A stretch of DNA of 64,000 nt from Candidatus Poribacteria bacterium. GTDB taxonomy: Bacteria; Poribacteria; WGA-4E; WGA-3G. The notes under the pieces were generated by a model that saw nothing but the letters and a program-made list of their open reading frames with translations, did not search any database and was not told where the DNA came from. How positions within the stretch are numbered: position 1 is the stretch's first letter; every line of letters starts with the position of its first letter. The stretch spans positions 1-64,000 of the forward strand of contig JAJEGI010000005.1 in NCBI GenBank assembly GCA_022819945.1, in the 5' to 3' direction. Of the stretch, positions 1 through 64,000 are shown one piece after another. The position numbers and the translations under genes were made by a program.

Positions 1-1
1 A

Positions 2-193
2 GCACTCAATTCTGCAGAGGAGATGTATGGTACCGAACGCCTGAAGTCTGTGATTGCCGAAGCACCACAAGATCTGAGTGCGGAAGAGTTGATTGCGTAT
101 ATCTTCAAGGATATTCAGGAGTTTGTGCAGACGGCTGAGCAATACGATGATATTACAATCGTTGTCGTCAGACACCAACCAATAACGCAATAG
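2..193 (+). CDS. PP2C/SpoIIE-type serine phosphatase, C-terminal end (5' partial)
   Basis: Only the last 63 residues lie in the window; the gene enters from the left. The end reads SAEEMYGTERL...DDITIVVVR, which is the terminal part of the PP2C-like SpoIIE/RsbU phosphatase domain: 'YGxERL' is the late helix and the 'DDITxVVV' strand carries a metal-binding Asp. Such enzymes dephosphorylate anti-sigma-factor antagonists or act as response-regulator outputs. The sensory part is not visible, so the partner is unknown. The stop is TAG at 191-193. Confidence 0.8.
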   Translation, partial: ALNSAEEMYGTERLKSVIAEAPQDLSAEELIAYIFKDIQEFVQTAEQYDDITIVVVRHQPITQ

Positions 194-238
194 AAATTAA
201 ATTGATAGGAGACAGGCACGCCTTATAGGAAATACCTA

Positions 239-1561
239 ATGATAAACGTCGCTGTTTGCAATCCGTTGCTAAGAACCCCGCTCTCCCTTATCGTTGACGA
301 TTCGTGTCCAGTCATCAATCTCACCTACTACTGGATACACCAACGACACGCATGGAAAACACAACATCAGCCAGGCGTGCCACCTGACCGTTGGGAAGGG
401 AACGCCTCGCAACTCAAAAAGATACCACCAACGATCCCCGCAGATTTCGCAGCAGAATGGGCGGAATGGTGTTGGGAGAACGGTGTGAAAGGTAAATTCA
501 GTCTTATTCCCTATCCTGCAGGAATCGGACGCGTTGATGAAGGGTTTCCCGCCGAAGTTGGAGGGAAAAGTTTGACACTGGAGTATCAGGCATGGATGCG
601 AGTTTACCGCGAACTTATCTGGCCCAGTTTCGATTTGACACCGGAGATGCTCACGCATACGGCTGTCGTTGATCTTGACACATTCACGCTCACCGAGGAA
701 TGGGAGCAGGTTGAGTGGGTGGATCCGCCTGTTGATGATAGACTCACGGACTACATCATCACAGCAATGGAAATGCTCAATAATGTCGGTATCCCGTGTG
801 AAGGCGTGACCAGTCCAGGTGCCTTTGGAAAACGCCAAGAGGCAGCGTATGCGAAAGCCGTGCTAACCGCCTCTCAGCATGTCAATAACGATCCGCGTCC
901 CTTCTACTTCCTTTGGCTCAAACACGATGAACTCCCGGATGTACCGATCTGGTATGCTGAAAAGGAGAACGGAATCGCAATTGCCAGTATTGTCGCTTGT
1001 GCGGGTGACTGGTTCGGTGGATGGACAGGCTACGATTTAGGAGATGCTGACCGCTTTATCACAGCGGATTTACAAGGTGGTCGCTTGCCACCGATTCTTG
1101 AAAAGGAGCTCCCGTGTGTCCTCGTCGGACATTGGCCCGGGTTCTATTTCAACGGCGAAAAATTGGGGTTTGATGTGTTGAAAACCGTCAAGTCGCGCCT
1201 TAACAATTATGATCCAGATGGCACCAAAACACTCTGGATGAAGACCTCGGAAATTGGACACTACTGGATGGCACGCGAGCTCACAAATATCTCAGTTTCG
1301 GAACGAGATGCTTCTTGCCCGCCTGAGAAGGGCGATAGGGGGGTTGTGCAAAAGATTACCCTGTCTACCCAGTTCCCGACAGCAAACTTTACACTCGTCA
1401 TTGATGCCCCGGTCCGCCATGTTCAGGTCAACGGATGGGACCTCCGCGAAGTGTATTCCCGACGCGATTTTCAGAGCAATACATTTCTTGTTGAAGGGAA
1501 ACAGACTTTCATTGCGTTCGATTTAGAAGTTGGGGACACAATTCTTGAATTGGTTACATAA
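239..1561 (+). CDS. Uncharacterised protein, possibly deacetylase-like barrel
   Basis: This is a 440-residue soluble protein without signal peptide or membrane segment. Near the N-terminus it has a hydrophobic strand followed by VDDSCP, and around residues 65-100 a segment reading FAAEWAEWCWENGVKGKFSLIPYP. A strand-DD motif followed by a helix and a 'GVKGxFS' strand resembles the start of polysaccharide-deacetylase/GH57-like (beta/alpha) barrels, but I cannot trace the later metal-binding histidines. The last 90 residues look like a beta domain (ITLSTQFPTANFTLVIDAP). Reading it as a carbohydrate-active barrel is inference; the exact function is unknown. The gene stands alone, 45 bp after the phosphatase. 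Confidence 0.6.
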   Translation: MINVAVCNPLLRTPLSLIVDDSCPVINLTYYWIHQRHAWKTQHQPGVPPDRWEGNASQLKKIPPTIPADFAAEWAEWCWENGVKGKFSLIPYPAGIGRVDEGFPAEVGGKSLTLEYQAWMRVYRELIWPSFDLTPEMLTHTAVVDLDTFTLTEEWEQVEWVDPPVDDRLTDYIITAMEMLNNVGIPCEGVTSPGAFGKRQEAAYAKAVLTASQHVNNDPRPFYFLWLKHDELPDVPIWYAEKENGIAIASIVACAGDWFGGWTGYDLGDADRFITADLQGGRLPPILEKELPCVLVGHWPGFYFNGEKLGFDVLKTVKSRLNNYDPDGTKTLWMKTSEIGHYWMARELTNISVSERDASCPPEKGDRGVVQKITLSTQFPTANFTLVIDAPVRHVQVNGWDLREVYSRRDFQSNTFLVEGKQTFIAFDLEVGDTILELVT

Positions 1562-1609
1562 ATATAGTAGAATCCGAAAATATGTTTCCACTTCGTGGTA
1601 GATCCCGAC

Positions 1610-1690
1610 ATTATACCTTCGTAGGGGGTTTTTGCTTGGGTGCTTCTTATAGGGTTGCCCAGTCCGTACGATCCTGCCCGCGTGTGCAAA
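1610..1690. repeat. Dispersed repeat fragment (GTTTTTGCTTGGGTG family)
   Basis: The word TTTTTGCTTGGGTGCTTCTT at about 1628-1647 recurs with small changes near 10832-10857 and 32602-32622, each time in noncoding sequence next to other repeat fragments. I see no coding potential here. The gap 1562-1788 otherwise shows nothing recognisable. Confidence 0.5.
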
Positions 1691-1788
1691 TAATTATGGG
1701 ATTTACTATAAGATCAAAAGAATAACTGTAAGTCTTCCACCCTTCCAGTCTTCCGTATTTCCCACCTCTTCTTCCACACTTTCCGCGT

Positions 1789-2538
1789 TTACGGTATGAG
1801 AATACGTCCGCCACTGGCAATAACAGTTGACCCCGTCATATAACTCGATTCCTCGCTTAAGAGGAAGGCTATCACATCTGCCATCTCTTCAGGTTCACCG
1901 AACCTACCGAGCGGTGTCGTTGAACGCAGCTGCGCTGCCATCTCTGTTGAAACTTCACCCAACATATCTGTGGCAATCGCACCGGGCGCGACGGAGTTGA
2001 TACGAATGTTGTGTGCCGCAAGCGGGCCACAACACGATTTCGTCAGCGAGATAACCCCGGCTTTCGCCGCCGCATAAGGCAGCTGATTCGGGCGGACTGC
2101 CAACGCAGCAATCGACGATACATTAACAATACGTCCGAATTGCCTTTCAATCATCCCTTGCTTAACTGCCCACAACACATTGAAAGGACCCGTCAGGTTA
2201 ACCGCGACGATCCGATCCCAATGTTCGGGGGTCAGTTCTTCAAACGTCATATCACCGACATCACCAGCATTGTTCACCAACAATTCTATTGGACCCAGTG
2301 CTTCCGTCACCGTCGCCACCATTCTGTTCACGGCATCTCTATCGGCAATATCGGCTTGCACAGGTATCGCTTTCTGTCCCATATTATGAATCTGTTCACA
2401 GACCGCTTCCGCTTTATCAATCGCTCGGGAATAATGTACAGCGACGGCCGCGCCTTCACCCGCAAGTTTGAGCGCAGTTGCCTTTCCGATACCACGGCTC
2501 CCACCAGTTACCAATGCAATCCTTCCCTGAAATTTCAT
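1789..2538 (-). CDS. SDR-family oxidoreductase (FabG-like)
   Basis: A classical short-chain dehydrogenase/reductase of about 249 residues, the usual family length. The Rossmann motif TGGSRGIG lies at residues 11-18, followed by the NNAG motif, the catalytic Ser in NVSSIAAL and the YxxxK motif as YAAAK. It probably uses NADP(H); substrate unknown. The start is placed at 2538 (MKFQG) because a GAGGGAAG ribosome site sits just upstream and the longer version would run into the aldo/keto reductase gene. It begins 11 nt after that gene's stop, so the two are almost certainly co-transcribed. The final GGRILIP replaces the usual FabG tail, so it need not be a fatty-acid enzyme. Confidence 0.9.
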   Translation of the reverse strand: MKFQGRIALVTGGSRGIGKATALKLAGEGAAVAVHYSRAIDKAEAVCEQIHNMGQKAIPVQADIADRDAVNRMVATVTEALGPIELLVNNAGDVGDMTFEELTPEHWDRIVAVNLTGPFNVLWAVKQGMIERQFGRIVNVSSIAALAVRPNQLPYAAAKAGVISLTKSCCGPLAAHNIRINSVAPGAIATDMLGEVSTEMAAQLRSTTPLGRFGEPEEMADVIAFLLSEESSYMTGSTVIASGGRILIP

Positions 2539-2549
2539 TAAGCTTCCCT

Positions 2550-3452
2550 CTACAAAAATTCTTTTAGTTGTTCCCACACATCATCAGGGACAGGTGTCGT
2601 AGCAGCAGCGAAATTCTGCGCTACCTCTTCTGCATTCTTAGAACCCGTCAGACTCATTGCAATCCTCGGTTGACGAAAACAGAATTGAATCGCAAGGTTC
2701 AGTAGATTCAGATTATTATCGTTTGCCCACTGCCAGAGTTGATACGCCTTTTCGCCTTCAGAATTGCTTATGTGGTCACTTTTCGCTGACACATCCGGCT
2801 CAACACCAGAGAGCAGCCCCATCGCAATAGGACTCCCGTTAATAATCCCGATGTCATTTTCAACAGCAAGCGGTATCAACCACTCGTTTGCGGTTTGGCT
2901 CAGGAGCGTGTAATCCAAGTACGTTAGGATCACATCAACGACACCGGTTTCGATGGCAATTTTATGGAATTCGTGTTGCCGGACCCCAAGTCCGATAAAC
3001 TTAATCAGGCCTTCCTCGCGCATCCGCTGCAGTTCATCCAACGCGCCACCTTTTGCGACGACAGGGTCCATGCTATCCGGATCATGCACTAAGCAGACAT
3101 CGAGGTAATCTGTACCCAACAGTCTCAGACTGTTTTCGACACTTCGGCGCGTGCCTGCCGCACTAAAATCGCCGCGCCATTCAGGATGCGTGCCTGTTTT
3201 TGTGGCGAGATAAATCTTCTCACGCCACCCATCGGCGAGCGCGAGACCTACCCGTCTTTCGCTCTCACCGTAGAGGGGTGCGGTGTCCAGATAATTGATT
3301 CCCAAATCAATCGCTCGGTGCACCGCCTCAATGGCTTCATCGTCAGTAACATCGCCTCTACCGAGCCCCGCGCCTCCCATACCGAGACACGTAACCTCTA
3401 ATTCTGTGCGTCCTAACCGCCGCCGAGGCAACGGATTCGTTTGTGTTGACAT
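2550..3452 (-). CDS. Aldo/keto reductase
   Basis: A 300-residue AKR-superfamily NADPH-dependent reductase. The catalytic tetrad is visible: Asp56 and Tyr61 in LDTAPLYGESE, Lys85 in YLATKTG and His123 in CLVHDPD. The N-terminus RRLGRTELEVTCLGMGGAGL is typical of the L-fucose/D-threo-aldose dehydrogenase branch. It sits between the HEPN/MNT pair (32 nt upstream) and the SDR gene (11 nt downstream) on the same strand. Together with the sugar isomerase further upstream this suggests a sugar or polyol catabolic operon; that link is inference from order. Confidence 0.92.
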   Translation of the reverse strand: MSTQTNPLPRRRLGRTELEVTCLGMGGAGLGRGDVTDDEAIEAVHRAIDLGINYLDTAPLYGESERRVGLALADGWREKIYLATKTGTHPEWRGDFSAAGTRRSVENSLRLLGTDYLDVCLVHDPDSMDPVVAKGGALDELQRMREEGLIKFIGLGVRQHEFHKIAIETGVVDVILTYLDYTLLSQTANEWLIPLAVENDIGIINGSPIAMGLLSGVEPDVSAKSDHISNSEGEKAYQLWQWANDNNLNLLNLAIQFCFRQPRIAMSLTGSKNAEEVAQNFAAATTPVPDDVWEQLKEFL

Positions 3453-3484
3453 AATCTCGCCTTCCTTAAGCGTAGGCTATAAAA

Positions 3485-3829
3485 TTACTCGCTTTTCTCG
3501 TTGAGAATCTGTTGGATTTCTGTCTTCAAAATCGGAATATTTGATTGCACCACACCCCAGACAATCTCAAGATTGACATCAAAATATTTGTGAATGAGGA
3601 TGTCTCTCAACCCGGCAATCTTCCGCCATTCAACACTTGGATACTTTTCTCGAACGAAATCAGGCACCTGTTTAACGGCTTCACCAATGACTTCAAGATT
3701 TCGGATGACCGCGTCAATCCGCATCCGATCCGCTTCAAAGGTCTCGCGTGTGACATCCTGTACGTACGCTTGAATCCTATCTATTGCCTCTAATATATCC
3801 TCAAGATAGATGTCAAAGTCCTGCGACAT
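3485..3829 (-). CDS. HEPN-domain ribonuclease toxin, HepT-like (DUF86)
   Basis: About 114 residues, all-helical, with the HEPN signature R-x4-H-x-Y seen as RDILIHKY near the C-terminus. HepT-type proteins are RNases neutralised when the partner MNT protein AMPylates the tyrosine of this motif. The start is set at MSQDFDIY (3829), which overlaps the 3' end of the MNT gene by 17 nt; the longer upstream reading is only the shadow of that gene. The overlap and order (antitoxin first) match the HepT/MntA type VII arrangement. The RX4HXY residues are intact, so the toxin should be active. Confidence 0.9.
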   Translation of the reverse strand: MSQDFDIYLEDILEAIDRIQAYVQDVTRETFEADRMRIDAVIRNLEVIGEAVKQVPDFVREKYPSVEWRKIAGLRDILIHKYFDVNLEIVWGVVQSNIPILKTEIQQILNEKSE

Positions 3830-4130
3830 ACTCAACTTCCTTTTCGATACGCGGCCGCAAGCGTGATTTGAGCGAATCAGCGATGACGAGGTCGATCTTC
3901 TTCTGAAATAGATCCTCGAGAAAAATACGGAGCTCCATATACCGGTCAAATGACACTTCCTCAAGTTCTACAAGTAGATCGATGTCGCTCTCGCTATGAG
4001 CGGTGTCTCTAACATAGGATCCGAAAAGCCCAAGGCGTTTCACACCGTAGGTTCTCAGCGCGTTCTGGTGGTTGAGAAGGGTCTGTTTAATCTCGCTTTT
4101 GGTAAAAATTGCTGTGTTCATGTTGTGCAT
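3813..4130 (-). CDS. Minimal nucleotidyltransferase antitoxin, MntA-like
   Basis: A 105-residue protein of the minimal nucleotidyltransferase family. The key motif GSYVRDTAHSESDIDLLVEL has GS followed by a DxD pair (D-I-D), the usual metal and ATP site. In type VII toxin-antitoxin pairs this protein AMPylates the HEPN toxin. ATG at 4130 and the internal ATG at 4121 (MNTAIF) are both possible starts. It lies 35 nt after the cupin gene and overlaps the HEPN gene by 17 nt. Confidence 0.9.
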   Translation of the reverse strand: MHNMNTAIFTKSEIKQTLLNHQNALRTYGVKRLGLFGSYVRDTAHSESDIDLLVELEEVSFDRYMELRIFLEDLFQKKIDLVIADSLKSRLRPRIEKEVEYVAGL

Positions 4131-4165
4131 TCCGTGTTACGGTACAATGAGAGATGCCTACAACT

Positions 4166-4540
4166 TCATACCGATGCGAATTCTCGGTGCAAATGCCCGC
4201 GGCGGGCATCAGAGGGTATCATGCTCACCCATTGCACCCCTTTAACAACATCATCAGGGGTGTGTCCATGCTCAACACCTTTCGGCGTGACAACTAAATC
4301 CCCAGGACCGATACGATAAGATTCGGATTGACCATCCGCCGTGCGCAATGTCACGGTTGTCGTGCCTTCCGTGAAATACCAATACTCATCGAAATCGTGG
4401 TAGTGAAGTTCGGTCGGGTTTTCTTTGGAAACAGCGAAGGCACCGATCGTCGTCATATCTGGGGTATCCAAAGCTTCTCCGAGCACGTCACCGATGCGTT
4501 CCCCTTCACTCAGTCGAATAACGCAAAGATTCGTATCCAT
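4166..4540 (-). CDS. Small cupin-domain protein
   Basis: A 124-residue single-domain cupin. Motif 1 is visible as HYHDFDEYWYFTEG (two His and a Glu for metal) and motif 2 as GDLVVTPKGVEHGH, so a metal site is plausible. Such proteins bind or isomerise small carbohydrates or act as auxiliary sensors; the substrate is not deducible. Its start codon overlaps the stop of the sugar isomerase by one base (TAATG), which implies translational coupling and a joint role. Confidence 0.88.
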   Translation of the reverse strand: MDTNLCVIRLSEGERIGDVLGEALDTPDMTTIGAFAVSKENPTELHYHDFDEYWYFTEGTTTVTLRTADGQSESYRIGPGDLVVTPKGVEHGHTPDDVVKGVQWVSMIPSDARRGHLHREFASV

Positions 4541-5301
4541 TAGATAACTCCAATATCTTTCAGGTGTTGCAGCGAATCTGCCACGCGTGCCTGAACACCT
4601 GCTTCGTCAAGGGTTTCACCTTCGATACCCTCTAATTCCATAGTGAACGGACCGTAGAAACCGGCATCATTCAACGTCTGGAAAACCGCTTTGAAATCAA
4701 CCACGCCTTCACCGAGTGCCGGGAAATGCCACGTCCGATAGCCACCATTTGTATCCTTGAGGTGAACCGCACCAACGTGTGGAATAACTTTCTGAACCTC
4801 GCCAACAGCCGTCACATTATGGTTATAATAATAGACGTTACCCGTGTCGAAATTGACACAGATGTTCGGGTGATTCACGGCTTGCATCGTCTCAAGTGCG
4901 ATGTCGCCGTTGTGTATCAAATCCGGGTGTGTTTCCAAGCACACCTTAATACCAGATGGCGCGGCATTCTCTCCGATAGCACGGAGCCTGTCGTAGACGG
5001 CGTTCCTGTCCGTGTCACCGGCATGAACACTTGCAAAGATGATCTTCACACCCATTTGATCGGCAATCTCCAGCGTCGATTGGAAGTCTGAGACAACCGT
5101 TTCGGACTGAATATCACAACGCCCTAAAAGGCTCGTGGCGGTGAGTCCGTATGCGTTCAAATTTGACTGAACTTCGTTGACAGATTCCGCCGAAGGTACA
5201 CCGATTTCTACGTTCGTCAATCCGATTTCTGCTAAATGCGTATAAGCACCGGCACCAAACTGTCGATAACTGCCTAAGTTACATGCAATAATATTTTTCA
5301 T
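4540..5301 (-). CDS. Sugar phosphate isomerase/epimerase (xylose-isomerase-like TIM barrel)
   Basis: About 253 residues of the AP-endonuclease-2/xylose-isomerase-like barrel family. Visible strands and metal ligands include KVCLETHPDLIHN, NICVNFDTGNVYYYN and GAVHLKDTNG, with TMELEG near the end, the standard Glu/Asp/His/Glu set. Family members interconvert keto and aldo sugars or inositol derivatives; the substrate is not determined. I start it at MKNIIAC (5301). The right end of the IsrB element lies only about 20 bp upstream, so the native promoter of this gene has probably been displaced. Confidence 0.85.
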   Translation of the reverse strand: MKNIIACNLGSYRQFGAGAYTHLAEIGLTNVEIGVPSAESVNEVQSNLNAYGLTATSLLGRCDIQSETVVSDFQSTLEIADQMGVKIIFASVHAGDTDRNAVYDRLRAIGENAAPSGIKVCLETHPDLIHNGDIALETMQAVNHPNICVNFDTGNVYYYNHNVTAVGEVQKVIPHVGAVHLKDTNGGYRTWHFPALGEGVVDFKAVFQTLNDAGFYGPFTMELEGIEGETLDEAGVQARVADSLQHLKDIGVI

Positions 5302-5331
5302 CATTATCTTCGGCAAGGGGACACCATTGCT

Positions 5332-6360
5332 TTAGCATGGTGGGGAATTGCCGTCCTTATATCTAAAGTTAAGTTTGCGTAAAACACGATATGTGCCTTG
5401 TTTCGCATTTCTAACAACACGTTTGGCACTGCCTAACTCACTTAGATTGAGTCCCGATTTATCAAATCCCGTCACTCTAAGGAGACCATGTTTTACGTGT
5501 TTGACTAATGTATTCTTAGGGATGCCCAAGCACACTGTGCCACCATATCTCGGTCTTTTCCCACCTTTCTGTGGGTTCTGTCTATGGAGTTCACGCCGGC
5601 GTATCGGGATAGGGGCTACGCAGAAAATATCTGTGTTATCGGGTATACTTTGACCCCCAACCGTGTGATAAGCGAGACACCAAGAATCTACACAATGTGC
5701 GTCAAAAGTCTCCGATAGTTTCTTTGACGACTTCTTTAGTCCGAGTCTATCACGTATCTCTTTTGTTTCCCACCCTTGAAGGGTGAACAACTCCCATCGC
5801 TTTGAAACTTCAGAATAGAACCATTGCTTACCGACTTCAAGTGGACTAAAAGACTGATTCCATTTCTTAGCACGCTGTATCGTCCTCGCTTTAATATCCT
5901 CTACACATACATAGTTGATTGGATAGAGTTTAGACAACCAATCAAGTATTCTTAGTTTCCAATCCCACCTTGCACGCGTGCCTGCGGGAATCCGTTCTCT
6001 ATTCGCGAGGCGATTAGTGCGGTTTTTGCGGTTCGGACACTTCCTGGACCTTCTGCCTCGCCGCAACTCACGACGCTTTTCAACTTTCTTACCGATTGTG
6101 TTGTGTGCGTCCGCCTGAATATTGAGATAAGTATGTGCTTTAGACTTGACGGTAAATCCTTCTTTTTTGCTACCAGGGTCTACACCGACTACAATCTCTT
6201 GCTTGTAGCGACCCGATGCCTCCCGATTAAGTCTAATGCAGAAGATACCGTTGTCCCAATAAGGTGTTGCATCTCTACATTTTATCATCATGCCCGCCCG
6301 CGTGGGTGTGGTTGGCATGAGTTTCTCACCCTCTTTGCTTTTGACAGGAACGAAGTTCAT
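5332..6360 (-). CDS. isrB: IsrB-type RNA-guided nuclease (IscB relative without HNH)
   Basis: A 342-residue protein with the domain order of IscB-family ancestors of Cas9. A PLMP-like motif (KLMPTTPTR, residues 13-21) comes first, then RuvC-I (VVGVDPGSK, Asp61), an arginine-rich bridge helix (residues 91-121, the RRXRR feature), RuvC-II (VCVEDI, Glu154) and RuvC-III (DAHCVDS, His222/Asp225). Only about 65 residues separate RuvC-II from RuvC-III and contain no HNH motif, so it matches IsrB (about 350 residues, RNA-guided nickase) rather than IscB. All catalytic acids are present, so it is predicted active. The start ATG at 6360 follows AAAGGGAA. Confidence 0.85.
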   Translation of the reverse strand: MNFVPVKSKEGEKLMPTTPTRAGMMIKCRDATPYWDNGIFCIRLNREASGRYKQEIVVGVDPGSKKEGFTVKSKAHTYLNIQADAHNTIGKKVEKRRELRRGRRSRKCPNRKNRTNRLANRERIPAGTRARWDWKLRILDWLSKLYPINYVCVEDIKARTIQRAKKWNQSFSPLEVGKQWFYSEVSKRWELFTLQGWETKEIRDRLGLKKSSKKLSETFDAHCVDSWCLAYHTVGGQSIPDNTDIFCVAPIPIRRRELHRQNPQKGGKRPRYGGTVCLGIPKNTLVKHVKHGLLRVTGFDKSGLNLSELGSAKRVVRNAKQGTYRVLRKLNFRYKDGNSPPC

Positions 6361-6556
6361 CGTAAATTCCCTTTCGGGTTATATGTTGCCCCTTCCAGAT
6401 CACAGTCGCAGAGTGGAATCAGACGAGGGGAGTATCCGAAACATCGTGTGAGCTGCCACGCTCAGGGACCGCGATATATTACTGTAGTCACTGGTTTAAC
6501 TTGTAGAGTGAACGCTTGGCATGCGCTTCGCACAAGCCCCGTCCTTTAAGGCGGGG
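6361..6556 (-). ncRNA. Omega RNA / HEARO-type RNA of the IsrB element
   Basis: The noncoding leader of isrB begins, on the minus strand, with the stem-loop CCCCGCCTTAAAGGACGGGG followed by CTTGTGCGAAGCGCATGCC, which I recognise as the characteristic start of HEARO RNAs. It runs about 195 nt to the isrB start and may extend into the gene. In IscB/IsrB systems the guide is the roughly 16-20 nt 5' of the scaffold, here supplied by the flank at about 6557-6576 (the end of the batA-like gene). Structure and ends are inferred by eye. Confidence 0.7.
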
Positions 6557-6565
6557 TCACTGACT

Positions 6566-7573
6566 CTACGGAATTTTTCGTAGTACTGTGTTACTCAATA
6601 GAATCTCAATCCCTAACAGTAGCACTGCAGGTATTAAGAAATATCCCATCAACTCTTTCCGAACGATAGCGTTAATTACCTCGAACTGCGTTTTTTCAAA
6701 ACGATCAATTTCTGCATAGATCTGTTTTAGTGATTGTCCATCTGTCGCGCGAAAATAGCGTCCTCCTGTCGTCTGGGCGATCTGCTTTAGGGTGTCCTCG
6801 TCAAGATAGGTGAGCACCTCTCGGTATCGTTTGCCGAACGTTATATCTGCATAAGGAATACGCGCCCCACCCTCTCTTCCCATGCCAATGGTATAAACCT
6901 TAATTCCGTGGGAGTGTGCCAGAGATGCTGCTGCGCCTGGACTGATACTGCCAGCGTTGTTTTCACCATCGGTCAGCAGGATAACAACCTTCGATTTTGA
7001 TTCCGAGGCGCGTAAGCGTTGCGTAGCAGTCGTAAGCGCGTCACCGATGGCTGTGCCGTCTTCCAACTGCCCAATCTCTACGTCGCCGAGCAATTCTGCT
7101 AACACCGAATAATCCAATGTCAAAGGGCAGAGCGTAAAACTTTCACCTGCAAAGACAACTAAACCGATACGATCATTTTCGCGATCCATCAGGAAATCCT
7201 TGACAACCGATTTAGCGGTTTGGATACGATTTGTCCCCTCGAAATCCTCTGCCCGCATACTCTCCGAGATATCAAGGACTAAGAGGATATCAATCCCCTT
7301 CGCTGATTGATGTTCACGACTTTGCGAGAGTTGGGGACGGGCGAGGGTGACAACGAGAAGGGCAAGGACAACGAATCTCAGGACTTTCAGTATAGGCAAT
7401 GCTCTAATCGAGAGCGTTTCTCGCATCTGCTGAACGCTTCCTGCAAAACCGTGGTTAAAATCAGAAAAACGCACAACCGGTGTGATTGTCCTTTTGTGCA
7501 GCCAACGAGAAGCAATTATCAGCAGCGGTACTGCGATCAGTAGAATCAAGAAAAGCGGAGATGCCAGTTGCAT
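6566..7573 (-). CDS. BatA-like VWA-domain membrane protein
   Basis: About 335 residues. An N-terminal membrane helix (PLFLILLIAVPLLIIAS) and a second around residues 60-80 precede a von Willebrand A domain whose MIDAS motif is DISES (Asp101, Ser103, Ser105), with later TDGEN and the conserved Thr region. A third hydrophobic helix at the C-terminus ends LRKIP. This is the BatA (aerotolerance) layout. The start is set at MQLASP (7573), five bases after the stop of the preceding gene; the longer frame upstream overlaps that gene. The IsrB element begins about ten bases after its stop. Confidence 0.88.
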   Translation of the reverse strand: MQLASPLFLILLIAVPLLIIASRWLHKRTITPVVRFSDFNHGFAGSVQQMRETLSIRALPILKVLRFVVLALLVVTLARPQLSQSREHQSAKGIDILLVLDISESMRAEDFEGTNRIQTAKSVVKDFLMDRENDRIGLVVFAGESFTLCPLTLDYSVLAELLGDVEIGQLEDGTAIGDALTTATQRLRASESKSKVVILLTDGENNAGSISPGAAASLAHSHGIKVYTIGMGREGGARIPYADITFGKRYREVLTYLDEDTLKQIAQTTGGRYFRATDGQSLKQIYAEIDRFEKTQFEVINAIVRKELMGYFLIPAVLLLGIEILLSNTVLRKIP

Positions 7574-7578
7574 ACGCA

Positions 7579-8751
7579 CTACACCCTTTCTGATCGAGAT
7601 CCCCATTCCTGATTCGGGAACGGAGTGCTGTTTCGACGCATCTCTTGGGATCTCATCAGGTTGATGCCGCTTAGCAAACAGATCCCAATGCCGATAGTAT
7701 TGATAATCAGAAATGTTATCCAATCAATATATGGCAATGCCGTCGCCATAAAGTATAGAAGATAACCAAAAATTACCGCGAGAGGTTTCAATCGACCTGA
7801 AAAGAGGGTACTACCGAGCGTCAGAAAAATCGCAGCTTTACCGCAGATTGCTAACGGCAGTAAGGCAGATAGCCCTAACAACATAAACGGAACACCGACA
7901 ATTGAAAAGATCAACAGCGCAAGAATCAACGGTATTACAACTAACATCAGAATGCTAAAGAGTATGCTTCCAATGGGTCGATTCGTCAATAGCGCACTTA
8001 CCGCATTTACCGGTCTCGGAAATATGGTTACCACCAGTAAATACATAATCACGAAAAGCCCAAACTTGATGAGCGTCAATTGCCAGCTTGTCTCTCTATA
8101 GGTTCCCCAGAAAGCGTGCGGATGCATTACGAGTTTCACTGCAGCAGGCACCATCTGCCAGCGATTGCTCACTTGAAGGGCTGCTATACCCTCCATACTC
8201 CCTGTAACCTCTCCACCAATTAGATGAAGGGTTCCGTTCACCCGCGCACCTGGTACAAGTTCGACATTTCCACCAATTACCAATACGTTCCCAGTGACGC
8301 TTCCTTGCAACCTCGCACTACCCGCAATCAGAACAAGGGTTGTTAATACTTCGTCTGATGCCAGTTCATAATCGTTAATAACCTTGAAAATTCGCCGCGT
8401 TTTTTCCCACGCCGCATGCACTTCTCTTATAGTTCCATCTTCCTCTGAATCGACAGTTTGAACCTCCTCCGTTGGCGCGTTAGAGGCATTTGGCAACGTC
8501 TGTTCTACGCCTTCGTCACGCTTCACGGAATTATTTTCTTCCCATGCGCTTTCGGGTTCGGTTTCCGGCTGCGATTCTACAGCAGGGCTTGTCTCCTGCT
8601 CGGTTAAACCTTGTGCAAGAAGCGCATCGTTTGCAAATTTTCTATGTTTGGAGTTGGATGATGGTTGCTGCTCTCCTATACCCGAAGGCAGCCCAAACAA
8701 AGGCAGCACACCAAACCCGAATAATAAAAGAATGAGTCCTATTCCCTTCAT
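7579..8751 (-). CDS. Secreted/membrane protein with bactofilin-like repeat and multiple TM helices
   Basis: About 390 residues. A signal-like helix (GLILLLFGFGVLPLFGLP) is followed by a low-complexity linker rich in Glu/Ser. Next comes a polymer-forming, right-handed-helix-like segment (LIAGSARLQGSVTGNVLVIG...GGEVTGS), then at least four hydrophobic segments in the C-terminal half. The strand repeat with alternating Gly/Val resembles bactofilin-type domains. This domain combination occurs in predicted envelope proteins; the function is unknown. ATG at 8751 is preferred over the GTG at 8760. It is transcribed just ahead of the BatA-like gene, with a 5-nt gap. Confidence 0.8.
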   Translation of the reverse strand: MKGIGLILLLFGFGVLPLFGLPSGIGEQQPSSNSKHRKFANDALLAQGLTEQETSPAVESQPETEPESAWEENNSVKRDEGVEQTLPNASNAPTEEVQTVDSEEDGTIREVHAAWEKTRRIFKVINDYELASDEVLTTLVLIAGSARLQGSVTGNVLVIGGNVELVPGARVNGTLHLIGGEVTGSMEGIAALQVSNRWQMVPAAVKLVMHPHAFWGTYRETSWQLTLIKFGLFVIMYLLVVTIFPRPVNAVSALLTNRPIGSILFSILMLVVIPLILALLIFSIVGVPFMLLGLSALLPLAICGKAAIFLTLGSTLFSGRLKPLAVIFGYLLYFMATALPYIDWITFLIINTIGIGICLLSGINLMRSQEMRRNSTPFPNQEWGSRSERV

Positions 8752-8869
8752 GTTGCCCACACTTTAATGTATTAAAATAAAATAGATGTTATACGGACAT
8801 TATAGGCGAAGGTTTCTTTGATGTCAATGCTTTTTTACTATTGCCTCTCGGAAAATTTCTTTTTTCTTC

Positions 8870-8898
8870 TTGACATGTACCGCTGAATCTGATATGAT
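8870..8898 (+). promoter_or_regulatory. Sigma-70-type promoter of the LamG gene
   Basis: TTGACA at 8870-8875, a 17-nt spacer and TATGAT at 8893-8898 form a near-consensus promoter about 78 nt before the ATG at 8976. Confidence 0.7.
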
Positions 8899-8975
8899 AA
8901 ATATATGTGTGTTTTATTTCGATAATTTCGATACAGGTAATGGTGCTTGAATGTAATATTAAACAGGAGGTAAAA

Positions 8976-9794
8976 ATGAATTTTAGTTCTGTTTTTTCTC
9001 GCAAGTTTTGGCTTTTAACCACGGTTTTTACATGTTTGCTTAGCATGCCCTTCATCACCACCGCCTCAGCCGAAATCGATCCCGATACCCTTGTCGGAAT
9101 GTGGCTTTTTGATGAAGGCAAAGGGAAAGTCGCAACCGATGCCTCCGAAAATGGGTTAGATGGCGAATTTGAAGGCAACCCGAAATGGATTGAAGGTAAA
9201 TTTGGGATGGCACTTGAATTCGATGGTAAATCGGCTTACGTTCAGATTCCAGCACATGAGAATCCGACCGAGGCAATCACAGTATCAGCTTGGACGAAAA
9301 GTGGTACCGATCTTTGGAACCAACCCGGCTGGATCGTTGAAAAACGTCCCGCCTATATCATCCATCCTAACAGTGGGACAAAAAATGTTTCCTGGCCCAT
9401 TTGTAACGGCGGCTGCTGGAATAAACCCGGTGGATGGCGCGACGGTGAAGTCGGTCCCGACGATATTACCGAATGGCACATGTACACGACCACCTATGAT
9501 AGCAAAACAGGGGAGTGGTACATCTACATTGATGCCGAAGAAGCGAGCGCATTAGATTTAACGAAAAATCCGATTGACCTTGATAATGGCCCCGTCAATA
9601 TCGGATTTGATGACTGTTGCGGCGGCGCACGCTTCGGTTTAGGAGCTGTCGACGAAGTGGCGATTTTCAGTGTCGCTTTGGAAGAAGCCGACATTCAGCA
9701 ATTATATAAGCAGGGCCTTGAGTTTGCTGTCTTAGCAGTTGAGCCTGCTGATAAAATGACGACGACTTGGGCAAATGTGAAAGTCAAGTATTAG
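8976..9794 (+). CDS. Secreted LamG-domain protein
   Basis: About 272 residues. The start at 8976 is fixed by a strong ribosome site (AGGAGG) five bases upstream. An N-terminal signal peptide (KFWLLTTVFTCLLSMPFITTASA) leads into a LamG/concanavalin-like domain beginning LVGMWLFDEGKG and ending with the typical VDEVAIFSVALEEADIQQLY. Such domains bind glycans or act as adhesion modules on secreted proteins. The C-terminus (LAVEPADKMTTTWANVKV) resembles that of the protein encoded at 20344-21102, suggesting a shared sorting or anchoring tail. No catalytic domain is seen. Confidence 0.88.
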   Translation: MNFSSVFSRKFWLLTTVFTCLLSMPFITTASAEIDPDTLVGMWLFDEGKGKVATDASENGLDGEFEGNPKWIEGKFGMALEFDGKSAYVQIPAHENPTEAITVSAWTKSGTDLWNQPGWIVEKRPAYIIHPNSGTKNVSWPICNGGCWNKPGGWRDGEVGPDDITEWHMYTTTYDSKTGEWYIYIDAEEASALDLTKNPIDLDNGPVNIGFDDCCGGARFGLGAVDEVAIFSVALEEADIQQLYKQGLEFAVLAVEPADKMTTTWANVKVKY

Positions 9795-9814
9795 AGACAA
9801 TGAGAAGGAATGTA

Positions 9815-9840
9815 GAGGGTGGACCCCCGGGTCCACCCTC
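9815..9840. terminator. Perfect 12-bp hairpin after the LamG gene
   Basis: GAGGGTGGACCC and its exact reverse complement are separated by two bases, 20 nt past the LamG stop. No U-run follows on either side, so it may be a Rho-independent-like stem, an RNA stabiliser or a relic of a repeat. Confidence 0.5.
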
Positions 9841-9922
9841 CCGCGTGACGAGTAAAGTACATATCAGATACAGCAACAATTGGCAAATATGCCACAATGC
9901 AAAACAAAAAATGGAGAAACAA

Positions 9923-10627
9923 ATGACGCTTAGCTATGACGAAACAGATGACTTTGATGAAATGGATGACTTCGACGAAACAGACGACTTTGATGAGGAA
10001 TCACAGGAGGAATTTCTGGAAGAGGAGGAGGATGATAGTCCTGATACTGCGCTTTCTCAGGCGTTCCGTGAAGCTGCAGGGAGTACAATTGAGGACTACG
10101 ACGATGAAGATGATGAGGAAGATGAAGGTGATGAGGAAGATGCGGAGGCGGAGGAAGAAGATGATGGGGATGCTGCGGACGCCGAAGCCAACGCACAACG
10201 ACTTGTAGAACCGGTGGACCCGCTGCCTGACGAAGAAGATTTAGCGGATTTAGCGGATTTAGACATAGAACTGCCACCCCTAAAACTACCCGCGCCAGAT
10301 GTTGAACCGCTCCGACCTCAAGAACAGAGCAACTCCGCTTATGCGGAGGCAGTGACTGCCTTCTATGAAGAGAAAAATTATCAAAAAGCCATCGAAAAAT
10401 TTAACGAGGCTATCGAAAATGAAGTCCGACACACCGAAAACAAAATGGACGATACCAACGAAATTGTCGCGAAATCAAAGTATTGGCAGGCAGAAGCATA
10501 CATCAAATTGCATGACCTTTCTCAAGCCATAGGGACGCTTGAAGACCTGGTCGAAACTTGCCGAGGACACTACCTTGTATTAGCCGCACAACGCAGGGCA
10601 GATGCGTTAAACGCGAAGGGCTTTTAA
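9923..10627 (+). CDS. Acidic low-complexity protein with TPR-like domain
   Basis: About 234 residues. The start at 9923 (MTLSYDE) is chosen because GGAG lies six bases upstream; 9911 is an alternative. The first 130 residues are extremely acidic with repeated DETDDFDE units and long Glu/Asp runs. The C-terminal 100 residues form tetratricopeptide helices (SAYAEAVTAFYEEKNYQKAI and YWQAEAYIKLHDLSQAI). The protein probably acts as a scaffold; the partner is unknown. The acidic part may be disordered. Confidence 0.8.
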   Translation: MTLSYDETDDFDEMDDFDETDDFDEESQEEFLEEEEDDSPDTALSQAFREAAGSTIEDYDDEDDEEDEGDEEDAEAEEEDDGDAADAEANAQRLVEPVDPLPDEEDLADLADLDIELPPLKLPAPDVEPLRPQEQSNSAYAEAVTAFYEEKNYQKAIEKFNEAIENEVRHTENKMDDTNEIVAKSKYWQAEAYIKLHDLSQAIGTLEDLVETCRGHYLVLAAQRRADALNAKGF

Positions 10628-10940
10628 ACAGTGGCGTTTCGTACCGATTGCGACGCTATATTGCTAATGACAACCTATACGTAAAAAAGATTTTTAAAAG
10701 ATTTTTAATTTATCGCACCCTGGCTGCGCTCCATTCCATTACGCGCAGATTTTTGGGAACTTGTAGCATAATCTGTTAAATTATGCAGTGTTATCCGTAA
10801 TTGTAGCCTGCATTCTCACTGCGAAGCAGGCGCAGGGTTTTGCTTGGGTGTTTCTTCTATATATACGGAATGGAACTATATACAGAACGGAACTTTCAAA
10901 CCCAAACCCACTTGACCGAACCGCAAGGAAATATAAAAAA
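10628..10940. other. Noncoding stretch with repeat fragments before transketolase
   Basis: There is no gene in these 313 bp. They contain a GCTGCGCTCCATTCCATTACGCGCAG-like relic, a fragment related to the TCTCACTGCGAGGCA repeat (about 10814-10832), a TTTTGCTTGGGTG fragment (10837-10850) and a leader ACCGAACCGCAAGG at 10915-10928. That leader sits 12 nt before the GTG start and recurs at 56401-56414. Confidence 0.5.
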
Positions 10941-12782
10941 GTGGAAACCGTAAAAAACGTTCTTAAACAAAAGGCGACTAACTTACGAATTCATTCTATT
11001 CTCTCTACATCGGAAGCAGGTTCTGGGCATCCAACCACATGCCTCTCTGCTGCGGATATCGTCTCAGCACTCTTTTTTCACGCCATGCGTTATGACTGCA
11101 GCGATCCACAGCACCCTAACAACGATAGATTCATCTTGTCAAAGGGACATGCAGCACCGCTACTTTATGCTGCTTATGCGGAGGTCGGTATCATCCCAAC
11201 CGATAAACTCCGAACCCTCCGGCAGATTGACAGCATCTTGGAGGGACATCCGACACCTCGATTCGCATGGACAGAGGTCGCCACTGGATCACTTGGACAA
11301 GGTTTATCGCTCGGACTCGGCATGGCACTCAACGGCAAATATTTAGATGCATCCGATTACCGCGTCTACGTGCTTCTCGGCGATGGTGAAACTGCCGAAG
11401 GCGGGGTCTGGGAAGCAGCCGCTTTGGCATCACACTACAAACTTAATAATCTAATCGGAATTGTCGATGTCAACGCACTTGGGCAGAGTCAGCGCACGAT
11501 GTACGCCTTTGATGTTGATACCTATTGCCAGCGTTTTGAAGCCTTCGGATGGCAAACCGTCGGTATTGATGGACACGATTTTGATGAGATTTTACCCGCA
11601 CTCGCGCAAGCCAAAGCCTCAACTGATAAACCTACGATGATAGTCGCCAAGACTTTCAAAGGGAAGGGCGTTTCATTCCTCGAAGACGCAGATAACTGGC
11701 ACGGAAAGGCACTGGCTAAAGGTGAGGAACTTGACAAAGCGTTAGATGAACTCGGACCGCTACATGTAGATGTCCCTGTTCAGATTGAGCCACCTGCGCC
11801 TGTGAGCGTGAATGTCAATCCTGATACCGAATGTGAACCGCCTAACTATCCACCGGACGAAGAAGTCGCAACGCGTGGTGGCTACGGCATAGGACTTGCT
11901 AAGCTCGGCAGTGCGAACCCTAATGTTGTTGCCTTAGATGGAGATACGAAAAACTCTACCTATGCTGAACAGTTCATGGAACTTCATCCGAACCGCTATT
12001 TTGAAATGTTCATCGCAGAACAGAACTTGGTAGGCGCAGGCATCGGTTTAGCGAAACGCGGGAAGATTCCGTTCGTTTCTACGTTCGCTGCATTTTTATC
12101 GCGCGCCTATGATCAGATTCGGATGTCCGCAATTTCGCAAGCGAATATTAAATATGCCGGTTCACATTGCGGCGTTTCTATCGGCGAAGACGGACCTTCA
12201 CAGATGGGCTTGGAGGATATAGCAATGTTCCGGGCGATCCCGGAGTCAGTCGTGCTGTATCCAAGCGATGCGGTCAGTGCTGAACGGCTTGTCGCCGAAG
12301 CCGCCGCACACCAAGGGATCGTTTACCTCCGCACCTCACGTCCTAAAACCGAGATTCTCTATGATGCCGACGCGCGTTTTCCTATCGGTGGTTGTAAGGT
12401 TATCCAGCAAAGCAGTGAAGATAAAGTGACCCTTGTTGCCGCAGGTGTTACCCTTCATGAAGCGTTAAAAGCACACGAGACACTCGCAGCGGAAGGCATT
12501 GCTATCCGCATCATTGACTTATACTCTATCAAACCCGTTGATACGGAAGCATTAATAGCCGCAGCAGCCGAGACAAACAATACTTTGATCACCGTTGAAG
12601 ACCATTATCCTGAAGGCGGTTTGGGAGATGCTGTCCTCGATGCCGTTGCGACTGAAGATGTTCGTGTCCACAAACTCGCCGTTACAGGGATACCGCGCTC
12701 TGGAAAACCCGAAGAACTCTTAGAACACCATGGGATCAGCGCAAATGCTATTGTGCAGAAGGTAAAGGACGTTATCGCTTGA
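10941..12782 (+). CDS. tkt: Transketolase
   Basis: About 613 residues of the animal-type (short) transketolase form. Visible are the N-terminal SGHPTT motif, the thiamine-diphosphate motif GDGETAEGG...N, SKGHAAP, the C-terminal IAEQNLVGAGIGLA with the catalytic Glu, and GPSQMG. It moves two-carbon units between sugar phosphates in the pentose phosphate pathway. I place the start at GTG 10941 (VETVKNVLKQKATNLRIH); the upstream 51 codons are repeat-like and not protein-like. The leader 12 nt ahead is shared with the enolase-family gene at 56427. Confidence 0.93.
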   Translation: METVKNVLKQKATNLRIHSILSTSEAGSGHPTTCLSAADIVSALFFHAMRYDCSDPQHPNNDRFILSKGHAAPLLYAAYAEVGIIPTDKLRTLRQIDSILEGHPTPRFAWTEVATGSLGQGLSLGLGMALNGKYLDASDYRVYVLLGDGETAEGGVWEAAALASHYKLNNLIGIVDVNALGQSQRTMYAFDVDTYCQRFEAFGWQTVGIDGHDFDEILPALAQAKASTDKPTMIVAKTFKGKGVSFLEDADNWHGKALAKGEELDKALDELGPLHVDVPVQIEPPAPVSVNVNPDTECEPPNYPPDEEVATRGGYGIGLAKLGSANPNVVALDGDTKNSTYAEQFMELHPNRYFEMFIAEQNLVGAGIGLAKRGKIPFVSTFAAFLSRAYDQIRMSAISQANIKYAGSHCGVSIGEDGPSQMGLEDIAMFRAIPESVVLYPSDAVSAERLVAEAAAHQGIVYLRTSRPKTEILYDADARFPIGGCKVIQQSSEDKVTLVAAGVTLHEALKAHETLAAEGIAIRIIDLYSIKPVDTEALIAAAAETNNTLITVEDHYPEGGLGDAVLDAVATEDVRVHKLAVTGIPRSGKPEELLEHHGISANAIVQKVKDVIA

Positions 12783-12806
12783 TAGCTGGAATCTCTGAAA
12801 CTTCTT

Positions 12807-12832
12807 AGTAGGCGCGCTTTGCAAGCGCACCG
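12807..12832. repeat. Palindromic dispersed repeat (GTAGGCGCG...GCGCACC family)
   Basis: AGTAGGCGCGCTTTGCAAGCGCACCG forms a short stem after transketolase. Relatives lie at 22857-22882, 25398-25421 and 32721-32780. Confidence 0.6.
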
Positions 12833-12884
12833 ATGGACAGCAGCTTGTTGATCGTGAAGTCTACTGAAAAAAACGAATATAAAC

Positions 12885-13253
12885 ATGCAAAAGGCAATTG
12901 TCTGGGGGACTGTCTTAGGCATTATCATCTTGGTAGGAATTGGGATGATCTACGCCTTGCGCGCACCGCGCACAGCACCTAAAAACTATCCGGCGGATAA
13001 GGGACCTAACGTTATTGATGTTACTGCCTATCCCGCGAAAATGCAGGAAACTTACGAACGCTTTAGGAATAAATGCAGTCGATGCCATACCGTTGCACGT
13101 CCCATTAATTCCACCTTCACCCCAGAAGAGTGGCGAAAGTATGTCTATAAAATGATGCGGAAACCCGGATCAGGACTTAATCCAAAAACCGCTGAACAGA
13201 TAATTGAGTTCCTAATTTACGACACGCAGCACAGGGAGAGAAAAACAAAATGA
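12885..13253 (+). CDS. Membrane-anchored mono-heme cytochrome c
   Basis: 122 residues. An uncleaved N-terminal helix (VWGTVLGIIILVGIGMIYAL) leads into a small periplasmic domain with one heme motif CSRCH (CxxCH) and a following Met as possible axial ligand in KMMRKPGSG. The segment YERFRNKCSRCHT is typical of small cytochrome c domains. Its stop overlaps the start of the next gene by the ATGA arrangement, so it is translationally coupled to the predicted selenoprotein thioredoxin. This suggests a shared periplasmic redox role. Confidence 0.85.
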   Translation: MQKAIVWGTVLGIIILVGIGMIYALRAPRTAPKNYPADKGPNVIDVTAYPAKMQETYERFRNKCSRCHTVARPINSTFTPEEWRKYVYKMMRKPGSGLNPKTAEQIIEFLIYDTQHRERKTK

Positions 13254-14392
13254 TTATTGTAAGAATATCGACTCGCATGTTTCACATGATCGTGAGATTA
13301 CTAATGTTGGCGATATTGTTCTCTCTAATAAACGGGCAGGTAGGATTTACTAAAGAGGATGGTATGAAGAAAGAGGATTTTCAGGTTTCAGTAGATGGGC
13401 GATCTGTTACATTTACCACACCCCCTATTTTCAAAAATGGGGTATGGTTAGTGCCTTTGGAACCCTTTGCTGAGCAACTCGGATTGAAGGTGGAATATCC
13501 AGAAGGATCGGAAATGGTCGTTCTCTGCGGTGGTGTAGAAGCGGAATTATGTGTGCCACTCCAATTCCAAAATAGCAGAGAAAGTGCTATGAAAATTGAT
13601 GATGTAACTTATGTGCCACCGACGCACATCGCCGAAACTTTCGGCTTTGAAATTTACAAGGCGTCAGCGAACCACTTGGAAGTTATCCATCCGCTACACC
13701 TTGCCCCTGAATTGACGCTCCCTGACCTACAGGATACGCCAAGAAGTTTGCGGGATTTCCGGGGGAAAAAGACCTTTCTCTATGTTTGGGGGTCTTGGTG
13801 AGGCTGCCGCGGACAACTGCCGGGCTGGCAGAAATTTTACGCAAAACACCGGGAGAAACTCAACCTCGTTTCTATTGCTATTGATGCACAAGGCGCATCT
13901 GTAGTGCGTCCTTGGCACGCTGCTGCGGATGCCGATTTCGTTACACTCGTTGATTCACAGAATATATTCGGCACTCGCTATAACCTCAAAGCCATCCCTT
14001 ACGGGGTCATGATTGATGAAGCCGGACGACTGGTAAAACTACCTTTTAACGTTAATGTCAAGGATCAAAAAACCCTTGAAATGCTTGAGAAGTGGTTATC
14101 GGACCCCGACTACAACGCGCTGCTGCTTAACGGTATTAAACCATCAAACAAGCCACCTGCAAAGACGAACGCTGAAGCCGCTGCCCGCTTTCAACTCGGT
14201 CTCGTCTTATTGGAGGACGGTAAGAAAGCGGAAGCGATGGCGGAATGGCGGAAGGCGTTGGCATTAGATCCAAAAAACTGGATTATCCATAAGCAAATTT
14301 GGGCAGTAGAACACCCAGACAAATTTTATGAAAATGGCGTTGATTACGGTTGGCAAAAAGCACAATTGGAGGCAGAAAAAAGTAAACAGTAA
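13250..14392 (+). CDS. Predicted selenoprotein: thioredoxin/TlpA-like with Sec (UGC) motif and TPR tail
   Basis: One reading frame of 380 codons with a single in-frame TGA at 13799-13801 (residue 184). Both halves are in the same frame, and the fold continues across it: YVWGSW-U-GCRGQLPGW, where TlpA-like proteins have WASWCGPC. Order: signal peptide, copper-amine-oxidase-N-like domain (residues 40-150), thioredoxin-like domain (155-290), then a TPR-like helix pair (AAARFQLGLVLLEDGKKAEA). A SECIS-like hairpin starts 15 nt after the TGA. It is coupled (ATGA) to the cytochrome c gene. The alternative is a nonsense mutation, but no other decay is visible. Selenium machinery is not in the window. 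Confidence 0.75.
13817..13831 (+). promoter_or_regulatory. SECIS-like hairpin of the thioredoxin-like selenoprotein
   Basis: CTGCC-GGGCT-GGCAG forms a perfect 5-bp stem with a loop starting GG. The loop begins 21 nt after the UGA, within the usual bacterial range of about 16-37 nt. The stem is short, so folding energy needs checking. Confidence 0.55.
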
Positions 14393-14590
14393 CAACATGT
14401 TCCTGAGAGTTATGCTTCTATAGGCGAAATCTGAAATCCTGATTTCTCTCATATAACTCACAAAAAACAAGACTCAATGCTTTTTAACTGCTGGCGAGAA
14501 AACTTGGCTGTCTTGTAAGAAATTTTCTATACTATCGTATTTTAAAGAACTTCTTGGGCAACATATTGTCTAATCTACGAGGTTGGAACG

Positions 14591-14959
14591 ATGAAAGAGA
14601 GTTTACAAAACATTGGAGAGCTCATCGCTGAACCAAGTGGCACCTTCACACGTCTTAAGTCCCAACCGAGGTCGGGGATCGCCTTTCTTATTTTCTATGG
14701 GGTTTCGGTTTTCATGGTTTGGGCTATTCTTCCGTACTCTGAAGCATTGATGACCACACAATTCACGCAGAACGATTTGCAACCGGAACAAATTGAAGCC
14801 GCGAAAAATACGGCACGGATTATGATGAACGTTATGGTCTTCATCCTACCTGTTTTTGCGATTCTATTTTTTATCGTCGGTAGTGCCCTCCTGAAGCTAG
14901 CAGCTCGATGGATCGGAAAAAAGGATACCTTAAGATTTAGACATATCTATGCCGCTTGA
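14591..14959 (+). pseudogene. Truncated Yip1-domain membrane protein
   Basis: The frame starts like a Yip1-family protein (LIAEPSGTFTRLKSQPRSG, then two hydrophobic segments and FRHIYAA) but stops at TGA 14957 after 122 residues. Family members are about 200 residues and continue with two to three more helices after the 'RHIYAA' point. A shift of frame gives a few more plausible residues (ALINPFLFF) before the next stop. I read it as a 3'-truncated relic. It is not a Sec codon, because the downstream frame closes after 22 codons and has no hairpin. Confidence 0.6.
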
Positions 14960-15091
14960 TTAATCCGTTCCTATTTTTTATTTAGAGTCGGCATTGGTGT
15001 TGTATTCCAAGTTTCATCTGTCTCTTAAGAACATATAAGTCAAAAAGCGTCGGTAGTAGAATCTTATGGATAATGTAAGCGGAGGAAAAAA

Positions 15092-18000
15092 ATGAATACA
15101 AGAGAAAGTTACGCAGAATTACAAACAAAAATTTTAGATGCACGACGCGTCTGGAAACGGAGTATCTTCTGGGCAGGATTCGCTGTCGTCCTGTCAGGTA
15201 TAATTGCTGTATTCGTGGGTGAGGCTATTATTGATTGGCTAATGCCCCTGCCAAGCCTTGTGCGAATCGCGCTTTTAACAGTGGGGGTCGCGGTAGTCGG
15301 TTATCTACTTTACAAGTATCTCATTCAGCCCCTCCGAGCCGCACTCACGCTCCGAGATATTGCGCTTAACGTTGAACGCAGTCATCCGAACCTTGAAGAT
15401 AGGCTTGTGAGTGCGATCCAATTCGGAAATCGGGAATCAACGGATCCGATTGAAGCACACATGCTCCAACGCTTACTTGACGATACCATCCAGCGGGTAA
15501 AAGATATTGATTTCAAAGCAACGATTGATCACAGCCTCACTCGCAAGCGTGTCGGTATCGCAGCACTATTTATTGCAGGGTGTTGTGTACTCGCGCTCCT
15601 ATTTCCGAAGGAACTCCATACGAGTCTCCTCCGTGTGCTGGTGCCTTGGGAAAAAACCGAACCCGTTTTAACGACAAAGTTAACCGTTGAACCGGGAAAT
15701 GCGCGTATTCTCCGCGGCAAAAGTCTGCCCATTCACGTCACTGTTACCGGAAAATCTGCTGAAAAGGTCGTTTTAACCTATGAAAATATTCAACAGCAGG
15801 AAACCGCGACCTCCGAAAACAAGGCACCCCAACAAAACATCAACATGTTACAAAATCCAGACGATAAACGTGGATTTGCGTACGAAATTTTTAATATTGA
15901 TGCCGATCTCGAATACTATGTTGTAGCAAACGAAACGACTTCGGAACGCTACACCGTCGAAGTCTTTGAGATGCCGAAGGTGACGGAAATTTCTGTCGCT
16001 TACACGTATCCAGACTATACACGCCTCAAGCCGGTCGTGCAAACCGGTACCGGTGATATTCAGGCTGTCGTCGGGACGCAGGCAGAAATCAGGATCACGA
16101 CGAATAAAGCCATCCAAGCCACAACATTCTCCCAGAGGGATGATGTTAAACAGGAGGCTTCGGAATTTGTTTCAACTGAGATGGTTATTTCCGATGGAAA
16201 TACACTCACGACGACTGTAGATGTCGTCGCAGACGGGACGTATACCGTTGAACTCCTCTGCATCGACGGTTTCAGCAACGAGATACCGATTGAATACGCC
16301 ATAAAAGCGATTCCAGACGCTGTGCCGGAGGTTGTGGTCAAAGAACCCGGTCGCGATATAAAAACGACGAAGTTGGGTGAGGTGGAAATCGTTGCTGAGG
16401 CGACAGACGATTACGGTATCGCAACATTGAAACTCATGTATCGCGTCGGGTCTGATGAACTACAAGAACTCGTTATGGAATCTTCCGATCCGCTCGTAGA
16501 ATCAGGAGTGGTTGATACGCGCCAACGTCGCGTTGCTGCAGGGCGTTATACCTTCTATATTGAGGAATTTGACGTTGAACCTGGAGATATTATCTCCTAC
16601 TACGCACACGCCACTGATAATAACACACTCACCGGTCCCGGTGAAGCCAGTAGCGATATTTACTTCATTGAAATTCGTCCCTTTAATGAAAATTTCCAAG
16701 AAGCAGAGGCAGAACCAGGACCACCAATGCCGAATCCCCTCCTAAAGATAATCGGCACCCAGAAGCAGATTATCCGAGAAACGTCGAATCATATTAACAC
16801 GAAACCGTCGTCAGTTACCGAGGAATATCGAAGTGCCGTTAAACAAACCGCCGACAAGCAGACCAAATTGAGGGATGAGACGCAAAAACTTGCAGATGAG
16901 TTTAGCACGGCAATGCAAGGCGAATCCCCGGTCACGCCCGAAATTTTGATGAACTTAGAGGATGCAATCGCTGAAATGCGTGACGCAGCCGATAGCCTGA
17001 ATGCTATCCAGCCTACTGAAGCCATTCCCTCGGAACAAGAAGCTCTTGAACTCTTGATGAAAGTTAACCTCGAGCTCCCCAAAATATTGATGCAGATGCG
17101 AAATAGTAATCCGCAACTTGCTGAGAATCTTGAACTCGAGATGGAGGAGTTACAGAGTGAACTTGAGAATCAGCAGAACGAACTGGATACGGAGATGCAA
17201 GAGCAGACGGAGGAGATGTTGGATCAAGCGCGTCAGATGTTGGGAGAGCAGCAGCAGCTGAATCAACAGAGCCAGCAGCTCGGACGTGAAAATGAACCCT
17301 CTCCAAGCGAAATGCAACAGAATAGCCAGCAACAAGGGCAGTTGTCGCAACAAGCACAGCAGATGGCACAGCAGCTCGGCAACATGCAACAGAACGCACA
17401 GGGGAGCCAAGGGCAACGCTTGGATCAAGCCGGTCAAGCGATGCAACAGGCGGGTGAACAGATGCAGCAAGCCTCGCAAGGCATGCAACAGCAGGAACCT
17501 CAACTCAGTGCCGCCAAAGGTCAAAAAGCCGAGGAAAGGCTTGAGGAAGCCATCGAACAGCTTGAGCAGGTTGCCTCGGAATTTACCGATGCTGCGCTTG
17601 AACGAGCCGCACAACAGACCCAACAATTGATAGAAGCACAATCTGATGTCCAGCAGGAGACACAAGAACTCAGAAACCGTTCTCAGCAGTCAGAAATGCG
17701 TCCGGAAGATTTCCGAAAAGCATCTGAACTTGCCAACGAACAACGCGAACTTCAACGCGATCTCGAATCACTTGAAAGCACGCTCGAAAACTTGCCAGAA
17801 CAACTCGGTGAGGAGAATCCAGAAGCAGCCCGAAATGTGACGGAGGCTATGAGACGACTCACTGAAGAACAGACCGCTGGCGATATGTCTACCGCACAAC
17901 GCGCCCTACAGTGGCGCAGTTTCCGCGCCGCTGACCAGAATCAACAAGAGGTCGTAGAGACGCTCAGGCAGGTACAGGGCGATCTCCAACAGGCGCAAGC

Positions 18001-18559
18001 GAATATGGCGAACACCGAAGAGGAGCAGCTCGAAGCCGCACTCCAACAACTTCAACAAGCCCGAGAACAGATGGAAGATATCCAACGCGAGCTTGAAACG
18101 ATGGAAGGACAAGAGCAGACGGACGAACAACGCCGTCAGCAGCAGCTCGCTGAACAGCAACAACAAATTCAGGAACGGATGCAACAGGCACAACAAGCCA
18201 TGGAAAACCAACAGGACGGGCAACAACCCGGACAGGACGGGCAACAGCCCGGACAAGATGGGCAACAAGCTGAAGGTGAAAACCAAGAGGCACGCACTGG
18301 CGGTCGAGAATCCGGACGCGAGATTGAAGAACTCTGGCTCGATCTGCTGGATACCATGGATTATCGTCCACCGAATCGATCAAACCCGTTTCCCAACTAC
18401 GAACTTGTTGTTCGGGACTTGGCGAAGTTGGAAGCCGCACTTGAAGAACGACTCAACACACTTCAGGAGAAAAAACGGCTCACACAGGTCGCCAAAGAGG
18501 ATGTTCCCCCTGAATACAGACAACTTGTTGATAACTACTACGAGTCTTTATCGCAATAG
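15092..18559 (+). CDS. DUF4175-family giant membrane protein with Gln-rich coiled coil
   Basis: 1155 residues with ribosome site GCGGAGG upstream. Two N-terminal transmembrane helices (residues 25-85) and a third near 155 are followed by a beta-rich region (190-520) and then a very long Gln/Glu-rich coiled coil (from about 580 to 1090). The coiled coil includes the tandem unit PGQDGQQ near 1045-1065. This is the organisation of DUF4175 proteins, which occur beside BatA/VWA and MoxR genes. The product is probably an envelope-anchored structural or signalling protein; no catalytic motif is seen. Confidence 0.85.
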   Translation: MNTRESYAELQTKILDARRVWKRSIFWAGFAVVLSGIIAVFVGEAIIDWLMPLPSLVRIALLTVGVAVVGYLLYKYLIQPLRAALTLRDIALNVERSHPNLEDRLVSAIQFGNRESTDPIEAHMLQRLLDDTIQRVKDIDFKATIDHSLTRKRVGIAALFIAGCCVLALLFPKELHTSLLRVLVPWEKTEPVLTTKLTVEPGNARILRGKSLPIHVTVTGKSAEKVVLTYENIQQQETATSENKAPQQNINMLQNPDDKRGFAYEIFNIDADLEYYVVANETTSERYTVEVFEMPKVTEISVAYTYPDYTRLKPVVQTGTGDIQAVVGTQAEIRITTNKAIQATTFSQRDDVKQEASEFVSTEMVISDGNTLTTTVDVVADGTYTVELLCIDGFSNEIPIEYAIKAIPDAVPEVVVKEPGRDIKTTKLGEVEIVAEATDDYGIATLKLMYRVGSDELQELVMESSDPLVESGVVDTRQRRVAAGRYTFYIEEFDVEPGDIISYYAHATDNNTLTGPGEASSDIYFIEIRPFNENFQEAEAEPGPPMPNPLLKIIGTQKQIIRETSNHINTKPSSVTEEYRSAVKQTADKQTKLRDETQKLADEFSTAMQGESPVTPEILMNLEDAIAEMRDAADSLNAIQPTEAIPSEQEALELLMKVNLELPKILMQMRNSNPQLAENLELEMEELQSELENQQNELDTEMQEQTEEMLDQARQMLGEQQQLNQQSQQLGRENEPSPSEMQQNSQQQGQLSQQAQQMAQQLGNMQQNAQGSQGQRLDQAGQAMQQAGEQMQQASQGMQQQEPQLSAAKGQKAEERLEEAIEQLEQVASEFTDAALERAAQQTQQLIEAQSDVQQETQELRNRSQQSEMRPEDFRKASELANEQRELQRDLESLESTLENLPEQLGEENPEAARNVTEAMRRLTEEQTAGDMSTAQRALQWRSFRAADQNQQEVVETLRQVQGDLQQAQANMANTEEEQLEAALQQLQQAREQMEDIQRELETMEGQEQTDEQRRQQQLAEQQQQIQERMQQAQQAMENQQDGQQPGQDGQQPGQDGQQAEGENQEARTGGRESGREIEELWLDLLDTMDYRPPNRSNPFPNYELVVRDLAKLEAALEERLNTLQEKKRLTQVAKEDVPPEYRQLVDNYYESLSQ

Positions 18560-18597
18560 AAATTGCGTAAATCCTAAGTTTAAAAATGGAATTTTTT

Positions 18598-19398
18598 ATG
18601 AAAAATATTGTCACGCCCGGCGACCTCATCAGCTTGAACGATTACCCGCCCGAATATACCGGAACTTACGAGAAAAAGGGTCAAACCAAGCGCAGACTGA
18701 AAAAACTACATAAGCAGCTCTTGGAACTTCAGGGGCTGCTTTACGCAGAAAGCCAACACGCCCTTCTCATCATCCTGCAAGGTATGGATACATGCGGTAA
18801 GGATGGCACTATTCGGAAAGTAATGGGCGGAATCAACGTCCAAGGATGCGATGTCTTTAATTTCAAAGTCCCGACTGCCGATGAACTTTCCCGCGATTTC
18901 TTATGGCGCGCCCACAAAGCCGTTCCATCCAAGGGAAAAATCGGTATCTTCAACCGTTCACATTACGAAGATGTTCTCGTCGTTCGGGTACATAACCTTG
19001 TACCAGAGCAGGTCTGGTCGCAGCGCTACCAACAGATCAACGATTTTGAAAAGATGCTCGTTGAAAATGGAACGGTCGTCATGAAGTTTTACCTGCACAT
19101 CTCAAAAGATGAACAGAAGGAACGTCTTGAATCTCGGATTAATGACCCAACAAAACATTGGAAAGTCGAGGCATCCGATATTCGAGAACGTGGCTATTGG
19201 GATGATTATATGCAGGCGTACGAAGTTATGCTCCAAAAGTGTAGCACCGAATGGGCACCTTGGTATATAATTCCCGCCAATAAGAAGTGGTATCGCAATC
19301 TCGTTATCACAGAGTGTATCGTGGAGAGGCTGAAAAAACTCGACATGAAGTATCCTGAACCGTCTATTGATGTTACCCAACTCACGATTGAAGATTGA
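18598..19398 (+). CDS. ppk2: Polyphosphate:nucleotide phosphotransferase, PPK2 family
   Basis: About 266 residues. The P-loop ILQGMDTCGKDGTIRKVMGG (Walker A GxxxxGKDG), the Asp-containing FNRSHYEDVLVVRVH (Walker B region) and the lid RINDPTKHWKVEASDIRERG are all present, matching single-domain PPK2 enzymes that phosphorylate ADP/AMP or other NDPs from polyphosphate. The start is placed at 18598 with GGA seven bases upstream; 18586 is also possible. No ppk1 or ppx is nearby. Confidence 0.92.
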   Translation: MKNIVTPGDLISLNDYPPEYTGTYEKKGQTKRRLKKLHKQLLELQGLLYAESQHALLIILQGMDTCGKDGTIRKVMGGINVQGCDVFNFKVPTADELSRDFLWRAHKAVPSKGKIGIFNRSHYEDVLVVRVHNLVPEQVWSQRYQQINDFEKMLVENGTVVMKFYLHISKDEQKERLESRINDPTKHWKVEASDIRERGYWDDYMQAYEVMLQKCSTEWAPWYIIPANKKWYRNLVITECIVERLKKLDMKYPEPSIDVTQLTIED

Positions 19399-19537
19399 AC
19401 ATGTTGACACTATTGGAAGAAGTACCAGTGCACCCTTACTGATTAATGATTACCCATAAGTAAGATATGCACAAAATTAATCGAAAACCGATTTTGGACA
19501 ACGGACAAAATCGAGCGAAAACCTAATAGATGAAAAT

Positions 19538-20317
19538 ATGCTTTCAAAGCAACAGTTAGCACAATTTGAAGAAGAAGGTTACCTACTCCTTTCCGGTTTG
19601 ATTCCACAAGAGACTGTCACGAAAGCAGAAGCAGCAATGTGGCAAATGATGGGCATGGATGTGGATGATCCGAATTCATGGGGACATTTCAAACGTCCAG
19701 GGCTTGCTGGATTTTACATGGAGCAGCTGTCCAACGGGAACCGCATCGAACTTTACGGCGTTACCAATCCTGATGTCTTGGCGTGTTGTACCCCTGATTA
19801 CCTCACTGTCCTCAACCAACTCATATCTCAATACCCGGAAATTCCACATTGTAAAGATCACTGCCCTGATGGCATCTGGGCACTCAACCAATTCCCCGTT
19901 TCGGCTGAATGGAAAAGTCCGTCGCCGCATTTAGATGGCGATTTTCGGGACTTTCGGTTAGACCCTGGGACATTCCGAGCAACCAGCTTAACCTACCTCA
20001 CCGATGCAAATTCACACGGCGGAACAACAGTGATATGGCCCGAAGGTCCACGCCGTATCCGTAAATTCCGCAAAAAGAATCCCGAATTCTCAAACCATGT
20101 CCGCGATGTCCGCGCACTCTTTCCAGAAATGGATTTAGGCGAACCCATGGAAGTCGTCGCTAAACAGGGAGATGTGCTGTTTTTTCATCACCTTCTACCA
20201 CATTCTGGCACAATGAATGTCGGTGCCTCTCCACGTTTCGCGATTCGGTATATGTGCTTATGCCTTGCATGCCGCAAGTGGGAGAAAAAAGGGGAATGGA
20301 ACATCTGGATGCCGTAA
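19538..20317 (+). CDS. Phytanoyl-CoA dioxygenase (PhyH) family protein
   Basis: 259 residues, an Fe(II)/2-oxoglutarate dioxygenase. The facial triad is complete: His131 and Asp133 in SPHLDGDF and the distal His in LPHSGTMN. An Arg follows 11 residues later (SPRFAIRY) to hold 2-oxoglutarate. The N-terminus (LAQFEEEGYLLLSGLI) is typical of the family. The substrate is unknown; such proteins are strongly expanded in Poribacteria and relatives. It stands 26 bp before a secreted protein. Confidence 0.9.
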   Translation: MLSKQQLAQFEEEGYLLLSGLIPQETVTKAEAAMWQMMGMDVDDPNSWGHFKRPGLAGFYMEQLSNGNRIELYGVTNPDVLACCTPDYLTVLNQLISQYPEIPHCKDHCPDGIWALNQFPVSAEWKSPSPHLDGDFRDFRLDPGTFRATSLTYLTDANSHGGTTVIWPEGPRRIRKFRKKNPEFSNHVRDVRALFPEMDLGEPMEVVAKQGDVLFFHHLLPHSGTMNVGASPRFAIRYMCLCLACRKWEKKGEWNIWMP

Positions 20318-20343
20318 GAAAGATTGAATGGAGGCGTTAAATA

Positions 20344-21102
20344 ATGAATAAAAATAGATATGTTGGCTTCAGCCCCTGTTTTCTACTACCTTTTATTCTC
20401 CTTTTGAACCTTGTTATCGTAAAAACCGCTATTTCCCAAGAAGTCTTCGTACGGACCGGATTTGAGGAATTCGCTACCGGTAACCCACCCAAAGATTGGG
20501 AGGTAATCGGCGGTGACTTTGAAGTTTCTGGCGACACCGTCAAAACCGATAAAAAAGCACTTGCGATCTTAGGCGGCGGAGACGGAGACGGACTCGGTGT
20601 TCCCATAGAAACTGAAAATCCCATTATTTCAGTCGAATTTTGGGTTTATATTGAAGGTGGGGGCAGGTGTTTCAATCTCAAAGTCGCTTCTGCCGACAAT
20701 ATTGGGGAAAACAATGGCTGCACCTACATCAACTGGGATGCTGGTGTTGTCCGACTTTACGACGGCGGTGCGTGGCAACTTATTGGAGATTTTGAAACCG
20801 ATACATGGAAATACGTCCGCGTCGTCGCGGATGTCGGCAAAAGCGAATTTGATTTTTACGTAGGTGATGACAGGGACGATGCATTGGGTGCCAAGCCAGA
20901 AAAAGGTCTACCCTTTCGGAACGCTGCGCTCGGTCCCACCGCCAAATGGTTCGCTTTCTATACGTGGGGAATAACTGTCCCCGGTTATGTAGATGATCTA
21001 TTGGTCTATGAAGGCGAGGACGCGCTTGATCTCGCCGTTGATCCAAACGGAAAACTCACCACCTTCTGGGGACATATCAAAAAACAGTCCGAACTCCAAT
21101 AG
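20344..21102 (+). CDS. Secreted beta-sandwich (LamG/DUF1080-like) protein
   Basis: 252 residues with a signal peptide (FLLPFILLLNLVIVKTAISQ). The mature part is beta-rich: GFEEFATGNPPKDWEVIGGDFEVSGD, then ISVEFWVYIEGG and YVRVVADVGKSEFDFYVGDD. It resembles jelly-roll carbohydrate-binding modules in which a heterogeneous deposit such as 'DWEVxGGxFxV' starts the domain. The C-terminal tail LAVDPNGKLTTFWGHIK parallels the LamG protein at 8976. No catalytic residues are recognisable. Confidence 0.8.
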   Translation: MNKNRYVGFSPCFLLPFILLLNLVIVKTAISQEVFVRTGFEEFATGNPPKDWEVIGGDFEVSGDTVKTDKKALAILGGGDGDGLGVPIETENPIISVEFWVYIEGGGRCFNLKVASADNIGENNGCTYINWDAGVVRLYDGGAWQLIGDFETDTWKYVRVVADVGKSEFDFYVGDDRDDALGAKPEKGLPFRNAALGPTAKWFAFYTWGITVPGYVDDLLVYEGEDALDLAVDPNGKLTTFWGHIKKQSELQ

Positions 21103-21150
21103 AAACGGTTTAGAGTCTGCAATATAAAGTGTGATGTGGATATATTTTCT

Positions 21151-21232
21151 TAGTCCCATAGGGACGGCATCTGTGTAGAAACATGTATCAACCAAAGACC
21201 AAGCCCCGTAGGGGCGGCATTTGTAGGGACTT
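21151..21232. repeat. About 82-bp dispersed repeat with two CCCCGTAGGGG-type hairpins
   Basis: Two short palindromes (TCCCATAGGGA and CCCCGTAGGGG, each followed by CGGCAT) are joined by CTGTGTAGAAACATGTATCA. The same two-hairpin arrangement occurs at 32821-32897 with diverged sequence. Confidence 0.7.
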
Positions 21233-21261
21233 ATTTTTTGAAGTGTGGAAATATTTAAACT

Positions 21262-22005
21262 ATGAAATTGATGAGAGATCTGAGAGCGCGCGTTCACACT
21301 GCCGGTACATGGTCACGAGATCTGTTAAGTACCTTTCGAGAGTTAAGAGATGCTATCCGCTCTATAGACAGAGAGCGGATACCGGATCCTAACAATGCTA
21401 TTCGAGCGTTAAAGAGATCCGTTCGTTTTGTAGTTAGGGCGGGATTAAATGAATTGAAAAAGTTGAACGGGGCTATTCAGGATCTGCAAGATGCTATTGA
21501 CTCTATAAAAACTAAAGCAGAAACACGGATGCCAGATCTGCCTATGGCTGAGTGGTGGTGGAATTTGAAAAATGTCCTTGATAAGTTAAAGAAGGTGGTT
21601 CCTTCTATAAGCGAGGTACGAGTGCCAAGTACAGATAACCTACCTTTAGACAAGATATCGGAAGTCATTGCCGGATTGGGAGTTCCTGGCCTTGTGTTGG
21701 TTATGTTAATGACAGTTTCACCTTGGGTCGGTGCGGCAGCGATAACATCATCCCTTGCTGCCTTGGGACCATTTGGGATGCTTGGTGGAATCGCTACGTT
21801 GGGAATCTTAGCGTTTATCTCGCGAGCATTAGCGGAATTTGGTTTTGAGAGAGTATCCCGAGCGGTGCTTGTCAAGTTAAGAGAAAATGGTAGAACTTGT
21901 CAAGAAATCATAGAAGAAATTGAGAGTTATCCCATTTCGAGAGAACTGAGAAAAAGACTTAGAGAGTTTATAGAAAATTCTTGTGAAGGAGAGAACGATG
22001 AATAA
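21262..22005 (+). CDS. Unknown protein: coiled coil, hydrophobic Gly-rich hairpin, helical tail
   Basis: 247 residues, not recognised. The N-terminal 110 residues are amphipathic helices with heptad-like spacing (LRDAIRSI, LKKLNGAIQDLQDAI). Residues 145-200 are a hydrophobic, Gly-rich stretch that could be two membrane helices (VPGLVLVMLMTVSPWVGAAA and LGPFGMLGGIATLGILAF). The last 45 residues form a charged helical domain (LRENGRTCQEIIEEIESYPI...). The layout recalls membrane-perforating or apolipoprotein-L-like proteins, but this is only shape. It overlaps the next PhyH gene by 8 nt, so the two are likely co-expressed. Confidence 0.65.
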   Translation: MKLMRDLRARVHTAGTWSRDLLSTFRELRDAIRSIDRERIPDPNNAIRALKRSVRFVVRAGLNELKKLNGAIQDLQDAIDSIKTKAETRMPDLPMAEWWWNLKNVLDKLKKVVPSISEVRVPSTDNLPLDKISEVIAGLGVPGLVLVMLMTVSPWVGAAAITSSLAALGPFGMLGGIATLGILAFISRALAEFGFERVSRAVLVKLRENGRTCQEIIEEIESYPISRELRKRLREFIENSCEGENDE

Positions 22006-22813
22006 TGATACCGTTTGCCTGACACCAGCACAACGGCTCCATTTCGACATATACGGTTTTGTCCTGTTAGAGAACCTCCTAAACAGCGATGAAATTCAAC
22101 GTATGAAAAACGCACTCTATAAAATAAAAGCCGACGAAGGTCGGGATGCCAAGCGCGTTTATGCCCGTCCAGGCGGAGAACACCACGTACTTTTCGGAAA
22201 CCTTGTTGAATATGATCCGGCATTATTGGAATATGCCGCGCATCCAAAGCTCGTACCATTGGTTGAAGAGGTAGTCGGAGGTGCAGTACGCCTTGAGGAG
22301 ACCGAAGCAATCATTAATAGCCGTAATCCAGAGACAGAATTGGACGAACTCCACAAACGCCGCTATAATCCAACCGGTTTCCATCGAGGGACGCAACACG
22401 GGTGGGGCACCTATATCGAACAGAACAAGTACCACTGCATCTTTGTCAAGACCCTTGCTTACCTCACCGATGTCGGTCCAGATGACGGTGGGACATGTGT
22501 TATACCGGGAAGCCATCGCCTAACGTGGAATCAAAGCGAAATGATTGAAGCCGCATTGTCTGATGATAAACTCATCTACCAAGTCGAAGCGTCGGCGGGT
22601 TCCGTGCTGCTTTTTGCCGAAGCATTGATTCACAGCACCACTGCCATCCGTAGCGACAAGGAGCGTGTCATCCTTATCTCTGGTTATACACCGCCAATGG
22701 TACGCGAATGGCCCGGCAACGAAGTCAGTCCCGAATTTATTGAGACGTTACCCGAAGACATCCGTCCCCTCATTTCAGGAAGCGACAGTTGGCACTGGAA
22801 ACGGCGGTATTGA
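21998..22813 (+). CDS. PhyH-family protein with HxG instead of HxD (possible halogenase-type site)
   Basis: 271 residues; the start at 21998 has GAAGGAG upstream. The fold is clearly PhyH (FDIYGFVLLENLL, YLTDVGPDDGGTCVIPGSH). Distal His212 and Arg223 are present, spaced 11 apart as in human PHYH. However, the position of the metal-binding HxD reads GFHRGTQ: His129-Arg-Gly131. In Fe(II)/2-oxoglutarate halogenases (SyrB2, WelO5) exactly this Asp is replaced by Ala or Gly, leaving room for chloride. Halogenation is inference; loss of catalysis is the alternative. It overlaps the unknown membrane protein gene. Confidence 0.85.
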   Translation: MNNDTVCLTPAQRLHFDIYGFVLLENLLNSDEIQRMKNALYKIKADEGRDAKRVYARPGGEHHVLFGNLVEYDPALLEYAAHPKLVPLVEEVVGGAVRLEETEAIINSRNPETELDELHKRRYNPTGFHRGTQHGWGTYIEQNKYHCIFVKTLAYLTDVGPDDGGTCVIPGSHRLTWNQSEMIEAALSDDKLIYQVEASAGSVLLFAEALIHSTTAIRSDKERVILISGYTPPMVREWPGNEVSPEFIETLPEDIRPLISGSDSWHWKRRY

Positions 22814-22856
22814 ATTGCAAACTCGGTGGATGCGGTTCATGTTTTCCATCGACTCA

Positions 22857-22882
22857 GTAGGCGCGGTTTGCAACCGCGCCGG
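22857..22882. repeat. Palindromic dispersed repeat, perfect 9-bp stem
   Basis: GGCGCGGTT-TGC-AACCGCGCC (22860-22880) is a perfect hairpin after the PhyH gene. It belongs to the same family as 12807, 25398 and 32721. Further on, 22943-22966 carries GTAGGAGGGATTTGTAACCC, a second short repeat type whose relative lies inverted at 55419-55444. Confidence 0.65.
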
Positions 22883-22972
22883 GCTTCGCCAAGAGATTAC
22901 CGAATTAATCTTTTAACCTTCACGAAACACACTTTCCTTCTTTGTAGGAGGGATTTGTAACCCCGATACCTG

Positions 22973-24484
22973 TTATGCTCCCGAAGTCCGTGGCATCCGC
23001 AACGGCTCTTTCCCCATCTCCGCGAACAATAACTTCATGACCAAATCCGCCTTCAAAGCCGCGTGTTCAACAGAACCCCACAGGTTATTGATTTCTCCAG
23101 GATCCTCTTTCAGATCAAACAACTCGCCGTAGTCTCGGTTGTAATAGACTGTCAGTTTATAACGATCGTTAACGTATGTTTTGACGTGTACTGTTGTCGG
23201 CTCATGACGATTTTCAACGATGATATGGTCGCGTGCCTGTTCCGTTTCTCCCGACCAGACCGGCATCTGATCTACACCCGTCATCGGACGTGGAATATCA
23301 ATACCCGTGGCACTCAAGAACGAGGGGGCTAAGTCTACCAACGTCTGTAATGCTTCCGACTGGTTCCCCGCAGGTACAACACCCGGATACCGCACAATGA
23401 ACGGCACTCGGATAACATCCTCGTAGTGGAACGCACCTTTCGCAATGAGACCGTGCTGTCCGTAAAAATGTCCGTGGTCGGACGTGAACACGACCAACGT
23501 ATTATCTGCAAGTCCGAGTTCATCGAGTTTCGCCAGGATTTTCCCGATGTACTTGTCCATCAGCGTCACCATACCGTAATACACAGCGATGTCTTTGGCG
23601 AGTTCATCCCGATCGCGTAAATGCGAACTAAACCCGTGTACGCCTTTGCCACTTTCGCGCCAAGCAGAGAAGTCAGGTTTTTGTTGTTGTGTTAATTGGA
23701 AATGTGGCGGATTGTTGTCGTGTTCCCCTTCCGTCACGGACGGCACCGTCAATTCTGCTGGGTCGTACATCGTATCCCACGGTTCAGGAACAAGATATTT
23801 CGGGTGCGGGTCAAAGAAACTTGCCCACAGAAAGAAGTTCTCACCATTCTGTTGGTATGCCTCCATGAGCGCGTTCGTACGTTCCGCGATCCATGTATCG
23901 TAATGGTATTCCTCTGGAATCGGCCACTTTCGGCGTTGACCACGGGCGTTCCCTGTCGGTGGCGCGAAGTAATCCCGCCAATTAGTACATCCGTTTTCTT
24001 CCATCCAGATAGCATAGTGCTGTCCAACGTGTGCTTCATCAGCGTGGTTGCGTGCGAGTTCAACGTGTTCAAACCCATAGAACGGTTCGTTAAAACTCCG
24101 CCAGAAATCCAAATCTTGAAGGATCGGATAGGATTCGAGAGACGGAAATTCCTCAGTCCCGTGTAGCGGTTGAAAATGCGCTTTTCCCACGAGGGCAGTC
24201 CGATAGCCTGCATCCGTGAAATTTTCGCCGACAGTGTGTTCATCTTCAGAAAGTTTTGTACCGAGGGACCAGGCACCGTGCTGGCTCGGATACTTCCCTG
24301 TGATAATAGATGCGCGCGTCGGTGTGCAAGTAGGATTCGGGCAGTAGGCTCTATTGAAAAGTGTACCTTGCTGTGCCAAAGTATCTAAATGAGGGGTCTG
24401 AATTTCTGGGTTAAGGCAGCCCAAGGTGTTCCAATGCTGCTGATCGCTGGTGATAAGTAAGATATTAGGTCTGGTTTCAGCCAT
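22973..24484 (-). CDS. Sulfatase (formylglycine-dependent)
   Basis: About 503 residues. The modification signature CxPxR appears as CTPTRASIITG near residue 55; its Cys becomes formylglycine through an FGE. Metal-binding motifs NILLITSDQQ at the N-terminus and VVFTSDHGHFYGQHG are present. It probably removes sulfate from glycans or polyols; there is no signal peptide, so it may be cytoplasmic or exported otherwise. The start is placed at MAETRPN (24484). Confidence 0.93.
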   Translation of the reverse strand: MAETRPNILLITSDQQHWNTLGCLNPEIQTPHLDTLAQQGTLFNRAYCPNPTCTPTRASIITGKYPSQHGAWSLGTKLSEDEHTVGENFTDAGYRTALVGKAHFQPLHGTEEFPSLESYPILQDLDFWRSFNEPFYGFEHVELARNHADEAHVGQHYAIWMEENGCTNWRDYFAPPTGNARGQRRKWPIPEEYHYDTWIAERTNALMEAYQQNGENFFLWASFFDPHPKYLVPEPWDTMYDPAELTVPSVTEGEHDNNPPHFQLTQQQKPDFSAWRESGKGVHGFSSHLRDRDELAKDIAVYYGMVTLMDKYIGKILAKLDELGLADNTLVVFTSDHGHFYGQHGLIAKGAFHYEDVIRVPFIVRYPGVVPAGNQSEALQTLVDLAPSFLSATGIDIPRPMTGVDQMPVWSGETEQARDHIIVENRHEPTTVHVKTYVNDRYKLTVYYNRDYGELFDLKEDPGEINNLWGSVEHAALKADLVMKLLFAEMGKEPLRMPRTSGA

Positions 24485-24508
24485 GCTTTTCGCGTAGCTT
24501 GCAAGCAA

Positions 24509-25495
24509 AAACTTGCGCTACAGAAGTCCTTTGCGTTGTATTTGTTGGTGCAATCAGCATAGCACTTTACACGGAATAATTCAAGAAGAATACATATATC
24601 GGGCCGAGTCACTCAATAACTTTGAACACCCACATATATCAGCGAATGCCTACTTACAAATATACCTCTGATAAATTTGATTTTTTAGGTTAAATATGTT
24701 ATCATATATATTGTAGTAACGCCTCTTCGGAGAAATGCGAAGTGAGCAGAATTACCTTCAGAATTAACATAAAGTTAACAAAATGTGACAAAGAAAAATT
24801 ACATTTTATGAACAACTTGAAAATGATCCAAAGTTATCAAGTACCGTGATCTCTCGTATCCATTAGGTTTATCGTACCTTAAAGCAGAGGTCGCTGAAAA
24901 AAATATTGCCCAATTGTTCATGAAAAAATCAGAAAATCAGAATTTTAGAGTCCTACAAACCTATGTAACCAGTGGCATAAAAGCCTTTCACATTCGCCTA
25001 TAAGGATCATGAACAATTTCATGAACAATTATGAACATCGTGAGCAAAGAAACATCACAAGGGTGACAAATTACCGAAACAAATACAGAGCATACGGTGC
25101 TTCAAGGGCTATCGTTTCGCAAATACGAAAAATAAACATGTCACGATTGTTCACGGTTTTTCAGGGTATGTTCATGAAATGTTCATAAAATCGCCAGATT
25201 TCCAGCCCGAAAATCAAGGCTATTGGACGGATAAATAAAGTTAACTTATAGTTAATTTATTAAGGTTGGTTCATTTTAAAAAATATGTATAACCCTGAAA
25301 ATTCTGAGGCCGACTATCGATAATTGAAAACCTCTGAACCGATGGCAGAGCCATTCAATTGTTCATTTTTCGATCGAATTTTCACCCCCGGGTCCCGCAG
25401 GTTCGGTTTGTAACCGCACCGGATCCTTGAAAAAAAGACGTGAAACCCAATAATTTCTTAAAATTGAATGACACTGGAACCGATAGAAAGAGGTC
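24509..25495. other. 1-kb AT-rich noncoding region with iteron-like ATGAACA words
   Basis: No gene is seen. Eight copies of ATGAACA/TGTTCAT occur: 24808, 24915, 25009, 25021, 25031 and 25169, 25180, 25360 (start positions). Four extend to ATGAACAATT or its complement (24912-24921, 25009-25018, 25021-25030, 25357-25366). The region also carries several GTTAAC/GTTAAT words and a dispersed palindrome at 25398-25421. Candidates are an operator array, a replication or partition site, or an unannotated RNA. No clear DnaA box array is visible. Confidence 0.55.
25398..25421. repeat. Palindromic dispersed repeat
   Basis: GGTTCGGTTTGTAACCGCACC forms an 8-9 bp stem with one mismatch. It is a member of the family at 12807, 22857 and 32721. 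Confidence 0.55.
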
Positions 25496-25524
25496 TTGAC
25501 AGCACAGCGGAGTTGTGTTAAAAT
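25496..25524 (+). promoter_or_regulatory. Sigma-70-type promoter of leuS
   Basis: TTGACA at 25496-25501, 17-nt spacer and TAAAAT at 25519-25524. It lies inside the longer ORF reading and so supports the leuS start at 25578. Confidence 0.75.
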
Positions 25525-25577
25525 TTATACTTGTAAACCCGATATGCACAAAGGACGCAAAAGGAGACGAACGCGAC

Positions 25578-28130
25578 ATGGAGAACCATCCTTACGCCCC
25601 GGCGGAGATAGAACCCTATTGGCAAGCCGAGTGGCAAAAAAAAGAAGCATTCAAAGTTCCAAACGATATTGAAACACTGAAAACCAAGCCGAAATTCTAC
25701 GTGCTTGGCATGTTCCCCTATACCTCAGGTGCCGGACTTCACATGGGGCACGCCAAAAACTACGTACCCACCGATGTACTCGCCAATTTCCGACGGATGC
25801 AAGGGTATCACGTGATGCACCCGATGGGATGGGATGCCTTCGGACTCCCAACTGAGCGGTACGCCGTACGTGAAAACGAACATCCAGCGCATGTTACAAA
25901 ACGGAACACAGAAACCTTTCAGCAGCAGATCCAACGCATCGGGCTCTCTTACGATTGGTCTCGCAAAATTGACACCTCTTTACCTGAATACTACAGATGG
26001 ACACAATGGATTTTCCTCCGTCTCTACGAAAAAGACTTAGCATATCTCGCCGATGTCCCGGTCAACTGGTGTCCAGCATTAGGCACCGTCCTGTCAAACG
26101 AAGAGGTAAAAGACGGTAAATACGTTGAAACCGAAGATCCCGTTGAACGCCGCCTCATGCACCAGTGGATGCTCAAAATTACCGCTTACGCTGAACGCTT
26201 GTTGGAAGACTTGGATTTGTTGGATTGGCCCGAGGGGCTCAAAGAGATGCAACGCCACTGGATCGGCAAGTCGGAAGGGGCGGATATTACTTTTAATATC
26301 AAGGATAACGATAACACTTTCACTGTTTTCACGACGCGCCCAGACACGCTTTTCGGGGCGACCTATTGCGTATTGGCACCTGAACATCCGCTCGTCTCCG
26401 AGATAACACACCCTGATGCCGCAGCTGCTGTTGATGCCTATGTAAAGGAAGCCACCAACAAATCTGATCTCCAACGCACAGACCTCGCCACAGAGAAGTC
26501 GGGGGTCTTCACAGGTGCCTATGCCATCAACCCTTGCAACGACACGCCTATCCCGATCTGGGTCGCGGACTATGTTCTGATGACGTACGGCACAGGTGCC
26601 ATCATGGCAGTGCCCGGACATGACGAACGCGATCACGAATTCGCATCAACTTTCCGTATTCCGATCCTCGAAGTTATCAAAGGCGGTGAAAAGCCGATTG
26701 AAGAGGCACCTTTTGAAGGAGACGGGGTCTGCGTCAATTCCGGTTTCCTCAACGGTCTGCAGGTTGCTGAGGCGAAAGAGAAGATGATCGCTTGGCTTGA
26801 AAGTCAGGAAAAAGGGGAGCGTCAGGTGCAATACCGTCTAAGGGACTGGCTCTTCTCGCGGCAACGGTATTGGGGTGAACCCTTCCCGCTGGCACACCTT
26901 GCGGATGGAACTATTGTACAACTGCCAGACGAAGCACTACCCGTTGAACTGCCACCGATCGATGCCTATAAACCCACAGAAGACGGTAAACCGCCACTCG
27001 CCCGCGCCGATGAAAAGTGGTTAAAAGTGACACTACCTGACGGCAGAATCGCCACGCGGGAGACGAACATTATGCCACAGTGGGCAGGCTCCTGCTGGTA
27101 TTATCTCCGCTTCCTCGACGCACACAATACCGAGGCACCCTTTGATACCGCGCTTGAACAGTACTGGATGCCCGTAGACCTCTACATGGGCGGTGCCGAG
27201 CACGCCGTCTTGCACCTGCTCTATGCCCGTTTCTGGCATAAAGTTCTATACGATTCCGGGTTGGTTTCGACGCAGGAACCCTTCCAAGGCTTGGTGAATC
27301 AAGGAACAATCCTCGCAGAGTCGTACCAGGACGATGCTGGCAAATACTACTATCCGCACGAAGTTGAGCAGGACGATGGGAAAGCGGTTGCCAAAGTCTC
27401 TGGCGTACCGCTCCAAACGCAGATGGAGAAGATGTCTAAATCCCGCTTTAACGTCATCAACCCGAGCGACGTTATTGACAATTACGGCGCGGATGCACTC
27501 CGTCTCTATCTACTGTTTATCGGGCCGGTCACAGCGAGTACACCGTGGCAGGACGCAGGTGTAGAGGGTGTCTATCGGTTCCTTCAACGCATCTGGCGAC
27601 TTGTGATTGATGAAGAGAGTGGCGAACTCAGCGAGAAGTTGACAGATACTGCCGGCACAACAGAACCGGAACTCTGGCGCGAACTCCATAAGACCATCAA
27701 ACAGGTAACCGAAGATACCGAATCCATTGACAAGATGAACACGGCAATTAGCCAGATGATGATCTTTGTTAACACCGCCACGCAGAAGAAAACGCTACCG
27801 AAGGAGAGCTTGAGAATCTTCCTACATCTGCTCGCACCTTACGCACCGCACCTCGCGCAGGAATTGTGGCATCGTCTCGGTGAAACAAGCTTCATCGCAC
27901 ACGAGCAGTGGCCCACACACGACGAAGCCGTACTTGAAAGTGCTACCGTAACCATCATCGCACAAGTCAATGGGAAACTTCGCAATAGACTCCAACTGCC
28001 TGCCGATGCGACTGATAAAGAGATTGAAGCAGCCGCACTCGCAGATGAACGGGTTCAGCGATTTATTGAAGGAAAATCGGTTCGCAAAGTCATCGTCGTC
28101 CCGAATCGACTCATCAATATCGTTGTTTAA
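25578..28130 (+). CDS. leuS: Leucyl-tRNA synthetase
   Basis: About 850 residues, full length. Class I signatures are intact: HIGH box as HMGHAKNY near residue 50 and KMSKS as KMSKSRFNV near 620. The CP1 editing domain (FTTRPDTLFGATYCVLAPEHPL, GTGAIMAVPGHDERD) is present, so proofreading should work. The C-terminal anticodon and VNGKLR domains are complete. The start at 25578 (MENHPYAP) follows GGAGACGAACGCGAC; the 21 codons upstream overlap the promoter. A MITE sits directly after the stop. Confidence 0.97.
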   Translation: MENHPYAPAEIEPYWQAEWQKKEAFKVPNDIETLKTKPKFYVLGMFPYTSGAGLHMGHAKNYVPTDVLANFRRMQGYHVMHPMGWDAFGLPTERYAVRENEHPAHVTKRNTETFQQQIQRIGLSYDWSRKIDTSLPEYYRWTQWIFLRLYEKDLAYLADVPVNWCPALGTVLSNEEVKDGKYVETEDPVERRLMHQWMLKITAYAERLLEDLDLLDWPEGLKEMQRHWIGKSEGADITFNIKDNDNTFTVFTTRPDTLFGATYCVLAPEHPLVSEITHPDAAAAVDAYVKEATNKSDLQRTDLATEKSGVFTGAYAINPCNDTPIPIWVADYVLMTYGTGAIMAVPGHDERDHEFASTFRIPILEVIKGGEKPIEEAPFEGDGVCVNSGFLNGLQVAEAKEKMIAWLESQEKGERQVQYRLRDWLFSRQRYWGEPFPLAHLADGTIVQLPDEALPVELPPIDAYKPTEDGKPPLARADEKWLKVTLPDGRIATRETNIMPQWAGSCWYYLRFLDAHNTEAPFDTALEQYWMPVDLYMGGAEHAVLHLLYARFWHKVLYDSGLVSTQEPFQGLVNQGTILAESYQDDAGKYYYPHEVEQDDGKAVAKVSGVPLQTQMEKMSKSRFNVINPSDVIDNYGADALRLYLLFIGPVTASTPWQDAGVEGVYRFLQRIWRLVIDEESGELSEKLTDTAGTTEPELWRELHKTIKQVTEDTESIDKMNTAISQMMIFVNTATQKKTLPKESLRIFLHLLAPYAPHLAQELWHRLGETSFIAHEQWPTHDEAVLESATVTIIAQVNGKLRNRLQLPADATDKEIEAAALADERVQRFIEGKSVRKVIVVPNRLINIVV

Positions 28131-28456
28131 TAGTTCAGGACTTACGCATGCCGCTCTTTTGTACCACAAACTTTCCAGTTTTGCGGCGTACTCGCCCAGA
28201 TGCGAAGTGCATCGTGCTACCAGAACGCTGTGTTTTCAGACAAATTTCATCTAACAGAACCACTTACAGTCAAAATTGCGTAAGTCCTGTAGTTGTTAGT
28301 TATCAGTTAAGAGCCGCGTTCTAACAACTCACTTCCGTTGGCGTCCGCCAACAGGATTCACGCACAGCGGCGATAAAGGGTTTCCTCACTATCAACGGAT
28401 GAACCTCGCAAAGACAGGTGGAACACCATAACAAAAACATCCAAAGAGGTAGACGT
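28131..28456. other. Intergenic region occupied by a MITE
   Basis: Between leuS and the propeller gene the first half is a 154-bp MITE. The remainder holds TTAGTTATCAGTTAAGAG-type filler repeats and the leader of the next gene. Confidence 0.6.
28136..28289. mobile_element. 154-bp MITE with 13-bp perfect inverted ends and 5-bp target duplication
   Basis: CAGGACTTACGCA (28136-28148) and its exact complement TGCGTAAGTCCTG (28277-28289) bound a noncoding 154-bp unit. It is flanked by TAGTT on both sides (28131-28135 and 28290-28294), a clear target duplication. It inserted one base past the leuS stop. The interior includes TTTTGCGGCGTACTCGCCC, a word also present at 32636 and 32731. Its mobilising transposase is not in the window. 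Confidence 0.8.
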
Positions 28457-29482
28457 ATGCATATCATACGCGTGATGAGCGTATTTATATTAGTTACCAC
28501 GGTAGGTAGCGTTGTGTGTGCAGAGGATAGTGCAGGGAAACTCGTCTTTGCCATCCGTGAGCCGTTTATGAATGAAGACGGTTTCCGAGCAACAACACAG
28601 GCATTAGAGAGAGGTAGAGATACAGAAAAGTGGTGGGAATTCTATCAGTATAACATCTGTACGATGAACCCGGACGGTACGGGTTTCCACCGACTGACTG
28701 ACGATGCGGTTTCGCGCAGTCCAAGATGGTCCCCCGATGGCGAACGGATTGCTTACCTATCTGGGATGGATGAAGCAAAATCGTTATATGTGATGTGGGC
28801 GGATGGTACCAAGAAAAAGCGACTCATCAAAAGACAGTATGGCATTCATGATTTCTGGTGGTCTCCGTTAAGTCACGCCCTTCTGGTTGTCGTTGAGATT
28901 GACCGTCCGAAAGATCGACTGGAAAATTGGGAAGTAACACTTGATGGAAAAATAAAGCGGTGGCGGAGCGAGCAGTGGGCAAAAGGATGGCTACATTGGG
29001 ACGCGAAAGGCGAAAAGGTTAAAGAACCGAAACGGAGAGTACTTGAAGTGTTGCCAAAGGGAACAAACTGGCCCGAGTGGTCACCAGACCGCAAATGGAT
29101 CGCGTTTAATACCGACGGACACCTCGCACTTGCAGAACCGGAGGTCGTCAGTATGAGTAGGAAATGGTTTCTCCAACGCGACGAGCCGCCGTGTAGACGC
29201 ATTGAAGAGTGGTCGCCAGATGGCAAACAACTTCTGTTTTATGTGTCAGGCGATATCTGCATTGCCACTGTAGAGCAGGGACGCTTTAAAAAGTATCAGA
29301 ACCTGAGTCTCTATCCAGGACGCGACGCAACATGGAGCCCGGACGGAAAACAGGTTGCGTTTATCGGTGCCAATTTGGACAGACGACGCACCAGTGAAAT
29401 CTTCATCTTAGATATTGAAACCAGCAAAATGCAGCAGATAACCTCAACGACTTACGATTATTTTGACTTACATTGGCGATAA
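28457..29482 (+). CDS. Secreted TolB-like beta-propeller protein
   Basis: About 341 residues. A signal peptide (IIRVMSVFILVTTVGSVVCA) is followed by WD40/PD40-type blades, each with the signature W-SPDG: SPRWSPDGERIAYLSG, WPEWSPDRKWIAFN, IEEWSPDGKQLLFY and ATWSPDGKQVAFIG. Such TolB-like domains act in the periplasm in protein-protein contacts or as lid domains of peptidases; no peptidase is fused here. The start at 28457 follows AAGAGG. It runs up to the RNase J gene, with a 7-nt gap. Confidence 0.85.
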   Translation: MHIIRVMSVFILVTTVGSVVCAEDSAGKLVFAIREPFMNEDGFRATTQALERGRDTEKWWEFYQYNICTMNPDGTGFHRLTDDAVSRSPRWSPDGERIAYLSGMDEAKSLYVMWADGTKKKRLIKRQYGIHDFWWSPLSHALLVVVEIDRPKDRLENWEVTLDGKIKRWRSEQWAKGWLHWDAKGEKVKEPKRRVLEVLPKGTNWPEWSPDRKWIAFNTDGHLALAEPEVVSMSRKWFLQRDEPPCRRIEEWSPDGKQLLFYVSGDICIATVEQGRFKKYQNLSLYPGRDATWSPDGKQVAFIGANLDRRRTSEIFILDIETSKMQQITSTTYDYFDLHWR

Positions 29483-29489
29483 CTACTTT

Positions 29490-31256
29490 ATGACAAATTC
29501 TACACTTGCTAACGGAAACGTTTCGATCATTCCATTGGGAGGCTTAGGTGAATTTGGGCTTAACATGATGGTGTACGAAACCGAGAATGACCTGATCGTC
29601 ATCGATACCGGTTTCATGCTCCCAAATGCAGATATGCCCGGCGTTGATCTGATATTCCCAGATATCCACTATCTAATTGAACGAAAAGAGAAGATCCGAG
29701 GGATCCTCCTAACCCATGGACACGAAGACCACATCGGTGCTTTAGCTTATGTTTTACGGCAGTTAGATGTACCCGTTTACGGTACGCAGCTGACGCTCGC
29801 AATTGCAAGCGGTCGATTGCGTGAATATGGTGTCCTCGGCAAAGCACAACTCAATACGATTGTTCCGAGTGATACAGTCGAATTGGGTGATTTCTCCGCC
29901 GAATTCATCCACGTTACACACAGTATCCCGGATTCCGTAGCAATCGCGCTTCGCACACCGATCGGCGTTATCGTCCATACCGGTGATTTCAAGTTTGACA
30001 TGACACCTGTCGATGGCAAACTCAGTGACGTTCAGACGCTGGCGCGTTTAGGGGCGGAAGGTGTGCTAATGCTCATCTCCGACAGCACAAATGCAGAACG
30101 TCCCGGGCAGACCCCCTCCGAACGGAGTATCTATGATACGATAGACCACATTTTTCAGAGGACCGAACAGAAGTTATTTCTTTGCACTTTTTCTTCAAGT
30201 CTTCACCGTATCCAACAATTCATCGATCTGGCAAATAGACATCGGCGGCTTGTTGCTGTCAGTGGACGCTCGCTCCTGAACAATGTGCGCACCGCTTCCG
30301 AACTCGGTTACCTTCACGTAAACTCGGACTATCTCATTGATGCTCGCGACGCAGCTATGTTCAAACCGCACGAGGTCATGGTTTTAAGCACCGGCAGCCA
30401 AGGCGAACCGCGCTCCGCCATGGCACTGATGGCACTTGATAACCACCCGTTTTTGAAGGTAGAACAAGGGGATACCGTCGTCATCTCTGCCCGAATTATT
30501 CCGGGCAACGAAAAGGCTATCGGGAATGTCGTGAACCATCTGCTCAGACGTGGCGCGAGGATATACCACGAACGGAATGCGGATGTCCACGTTTCAGGAC
30601 ACGGGTCCAGTGAAGACCTGAAATTGATGCTTAATCTCCTGCAGCCTAAGTTTTTTATGCCGATGCACGGTGAATATCAAAACCTTGTGCGACACGCCGA
30701 ACTCGCCGAATCTGTCGGCATTCCGAGTCAAAACATCACAGTCGCCGAAGATGGGGAACTGATTCACTTGACACCTGAGACGTGTGAAGTTTTTGGACGC
30801 GAGGGACGTTCTGGACGCGTGCTTGTTGATGGCAAACCCGAAATTGAACTTGAAGATATTGTCCTCCGCGACCGCATCCAACTTTCGGAAGACGGCATCG
30901 TCATCCCTGTTATTGTCCTACACAGCGATACAGGTGATGGCAGTCAGCAAAAGGACATTGGGGCGGACGAAACATCAGCAACTGCCGACACTCCGACAGC
31001 CGATACCGACGCTAAAACAGGACTCAACGCCGGAGAGATAGAGATTATCTCACGTGGGTTTGTCTACATGGACAAATCGGAAGAACTCATAGAAGAAGCG
31101 AAAGAGATTACGCGGCGGGTCATCGAAAATCTGAGCGATGAACAGAAACACGAAACGGAGGTCGTCCAAGATGAAGTCCGAGGCGCGCTCCGCCGGTTTT
31201 TCTCGAAACAGATGCAACGGACACCCATCATCTTCCCCGTCGTTATGCGGGTTTGA
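29490..31256 (+). CDS. rnj: Ribonuclease J
   Basis: 588 residues. The metallo-beta-lactamase core has LLTHGHEDHIGAL (HxHxDH), and the beta-CASP motifs follow (SDSTNAERPGQTPSE, STGSQGEPRSAMA, VHVSGHGSSEDLKLML). This is the conserved RNase J arrangement with 5'-3' exo- and endonuclease activity on RNA. A low-complexity insert (about residues 485-510, rich in Asp/Ala/Thr) interrupts the C-terminal domain. The start is MTNSTLANG at 29490. It begins 7 nt after the propeller gene. Confidence 0.95.
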   Translation: MTNSTLANGNVSIIPLGGLGEFGLNMMVYETENDLIVIDTGFMLPNADMPGVDLIFPDIHYLIERKEKIRGILLTHGHEDHIGALAYVLRQLDVPVYGTQLTLAIASGRLREYGVLGKAQLNTIVPSDTVELGDFSAEFIHVTHSIPDSVAIALRTPIGVIVHTGDFKFDMTPVDGKLSDVQTLARLGAEGVLMLISDSTNAERPGQTPSERSIYDTIDHIFQRTEQKLFLCTFSSSLHRIQQFIDLANRHRRLVAVSGRSLLNNVRTASELGYLHVNSDYLIDARDAAMFKPHEVMVLSTGSQGEPRSAMALMALDNHPFLKVEQGDTVVISARIIPGNEKAIGNVVNHLLRRGARIYHERNADVHVSGHGSSEDLKLMLNLLQPKFFMPMHGEYQNLVRHAELAESVGIPSQNITVAEDGELIHLTPETCEVFGREGRSGRVLVDGKPEIELEDIVLRDRIQLSEDGIVIPVIVLHSDTGDGSQQKDIGADETSATADTPTADTDAKTGLNAGEIEIISRGFVYMDKSEELIEEAKEITRRVIENLSDEQKHETEVVQDEVRGALRRFFSKQMQRTPIIFPVVMRV

Positions 31257-31283
31257 TAATAGTTATTAGTTATCAGTTGTCGG

Positions 31284-31309
31284 TTTGCCTCGCAGTGAGA
31301 GTTAAAGAG
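31284..31309 (+). repeat. 26-bp dispersed repeat, exact inverted copy at 54482-54507
   Basis: TTTGCCTCGCAGTGAGAGTT and the following six bases recur exactly on the other strand at 54482-54507. There the unit forms one arm of a long inverted repeat. It is noncoding in both places. Confidence 0.7.
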
Positions 31310-31434
31310 GACTCTGTAACAATTCACCATTTCCTGGAGTACTCCGAGTTTAGGAAGATTGTTACAAAAGTATTTCTTAACCGAAAATTGGTAACTGACG
31401 ACTGACAACTACTTAAAGAAAGGAATAAATTAAA

Positions 31435-32583
31435 TTGAAATCATTCACATTTATCGTGGCGATTGCCACCTTGATAGTAGGGTTCTCTGCCTGTGAGCGG
31501 ATTCCCGATATTACGCAGCCTACCACACCTGAAACAGAAGATAAAAGCGGCGAGATTTCCATCGGCGTTGTTTTGCCCCTGACAGGACACTTGGCTTCTA
31601 CGGGTGAACGCATGAAGCAAGGTATGGAATTCGCGCTTGATGAAATTAACAACACACAACTCAACGGGACAAAACTCAAGTTTATCATTGAGGACGATAC
31701 GAGTACCCCAGAAGGTGCGGTTGCTGCTTTCAATAAACTGATTCACGAAGATGACGTATCTGTTATTATCGGTCCCGCGTCGTCAAGTGCGACACAGGCG
31801 GCATTTCCAGTCGCACAAGAAAATCAGGTCGTGGCAATTAGTCCCACATCGGGTGCCCGGGGTCTTAGCGCGATCGGTGATTTCGTCTTCCGTGTCCCGC
31901 TTGCGACAAATATCGTGGCACTTCAAGGTGTTGAGGTAACACACGCGAAACTCGGTTATCAACAGGTCGCTACAATGTATAACGAAACCGACCTCTTCTC
32001 CACGGATCGGGACGCAGCATTGCAGGAAGCCTTCACTACGATTGATGTTGAAGTACTAACCACGGAAGTTTTCCAGAACGGTGATACCGATTTCTCGGCG
32101 CAATTGACTCAGATAAAGGCGTTGGAACCCGATGCTATCTTTGTCTCTGCGTTGCCACCCGAAAAACCAGGAATACTGATTCAAGCCAGCGAACTCGGTA
32201 TAACGGCTCCTATTATTATGAGTTCATTAACCAGTGTTGATGTCCAAGCCGCCGGTGCCGCCGCTGAAGGGGCAATCACTTTTATCGGTTGGCTTAGCAC
32301 CGATGACACACCCGGAAATCAGACGTTTGTGCAAAATTACAATATGACCTACGGCATGATACCAGATGTCTTTGCCGTAGCATCGTATACCTCCGTCTAT
32401 ATTTTAGCAGAGGCGATTAAGAATGCACAAGCAACCGATGCGATTTCAATCCGAGATGCACTGGCAAATATCAGCAACCTTGACACAGTTTTTGGCAAGT
32501 TCTCTTTCAATGCCGACGGGGACGCTATCTATGAAGAAAAGGCATTGATCGTAAAAGGCGGCATGTTGCAACCGTTTGAGTAA
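31435..32583 (+). CDS. ABC transporter substrate-binding lipoprotein (branched-chain amino acid type)
   Basis: 382 residues with TTG start and AAAGGA upstream. A lipoprotein signal ends LIVGFSAC at residues 14-21, so Cys21 is the predicted lipidated residue. The mature protein is a type I periplasmic binding fold (ISIGVVLPLTGHLASTGERMKQGMEFALDEIN, then VIIGPASSSATQA and TSGARGLS), as in LivJ. No permease or ATPase genes are adjacent, so transport partners must be elsewhere or it may act as a sensor. Confidence 0.9.
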   Translation: MKSFTFIVAIATLIVGFSACERIPDITQPTTPETEDKSGEISIGVVLPLTGHLASTGERMKQGMEFALDEINNTQLNGTKLKFIIEDDTSTPEGAVAAFNKLIHEDDVSVIIGPASSSATQAAFPVAQENQVVAISPTSGARGLSAIGDFVFRVPLATNIVALQGVEVTHAKLGYQQVATMYNETDLFSTDRDAALQEAFTTIDVEVLTTEVFQNGDTDFSAQLTQIKALEPDAIFVSALPPEKPGILIQASELGITAPIIMSSLTSVDVQAAGAAAEGAITFIGWLSTDDTPGNQTFVQNYNMTYGMIPDVFAVASYTSVYILAEAIKNAQATDAISIRDALANISNLDTVFGKFSFNADGDAIYEEKALIVKGGMLQPFE

Positions 32584-32720
32584 TCTTACCAGGTCCGGTA
32601 GGGTTTTTGCTGGGGTGTTTCTTCGCGGTTTTGCGGCGTACTCGCCCAAACGTGATCTGCTTTCCAACGGCACTATGAGTATCAATTTTAAAAAAAATAA
32701 CTGTCGCGGTCCTCAGGTCC

Positions 32721-32780
32721 GGTAGGTGCGGTTTTGCGGTGTACTCACCCAAATGCGATCTGCATTCCTAACCGCACCGG
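32721..32780. repeat. Extended palindromic repeat with GTACTCACCC insert
   Basis: GGTAGGTGCGGTT and AACCGCACCGG pair at the ends, as in the short members at 12807 and 22857, but here the loop holds about 35 bp including the TTTTGCGGTGTACTCACCC word. Confidence 0.6.
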
Positions 32781-32820
32781 ATTTTACCCAGAAAATGTGA
32801 ATATCGCAAAATTCTCCTGG

Positions 32821-32897
32821 GTCGCGTAGCGACGGCATTTCTGTAGAAACGCGTATCAAGGAAACGACTAACCCCGTAGGGGTGGCATCTATGGAGA
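32821..32897. repeat. Two-hairpin dispersed repeat, second copy
   Basis: TCGCGTAGCGA and CCCCGTAGGGG, each followed by GGCAT, are joined by CTGTAGAAACGCGTATCA. It matches the layout at 21151-21232; the changed bases in the first hairpin preserve pairing. Confidence 0.65.
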
Positions 32898-33015
32898 TCA
32901 ACGGGAAAAAAGCTGCGAAACTCGGTAACCTCTTAAAACTGAATGCCACATAAATGATTGTCGGTATAAATCAGTATCTTCCGTAAAAATACCTCTAACC
33001 AACGGAAATATCACT

Positions 33016-36000
33016 ATGATAACAAAAAATAACCTTAAAGACTTACTCAAAACCTTAGACTTCACGGAGGAAGGGAACACCTTCCAAAAATCGATTGGTG
33101 AAGCCGATTTAAAAGTTGACTTTGAGAAAAAAGAAATAATTTACCCTGAAGATAAAGGGCTAAAGGTCAACGAACGACAAACCTGTAATCTCTCACAGAA
33201 CGAGAATTTTGTTGTGTTTGAGTGTGTCCATCGGTTATTGGAAAAAGGTTATAAGCCTGAACATTTAGAACTTGAACGACCCTACAGAATTGGACATAGT
33301 GCAAGCGGCGGACGTGCCGATATATTGGTTAAAGATCAAGAAAATAATCCGTTGCTAATTATTGAGTGCAAAACAGCAGGAGATGAATTTGATAAGGCAT
33401 GGGACGACACTCGTCAAGATGGAGGGCAGTTGTTTAGTTATGTCCACCAAGAGTCCCAAACCCAATACCTCTGCCTTTATGCTTCCAGTTTCTTTAAAAA
33501 TGAACTAAATTTTGAATACAAACTAATTCCGCACCTTGACAATCCGCAAATTTTATCAGAAGATACAACACAACTCTCCTTTGAAAAGGCAAGCAAAGCC
33601 GAACACCGCTTCGCCGCTTGGCGTGATACTTACAAATTGGAATTCACAGAAGTCGGTATTTTTGAAGGAAATATTCAAGCCTATCAGATCGGTAAGAACA
33701 ACTATACCCTCGCTGAGGACACCAAACCCATCGGCATTATTGAAAAAGATAGTAAATACCACGACTTCCGAACCATTTTAAGAAAGCACAATATTGCCAG
33801 ACGTGAAAACGCCTTTGAGGTACTGGTCAACCTATTTCTATGCAAATTAGTTGACGAAGAAGAAAACAAAGATAACCTCAAATTTTATTGGAACGGGCCC
33901 GCTTCCGACAACTATTTCGATTTTGTTGATAGATTGCAAAACCTCTACCAAAGAGGGATGCATAAATTCCTGAACGAAGAAATTAGTTACATCAGCCGTG
34001 AACAAATTGACGAGGCATTTTGGCCCGTTAAAAATGACCTCAACGACACTCAGAAACAAATTCAAGAATATTTTACGGAGCTTAAATTTTTCTCTAACTC
34101 TGCGTTTTCCTTTTTGGACACCCACAACAAGGATTTATTTGAAAGAAACACTGCAGTCTTGTCAGAAGTAGTGCAAATGTGGCAAGGGTTACGACTCAAA
34201 ACGGATGAACAAAACCAATTTTTGGGCGATATGTTTGAGTTCTTTCTTGACAACGGTATCAAGCAATCCGAAGGTCAGTTTTTTACACCCCTGCCGATCT
34301 GCAAATTTATTGTTGCCTCCTTGCCGCTTGCTGAAAAAATTAGAGAGAACTCCGAACCAATTAAGGCAATTGATTACGCCTGCGGCTCTGGACATTTTTT
34401 GAATGAATATGCCTATCAAATAAAACCTTTGGTTGAAACACGGAACAGAACCTTAAGCAACTACTACACCCAAATTACTGGGGTAGAAAAAGAAGATCGC
34501 TTAGCAAAAGTCGCTAAAGTTGCTGCCTATATGCACGGACAAGAGCAGATTAAGATATTAGATGCTGACGCGCTCGCTTCTCACCCCGAAATTCAGCGGG
34601 AAAGTTTTGATGTCTTGGTAGCGAATCCGCCCTTTGCAGTGGAAGGCTTTTTGCAAACCTTGAGCGACACAGACAAAAATGAGTATAAACTCATTGAAGC
34701 CACAGGTGAAAATAGCAATACCAACAACATCGAATGCTTCTTTTTAGAAAGGATTCGTCACTTAATGGCACCGGACGGTCTGGTTGGCGTAATTGTTCCC
34801 CGCAGCATTTTGTCCAATACGGAAGCGGTTCACAACCGGACGCGTGAGATTCTGTTACAATTTTTTGATATAGTGAGTATTGCCGAACTGGGAAGTGGCA
34901 CCTTTGGCAAAACCGGGACCAATACAGTTGTGCTTTTTTTAAGACGGAAAAAGCGAAAACCAGAAGCCGCCGATCATTATCGCAATCGAGTAGAAGTCTT
35001 TTTTGCAGGTGATGATGAGAGTGAAAAATATTATCAAGATCACCACCTGATAAAAGCCTATTGCGATCATATTGATGTCTCTTATGAAGAATACATTAAG
35101 CTCTTTGGCCAAACCAGTCTTGAGTCAATTACCGAACTATTAGAATACGATATTTTCAATGATTATAAGCAAACCTTTAGTCAAAGTACAGAGATAAAAA
35201 ATCTGAAAAAATCCAATGTTTTCAAGAAAAAAACGCCAACGGGACAATCGGCAGAATTAGAGCACTGTTTCATCGCTTACCTACACACTTTAGAAAAAGA
35301 AAAACTTTACTACTTTATCCTTGCACACGAGCAAGAAAACGATGTGCTAATTGTCAATGCACCAGATGCCAATAAAGAACGAAAGCAATTTTTAGGCTAC
35401 GAATGGAGTGGACGTAAAGGTGATGAGGGCATTAAATACAATGGTGGCGATACTGTCAACGACATTATCACCCCTCTGTTTGATCCAAAGGATCTAAACA
35501 ATCATGGAAAAATAAACACAGCAATCAAACAAAACTTTAACGATGGAATCGTCAATCCACTACCCGAATACTGTCAGTATGCCAAGCTCACTGATATGTT
35601 GAATTTTAGCCGCGTAGACTTTGATAAAATCATTCACTTAAACCCTCAACAGATCATTAATATTGAAACGCAATGGCCATTGGTAAAGTTGGGAGAAGTT
35701 GTAGAAACTCAATATGGATACACGGCAAAAGCAGAAGATGAAGGAGATGTAAGGTATCTAAGAATCACTGACATTACAGAAGATGGAGAATTAAAAGATA
35801 CAGACAAAAAATATATCAATCCATCAGAGCAAATTATTCAAGATTATACCTTGAACCGGAATGACATCGTTATTGCTCGAAGTGGTAGCACAGGTAGGAT
35901 GTTGTTATATAAAGGTATTGACGAACATTTAATATTTGCTTCTTATCTGGTTAGACTAAAAGTGTCAAAGAAAATATTACCCGAATATATTTTCGCTTTT

Positions 36001-36768
36001 CATAAAACGACTGCTTATTGGCAACAAGTGGACGCATTGACAACGACATTAGCACAACCTAATTTAAACGCCGAGAAAATGAAACAAATAAAAATTCCCC
36101 TTCCACCACTTGAAGTGCAACAGCAGATTGTTAAAAAATGTGAGGCAGTAGATCAGGAAACAGATCAAGCCCGTCAAGCCATCACCATAGATAGACAAGA
36201 AATTGAGGAATTAGTCAGTTCCGTTGAAAAAGCATCAATGCTAAACCAAGTAGTTGACAAAATTTCTGACATTGTTGATCCACAGGAAGAAAAGGGCATC
36301 GTTTGCTATATTGGATTAGAAAATATTGAAAGCCAAACTGGCGTGTTGTTAGGAAACATCCAAACTGATTATTCCACCATAAAAAGTAATAAAAATGTAT
36401 TTCGTATAGGCGACATTTTATATGGCAAACTCAGACCGAACTTAAATAAAGTATTTTTGGCGAATATAGACGGAATCTGTTCGACTGACATATTAGTGCT
36501 TAGACCTAAAAACCCAAACTTGGCTACATTTTACAAACATTATTTTTTGTCTGAAGTGTTTAATTCTGAGGTGTTAACGACAGTCAGCGGTCAACAATTA
36601 CCCAGAACATCTTGGGAAAAAATAAATAGAATTTCTGTTCCCGAGCCTAATATTCAACAGCAGTTAGTGACAAAAATTGAGCAATTAGAAGCAAAAATCA
36701 CTGAAGCACAAGTCGTGATTGATAACGCCACAGAGCGTAAAAATGTCATTCTCAAAAAATATTTATAA
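33016..36768 (+). CDS. Single-chain restriction-modification enzyme (nuclease-methylase-two TRDs, type IIG-like)
   Basis: 1250 residues fuse three activities. An N-terminal PD-(D/E)xK nuclease of the HSDR_N_2 kind has GRADILV (Asp102) and LLIIECKT (Glu117, Lys119). An N6-adenine methylase follows, with motif I AIDYACGSGHF (about 452) and motif IV VANPPF (about 535). Two HsdS-type target recognition domains start at about 887 (WPLVKLGEVVETQYG) and 1092, each ending in IPLPPLEVQQQIV-like helices. There is no helicase motor and no separate hsdR/M/S gene. Two TRDs suggest a bipartite, BcgI/type IIB-like site. It is A+T-richer than its neighbours and is flanked by repeats, suggesting transfer. Confidence 0.88.
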   Translation: MITKNNLKDLLKTLDFTEEGNTFQKSIGEADLKVDFEKKEIIYPEDKGLKVNERQTCNLSQNENFVVFECVHRLLEKGYKPEHLELERPYRIGHSASGGRADILVKDQENNPLLIIECKTAGDEFDKAWDDTRQDGGQLFSYVHQESQTQYLCLYASSFFKNELNFEYKLIPHLDNPQILSEDTTQLSFEKASKAEHRFAAWRDTYKLEFTEVGIFEGNIQAYQIGKNNYTLAEDTKPIGIIEKDSKYHDFRTILRKHNIARRENAFEVLVNLFLCKLVDEEENKDNLKFYWNGPASDNYFDFVDRLQNLYQRGMHKFLNEEISYISREQIDEAFWPVKNDLNDTQKQIQEYFTELKFFSNSAFSFLDTHNKDLFERNTAVLSEVVQMWQGLRLKTDEQNQFLGDMFEFFLDNGIKQSEGQFFTPLPICKFIVASLPLAEKIRENSEPIKAIDYACGSGHFLNEYAYQIKPLVETRNRTLSNYYTQITGVEKEDRLAKVAKVAAYMHGQEQIKILDADALASHPEIQRESFDVLVANPPFAVEGFLQTLSDTDKNEYKLIEATGENSNTNNIECFFLERIRHLMAPDGLVGVIVPRSILSNTEAVHNRTREILLQFFDIVSIAELGSGTFGKTGTNTVVLFLRRKKRKPEAADHYRNRVEVFFAGDDESEKYYQDHHLIKAYCDHIDVSYEEYIKLFGQTSLESITELLEYDIFNDYKQTFSQSTEIKNLKKSNVFKKKTPTGQSAELEHCFIAYLHTLEKEKLYYFILAHEQENDVLIVNAPDANKERKQFLGYEWSGRKGDEGIKYNGGDTVNDIITPLFDPKDLNNHGKINTAIKQNFNDGIVNPLPEYCQYAKLTDMLNFSRVDFDKIIHLNPQQIINIETQWPLVKLGEVVETQYGYTAKAEDEGDVRYLRITDITEDGELKDTDKKYINPSEQIIQDYTLNRNDIVIARSGSTGRMLLYKGIDEHLIFASYLVRLKVSKKILPEYIFAFHKTTAYWQQVDALTTTLAQPNLNAEKMKQIKIPLPPLEVQQQIVKKCEAVDQETDQARQAITIDRQEIEELVSSVEKASMLNQVVDKISDIVDPQEEKGIVCYIGLENIESQTGVLLGNIQTDYSTIKSNKNVFRIGDILYGKLRPNLNKVFLANIDGICSTDILVLRPKNPNLATFYKHYFLSEVFNSEVLTTVSGQQLPRTSWEKINRISVPEPNIQQQLVTKIEQLEAKITEAQVVIDNATERKNVILKKYL

Positions 36769-36840
36769 AGCGAGATGGCTTGATAACATTATCACTTATA
36801 ATGCTATCCAGGGTCATTCAATTGTAAGTTTTTTCATTTT

Positions 36841-37263
36841 ATGAGGTTAACTGTGAGTTTAGGTTTCGCTGCGAAATACTGGAGTGCGTCAGTGATTGCA
36901 GAAACCGAGCAGCATCGACGTGCGATCATATACTTAGCGTCGCTGGTATATCATCGACGTTCTCCTGAAGAACGCGAGGTCTTGATAAAGGTTGTAGATG
37001 CGCATTCGCGCGGAATGGAGGTAGAAACCATGTTTCAATCAATGGCAGAAGTCACATTTCAACAAGGGATAGAGCAAGGGGAAACCCGCGCGAAACAGAT
37101 GGCACTCCTGAAACTCCTACACCACCGGTTTCAGAGCGTTCCTGAAGCAATAATAACCCAGATCCGAGCCCTCCATAACCCTTCCCATCTTGATACGCTC
37201 TTTGAGAAGGCATTGAACGTGGAGAACCTTGAAGATATTGACTGGCAAACTTCTGACGCATAA
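36841..37263 (+). pseudogene. C-terminal remnant of Rpn-family PD-(D/E)xK nuclease/transposase
   Basis: 140 residues matching only the tail of Rpn/DUF4351-type proteins: EREVLIKVVDAHSRGMEVETMF, QGIEQGETRAKQMALLKLLHHRF and [17 protein letters not shown]. The N-terminal nuclease domain is missing, since full-length members have about 280-320 residues. It is probably a relic of a recombination-promoting nuclease; expression is doubtful. Confidence 0.6.
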
Positions 37264-37357
37264 CAACCGTTCTCTGCCAAAAGCCAGTTACAGATTGAAG
37301 GTTTGCAGGAACGCGTCTGAAGCGGATGGAACGTTTTTATTTTTCACAAGGACAACT

Positions 37358-38758
37358 ATGAAACAAACAATGTATGAAAAAATATGGGAGGCGCATTTGG
37401 TGCGTGCTTCCGCGGATGAGGTGCCGATTCTCTATATTGACACGCACCTCGTTCATGAAGTCACATCCCCACAAGCATTTGAGGGATTAAGACTCAATAA
37501 TCGAAAGGTACGCCGTCCAGATCTGACGTTCGCGACGATGGACCACAACGTACCGACGACGGACAGATCGCTACCGATTACCGATTTGATCGCAGCGAAA
37601 CAGATGGAGACCCTGGCACAAAACTGTGCTGAGTTTGACATCCCGCTCTACGACATTGATAGTCCTGAACAAGGTATCGTGCATGTCATCGGCCCCGAAC
37701 TCGGTATTACGCAGCCCGGCACAACCATTGTCTGCGGTGATAGCCATACCTCAACGCACGGCGCGCTCGGTGCACTCGCGTTTGGCATCGGTACAAGCGA
37801 GATTGAGCATGTCCTCGCGACGCAATGCCTCTTGCAACAGAAATCAGAAACCTTTGAGATTCGGATTGACGGCACGCTCCCTTACGGTGTAACAGCGAAA
37901 GACATTATCCTCTCTATTATCGGACATATCGGCATTGACGGCGGTAACGGTGCCGTGGTCGAATATACAGGCACTGCCATCCGCGCCCTCAACATTGAGG
38001 AACGGATGACTGTCTGTAATATGTCGATTGAGGCAGGTGCCCGCGCCGGTATGATTGCCCCTGACGACGCTACATACCAATACATCGCTGGCAGACGTTT
38101 CGCACCGAAAGATGAAGATTTTGATGCGGCGATTGAACGCTGGAAGCAACTCCCAACCGACGACGGTGCAACCTATGACCGAACACTACAACTCGACGCA
38201 GCGGACATCGCACCGCAGGTGACATGGGGCACAAACCCCGGTATGGTGACCGACGTGACAAGTCGCGTGCCGGATCCGGCAGATATGACGACAACCGATG
38301 AGAAGCGCGCCACTGAACACGCTTTGGAATACATGGACCTCCAACCCGGCACTCCGATAACAGATATTCCCGTAGATAGGGTTTTCATCGGTAGCTGCAC
38401 GAACTCTCGTATTAGTGATTTACGGGCTGCTGCGGAAGTTGCCAAAGGCAGGAAAGTCGCAGAAAACGTCAGTGCAATGGTCGTTCCGGGTTCACAGGCG
38501 GTCAAACGCCAAGCGGAAGCGGAAGGACTTGACAAGGTTTTCCGTGAAGCAGGTTTTGAATGGCGTGAAGCGGGTTGTAGCATGTGCCTCGGTATGAATC
38601 CCGATACTTTGATGCCCGGTCAACGCTGTGCCAGCACATCGAACCGGAATTTTGAAGGTAGACAGGGCAAAGGCGGACGCACACACCTCGTCAGTCCACA
38701 GATGGCGGCTGCGACGGCGGTTACGGGGCATTTTGTAGACATTAGAAAATTTCAGTGA
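37358..38758 (+). CDS. leuC: 3-isopropylmalate dehydratase large subunit
   Basis: 466 residues. The aconitase fold has [24 protein letters not shown] (first cluster Cys) and [11 protein letters not shown] (the two further Cys of the 4Fe-4S cluster), and [13 protein letters not shown] before the end. It isomerises 2- to 3-isopropylmalate in leucine synthesis with LeuD. The start [13 protein letters not shown] at 37358 follows AAGGA; the 43 upstream codons belong to the leader. leuD follows after 147 nt. Confidence 0.96.
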
Positions 38759-38905
38759 GTTGCTGATAAATGTGAACGACGCAGACTACTTTTCAATCCT
38801 TTGGAAGGAGACAGAAGCGGTCCGCACTCACAATGTGGTACCGAACGCATCAGAAACCAGATTGACCTGTAAGGTCAATCTGCGCGGAGGCAAATATTTA
38901 AAAAT

Positions 38906-39487
38906 ATGGAAGCATTTAAAGAACATGTTGGACTTGTTGTCCCACTCGACCGGATTAATGTTGATACCGATCAGATTATCCCGAAGCAATTTTTGAAACG
39001 GATTGAACGGACAGGCTTCGGTGAATTTCTCTTTAACGACTGGCGTTACCTTGAGAATGGCGATCCGAACCCAGAATTCGTGCTGAATCATCCACGCTAT
39101 GCAGGTGCGAGTATTCTTATCGCTGGCGTGAATTTTGGCTGTGGTAGTTCGCGCGAACACGCCCCGTGGGCACTTCAGCAGTACGGATTCAAAGCGATCC
39201 TCGCACCCTCGTTTGCAGACATCTTCCGTAACAACTGCTATAAGAACGGCATCCTCCCGATAGCCCTGCCTGCGGACGTTATCGCCTCGCTCAGCCAAGC
39301 AGCGCACGACACCGAAGGCTACCAGTTGATGATAGACCTGGAGGCGCAATCGGTCATTTGTTCTGACGGTACCGCACACACTTTTGACATCGGCGATTTT
39401 GAGAAGTACTGCTTACTGAACGGACTCGATGAAATCGGTTGGACCTTGCAGTATGAAGCGGACATTGCTGCATTTGAAAACCGGTAG
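38906..39487 (+). CDS. leuD: 3-isopropylmalate dehydratase small subunit
   Basis: 193 residues, usual length. The swivel-domain motifs [17 protein letters not shown] and [15 protein letters not shown] are intact. It completes the isopropylmalate isomerase with LeuC. The start at 38906 has GCGGAGG about 18 nt upstream. The 147-nt gap after leuC carries no recognisable gene. Confidence 0.96.
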
Positions 39488-39622
39488 TCTTGGCATTTGA
39501 AAGAAGATGTGTTCAATAATGTTTTATATAGTGCTCGTCCGCTTAATATCAAATTGATAGGGATTTTGAAATATGCTATATTTTAACAGTAAGCAACTTC
39601 AATTGTTACCGCAAACTTGTCT

Positions 39623-39651
39623 TTGAAATATTTTGGCATTCAAGGTACTTT
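39623..39651 (+). promoter_or_regulatory. Candidate promoter of the DruA-NurA-HerA-PIN operon
   Basis: TTGAAA at 39623-39628, 17-nt spacer and TACTTT at 39646-39651 lie 18 nt before the first ATG. Such short spacing leaves little room for a ribosome site, so the call is tentative. Confidence 0.35.
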
Positions 39652-39669
39652 GGCCCCCTTTACCTACAC

Positions 39670-41163
39670 ATGAAAAAAGAAAAAATAGACAATACCCAAA
39701 AACAACCATTCCAAATAACGGATGCTATTTGGAATCGAGTCCAGCCTTTTCTCGCTGATTGCCCGAAGGTCCACGTTGGAAATCCAGAAAAATGTCGTTT
39801 ATTCCTCTCGGCTGTCTTGTGGATAGCAGGGGAGGGGACCACGTGGAGTACTTTACCCGATAGGTATGGCAATTGGAAGTCTATATCCCAGCGTTTTAGG
39901 CACTGGTGTAATGCCGGTGTTTTTGAATCACTACAAGCATACTTCCAGGCAGATATTGAAATATCAAATATTCTTGATGCCTTATATACTAGTACCTTAT
40001 ATGCAAAAACTCTTAAAACACGTATTAAAAAATCGCTTAAGAGTCAAGGGTTTAAAGTAAAAGGTAATCAAATCAGTTTGCCCAATAACCTTGATAAGCC
40101 GAAAATTAGGGATTTACATGCTCAGGCGGTTCACCGCAAAATTGAAGAGCGAAAAAAAGGGCTTGTCAAACATGAACCTTTCCTGCTAAAGCAATTTGCT
40201 TTCGGAGAAGAAGTTGTTCCCGATAAAGTTAATCCTAAACTTGTTGAAGTACATTCAGGTTCAAAAGAAGAACTCCTATTTCGATACGCAAGTTTGCATT
40301 GGAGTATCCCTGTATCTTCGGGGTATGGCCGCAGACTCAGATTTCTTGTAGTGGATCAGCACACAAATAAACTAATGGGATTATTCGGCTTAGGAGATCC
40401 TGTTTTTAGCTTGGGACATCGGGATCAATGGGTAGGTTGGAATAAAGAAGATCGCAATGAAAGGCTTCACCATGTTGTTGATGCTTTTGTATTGGGAGCA
40501 GTTCCACCGTATTCATTTTTGATAGGCGGCAAGCTCATAGCATTATTGACCACTAGCAATGAAGTCCGTGAAATATTCAAAAACAAATATAAAGGAAGAA
40601 TATCTGTAATTCGCGAACGGGAAAATGCCGGTGAGATTGCCTTGATTACAACTACTTCTGCACTTGAAAGGTCGTCGCTATATAACCGTCTCAAATGTGC
40701 AGAACCAAATCTATCAGCGCAGCCGAGTGTTCCAATGGAACGTCTTGAGAAACGACTCGTTTTTGAACGCGTAGGACACACACAAGGATTCGGTGAATTT
40801 CACTTTTCCAATGGGATTTACGGTGCTCTAACAAATTATGCGAAATCAAATGCTGAAGCCACGGCCAGCCATGAATCTTGGGGAACAGGATTCAGAAACA
40901 GGCAAGAAGTAGTCCAAAAAGCACTTGCCAATTTAGAGTTACCTAAGAGTTGGCTTAATCATGGAATTAAGCGAGAAATATATGTAGCACCGTTGGCAGA
41001 AAATACTTGTGCTTTCCTATGTGGTAATGACTCAGAATTAAACTATTACGATCAACCTGCAAGTGAATTATTTAAGTGGTATCGCGAAAGATGGTTGCTT
41101 GATCGTAGTAAACGAGACGAACGGTACAAAGAATGGAAACCCGAAAAATGGAAGTTGTGGTAG
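39670..41163 (+). CDS. DruA-like protein (DUF4338) fused to an IS5-type DUF4096 N-terminus
   Basis: 497 residues. Residues 15-90 match DUF4096, the N-terminal domain of IS5-family transposases (ITDAIWNRVQPFLAD, FLSAVLWIAGEGTTWSTLP, FRHWCNAGVFESL). From about 185 on it is DUF4338, the DruA domain of Druantia: LVEVHSGSKEELLFRYASLHW, FLVVDQHTNKLMGLFGLGDPVF, HTQGFGEFHF and KREIYVAPLAENT. No DDE catalytic core of a transposase is present. It heads a four-gene operon, 13 nt before the NurA gene. The role of DruA is unknown even in Druantia; here it is probably the sensor or effector of a defence cassette. Confidence 0.82.
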   Translation: MKKEKIDNTQKQPFQITDAIWNRVQPFLADCPKVHVGNPEKCRLFLSAVLWIAGEGTTWSTLPDRYGNWKSISQRFRHWCNAGVFESLQAYFQADIEISNILDALYTSTLYAKTLKTRIKKSLKSQGFKVKGNQISLPNNLDKPKIRDLHAQAVHRKIEERKKGLVKHEPFLLKQFAFGEEVVPDKVNPKLVEVHSGSKEELLFRYASLHWSIPVSSGYGRRLRFLVVDQHTNKLMGLFGLGDPVFSLGHRDQWVGWNKEDRNERLHHVVDAFVLGAVPPYSFLIGGKLIALLTTSNEVREIFKNKYKGRISVIRERENAGEIALITTTSALERSSLYNRLKCAEPNLSAQPSVPMERLEKRLVFERVGHTQGFGEFHFSNGIYGALTNYAKSNAEATASHESWGTGFRNRQEVVQKALANLELPKSWLNHGIKREIYVAPLAENTCAFLCGNDSELNYYDQPASELFKWYRERWLLDRSKRDERYKEWKPEKWKLW

Positions 41164-41176
41164 GAAGGAAAAAGTA

Positions 41177-42331
41177 ATGAACGAATCAGTTGATTTTAGC
41201 GAACTACCAAAATCACTCGTTGATGATGTCCTTAAACGAACTGAAGGAATAGGACAAGAGTTATTACGATCTTTTGAAGAGTTAAAAAATAAAAGGGAAG
41301 TATGGCGCAAGCAACTTATTGACTCTGGTATGGTGATACATGATTCCAGTTTGCCGGTAATGCACAGCCCAACCACTTGTGGCGTTGACGGATCCTACGC
41401 TGTTGAAAGACTTTTAGCGACAGATTTGGTGGTAGCTGGCGCAGTAGCAGTTGAAGGTTTGACACCTCCTTCCGAAAAACGTTTCTGGCCGGAACCTAAT
41501 CATTTTGTCCACGTCGAAACTGAAGCCCATAATCCAGACACGAGTTCTATCTTACGGGCAGCGATGATTGGAATGGAGTTGGTTTTAGCCCAACAAGCCC
41601 CTCATGAACTTGTTCTTTTAGATGGATCTTTAACCACTCCGGTTATTTATTTTAATCAAGGGTTCAGCAAAGCTAAGGAGTGTCCTCATCTCAAAACTGT
41701 TAAAGGGTATTTAGTTAAGGAAATCCAACCTTTTCTGGAGGCGTATTATTGCCTTTTAGATCCTCCGCGTAATGACCGTCAATGGGTAGCTATACCCAAG
41801 TATACTTCTCGTAGGGAAATAGGCGAAAAATTAGGATGGCCCGATTCTCATGACGATCGCGGATTGTTAAGTTCCATTTTGGAACCGGGTGAGTATACAT
41901 CCCCTACTTCACTTTCTACCTATTCCTGGCATCTCGGCACCTCAATGGTTAACGATTTCCCTGATGTTGTTATTCCAACGGAGATAGATCAAATCGTTGA
42001 GCAAGTTTTACAATCCTTGAATGGGGTCCATTTTCTTTATTATCGACCTCACGCTTATATGCCAGCTTTACGTTTGGAGATGAGTCAAACTATTGCCAAA
42101 AATCGCCCCAGATTAGGTATCGTTTTACAAGGTATCAAAGACCAATGTAGCACAGCTGCTATTATGGAGCCATATCCGCTTTATCTGGCAGACAGAATGG
42201 TCAAGCATTTACCTAGGGCCGTTCCTGCTTTCCGCCAGATAACAAGTCAACATCTTGCAGAAGACTATCAAGGTAATATTGATGATGTTTTTGTTGGTCT
42301 TCACAGTTATCGTACAGAATCAGGGAGGTAA
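41177..42331 (+). CDS. NurA-domain nuclease
   Basis: 384 residues. The NurA signature is visible as CGVDGSYAVERLLATDLVVAGAVAVEG (catalytic Asp71) and HELVLLDGSLTTP (second acidic strand), with an internal helical part and a C-terminal ending PRLGIVLQGIKDQ. NurA is a 5'-3' exo/endonuclease that works with the HerA ATPase on DNA ends. Start 41177 follows GGAAGGAA; the longer frame overlaps the DruA gene. It lies 2 nt before the HerA gene, so the pair is tightly coupled. Confidence 0.85.
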   Translation: MNESVDFSELPKSLVDDVLKRTEGIGQELLRSFEELKNKREVWRKQLIDSGMVIHDSSLPVMHSPTTCGVDGSYAVERLLATDLVVAGAVAVEGLTPPSEKRFWPEPNHFVHVETEAHNPDTSSILRAAMIGMELVLAQQAPHELVLLDGSLTTPVIYFNQGFSKAKECPHLKTVKGYLVKEIQPFLEAYYCLLDPPRNDRQWVAIPKYTSRREIGEKLGWPDSHDDRGLLSSILEPGEYTSPTSLSTYSWHLGTSMVNDFPDVVIPTEIDQIVEQVLQSLNGVHFLYYRPHAYMPALRLEMSQTIAKNRPRLGIVLQGIKDQCSTAAIMEPYPLYLADRMVKHLPRAVPAFRQITSQHLAEDYQGNIDDVFVGLHSYRTESGR

Positions 42332-42333
42332 AA

Positions 42334-44256
42334 ATGTCCGATCAAAAATTAAGCCAATTAGTTGATCAAGCCGAGAGAATCGGTGTCATTGGTTCTCCAT
42401 CTTCCACAACAGAACTTGCTTTGGATATTTTAGCAACTGCCGTTGACAAAAAGTTGGTCGGTGAATTGGCTATTTTCGACTACATACAAGACGGTCTTGA
42501 CCATTACGCGTTGGGACAGATCACTGAGGTCGCCCTGAAGAATATCTGGCACGAAGACCCTACGATGCGGAGTTTGATTCGGCAACGTGGCAAAGTTGAT
42601 GCTGTCAGTGAACGGCAGGATACACATCAGGGTGAAATGATTGTCAGTGCTGTCTTTTCGGACAAAAATGGCAATTACCGCCCCAGCAATTTGGGGACGG
42701 TGCCAGCTACAGGAACGCCTATTCAACAAGTGAATGACGACGTTCTGGATGTGTTGCTTAATCCGTATAAGGAACAGATTTTCTACTTGGGACACGTCTA
42801 CGGTTCAAAACCCAAACTACCTCTATGGTTCAAACATTTTGATATAGGTGCCGATGGAGCGGGTGAAGCTTATCACTTAGGAATTTTTGGTAAAACTGGT
42901 TCAGGTAAATCAGTTTTGGCGAAAATGATTATGCTGGCTTATGCTCGCTACGAAAAAATGGGAATATTGGTAATTGATCCCCAAGGAGAGTTTTCACAAG
43001 ATGCTTCAGGAACAGGGGTTTTGGGCAATTTTCAACTACCAGTAAAAGAGGTTTTGGATAGTCTGAACAAAACAACAAAGGTCATTGGCGTACAAAACCT
43101 AATTTTAGACCGATGGGACCTATTTGCCCAAATACTCTGTGAGTCCACGTTTTTTGAAAACCTCAGCTTTTCAAAGGGAGAAAATCGGGAGATAGCCGCT
43201 AATATTCTGAATGAAAACCTGAGAAAAAAGAAAGTCACTCTGACAAATTTACATAAACGAGAGTCTTTTGATGAGGCATGGTCCATTCTAAAAGAAGACG
43301 ACATTCAAAAAATATTCTATCGTTCAACAGCATCTCGCGATCGTTTTAATTCTGTGTATGAAAAGGCTAACCCGGATGAATTTTATAATAATATCTGGTC
43401 ACCTATCACTCGGTTGTTTGACAAAACCCGAACTGATGTGCAAACTGTAGATAGTATACTACATAGTCTATTCAACGATCAGAAAAAGCCATTGATTATT
43501 GTAGATTTGGCGGTCAAAAGTGAAACAAACCTATTTTGGAATGAAACCATTCAGGCACTCGTAATCAAACGGCTTTTAGAAGGTATCCGCTCATCAGCTG
43601 AACGTGCTTATTCGAAAAAAGAAAACCTCAACACTTTGGTTTTAATGGATGAAGCTCACCGTTTAGCTCCGGCTGAAAGTCCTGATAATGATACGATGAA
43701 GCAGGTCCGCAGTATTTTCATTGATTCTGTGCGAACCACTCGCAAGTATGGTGTAGGTTGGATGTTTATATCTCAGACTCTATCCAGTCTCCACCGTGAA
43801 ATTTCACAACAGCTGCGCATCTACTTTTTTGGTTTTGGATTATCAATGGGAACAGAATTTAGAGCATTACAAGATCTTGTTGGAAGCCGTAGTAAAGCAC
43901 TTGAACTTTACCAACTTTTCCGGGATCCGCAGTCTTCATTTGATATTGCATCGCGTGAGTATGCATTTATGACCATTGGACCTGTTTCACCTCTTTCATT
44001 TGCTGGCACCCCGCTTTTCTTAAACGCCTTTACAAACCCCAATAATTTTTTGAAGGAGAATCAAATTTTCGCACAACAACAGAGTGCAGTTGAATCTAAA
44101 GCCATTACTTCTGTCACTTCTGAACTTTCTCACGACCAAAAGAAAGAATTGATTCGGGAAATGCGTGGCTCAATGAAAGGTACATGGGGAAGTACTGTTG
44201 AAGAAATTGATGCTTATCTTGCGTCAGAAAGGGAAGCATGGAACAGAAAGTTTTAG
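42334..44256 (+). CDS. HerA-type hexameric DNA translocase/ATPase
   Basis: 640 residues with ribosome site GGGAGG. The HerA/FtsK-superfamily core has Walker A GKTGSGKS (about residue 188), a Walker B-like LVLMDEAHRLAPAE (about 435) and the arginine region RTTRKYGVGWMFISQTLSSL. The N-terminal 120 residues look like the HAS-barrel domain (ERIGVIGSPSSTTELALDIL). HerA forms hexameric rings that feed DNA to NurA. It follows NurA by 2 nt and overlaps the PIN gene by 19 nt. Confidence 0.88.
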   Translation: MSDQKLSQLVDQAERIGVIGSPSSTTELALDILATAVDKKLVGELAIFDYIQDGLDHYALGQITEVALKNIWHEDPTMRSLIRQRGKVDAVSERQDTHQGEMIVSAVFSDKNGNYRPSNLGTVPATGTPIQQVNDDVLDVLLNPYKEQIFYLGHVYGSKPKLPLWFKHFDIGADGAGEAYHLGIFGKTGSGKSVLAKMIMLAYARYEKMGILVIDPQGEFSQDASGTGVLGNFQLPVKEVLDSLNKTTKVIGVQNLILDRWDLFAQILCESTFFENLSFSKGENREIAANILNENLRKKKVTLTNLHKRESFDEAWSILKEDDIQKIFYRSTASRDRFNSVYEKANPDEFYNNIWSPITRLFDKTRTDVQTVDSILHSLFNDQKKPLIIVDLAVKSETNLFWNETIQALVIKRLLEGIRSSAERAYSKKENLNTLVLMDEAHRLAPAESPDNDTMKQVRSIFIDSVRTTRKYGVGWMFISQTLSSLHREISQQLRIYFFGFGLSMGTEFRALQDLVGSRSKALELYQLFRDPQSSFDIASREYAFMTIGPVSPLSFAGTPLFLNAFTNPNNFLKENQIFAQQQSAVESKAITSVTSELSHDQKKELIREMRGSMKGTWGSTVEEIDAYLASEREAWNRKF

Positions 44257-44705
44257 ATATTCACTCAGTTAGTCCGGAAGCCATATCAGTTTTATTGGAT
44301 ACTCCTGTTCTTATATATTACCTTGAAGAGATTGAACCGTACTATCTTTTGGCAGAGGAAATATTCAATGAAATTAATGATGACAAAGTTAAGGGTTTTC
44401 TCTCGGCAATATCAGTGACAGAGTTTGTAACTAAGCCGTTTGCAGATGGAAAAGTAGCAGATGTTGAACGTTTCAAGCAGTTTCTTTCTGCACTATCAAT
44501 TCAAGTCCTTGCAGTTACCTATGAAATAGCGGAACGAGCGGGGAAACTTCGCTCACAATATCCAAGTATCCGAACCCCTGATGCTCTAATTGTTGCTACA
44601 GCATTAGAAAGTGGTTGTGGTATATTTGTTACTAACGACAAAGATCTGAAGAAACTGGAAGCTTGTGGGTTAACTGTAATTGTACTTGAGGATTTCGTTG
44701 AATGA
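44238..44705 (+). CDS. PIN-domain ribonuclease of the HerA operon
   Basis: 155 residues. Acidic PIN residues are in VLLDTPVLIYYLE, SVTEFVTKP, RTPDALIVATALE and FVTNDKDL, the standard set of four. It would cut RNA, as VapC toxins do. It overlaps HerA by 19 nt and has no VapB-like partner, so it is more likely the RNase effector of the DruA-NurA-HerA cassette than a toxin-antitoxin member. That role is inference. Confidence 0.82.
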   Translation: MEQKVLDIHSVSPEAISVLLDTPVLIYYLEEIEPYYLLAEEIFNEINDDKVKGFLSAISVTEFVTKPFADGKVADVERFKQFLSALSIQVLAVTYEIAERAGKLRSQYPSIRTPDALIVATALESGCGIFVTNDKDLKKLEACGLTVIVLEDFVE

Positions 44706-44818
44706 TGAAACTTGACGCGAATAGGGTTCAATTAGCGGAATAATAATTTGACTGGGTTTTTCTCCATAAGGAAGATCCGGTTTTGTTTATCTATTAGCAC
44801 TTCAGCATAAGAAACAAA

Positions 44819-45517
44819 ATGTTTTACAAAGCCATCATATTCGATCTATATGGTACATTGGTTGGGAACTACAGTCGCCAAGCGTATGACACGACCCAAG
44901 AACAGATGGCGGAAATCCTTAACGTGCCGTATCCGAAGTTCTGGCAAACTATGGGAGCAACCTTTAAAGATAGGACATTAAGCAGCAACCGTTCGTTTGA
45001 AGATAATATCGTTGAAGTGTGTCGGCGTTTAAAGGCTAAGGTGGATCAGACACAAATTGAACAGACCGTCGCCCTGAACTATGAATTCACAAGGAATTCT
45101 ATCATTCCCGAACCAGAGACTTTGGAAGCCTTGGATCTGCTAAAAGACAACGGCTTTCATATAGGACTCATCACCAACTGCAACGTCAATGTTCTTCTAC
45201 TTTTTCCCGAATCTCCATTGGCACAATACATCGATGTCCCCGTCTTCTCTTGCGAGGAACAAATTAAGAAACCTTCGCGTCGCATCTATGAGATAGCGTC
45301 CGAACGGCTGAACGTCAAACCGCAAGAATGTCTCTATGTTGGTGATGGAAGTGGCGAAGAACTCACAGGTGCCGCAGCGGTAGGCATGCGACCAATACTG
45401 AAACGTGCCGATCTGACGGATGTCTATGATCCGCGTCGACCGGAAGTAGAAAACTGGCAGGGAATTGCTATTGATGAAATCGCAGAGTTGTGCGATGTAG
45501 TTTCCAAATTGGCGTAA
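44819..45517 (+). CDS. HAD-family hydrolase
   Basis: 232 residues of the HAD superfamily. Motif I is FDLYGTL (the second residue of DxD is Tyr-shifted as D-L-Y-G-T), motif II LITNCN, motif III KKPSRRIYEIA and motif IV YVGDGSGEELTGA. It is predicted to be a phosphatase of small phosphorylated metabolites; the substrate is unknown. It precedes the IMP dehydrogenase gene on the same strand, 135 nt away. Confidence 0.88.
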   Translation: MFYKAIIFDLYGTLVGNYSRQAYDTTQEQMAEILNVPYPKFWQTMGATFKDRTLSSNRSFEDNIVEVCRRLKAKVDQTQIEQTVALNYEFTRNSIIPEPETLEALDLLKDNGFHIGLITNCNVNVLLLFPESPLAQYIDVPVFSCEEQIKKPSRRIYEIASERLNVKPQECLYVGDGSGEELTGAAAVGMRPILKRADLTDVYDPRRPEVENWQGIAIDEIAELCDVVSKLA

Positions 45518-45574
45518 TTATGTGTTGACCCGAATTAAGAATCTCAAAATGAGCGGAAGAGGGATTATCAGTCC

Positions 45575-45635
45575 TCGGTTAAAGAGGGATCTTATAGAAC
45601 CAAGCCGTCTCTTAACCGACAACCATTTTTGTTTT
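45575..45635 (+). terminator. Hairpin and T-rich tract in the IMP dehydrogenase leader
   Basis: TCGGTTAA-AGAG (45575-45586) pairs with CTCT-TAACCGA (45609-45619). About six bases later comes TTTTTGTTTT. It could end HAD transcription or act as an attenuator in front of the IMP dehydrogenase/selenoprotein operon. The T-tract is not directly adjacent to the stem. Confidence 0.4.
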
Positions 45636-45652
45636 GACAGGAGGAATGAATC

Positions 45653-47152
45653 ATGGCTCACTTTTTTCCTGAAGCAAGCCGGACTTTCAGTGAATACCTG
45701 CTTTTACCTAACTTAACGACGAAGGGTTGTATCCCTGAAAACGTTATCCTGAGAACACCGCTCGTGAAGTTTAAAGTCGGGCAGCAAGCCTCTCTGGAAG
45801 TGAATATCCCGTTTGCTTCAGCAATCATGCAGGCTGTTTCGGATCATAATTTGGCAATTGCACTGGCGAGGCAGGGCGGGATTTCCTTTGTTTATGGGTC
45901 CCAAAGTATTGAAGAACAGGCAGCAATGGTCCGGGCAGTTAAAAGCCACAAAGCGGGTTTCGTCGTCAGCGACTCAAATTTGAAGTGTGATCATACAATA
46001 GCGGATGTCGTGAGACTCACCGAAGAGACAGGGCACTCAACGATTGCTATAACCGAAGATGGTTCGTCTTCAGGTGAGCTACTCGGACTGATAACGGATA
46101 AGGATTATAGATTAAGTCGAGTGGACTTAAATACGAAAGTCAGCGAATTGATGACGCCGTTTTTTGAACTGATTGTGGGGCAAAAGGGAATTGCGATTGA
46201 AGATGCCAACGATCTCATCTGGAAACATAAGATAAATTGTCTACCGGTTGTTGATGAAAATCATAAACTGGTGCATCTGGTCTTCAGGAAAGATTACGAC
46301 GACCATAAGAAAAATCCGCTTGAATCCGTAGATTTCCAGAAAAGACTTGTCGTCGGTGCCGGAATTAATACACGAGATTACAGAGAAAGAGTGCCAGCAC
46401 TCGTAGCAGCGGGTGTTGATATTCTTTGTGTCGATTCTTCCGAAGGGTATACAGAATGGCAGTCAGACACTATCCGATTTATTAAAGATACGTACGATGG
46501 GGCAGTAAAAGTAGGTGGTGGTAACGTCGTTCATGGGGATGCTTTTATGTACTTGGTAGAAGCCGGTGCTGATTTTGTGAAAGTCGGTATCGGGGGTGGT
46601 GCTATCTGTATAACACGGGAACAGAAAGGTATCGGTTGTGGGCAAGCGACTGCTGTCATTGAAGTCGCTCGGCAGCGGGATCAGTATTTGAAGGAAACAG
46701 GTGTTTACGTGCCAATTTGCTCAGATGGCGGTATCTTCCAAGATTATCATATCGGTTTGGCACTTGCCATGGGTGCTGATTTTGTGATGATGGGCAGATA
46801 TTTTGCTAGATTTGATGAGAGTCCGAGTAAGTTGAGAAAATTGGGTATGAATACGGTGAAAGAATATTGGGGTGAAGGCACAAAGCGAGCCGCCAACTGG
46901 CAACGTTACCACGACGGCAGCGGTTCAGAATTATTGTTCGAGGAAGGTGCCGATGCCTACGTGCCTTATGCAGGAAAGATGAACGATAATTTGAAAACGA
47001 CCCTCGCAAAAATCCGATCGCTTATGTGTAATTGTGGGGCGATATCCCTACCGGAATTTCGTCAAAAAGCGAGATTCGTGTTAGTCTCTTCGGCAAGTAT
47101 CCGTGAAGGCGGCGTTCACGATATTATTCCAAGAACGACACAGGATGGGTAA
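45653..47152 (+). CDS. guaB: IMP dehydrogenase (GuaB) with CBS pair
   Basis: 499 residues, usual size. Order: first barrel half (PLVKF...[27 protein letters not shown]), two CBS domains (about 115-230), then the second half with [30 protein letters not shown] and the active-site loop [22 protein letters not shown]. The catalytic loop Cys is in ICITR, and the mobile flap residues follow near 400. It converts IMP to XMP. Ribosome site GGAGG is at 45641. The first selenoprotein gene starts 3 nt after its stop, so all five genes are probably one operon. Confidence 0.93.
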
Positions 47153-47155
47153 AAA

Positions 47156-48823
47156 ATGAAAACTTTCAACAACAAAATCACGCTCAATCTTGACAATGAG
47201 ACAGAGGTGTCCGTCAAAGGCTTTATTGCGCCGATTGCGCACACCGCAGGTAACTTCCATAAAAGATGGGATGCTTTGGCGAACTTGCGAGCTGCAGAAC
47301 CAGAAAAGCAGTATGCTGCTGCCGTTTTTCACGATTTTCTTCCATCTGAAGCCGTTTCGGTGGGCGAGTGTTGGGAAATTCAAGAAGCCGGTGTCCAAGA
47401 ATTGCTGGAACAGCTGCATCCCAACGCCTCTCTCGACATGCGTGTGGAGATGTACGGCTTGGAAGAGTGTAAAGGTCTCCGGGCATGTCTACGCGCTTAC
47501 AACGATCAATTGGTTCACATCGTGTTTCGTATCCATGCGGAATTTGCCTTAGAGGACGGTTGGTTCACACCTTCGCAGTTCGCTGGACATCTCGTTATAG
47601 ATCGTAACCAAAAGGCTGTCGTATTTTTTCAGATGTACGTCCCTCCAGGCACGCTAAACTTTGACGTTCATTGGGAAACGACGTTAGAAGGTTGGGACGC
47701 TCCGAGATGGATTACAGATTGCGGTTATTGCTCGCAAATGGAGCTCTGGACTGGGTCAGAAGACGCTCTAAAAGATACCGAATTCACAGAAGCAATCACG
47801 CAAGAAGAAGCCGAACGTCTCTTAATCCAGCGATTCTACAAATCGCAGCGCATTAACTGGGTATCGTTAGCGGAAGCATTGGAGATGACACAGGCACAAC
47901 AGAAGCCCGTTCATGTCATTTCACTTGATGGTCCGCTCTTTGATGAAGCCTGCTGAGGGAGCGGTAAAAGCCTGAGAGCAGGTGCTCTCTCTCATGACCG
48001 AGTCATTAAATTTTTGAACGAAAATTTTATCAATACATGGGTTTCTAATTTTGAATTTGGCAGGAAGCCAAGCGCTAGAGAATATCTTGCCAAAAGATAC
48101 GCGAATGAATCTAAAGCGTTTGACACTACCCACCCCTTAGCAGAAGCGATCAAAAAGGGTTGGCACGAACGCTCACCTGTGGACTGTATCGTTATATCGC
48201 CTGACTTTGAATTGAAAGGCAAACTCGCTTTGAATAAATACCTCTTCAACGGTCGCGGCTTAGAGGGTGGCAGAACAGCAGCAGAAAATTACCGACTGTT
48301 CCTCATTGAAGCCTTAGAAGGGAAATACCCCGGATTCAGTCCTGATAACGCTTTCGCTTATCTATTAGGTGAGGAAGAGGGGACCCCTGAACAGGAGAGT
48401 CCTTTCAAACCTTTCTTAACAGGCTTGGAGGTTGTCCTCAACTCTACACAGCCTACGTTGGAAGTATTGGATGTTATTCAGACGCTGGAGGTCGGTTCTC
48501 AGGATTCTACTATCGTAACAATTGATGCCACTGCCTTTGAAAACGGAGGGATACTGACCCTTGATATCCGTGTGGGGAGTGCCGAACTTGCAGGTTCTTT
48601 CTATTTGTACGATAGCGACACTGAATTTCCGTCGGAACGCGGGCTGCGCTACTATCATTCGTTTGCCAGTGCGACGGACATTTCGTCCGGTGGAACGGCA
48701 CAAATTACGTATCCTTTCTACCGAGGTCAAGTTTTTAAACTCGTAATCGCAGCCGCCGAACTGGTAGATAAGAAAGAGCATGTCAATGCCTTTCAGGCGA
48801 GAATTTCTGTGGCAGAAAACTAA
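47156..48823 (+). CDS. Predicted selenoprotein, tandem copy 1 (Trx-7-like with Cys-Sec)
   Basis: 555 codons with one in-frame TGA at 47954-47956 (residue 267). The frame is open on both sides and the TGA context AC-U-GSGKSLRAG falls at the active-site turn of a thioredoxin-7-like fold: KPVHVISLDG (strand), FDEACU (loop), VIKFLNENFINTWV (helix, strand) and PVDCIVISPDFEL (cis-Pro strand). Residues 1-235 are a novel beta-rich domain (FRIHAEFALEDGWFTPSQFAGHLVID). Residues 425-555 hold one copy of the C-terminal domain. A TTG start for the downstream half has no ribosome site. The gene begins 3 nt after the IMP dehydrogenase stop, and copy 2 starts one base after it. Confidence 0.8.
47974..47989 (+). 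promoter_or_regulatory. SECIS-like hairpin, copy 1
   Basis: GAGAGC-AGGT-GCTCTC, a perfect 6-bp stem with loop AGGT, as in the fdhF-type apical loop. The loop starts 24 nt after the UGA. Confidence 0.7.
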
Positions 48824-48824
48824 A

Positions 48825-50390
48825 ATGAAAACGAACCCAAACAAAATCACACTCAATCTTAACAATAACGCGGAAGTCAACGTCAACGGTTTCATCGCGC
48901 CGATTGAATACACGCAACGCAACTACCACGTGGATTGGGACGAATTGGCGAATCTAAAGGCTGCTGAACCAGAGAAGCAGTATCCTGCCTCCGTTTTTCA
49001 AGCATTTCTGCCACCGGAGTCGGTTTCTGTGGGTGACTGCTGGCAGATTGAAGAAGAAGGGACATTAACACTGCTGCGACAACTCAGTCCAAATCCACAA
49101 TTGGAGTTGGAAGTTGGTGGAGTGGATTCTTACGGTTTGTGGGCATGTCTACGCGCCTACAATGATGCGTTTGCTGAGATTCTGTTTCGTATCCATGCGG
49201 AATTCGTTTTAAAAAAAGGTTGGTTTGCGCCATCGCAGTTTGCCGGACATCTGGTTATTGATCGGGTCGAAAAGAGAGTTGCCGCCTTCAAGATGCACGT
49301 TCCAGAAGCCACACTGAACTTTGATGTACGTTGGAGGATATTTGGAGATAAGCGCCGCGCCGCTGGCATCGGTTTTTGCCCGCAAATGGAACTCTGTACC
49401 GAGGCACAAGATGTCTTGCAAGATGCTAAATTCACAGAAGCCATCACCAAAGCGGAAGCATTGCATGCACTGATGTTGCGTTTTTACAAGGCGGCGCAAA
49501 TTAACTGGGTATCGCTGGAAGAAGCCTTGAAGATGGCACCCGAACAACAGAAACCGATCCATGCCATCTCGATAAATGGACCGCTCTTGGACGAATCCTG
49601 CTGAGGGAGTGGCAAAACCCTGAGAGCAGGTGCTCTCTCTGATGATCAAAACATTGAATTCTTGAACGATAATTTCATCAATACTTGGGTAGGCAATGCT
49701 GAATTAGGACGTAGCCCTGGCTTGCGGGAACCGATTGCCAAAAGACGCGAACGTGAAGGTAAGACGTTTGACACAACGCACCCCTTGGCACAAGTGATTA
49801 TCAAGGGATGGAAGACCGGATCCAAAAAAGGGTCGCCGGTGGATTGTTTCGTCATATCACCTGATTTTGAACTGATGGGCAGACTGCTTGTCAATGAATT
49901 CTTCGACGACAATTGGAATAAATTTAAACTCCGAGACGAGGAGAGTTACCTTATATTTCTTAAGGAAGCTTTAGACGGAAAGCAGCCTGGGTTGGGTAAT
50001 ATCATTCTGACCAGCGAGGTGCCTTCTCAAGATGTTTTTGATGTTTTCCGTACACCAATAGTTGGTTACCAAGATTACACCGTGGTTGTCATTGATACAA
50101 GAGCGTTTGAGAAGGACGGCACGCTAACTATTGATATTGAGACCGGTAGAGCTGATGCGGAAGGGTGCTTCTATTTGGTTGATGGTAACGACGACCTCCC
50201 TACAGCAGAAAGAGTGACTAAACACATGGTACTTGCTATGAAGTGGCTCGAACCCGATGAGACAGGGCAACTCACGCATCGTTTTGACCGAGGTCAGTTT
50301 TTTAAGTTGGGTGCTACCGGAGTTCACAGTCGGAGTGAGAAAGGCAGCACCAATGCTTTTAAGGCAAAAATTTCTGTAGAGGAGAATTAA
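48825..50390 (+). CDS. Predicted selenoprotein, tandem copy 2
   Basis: 521 codons, in-frame TGA at 49602-49604 (residue 260, context ESC-U-GSGKTLRAG). The layout is as in copy 1: N-terminal domain (GFIAPIEYTQRNYHVDWDEL, GWFAPSQFAGHLVID), thioredoxin-like core (KPIHAISINGPLLDESCU, EFLNDNFINTWVGN, PVDCFVISPDFELMG) and one C-terminal beta domain (VVVIDTRAFEKDGTLTIDIE). Here the residue before Cys is Ser instead of Ala. The start at 48825 lies one base after the stop of copy 1 (TAAAATG) and the next copy starts one base after this stop. Confidence 0.8.
49622..49637 (+). promoter_or_regulatory. SECIS-like hairpin, copy 2
   Basis: The stem is identical to copy 1 (GAGAGC-AGGT-GCTCTC), loop starting 24 nt after the UGA. 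Confidence 0.7.
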
Positions 50391-50391
50391 A

Positions 50392-52365
50392 ATGGAAACA
50401 TTATCAAACCCAATTACACTCAAGCTTGATAGAGAAGCAGAAATCAACGTCAAAGGCTTCATTGCGCCGATTGAACATACAATAAACAACTTCCACGTTG
50501 AGTGGGACGCATTGGCGAATCTACGTGTCGCTGAACCCGAAAAATATCATTCTACATCGGTTTTTCAGTCTTTTCTCCCAACGCAATCGGTTTCAGTCGG
50601 TGAATGCTGGCGGATTCAGGAAGAGGGTGTAACGGAATTGCTCCAGCAATTGCATCCGAATCCAAATTTAGATATAAGCATCAATGCCAGTGATTCATGC
50701 GGGTTATGGGCATGCCTGCGGGCGTACAACGATCAATTCGCCGACATTGTGTTTCGGATTCATGCGGAGTTTAAGTTTGAAGATGGCAGGTTTACGCCGT
50801 CGCAATTTACGGGACATCTTGTCGTTGACCGAACTGGAGAGAAGGTTGCTTTCTTTCAGATGTATGTCCCTGAGGGTCCAATAAACTTTGATGTTAGTTG
50901 GAATTCTATTATCGATTCCGGTCTTTGCCCGCAGATGGAACTCCGTGTCGGAACACAGACTCCAGTCCGAGATGCCGAAAGCAAAGCGCTGTCGTTTAAA
51001 TTCACAGGCGATTCCATTACCCAAGAAGAAGCGGAACGCATCCTGATACAGCGTTTCTATAAATCAGAACAAATTAACTGGGTACCGCCGGAGCAGGCGT
51101 TAGAAATAGCACAAGCACAACAGAAACCGCTTCATGTGATCTCAATAGATGGACCGCTCGCTGATGAGGCGTGCTGAGGGAGCGGCAAAAGTCTGAGGGC
51201 AGGTGTCCTCGCTTATGATGAAACTATTGAATTCTTGAACGAGAACTTTATTAATGTCTGGGTGTCGAATGTTGTATTAGAGCGAACATCCGTAATGCGT
51301 GACTATGCGGCAGAGAGATTTGAAGCCGGATCCAGGGCACTGTTTAATAGGGCACATCCTTTGGCAGAAGCCGTTATGAAGGGGTGGAAAGAACATTCGC
51401 CGGTAGACTGTTTGATTATCTCGCCAGATTCTGAATTGATGGGCAGACAACTCGTCAATGAACTCCATGAAGACAGTAATCGTAGAGGACTCGCATCGTA
51501 TGAATATTATCTGACATTCCTCAAGCAATCTCTGGGCGGGAAGCAACCCGGATTGGGGAACCTCATTCTTACCAGAGAATCTGCTTCAGAAGAGGTATTG
51601 GACGTTTTTCGGACACCAACAGTCGGTTATCAAGACTATACCGTTGTTGTGATTGATACCACGGACTTTGAAAACGGTGGCACACTCACTATTGACATTG
51701 AAGTTGGCAGAGATGAAGGTGAAGGTGTGTTCTATCTGTTTGACGGTGATAGCGAACTTTCCACAGATAAAAAAACGCCTAAAGACATGCTTGCCCGGAC
51801 ATGGATTGGAGCCGGTGACACAAGGGAGATCAGACATCGTTTCGATCGCGGTCAACTTTTTAAGTTGGGTGCTACCGGATATTGGGATAGAGAGGAACCG
51901 TGTGTCAACGCTTTTCGCGCCACAGTTTCCGTACAGAAAAATTTAAATGAAGGCACTTCAGGCGCACCTTCAACTGGCTTGCGTGTTGTACTCGACAGTA
52001 CGCAATCGTCACCGGAAATATTGGATGTTTTTCGCGCACCCGGAAACGGCTACCAAGATTACACTGTCGTCAATATCGATACAACAGCGTTTGAAGCCGG
52101 TGGCACGCTTAGTATCTATATCCAGGTCGGGAGTGCGGATGCTGCCGGTTCGTTTGACTTGTTTGACAGCGACGCGGAGCTCCCGACAGAAGGGATACCG
52201 GAGGCACTCGTCTCGGCGTGGGGTATTAAACCGAATACAGCGACAACAATCATGCATCGTTTTGCGCGAGGCGAAGTTTTTAAACTCGGTGCCACCGGGG
52301 ATTGGTTCGCCGAGAGAGGGAACACAAATGCCTTTCACGCAAAAATTTCTGTAGAGGAAGATTGA
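50392..52365 (+). CDS. Predicted selenoprotein, tandem copy 3 (two C-terminal domains)
   Basis: 657 codons, in-frame TGA at 51175-51177 (residue 262, context EAC-U-GSGKSLRAG). The N-terminal domain and thioredoxin-like core match the other copies. The C-terminal beta domain is present twice: first around VLDVFRTPTVGYQDYTVV and again after a short Ser/Gly/Ala linker at LDVFRAPGNGYQDYTVV, which explains the extra 135 residues. The gene's own stop is TGA (52363-52365), so within one gene TGA must be read both as amino acid and as stop. This is what a SECIS-dependent system does. Confidence 0.8.
51195..51210 (+). promoter_or_regulatory. SECIS-like hairpin, copy 3 (with compensatory change)
   Basis: GAGGGC-AGGT-GTCCTC. 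Relative to copy 1 an A-U pair became G-C and a G-C pair became G-U, keeping the stem. The loop starts 24 nt after the UGA. Confidence 0.75.
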
Positions 52366-52366
52366 A

Positions 52367-54406
52367 ATGGATACTTTAGGAAACAAAATCACACTCAAAC
52401 TTGATAGAGAAACAGAAGTCAACGTCAAAGGTTTCATCGCACCGATTGAATACACACAATATAACTTTCATGTGGAATGGGACGAGTTGGCGAACTTTCG
52501 GGTTGCTGAACCGGAGAAGCGGTCTCCTACATCCGTTTTTCAAGCGTTTCTCCCATCGGAACCGGTTGCGGTGGGAGAATGCTGGGAGATTCAAGAAGAA
52601 GGCGCGCTAACGCTACTGAAACAACTGCATCCTAATCCACGCCTGAAGCTGACCATTGACTCAGGGGATTCGTATGGGTTGTGGGCATGCCTACGCGCTT
52701 ACAATGATGGACTCGCTGAAATTATGTTCCGTATCCACGCAGAATTCATCATGAAGAGCGGTAAGTTCACTCCGTCCCAATTTGCCGGGCATCTGGTTAT
52801 TGATCGACTCCGAGAGAAGGTCGTTTCCTTCAAGATGTATGTGCCGCAGACGACAATTAACTTCGATGCGGGTTGGACACGAGACGAGGGAACCGCTGCG
52901 GAGATCGGCTTTTGTCCGAAGATGGAACTTTCTACTGGCACCCCACCGCATGATGCCGAAAGCGAAGTGCTGTCGTTTAAATTCGCCGCGTCAATTACGC
53001 AAGAAGCAGCCGAACGCGCACTGTCCTCACGTTTCTACAAATTTCAAAAAATCAATTGGGTATCGCTGGAGGAAGCGTTGGAGCTGGCTCCCGCAGAACA
53101 GAAACCGATCCATGTCATCTCCGTGGACGGACCGCTCTTTGATGAAGCATGCTGAGGGACTGGTAAAATCCTGAGGGCAGTTGAGCTCTCCAAAGATCAA
53201 ATTATCGAATTTTTGAACGAAAACTTCATTAACGCGTGGGTACCTAACTCTGAATTAGGGAGAACACCGAGTTTGCGAGAACCGATTACGAAACGACGTG
53301 AACGCGAAGGGAAGACATTCGACACAAGTCACGCCTTGGCACAAGCGATTATGAAAGGTTGGAAAAAAGGCTCACCGGTAGATTGTTTGGTTATCTCGCC
53401 AGAGTTTGAAGTGATGGGCGGCATAGACTACAATTTTTTCCCCGAATGTTTGGGCGAGTTTGAGAGCCGTGGAGAGGCTTACCTGTTTTTTCTCAAAGCA
53501 TCCATGGAAGGAAAACGTCCCGGATTGGGGACCCTTGTCCTCACGCCAGAACAACCTTCACAAGAAGTGGTAGACACCTTTCGCAGCCCGGTAGCAGCGC
53601 ATCAGGACTATACTGTTGTCTATATTGACACCACGGCGTTTGAAGCGGGTGGCACACTCACTGCCGACATCCAAGTCGGTAGAGATAACGGAATAGGGAT
53701 TTTCCATCTCCTCGATGGAGACAAAAAACTTCCGACAGAAAAAGCACCTGATGGCATCGACCCCGAAGAATGGAACGACCAAGACAGTGACGAATATGAG
53801 AAGGCACTCGGCGCACTGGCGAAAGTCTGGGGGATATTCCCCGGTGAAACTGGACATATTATGTATCCGTTTGATCGGGGTCAACGCTTTAAATTGTGTG
53901 CGACTGGCGACCAATGGGGTGGGATCGGCGACATAAACGCTTTTGTCGCAAAAATTCGGGTGGAATCCTTAGAAGAGAGACCTATTGGAACCTCACAAAC
54001 GCCATTAAACGAGAGCAGCGTTTTACTCAATGCCGAAAAGTCTAAGCAAGAAGTTTTGCTCAATTTTCGCGCACCCGGAAGAGACTACCAAGATTACACT
54101 GTTGTCAATATTGATACCACGGCCTTTGAAGGTGGTGGCGTGCTAACTGTTGATATCCGGGTTGGGAACACAGACGCATCCGGTTCGTTTGACCTCTTTG
54201 ATAGCGATACTGAACTTCCGACAGAAGGGATCCCTGACGAAGCACTCGCCTCGGCGTGGGGCATTAAACCCGGTACATCAGGGACAATCACCCATCGTTT
54301 TGAGCGGGGCACCGTCTTTAAACTGGGTGCCACTGGCGACTGGTTCAGTAAAAAAGGGGACATAAACGTTTTTGTCGCAAAAATCTCTGTAGAAGCAGCA
54401 GACTGA
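52367..54406 (+). CDS. Predicted selenoprotein, tandem copy 4 (two C-terminal domains)
   Basis: 679 codons, in-frame TGA at 53153-53155 (residue 263, context EAC-U-GTGKILRAV). It is the most diverged copy around the Sec site, yet UGA and hairpin are retained. The domain order equals copy 3: N-terminal domain, thioredoxin-like core (EFLNENFINAWVPN, PVDCLVISPEFEVMG) and two beta domains. The first has an extra acidic insert (EEWNDQDSDEYEKA), and the linker is about 20 residues. It starts one base after copy 3 and ends the array; a long inverted repeat follows. Confidence 0.8.
53173..53190 (+). promoter_or_regulatory. SECIS-like hairpin, copy 4
   Basis: GAGGGC-AGTTGA-GCTCTC, a 6-bp stem with one G-U pair at the covarying position and a slightly larger loop. 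The loop starts 24 nt after the UGA. Confidence 0.65.
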
Positions 54407-54429
54407 AGAATAGTAGCCAGTTAACAGTT

Positions 54430-54507
54430 AACATGCTTCGCAGTGAGAACAGTTAAGAAAGGGTTTGGTTGGGCAAGATTGCTCTTTAACTCTCACTGCG
54501 AGGCAAA
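54430..54507. repeat. Long inverted repeat closing the selenoprotein array
   Basis: TGCTTCGCAGTGAGAACAGTTAA pairs, with a two-base bulge, with TTAACTCTCACTGCGAGGCA. The right arm (54482-54507) is the exact complement of 31284-31309. It may act as a terminator for both converging genes. Confidence 0.6.
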
Positions 54508-54510
54508 CTA

Positions 54511-55221
54511 TTAACTCTGGTTACTGACATCCGACAACCGCACAAACTGGTATCCGTCCTGTTTAAGTGCCGTAATGATTCGATCTGTCGCTTCGATTGT
54601 CCCCGAACGGTTTGCTTTCTTATTTTCCGCTTTTCCGTCGTGTAGGACGATGATTGAACCCGCCTCTGTAGATGAAAGTGTCTTTTTCAGGACCGTTTCA
54701 GTGATCTTGTCGGGGTTCTGTGTCATCCAATCCCAACTCCAGACATTGCAACTGATGTGTGTTCGATCCAGTTTCGCGAGTACATGAGCGACGGGTAAAA
54801 ACCGCGTTAGCAGCGGTGCCCGAAATACGCTATCCTTTGCAATGCCGTATTGCTGAAGGAGAGCGTCCGTGCGTTCAATTTGCCGCTGAACATAGGACGG
54901 AGGCAAGAAACCCAACACAGGATGGCTATAAGTGTGGTTGCCAACCTCGTGTCCTTCAGTGATAACCCGACGTACCGTTTCAGGATACCTTTCAATCCGA
55001 TTTCCGATCATGAAGAAGGTGGCTTTGACATCGTGCTTCGCAAGTATATCGAGTAACTGATCGGTATAAGGTGGATTCGGTCCATCGTCGTAGGTGAGTG
55101 CGACAATCCGTTGGTCTGTGTTCAGACGAACTATATTCTTTCCAAAAGGGGGTCGAAAGAAAAACCATAGCAGCCCCGCCGTTACAAATCCTACCACAGT
55201 GGTGGTTATTAAACCCATCAA
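54511..55221 (-). CDS. Membrane-anchored polysaccharide deacetylase (NodB domain)
   Basis: 236 residues. One N-terminal helix (GLITTTVVGFVTAGLLWFFF) anchors a NodB homology domain: motif 1 TYDDGPNPPYT (Asp-Asp), motif 2 HTYSH (metal His pair), motif 3 RAPLL and motif 5 IIVLHDG. It should remove acetyl groups from N-acetylglucosamine polymers such as peptidoglycan or exopolysaccharide. The RxPxG of motif 3 reads RAPLL here. It points toward the selenoprotein array. Confidence 0.9.
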   Translation of the reverse strand: MMGLITTTVVGFVTAGLLWFFFRPPFGKNIVRLNTDQRIVALTYDDGPNPPYTDQLLDILAKHDVKATFFMIGNRIERYPETVRRVITEGHEVGNHTYSHPVLGFLPPSYVQRQIERTDALLQQYGIAKDSVFRAPLLTRFLPVAHVLAKLDRTHISCNVWSWDWMTQNPDKITETVLKKTLSSTEAGSIIVLHDGKAENKKANRSGTIEATDRIITALKQDGYQFVRLSDVSNQS

Positions 55222-55588
55222 GACGTTTCCTATCTAAAAATCTTGGGTGAACAATTTATCTAAAACCAGTGTTCCGTAAACGCTTACACCCAACTGACGT
55301 TTTCTACATTATACGAGAGGCATCACCATCTGACAACACCTTTTCTAAATAGCCTTGTGTATCAGGCAGAACCACTCAGTTATCTGAATCGCAGATAAAG
55401 CGGATTTTTAGAGGGTCGGATTTGAAGATCCCTCCTACAGCAGAACTGAACGGCTCTGGAGCATCATACGGTTTTCCTTGAAGGTTTCCGTTAAACGTGT
55501 TATTATTTTTAAATAAAAATACAGCGCGATTATAGGGTTTTCGCCTGCTATAACAACATTTAATAAAAGTTAAAAGGAACAAAAAATA
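55222..55588. other. Divergent intergenic region with repeat and promoter
   Basis: These 367 bp separate divergent genes. They contain a GGATTTGAAGATCCCTCCTAC repeat fragment at about 55421-55443 (inverted relative of 22943-22966), a TATCTGAATCGCAGATA palindrome (55380-55396) and the promoter of the AIM24 gene. No gene is seen. Confidence 0.55.
55478..55506 (+). promoter_or_regulatory. Sigma-70-type promoter of the AIM24 gene
   Basis: TTGAAG at 55478-55483, 17-nt spacer and TATTAT at 55501-55506, 83 nt before the ATG. Confidence 0.55.
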
Positions 55589-56320
55589 ATGCAGAGTCAT
55601 GAAGTAGATTACGAAATTTTCGGTAACGATATGCAAGTCGTCGAAGTTGAACTCGATAGAGGCGAGACAATCATCGCGGAAGCGGGTGCTATGAACTGGA
55701 TGGAGGATGACATTGTCTATGAGGCAAAGATGGGCGATGGCTCCAAAAGTGACGAGGGGCTGATGGGCAAACTTCTGAGTGCAGGTAAACGCGCACTCAG
55801 CGGTGAGTCGTTGTTTTTGACGCACTTCACCAACACAAGCAACAGTAAGAGACGCGTGGCTTTCGCCGCGCCCTACCCCGGACATATTCTCCCCATTGAT
55901 CTGGCACAAATGGGCGGAGAGTTGCTCTGTCAGAAGGATGCCTTCCTCTGCGCTGCTTTGGGTACCGAACTCGACATTGCCTTCTCACGTAGATTGGGGA
56001 CCGGGTTTTTCGGCGGTGAAGGCTTTATCCTCCAACACCTACGTGGCGATGGCATGGCTTTTGTGCATGCCGGTGGGGCGGTGGTCAAAAAGGAACTCAA
56101 CAACGAGGTGCTTCGTGTTGACACCGGTTGCCTTGTCGCCTTCTCGTCCAGTGTTGACTACAACATTGAAATGGTGAAAGGTTTAAAATCAATGTTCTTC
56201 GGCGGTGAGGGACTTTTCCTCGCAACCCTGCAAGGGACCGGCACTATTTATCTTCAGAGTCTACCCTTCTCGCGGCTCGCAGACCGTATCATCGAACAAG
56301 TACCAACTTCCAGTAACTAA
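55589..56320 (+). CDS. AIM24/TIGR00266 family protein
   Basis: 243 residues. The family pattern is clear: [30 protein letters not shown], then [56 protein letters not shown] and [28 protein letters not shown]24-type proteins form double-stranded beta-helix barrels; their bacterial function is unknown. It has its own promoter, and AAAAGGAAC gives the ribosome site. Confidence 0.92.
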
Positions 56321-56426
56321 CATTAACAGGACTCACCCAAATTGAGCAAATATCGGACATTTAGACGCAACAATCGGTATTTTCCACATTAATCCTCCTC
56401 ACCGAACCGCAAGGTAAATTAAAAAA

Positions 56427-57530
56427 GTGAAAATTCGTAGTATCAACGCTTACCAAGTGGACCTTCCATTGCATGAAGGCAGCTACAACTGGTCCGGCGG
56501 AAAATCTGTATCCGTCTTTGACAGTACCATCGTCTCCGTTGAAACGGATGAAGGTATCACAGGTTACGGTGAAGTCTGCCCCTTGGGACCGTTCTATCTC
56601 CCTGCATACTCGACGGGGACCCGTACCGGCATTGCCGAACTCGCACCGCATCTCATCGGTGCAGATCCAACGCAACTGCTTCCACTTAACCAACACATGG
56701 ATGCCGCCCTCAAAGGACATCCGTATGTGAAATCCGCAATCGACATCGCGTGTTGGGATATTCTCGGCAAAGTTTCAAACCAATCCGTCTGTACACTGCT
56801 CGGTGGTAGGTATGGAGCGGATTTCATGCTCTATCGTGCGATCTCCCAACAATCCCCTGACGAGATGGCGGCGAAGGTTGCCACCTATCGTGCGGAAGGG
56901 TATCGTAAATTCCAGTTGAAAGTGGGCAGTGATCCGAACACCGATATTGAACGGATCCATGCGGTTGCCGAATTAATGGAACCCGGAGATGTGTTGATTG
57001 CGGATGCAAATACGGGTTGGCTCATGCACCAAGCCGTCCGTGTCGTCCGCGGTGTGCGCGATGTGGATGTCTACATTGAGCAACCCTGCCTCTCTTACGA
57101 AGAATGCCTCGCCATCCGTCAGCGTACAGATCACCCCTTTGTCCTTGACGAAACGATTGACAGTATCCATGCGTTGTTACGCGGTCATGCTGATCAAGCG
57201 ATGGATGTCGTCAACATTAAGATCAGCAAATTCGGCGGACTGACGAAAGCAAAACTCGCCAGGGACCTGTGCGTTGAACTCGGCATTGCGATGACGATCG
57301 AAGACAGTTGGGGAGGGGATATTACAACCGCCGCGATTGCGCATCTCGCCCATAGCACACCGACAGAATTTCTTTTCACCGCAACCGATTTCAACAGTTA
57401 CGTCACCGTCAGCACAGCAGAAGGTGCCCCGCAACGGGTCAACGGCAGAATGGCAGCCGCAACACAATCGGGTTTGGGTATCACCCCGGATATGGCTGTC
57501 TTAAGTGAAGCGTTAGTTCATGTGGAATAG
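56427..57530 (+). CDS. Enolase-superfamily dehydratase, probably cis-3-hydroxy-L-proline dehydratase
   Basis: 367 residues with GTG start. The N-terminal capping domain has [20 protein letters not shown], which I associate with cis-3-hydroxyproline dehydratases. The barrel carries the catalytic KxK-type FQLKVGSD, metal acids in [15 protein letters not shown] and VLDETI, and the second base region [14 protein letters not shown]. The next gene overlaps in operon fashion and encodes an ornithine-cyclodeaminase-type reductase, the usual partner that reduces the product. The leader ACCGAACCGCAAGG, 12 nt before the start, is shared with transketolase. Confidence 0.85.
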
Positions 57531-57534
57531 TCTT

Positions 57535-58539
57535 ATGTCTATCAGAATTCTCTCCGCGTCCGATGTCCGAGCAGCGTTACCGATGTCCAAAGCGATTGAT
57601 GCGATGCGTCACGCCTACGGTCAACTTTCAGCAGGCACAGCAGTCGCACCACCCCGCCAACATATCTCCACCGACAAAGGCGTTACACTCATAATGCCTG
57701 CCTATCTCCCAGAGCACAGTGAGAATGTAAAGCAAAGACAAATTGTGCCTGCACAGGCACAATTTGGCATCAAAGTTGTCTCTGTCTATGACGATAACCC
57801 AGATATTAACCTACCGCGTATCACAGCGACAGTCTTGGTACTTGACCCAGCGACAGGATCGCCGAAAGCCTTCATGGACGGGGCGAGTCTGACTGCGATC
57901 CGAACGGGTGCCGGTGGTGGTTTGGCGGCAGAACTCCTTGCCCGCAAGGACGCAAAAACGGTTGGACTCTTCGGCGCAGGTGTGCAGGCAAGGGCACAGT
58001 TGCAGGCGGTCATGGCGGTTAGGGAGATAACACGAGTCAATCTTATCAGTCGGACACAAGCCTCGGCAGAACAACTCGCCACTGAGATTTTAGAGTGGAG
58101 GGATGCCCCCGAAGTTAACCTTGTCCCGACGCCACAAGCAGTAGTGGAAGACGCTGATATTGTGCTATGTGCGACGACATCGGCAACCCCACTTTTTGAT
58201 GGCAATGCTTTACAATCCGGCACACACATCACAGCCGTCGGCACATTTGTGCCAGAGAAACGGGAAGTCGATACAACGACCATAAGACGTTCACACCGAA
58301 TCGTGGTGGATTCGCGGGAAGCGTGCTTAGAGGAAGCAGGAGATTTGATTATTCCCAACGCTGAAATTGACGCTGAAATCGGCGAAATCGTCAACGGCGA
58401 TAAACCGAGTAGACAGTCAAATGATGAAATCACGTTTTTTAAATCGGTAGGCGTAGCGGTGCAAGATGCAGTCGCTGCAGCAGCGGTGCTCGCAGCGGCG
58501 GAAGCGAAAGGGTTAGGTATCATGGTTGAAATGGGATGA
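57535..58539 (+). CDS. Ornithine cyclodeaminase/mu-crystallin family, probably pyrroline-2-carboxylate reductase
   Basis: 334 residues from MSIRILSAS (57535), four bases after the dehydratase stop. Features: MPAYLPE, KVVSVYDDNPDINLP, TAIRTGAGGGLAAELLARKDAKTVGLFGAGVQARAQL (Rossmann GxGxxA) and AVGTFVPEKREVD. Members either deaminate ornithine or reduce delta1-pyrroline-2-carboxylate to proline with NAD(P)H. The neighbouring dehydratase yields exactly this imine, so the reductase role is favoured. Confidence 0.85.
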   Translation: MSIRILSASDVRAALPMSKAIDAMRHAYGQLSAGTAVAPPRQHISTDKGVTLIMPAYLPEHSENVKQRQIVPAQAQFGIKVVSVYDDNPDINLPRITATVLVLDPATGSPKAFMDGASLTAIRTGAGGGLAAELLARKDAKTVGLFGAGVQARAQLQAVMAVREITRVNLISRTQASAEQLATEILEWRDAPEVNLVPTPQAVVEDADIVLCATTSATPLFDGNALQSGTHITAVGTFVPEKREVDTTTIRRSHRIVVDSREACLEEAGDLIIPNAEIDAEIGEIVNGDKPSRQSNDEITFFKSVGVAVQDAVAAAAVLAAAEAKGLGIMVEMG

Positions 58540-58584
58540 GTAAATGTTGTCCCGCCACAAGCAACTAAAATAAAGAGGAAGTTC

Positions 58585-59523
58585 ATGACGGATGAACATA
58601 AACACGGTATTAAAACTGTTGCCACCCAAACAGGATTAACACAATTTACCATTCGGGCATGGGAAAAGCGATACGCTGTGGTTACACCGCTGCGAACCGA
58701 AACGAATCGTCGTCTCTATTCCGATGCCGATATATCAAGACTCATGTTACTTCGGCTGGCGACTGAGGCAGGGCATAGCATTGGACGGATAGCAAACTTG
58801 CCGACCGAAGCACTTCTGGAACGCATTGGAACGGAGGGTACGATTGCACAGCCTTCTGAAATCTCGGAAGAGGTTATCTCACAGGAAACATCCCTCCGTT
58901 TTTATATCGCTTCCTGCATCACAGCGATTAAGCAGTTTCAGGCACAAGCACTCGAATCGACACTCTTCGCTGCGTCAGTCGCCTTTAGCCAGCCCGTTTT
59001 CCTCGAAAAGTTGATCACGCCGTTGATGCAGGAAATTGGCGAACAGTGGAAAGCAGGAACTTTGCGGGTTGCGCATGAACATCTTGCCACGGCGGTTGTC
59101 CGAACGTTATTGGGTAATATTTGCCAAGGCTCCGATATAGCACCCACAATGCCAAACTTAGTGATTGCGACACCGCGGGGGCAACTCCACGAAATCGGTG
59201 CATTAATTGCGGGAACGACCGCAGCTGCACAAGGGTGGCAAGTTACCTACCTCGGACCCAACCTGCCAGCTGAGGAGATTGTAGGATGTGTAGGGCAAAA
59301 TGGGGCAAAAGCGATTGGGTTGAGTATCATTTATCCGACAGATGAGCCGCACTTGGCAAATGAATTACGAAAACTTCGGCGCGGTATCCATGAACATGTT
59401 GCTCTGTTTGTTGGCGGATCAGGCGCAAACGCTTACGATCCTGTTATTAACTCAATCGGTGCTGTGAAAATCAATGACATGCCGACTTTTCGCGCCGAAC
59501 TCGAAGCCCTGCGTGCCCAATAG
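58585..59523 (+). CDS. CarH/LitR-like MerR regulator with B12-binding domain
   Basis: 312 residues. A MerR-type winged helix at residues 8-75 (TVATQTGLTQFTIRAWEKRY) is followed by a four-helix bundle and a Rossmann B12 domain. The AdoCbl-photoreceptor hallmark W-x9-EH is present (Trp155, Glu165-His166), and the lower axial ligand His202 lies in QLHEIG, matching the ExHxxG position. In CarH, adenosylcobalamin makes a DNA-binding tetramer that light breaks. Light sensing here is inference from these residues; target genes are not evident. It has its own leader with GAGGAAG. Confidence 0.88.
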   Translation: MTDEHKHGIKTVATQTGLTQFTIRAWEKRYAVVTPLRTETNRRLYSDADISRLMLLRLATEAGHSIGRIANLPTEALLERIGTEGTIAQPSEISEEVISQETSLRFYIASCITAIKQFQAQALESTLFAASVAFSQPVFLEKLITPLMQEIGEQWKAGTLRVAHEHLATAVVRTLLGNICQGSDIAPTMPNLVIATPRGQLHEIGALIAGTTAAAQGWQVTYLGPNLPAEEIVGCVGQNGAKAIGLSIIYPTDEPHLANELRKLRRGIHEHVALFVGGSGANAYDPVINSIGAVKINDMPTFRAELEALRAQ

Positions 59524-59689
59524 AATGGGTCCGAGGCAAATGCTTCAAATCGGTAGACGTGGCGGGGCAAGACGCAGTCGCTTGCCAACCATGCTGTCTT
59601 GAGAGCATCTACAGGCTGATTTTCCCACCAAAAACCTTTCATCACAACGCTTGTAAAAAAAATGGGGTAAGTGACTTGATTAAATTCGG

Positions 59690-59718
59690 TTGACGTGCCT
59701 TGCGAAACGTGTTACTAT
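59690..59718 (+). promoter_or_regulatory. Promoter-like sequence before the TPR relic
   Basis: TTGACG at 59690-59695, 17-nt spacer and TACTAT at 59713-59718, with AAAGGAAAG and an ATG at 59753 downstream. Confidence 0.5.
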
Positions 59719-59752
59719 TTTAATCAGCATTGTGATTGTAAAGGAAAGTGAA

Positions 59753-60257
59753 TGGACAAAGAAAACCAAAACGAACCAAGTACGGTTGATGGAATACTCC
59801 GATCCTTAGTGGTAATTTTGACCTGGCTCTTGAAGATTATGAAAAGGCGTTGAAATTAAAACCCGATTATGTTCAAGTCTATTATACCCGCGCTAGGGCT
59901 TGGTTATATCAAAAGGCGTGGAAGAAAGCTAAAGATGACCTAACAACGGCAAAGGATAAAGGACTGGATATCCCCATTCTGTTTCATAAAGGTTACAATA
60001 GCATCGCCGACTTTGAAGAGCGGAATGATGTTAAGTTGCCGAAAGATATTGCTGCGATGTTAACACAGCAGGAGCACATCTCTACGCCACTTGTGGAGGA
60101 AAATCGATTTCAGCCTCCTGCTGGAATTGAGCCGCTCTTATTTAAAGACATTACCGCGATGTTTCCAGAACAAGAAGCACGTTCTTCAACTCATCAGATA
60201 ACAGAAAACCTATTCTATCAACAAAGCGGAATTGAGCACCGCACAACCGCCTCTTGA
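59753..60257 (+). pseudogene. Degenerate TPR protein
   Basis: An ATG with good ribosome site at 59753 opens a frame (MDKENQNEPSTVDG) that closes after about 33 codons. The TPR sequence NFDLALEDYEKALKLKPDYVQVYYTRARAWLY continues in another frame and ends at 60257 with a non-TPR tail (LPKDIAAMLTQQEH). A deletion at about 59790-59810 probably removed the first repeats. It is read as a relic of a Sel1/TPR family common in this lineage. Confidence 0.55.
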
Positions 60258-60296
60258 TCGGTAATTTGGATTACAGAACATAAGGACATAATAGTT

Positions 60297-60674
60297 GTGT
60301 TTACCAAATCAAAAGACCAAATTACATTGGCAGATGTCGAGGATTTTTGCCGCGAGTTCCCGGAAGGTGTCCGCGTAGAGTATAAGCGGGAGATTAGGAA
60401 TATTCCTAAAATTGTGTCATCTTTTGCAAATACACTGGGTGGGATTTTTATCATAGGAGTAGAGGCAGATCAAATAGACAACAAGGTTATGTAGGTTTCT
60501 GGTGAAAAACTTATTTATTATGAAGGTCAACCGTATTCACGGGAATGTGTTGATTCGGATGTTTTAGCATCTACACAATGTCTGCCCTATGAGCTTATGA
60601 AAAGAGAACAACTGATAAAAGCTGTACAAGAATTGGCAGACCAACTTCTTTGGGCATTTGATGTTGACGAATAA
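60297..60674 (+). pseudogene. Fragment of an AlbA_2/Schlafen-type ATP-binding protein
   Basis: The GTG-started frame gives FCREFPEGVRVEYKREI and IVSSFANTLGGIFIIGVEADQ, the start of an AlbA_2 domain, then meets TAG at 60492. The same frame continues for 60 codons with unrelated-looking sequence (ending ADQLLWAFDVDE). The domain is far too short to work; it is a remnant, perhaps joined to the tail of another gene. Confidence 0.5.
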
Positions 60675-60814
60675 GAGAAACTTTGGCAGAAAATAAACAA
60701 TTGCCCAATTAGGTTGTATTGACATTTACCTGCGACGATCTGTGGTTAAGGCGCGAAATTGTGTTCTACAGTGTTCCATGGGCAGAGGAGATTTGGACGA
60801 AGATTGTTCTGCCT

Positions 60815-61398
60815 CTAAACCTTAAGGCACGCCCCAGTTGTGTACCCAAATTTGTCCCTTGTGCTAATTGTGCCGGTGCCTGTATGAGTAACGCCGGTTT
60901 GGAGGACATTTCGACCTTCATTGTTGAAGATGGCCATTGAACCACCATTTTTATCCGTAGTTAATTGAGCCTGACTACCATCTTTGCCATAAACTGTTAC
61001 CATACCTCCACCTAAGTAAGTCTGGCTTTTGGAATCTTTGCCGAACACACGTAGGTTCCCACCAGTGACATCAATATTCAGGACTACTCCAAGTTTCCCA
61101 TCTTTGTCGATAAGTGCTAGACCACCCCCGTCAGCGGTGGCACGTAAGGATACCTGACGTTTGCCATCTCTACCGTAAATAACTATGTCCCCTCCAGCAA
61201 CATCCTGATCGAGGACGATAATAGTATTCCCTCTGCATTGACAACACGTAATTTCCGAACAACAATTTCATCAAGTACCGGCAGATTCGCCTCCGGTTGT
61301 GCGTTAATGCTATCGTTCATATTTCCCAACAAGTAGGCGGCGAAGGCAATGAATGCACCAACACACATATACATTACTTTGGCTAATTTCTCTTTCAT
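60815..61398 (-). pseudogene. Frameshifted secreted Gly-rich repeat protein (KDGK repeat)
   Basis: The 5' part (from 61398, MKEKLAKVMYMCVGAFIAFAAYLLG, a signal/anchor helix) leads to EIVVRKLRVVNAEG and then loses frame near 61225. The other frame continues with IVLDQDVAGGDIVIYGRDGKRQVSLRA and three further GG-x-KDGK units to 60815. One base inserted or removed restores a single protein of about 194 residues. Repeats of about 23 residues suggest a beta-solenoid. It could be a sequencing or assembly error, or true decay. Confidence 0.6.
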
Positions 61399-61516
61399 TT
61401 GTATTCTCATATAAACATTTTGCTGCTGTAAGTAGGCTGCGCCGCTGGAGACTATTTTTGTTTTCTCAGAGGAAATAGTTTGATGAAAGCACACAAAGGT
61501 TTACTATCCGCGTGGA

Positions 61517-61933
61517 TTAATTTGTCCAATCCTCTAATTGTAATCCAAATCCGACAATTCTTTGAAAGTCTGAATCGGCAGTGACGAGAATCGCATCAAG
61601 TGCCATAGCGGTCGCGGCTATCCAAAGATCGTTCTCTGATAAAGGTGTTCCATGTTGTTCAGCATATTTTTTCATAGTCGCATAGTAATCGGCAGCTTCC
61701 TTTGGAACTCCCAAACATGGCAATCCTTCAAACAAATTAATGGCTTGATTTTCCAAAACTTGTCGTCTGCGCCCTATTGGAAGTCTCTGAATTCCAAAAA
61801 GGATTTCGCCTCTAACAATCGTACACGTAAAAAGGTAGTCATTGAAATCAGACAGGGAATTGAAATGAGAAGTAACGTAAGGGGCGTGTGCCATCAAGAG
61901 GCTGCACGTTGATGTATCCAGGAGGTAATTCAT
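61517..61933 (-). CDS. VapC-like PIN-domain toxin
   Basis: 138 residues. PIN acidic residues are in NYLLDTSTC (Asp), IVRGEILFGI (Glu), SENDLWIAATAMA (Asp) and LVTADSDF (Asp), the full VapC set. It is predicted to cleave RNA. The start MNYLLDT at 61933 lies 3 nt after the stop of the upstream small gene, the usual antitoxin-toxin order. It shares little with the PIN protein at 44238. Confidence 0.88.
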   Translation of the reverse strand: MNYLLDTSTCSLLMAHAPYVTSHFNSLSDFNDYLFTCTIVRGEILFGIQRLPIGRRRQVLENQAINLFEGLPCLGVPKEAADYYATMKKYAEQHGTPLSENDLWIAATAMALDAILVTADSDFQRIVGFGLQLEDWTN

Positions 61934-61936
61934 CAA

Positions 61937-62242
61937 CTATTTACCTACCGATTCGTCACAATCGGAATCAAACCGGATTGGGATTTCACCGTCTTTAATT
62001 GATTGGAGCAATGCCTCAGCATCTTCTCTTGACACCTGATGTGATCTGTTAAGGGCTGCTAAAACTTGTGTAGGTTGGCCCGTTGGTTCAGGTTTTGGTG
62101 AATCTGGTAGGGTTTCAAGACTTGCTGTTGAAAGATGTGATTTCCGAATGAGGTATTCCAAGTACCGCTTCAATTCTTCTATCTCGGAAGCGGATAATTT
62201 CTCGACAGTATTAAGCACCCATTTTTTTGTTGTAATTGACAC
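61937..62242 (-). CDS. Probable antitoxin partner of the VapC-like toxin
   Basis: 101 residues from GTG at 62242, preceded by an ideal AAGGAGG. It is mostly helical and charged: KKWVLNTVEKLSASEIEELKRYLEYLIRK, a Pro/Thr linker, then REDAEALLQSIKDGEIPIRFDSD. No classical AbrB or RHH fold is clear. Its position directly before the PIN toxin makes it the likely antitoxin; the C-terminal acidic tail would be the toxin-binding part. Confidence 0.7.
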   Translation of the reverse strand: MSITTKKWVLNTVEKLSASEIEELKRYLEYLIRKSHLSTASLETLPDSPKPEPTGQPTQVLAALNRSHQVSREDAEALLQSIKDGEIPIRFDSDCDESVGK

Positions 62243-62437
62243 GGTTTTCCTCCTTTTTCCGTGATGCACCGGAGCTTACTAAAAGTTGGTCACACGGCGA
62301 TCTTCACGAACTTGCTGTACATTCTATCAGAATTTGCCGTCCGTGTCAATGTTTTTCGGTTTTTATGGGAACTTATCACATACGGATATTGCTGGAGACA
62401 ACTGTATTCTGCTGAAAAAAGTCCCGGTTGTTTTCTC

Positions 62438-62466
62438 TTGACGGTGTGTAAAAAAGATGGTATCTT
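62438..62466 (+). promoter_or_regulatory. Sigma-70-type promoter of the second sulfatase
   Basis: TTGACG at 62438-62443, 17-nt spacer and TATCTT at 62461-62466, 39 nt before the ATG. Confidence 0.55.
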
Positions 62467-62504
62467 AGAGGAAATTGGCAATTTTCTCATGATATAGGAA
62501 CACC

Positions 62505-63917
62505 ATGCTTTCAAAACAACACCCCAATCTTCTCATCATCATGTCCGATGAGCACGCACCGATGTACAGCGGTCCCTACGGACATCCGCTCGTCCAAACG
62601 CCTCACATGGACAGGCTCGCTGAAGACGGTGTCACCTTCACGAACGCTTATTGCAATTCACCGCTCTGTATGCCCTCTCGGATGTCGTTTATGACGGGTC
62701 AGTATATCCACAAAATCGGCGCGTGGGACAACGCTGCACCGTTGCGTCCAGATGCTGTTACATGGGCACACAGCCTACGCGCAGTAGGCTACGATGTTGT
62801 GCTTTCGGGAAAACAACACTTCGGCGGTATGGATCAGCTCCACGGATTTCGCGCCCAACTCGCCCGCGACCTACACGCAGAACGGCAGCATGGACTTACC
62901 GACTGGGATAACGGCACGCCGCCCACAAAGCGTCCATGGCAAGGTCTCACACAGGCTCGTCCCGGAACAACTGTCGAGATTGAAGTTGATGACCTCGCAG
63001 AAGCAGAGGCACTAACGTATCTCCGAGACCCAGCACGGCAGGAACAGCCGTGGGCACTCAATGTCTCATTTATCGCACCCCATTTCCCCCTCATCGTGCC
63101 ACAGCGATTTTGGGACCTCTATCCGCTTGATGAGATTGATCTCCCTGACATTCCAGACGGACACCTCGAAAACCAGCATCCCGTCTACCAACGGATGCGA
63201 CGTATGTTCGGGTGTGTTGACTTTCCAGAGGAACTCGTCCGTCGCGGGAGAGCAGGCTATTATGGACTGATTACCTATCTCGACGAAAAAATTGGAAACC
63301 TACTCAAGACGCTTGAGGAAACCGGACAGTCGGAGGATACAATCGTCATCTATACCAGCGACCACGGCGAAATGAACGGCGAGCACGGTATGTGGCGGAA
63401 ATCAAATTTCTATGAAGCATCTGCTCGCGTCCCGCTACAAATCATGTTCCCTGACGAGATGGCTGCGGGTAGACAGTTTGATGAAGTCGTTTCGCTTGTG
63501 GATTTAACGGCGACGATTGTTGATATGGCAGGCGCGCAGCCTGTTTCTCAACTTGATGGGGATAGTCTGTTGCCTTTGATGCAGCGCACCAAAAGGGACT
63601 GGAAAGATTTCGCGTTTTCCGAATACCTTGCACACGGTGTTGAGCGTCCAATGGCGATGCTGCGGAAGGGACAATATAAATTCAACTATAGCCTCGGCGA
63701 CCCACCAGAACTTTACGACATCGCCGAAGATCCGGACGAATTTCTGAATCTCGCCACTGACGAGGCATATCAAACGATTTGCCGAGAACTTGAGGCGCAA
63801 CTGTTGGCAGAGTGGGATCCTGTTGAAATTGAAAAGCAGGTTCGAGCGAGTCAAAAAGCCCGCATTCTGATAGATCAAGTCACTGGAGGGCAATGGAGAA
63901 AGCCTCCTGATAAATAA
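62505..63917 (+). CDS. Sulfatase (formylglycine-dependent)
   Basis: 470 residues. N-terminal metal motif NLLIIMSDEHAPMYSG; the modification signature CxPxR is CMPSRMSFMTGQY at about residue 57; then VIYTSDHGEMNGEHGMWRKS and a C-terminal LYDIAEDPDEFLNLA. The family is the choline-sulfatase/N-sulfoglucosamine-sulfohydrolase-like S1 group. No signal peptide. It is only distantly similar to the sulfatase at 22973. Confidence 0.93.
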   Translation: MLSKQHPNLLIIMSDEHAPMYSGPYGHPLVQTPHMDRLAEDGVTFTNAYCNSPLCMPSRMSFMTGQYIHKIGAWDNAAPLRPDAVTWAHSLRAVGYDVVLSGKQHFGGMDQLHGFRAQLARDLHAERQHGLTDWDNGTPPTKRPWQGLTQARPGTTVEIEVDDLAEAEALTYLRDPARQEQPWALNVSFIAPHFPLIVPQRFWDLYPLDEIDLPDIPDGHLENQHPVYQRMRRMFGCVDFPEELVRRGRAGYYGLITYLDEKIGNLLKTLEETGQSEDTIVIYTSDHGEMNGEHGMWRKSNFYEASARVPLQIMFPDEMAAGRQFDEVVSLVDLTATIVDMAGAQPVSQLDGDSLLPLMQRTKRDWKDFAFSEYLAHGVERPMAMLRKGQYKFNYSLGDPPELYDIAEDPDEFLNLATDEAYQTICRELEAQLLAEWDPVEIEKQVRASQKARILIDQVTGGQWRKPPDK

Positions 63918-64000
63918 CGGAGAGCGAGTGGAAGGATTATGTTGGCAGGCTGGAAGAATGGATGGGAGCGAACAATACACTTCCAGCCTTCCAGCCTTTC

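Follow-up and report, generated by a model that had tools for sequence, protein, structure and literature searches.

A tandem array of predicted selenoprotein genes in Candidatus Poribacteria with adjacent Cys-Sec in a thioredoxin-like core

Selenoproteins in which selenocysteine (Sec) lies in the active site of a thioredoxin fold are already catalogued, among them Sec-Trx, the thiol:disulfide interchange protein and Trx7/PDZ (NF041199), and those in the May 2026 review, which lists 119 selenoprotein families and subfamilies, use UxxC or CxxU and have a bacterial SECIS (PMC13188914). Several selenoprotein genes can also share an operon, as in SAO (six genes) and Tso (three), both of which mix unrelated families (PMC13188914). 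Mammalian thioredoxin reductase carries a C-terminal GCUG redox centre on the flexible tail of a flavoenzyme.

The family described here shares with the catalogued thioredoxin-fold proteins a Sec in the redox site of the fold and decoding through a bacterial SECIS, but its motif is C-U-x-x-G, which meets neither the canonical CxxC nor the Sec forms UxxC and CxxU, no Cys form has been found and its genes occur in multi-copy tandem arrays. Like SAO and Tso it brings several selenoprotein genes together, whereas here a single family is repeated, in 4 or 8 copies. With GCUG it has in common an adjacent Cys-Sec followed by Gly, however this pair would lie inside a thioredoxin fold rather than in a tail, and the likeness is one of analogy and not homology. 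The core fold, the KPI...LNxNF framework and the active site on helix 1 are those of the Thioredoxin_7, Thioredox_DsbH (DUF255) and DsbH-type thioredoxins, from which the family differs in having C-U-x-x-G for CxxC, extra loop residues before the motif and two extra domains; it does not reach the Pfam gathering cut-off for Thioredoxin_7 or Thioredox_DsbH (best E 0.086 and 0.19). No model in Pfam or NCBIfam 20.0 (June 2026) matches the family above cut-off, and no entry in Table 1 of PMC13188914 has a matching architecture or motif, so that the unfamiliarity of the family to the preliminary description, which was made before any database search, held within these three catalogues. Weak Pfam and NCBIfam matches to BrnA, a lasso peptide and IcmX were judged to be chance. 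No paper joining Poribacteria and selenoprotein was found in the open-access literature searched, and it is likely that the family is absent from current selenoprotein catalogues, with the proviso that the full protein database and the subscription literature lay outside our search.

The array runs from 47156 to 54406 on the forward strand of the window, by which we mean the whole 64,000-nucleotide stretch of DNA analysed, taken from contig C176 of a 5.8 Mb, 93.5% complete MAG of Candidatus Poribacteria type, a sponge-associated bacterium. Copy 1 (47156-48823, 555 aa) has its in-frame TGA at 47954-47956 (Sec267) and one C-terminal module; copy 2 (48825-50390, 521 aa) has it at 49602-49604 (Sec260); copy 3 (50392-52365, 657 aa) at 51175-51177 (Sec262) and copy 4 (52367-54406, 679 aa) at 53153-53155 (Sec263), the last two having two C-terminal modules each, of which the second lies at 51982-52359 and 54014-54394 respectively. 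The contexts are ACUGSGK, SCUGSGK, ACUGSGK and ACUGTGK, of the general form [AS]C-U-G[ST]GK, and each paralogue has just one such TGA, with the frame open before and after it. When the frames were re-read at all four sites the preliminary description was borne out as to the residues (267, 260, 262 and 263), the open flanking frames and the use of TGA as a normal stop; copies 3 and 4 themselves end in TGA, which therefore still functions as a stop. The start of copy 2 was corrected to 48825, in agreement with residue 260, the raw ORF being able to open at 48780.

Adjacent genes are separated by 1-nt gaps, and the final codons of each preceding gene (GTAGAGGAG in ISVEEN) are able to supply a ribosome site for the next. 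None of the window copies has a signal peptide. Pairwise identity among the four is only ~55% and they sit in separate clades, each with orthologues from other genomes, from which it follows that the array is old.

Searched with a profile built from the four proteins, 65 of the phylum's 85 genomes give matches, up to 17 in one genome, and nearly all of these genomes fall in three families of a single order. Almost all listed matches contain a single internal TGA; where a few show extra stops, these probably belong to the tail of the gene before. When 84,980 species genomes were scanned with two peptide patterns, which reach near relatives only, Candidatus Poribacteria alone was returned, and a broader profile run against 387 genomes (~300 of them from outside the phylum) gave outside it merely three weak matches to ordinary thioredoxins; the family would therefore seem to be restricted to Poribacteria. 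The genome that carries the array has ten Sec genes of the family, four in the window, four on contig C165, one on C17 and one split between C181 and C40. At the orthologous locus of another genome (L190; G071:C38:56000-75500) there are eight tandem copies where the window has four, flanked on one side by a gene of the size of IMP dehydrogenase and, downstream, by one on the reverse strand, the two matching the IMP dehydrogenase and polysaccharide deacetylase genes of the window, so copy number varies strongly between species. Where the preliminary description saw four genes only, the family thus proved to be much larger, reaching most genomes of one order and including secreted and lipoprotein branches.

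Among 261 distinct sequences that span the site, recovered from many Poribacteria, 257 have TGA, three GGA, one TCA and none a Cys codon. Homologues with UGA, one of the two kinds that had been proposed as worth looking for, are therefore abundant, and Cys at the Sec position is absent from all full-length homologues within this set (the full protein database was not searched); only distant thioredoxins have Cys at the aligned position. The Cys that precedes Sec is invariant in the family alignment, and its codon is TGC in 182 of 183 distinct genes. Purifying selection is equal on the two sides of the TGA (median dN/dS 0.16 upstream and 0.14 downstream) and this, together with TGA in 257 of 261 sequences, excludes a chance origin of the in-frame TGAs. 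The three GGA sequences represent two genes, one of which was seen in two overlapping loci, and the sense-codon genes are thus one with TCA (Ser) and two with GGA (Gly) (L109:1646-3238, L134 and L171; G062:C115). All keep the adjacent Cys and the downstream hairpin described below, and since the hairpin is retained a recent loss of Sec is suggested, which probably took place by point mutation without a Cys intermediate. One of these genomes (G062) was considered as a Sec-loss lineage, an idea that was rejected as TGA copies are kept in the same genome.

In nearly every copy of the family a hairpin lies 23 nt downstream of the TGA. It has a 6-bp stem, in which positions 21-26 pair with 31-36, and a loop of AGGU or AGUU in what we term V/A-class genes, a geometry that in the window is found on the forward strand at 47974-47989 in copy 1 (GAGAGC-AGGU-GCUCUC, -9.5 kcal/mol), 49622-49637 in copy 2 (-9.5 kcal/mol) and 51195-51210 in copy 3 (GAGGGC-AGGU-GUCCUC, -9.3 kcal/mol). 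Copy 4 (53173-53190, -8.4 kcal/mol) belongs to a Glu class (n=17, with Glu at the loop codon) in which the 3' arm is shifted by two bases and the loop is the 6-nt AGUUGA. All six main pairs of the stem are formed in nearly every V/A-class gene (each in 160-164 of 164), with compensatory change at pair 24/33, where G-C, A-U and G-U alternate, and the Glu class retains the stem, every position being paired in 16-17 of its 17 genes. Between +22 and +36 after the TGA the 183 distinct genes show hardly any synonymous variation: Arg codons in the hairpin are AGG or AGA in 183/183 (family background 0.27), Ala is GCA in 168/170 (0.35), Gly is GGT in 125/126 (0.36) and Leu is CTC in 178/183 (0.19). 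Over the 12 codons that follow the TGA the median dS is 0.22, against 0.58-0.68 elsewhere, and protein-preserving shuffles of synonymous codons give a mean MFE z of -1.85 against -0.21 in control windows. Spacing, stem and the three loops fit the published bacterial SECIS consensus (PMC13188914). Folding of 50-nt windows from the TGA had given unconvincing z-scores and alternative pairing; the compact hairpin is clear only with the family alignment.

The machinery for Sec insertion is encoded in the same MAG, with selA (610 bits), selB (342 bits), selD (362 bits) and, directly beside selB, a tRNA-Sec (76 bits, ARAGORN agreeing, anticodon TCA). The selD gene has one in-frame TGA of its own (L012:1501-2424) and probably encodes a selenoprotein itself. 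A search for these four genes was the first check proposed for the selenoprotein interpretation, and their presence supports it. There are a few genomes of the phylum that have the family and no selA above background, two of them at least 95% complete (G062 and G035); gaps in the MAGs are one possible cause. Presence or absence of selA across the phylum was set aside as a discriminating test, selA being nearly universal there.

AlphaFold2 models of copy 2 (pLDDT 90.0, pTM 0.79, no segment below 50) and of a natural core-only member (pLDDT 91.1, pTM 0.88) predict a three-domain architecture, which agrees with the thioredoxin-like core and two flanking domains first proposed. In copy 2 this comprises a beta-rich N-domain (48825-49424, ~residues 1-200), a DsbH/Trx_7-like core (49485-49979, ~residues 221-385) with C259-Sec260-G-S-G263, and a C-terminal jelly-roll module, a lectin/TNF-like beta-sandwich (49998-50387, ~residues 392-521), all on the forward strand; other copies have one or two such modules. 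The full model matches mostly jelly-roll sandwiches in the PDB (a TNF-like lectin, the BC2L-C lectin and PliG) together with 7tkv, whilst without the C-terminal module the best matches are the thioredoxins 7tkv (Thioredox_DsbH), 2lst, 2ju5 (DsbH) and 2kuc, and for this reason the sandwich matches are assigned to the module, whose predicted jelly-roll nature is likely, if inferred by subtraction. The N-domain has no Pfam match and no convincing PDB match by structure comparison. A sequence search of solved structures gave only a cohesin match that was judged to be chance. The AlphaFold2 models, Foldseek and hhalign all support the beta-alpha-beta-alpha-beta-beta-alpha fold of thioredoxins, in which the active site stands where helix 1 begins. 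Profile comparison by hhalign against three thioredoxins (probability 96-97) aligns SWCGYCK with SCUGSGK, so that Sec falls on the first Cys of CxxC and Gly on the second, while the additional Cys takes the place of Trp. WCGxC has thus become CUGSG: Sec stands for the nucleophilic Cys, Gly for the resolving one, and the Cys next to Sec does not vary. Pro338 of copy 2, at least 90% conserved and preceding strand 339-344, is a candidate for the cis-Pro position on the evidence of sequence and model only, its geometry not having been seen.

Taken as a whole, the likely reading is that the four array genes are authentic selenoprotein genes and that their product is a selenol oxidoreductase on a DsbH/Trx_7-type core, and the selenoprotein interpretation of the preliminary description is supported by the conserved UGA, the SECIS, the Sec machinery and purifying selection. 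These are established at the level of sequence, as are the alignment of Sec with the first Cys of CxxC and the predicted fold. SelB and tRNA-Sec would read the internal UGA as Sec, guided by the downstream hairpin, an inference that is very likely correct, though neither protein nor selenium data support it directly. From its position on the first Cys of CxxC, Sec would act as the attacking selenol. With the resolving Cys lost to Gly, the best candidate to resolve the intermediate would be the invariant preceding Cys, as a vicinal selenylsulfide; this rests on analogy with GCUG and could as well prove wrong as right. A thiol/disulfide or peroxide-reducing reaction is, on balance, favoured by the fold and by a redox fusion described below, there being no data on activity, substrate or partner. 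The N-domain and jelly-roll modules would probably select substrate or ligand, the paralogue arrays may provide several specificities, and leaderless copies such as those of the window may work in the cytoplasm with the signal-peptide and lipoprotein paralogues outside it.

The alternative that survives best accepts that Sec is inserted and proposes that the C-U pair binds a metal, an organometal or selenium, for detoxification or delivery, rather than performing redox catalysis. In its favour, the catalogued CU-motif families SaoL, HgcA and MbdU belong to organometallic or metal-binding systems (PMC13188914), toxic elements accumulate in sponges, and our first Foldseek search was topped by the copper-binding surface protein CorA, though with a TMt of only ~0.37. 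Against it stand the thioredoxin fold of the core, in which Sec occupies precisely the catalytic position, the fusion of one paralogue to a redox domain of AhpC/TlpA type and the loss of the CorA match when the core-only model is used, and we regard it as unlikely. A second alternative takes TGA for an ordinary stop and the two frames of each pair for separate, translationally coupled proteins. It draws on the observation that 74% of genes have, 61 nt beyond the TGA, a start-like codon, in most cases TTG. This codon, the sole recurrent one in the second half, is however ATG in just 6%, and a Shine-Dalgarno-like motif precedes it in 1/180 genes against 128/174 at the true start; separate halves with their own ribosome sites, which it had been said at the outset would refute the selenoprotein reading, were thus not borne out. 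Furthermore the confident predicted fold continues through the TGA, the downstream hairpin is kept and the three genes with a sense codon have one continuous frame, leaving this alternative all but excluded. Decoding of UGA as another amino acid (reassignment to Trp or Gly, or a suppressor tRNA), for which the GGA in two genes might speak, is likewise virtually ruled out by the normal termination of genes at TGA, including copies 3 and 4, by the presence of selA, selB, selD and tRNA-Sec, and by a conserved hairpin that fits the bacterial SECIS consensus (PMC13188914).

The selenoprotein reading carries the caveat that the Sec/Cys homologue pairs which usually support a new family are missing here. 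A bolder reading makes this a property of the family: a Sec-obligate thioredoxin-like lineage whose resolving Cys has moved beside Sec (CUxxG), and whose tandem arrays and interchangeable sugar-binding-like modules have diversified into cytoplasmic, exported and membrane-anchored selenoenzymes in which Cys cannot replace Sec. We put this forward tentatively and judge it less likely than not. SelA and SelB are enriched in sponge symbionts (PMC5649159), with no explanation given in the passage bearing on it, and were the bolder reading true it could account for part of that enrichment. Short of this, the family adds selenoproteins which automatic annotation can be expected to cut short at UGA, a new active-site arrangement with Cys-Sec instead of CxxC in a thioredoxin-like core, and, being apparently Sec-only, a system for asking why Cys is not tolerated. 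With as many as eight paralogous selenoprotein genes its arrays exceed the multi-family operons of the 2026 review (PMC13188914), and it offers a concrete reason for most Poribacteria to retain a costly Sec machinery, a point that has a bearing on the SelA/SelB enrichment of sponge symbionts (PMC5649159).

Paralogues outside the window vary in form. Those on C165 begin with sequences such as MKTLTIILLVLIVMSGQLYA or carry a lipobox-like LLSC, and the family probably occurs as leaderless, signal-peptide and lipoprotein forms, assigned by eye and hydropathy. The C165 locus (L187; G000:C165:60500-79702) has signal-peptide and lipoprotein members interleaved with WD40-repeat and ABC-2 permease genes, and 12 of the loci examined have WD40 neighbours. 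The C17 member (G000:C17; L188:3342-5345) carries a fused redox domain of AhpC/TlpA type whose site, WNSFC, is degenerate, and its neighbour (L188:448-2802) encodes a BlaR1-type M56 protein with a TlpA-like domain containing CGPC. A 514-aa protein (L036:1207-2751, G000:C10) shares the N-domain of the family, into which a long coiled coil is inserted, but lacks both the thioredoxin core and the TGA, and might help to assign the function of that domain.

The position of the array behind IMP dehydrogenase, also remarked on at first, holds in part. IMP dehydrogenase flanks 11 of the fetched loci, other loci having WD40, ABC-2 permease or leuC/D-like neighbours, and as it marks only one of several kinds of locus the adjacency is synteny and probably not function; a functional link was set aside. 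A phage or defence origin was rejected, with no relative in viral contigs and no PADLOC match. Elsewhere in the window, 33016-36768 encodes one polypeptide with HSDR_N-like, N6-methylase and specificity domains, likely, on sequence evidence alone, to be a fused type I or IIG-like restriction-modification enzyme, and at 41063-44705 genes for a NurA nuclease, a HerA helicase and a PIN-domain protein follow one another immediately upstream of those for HAD and IMP dehydrogenase.
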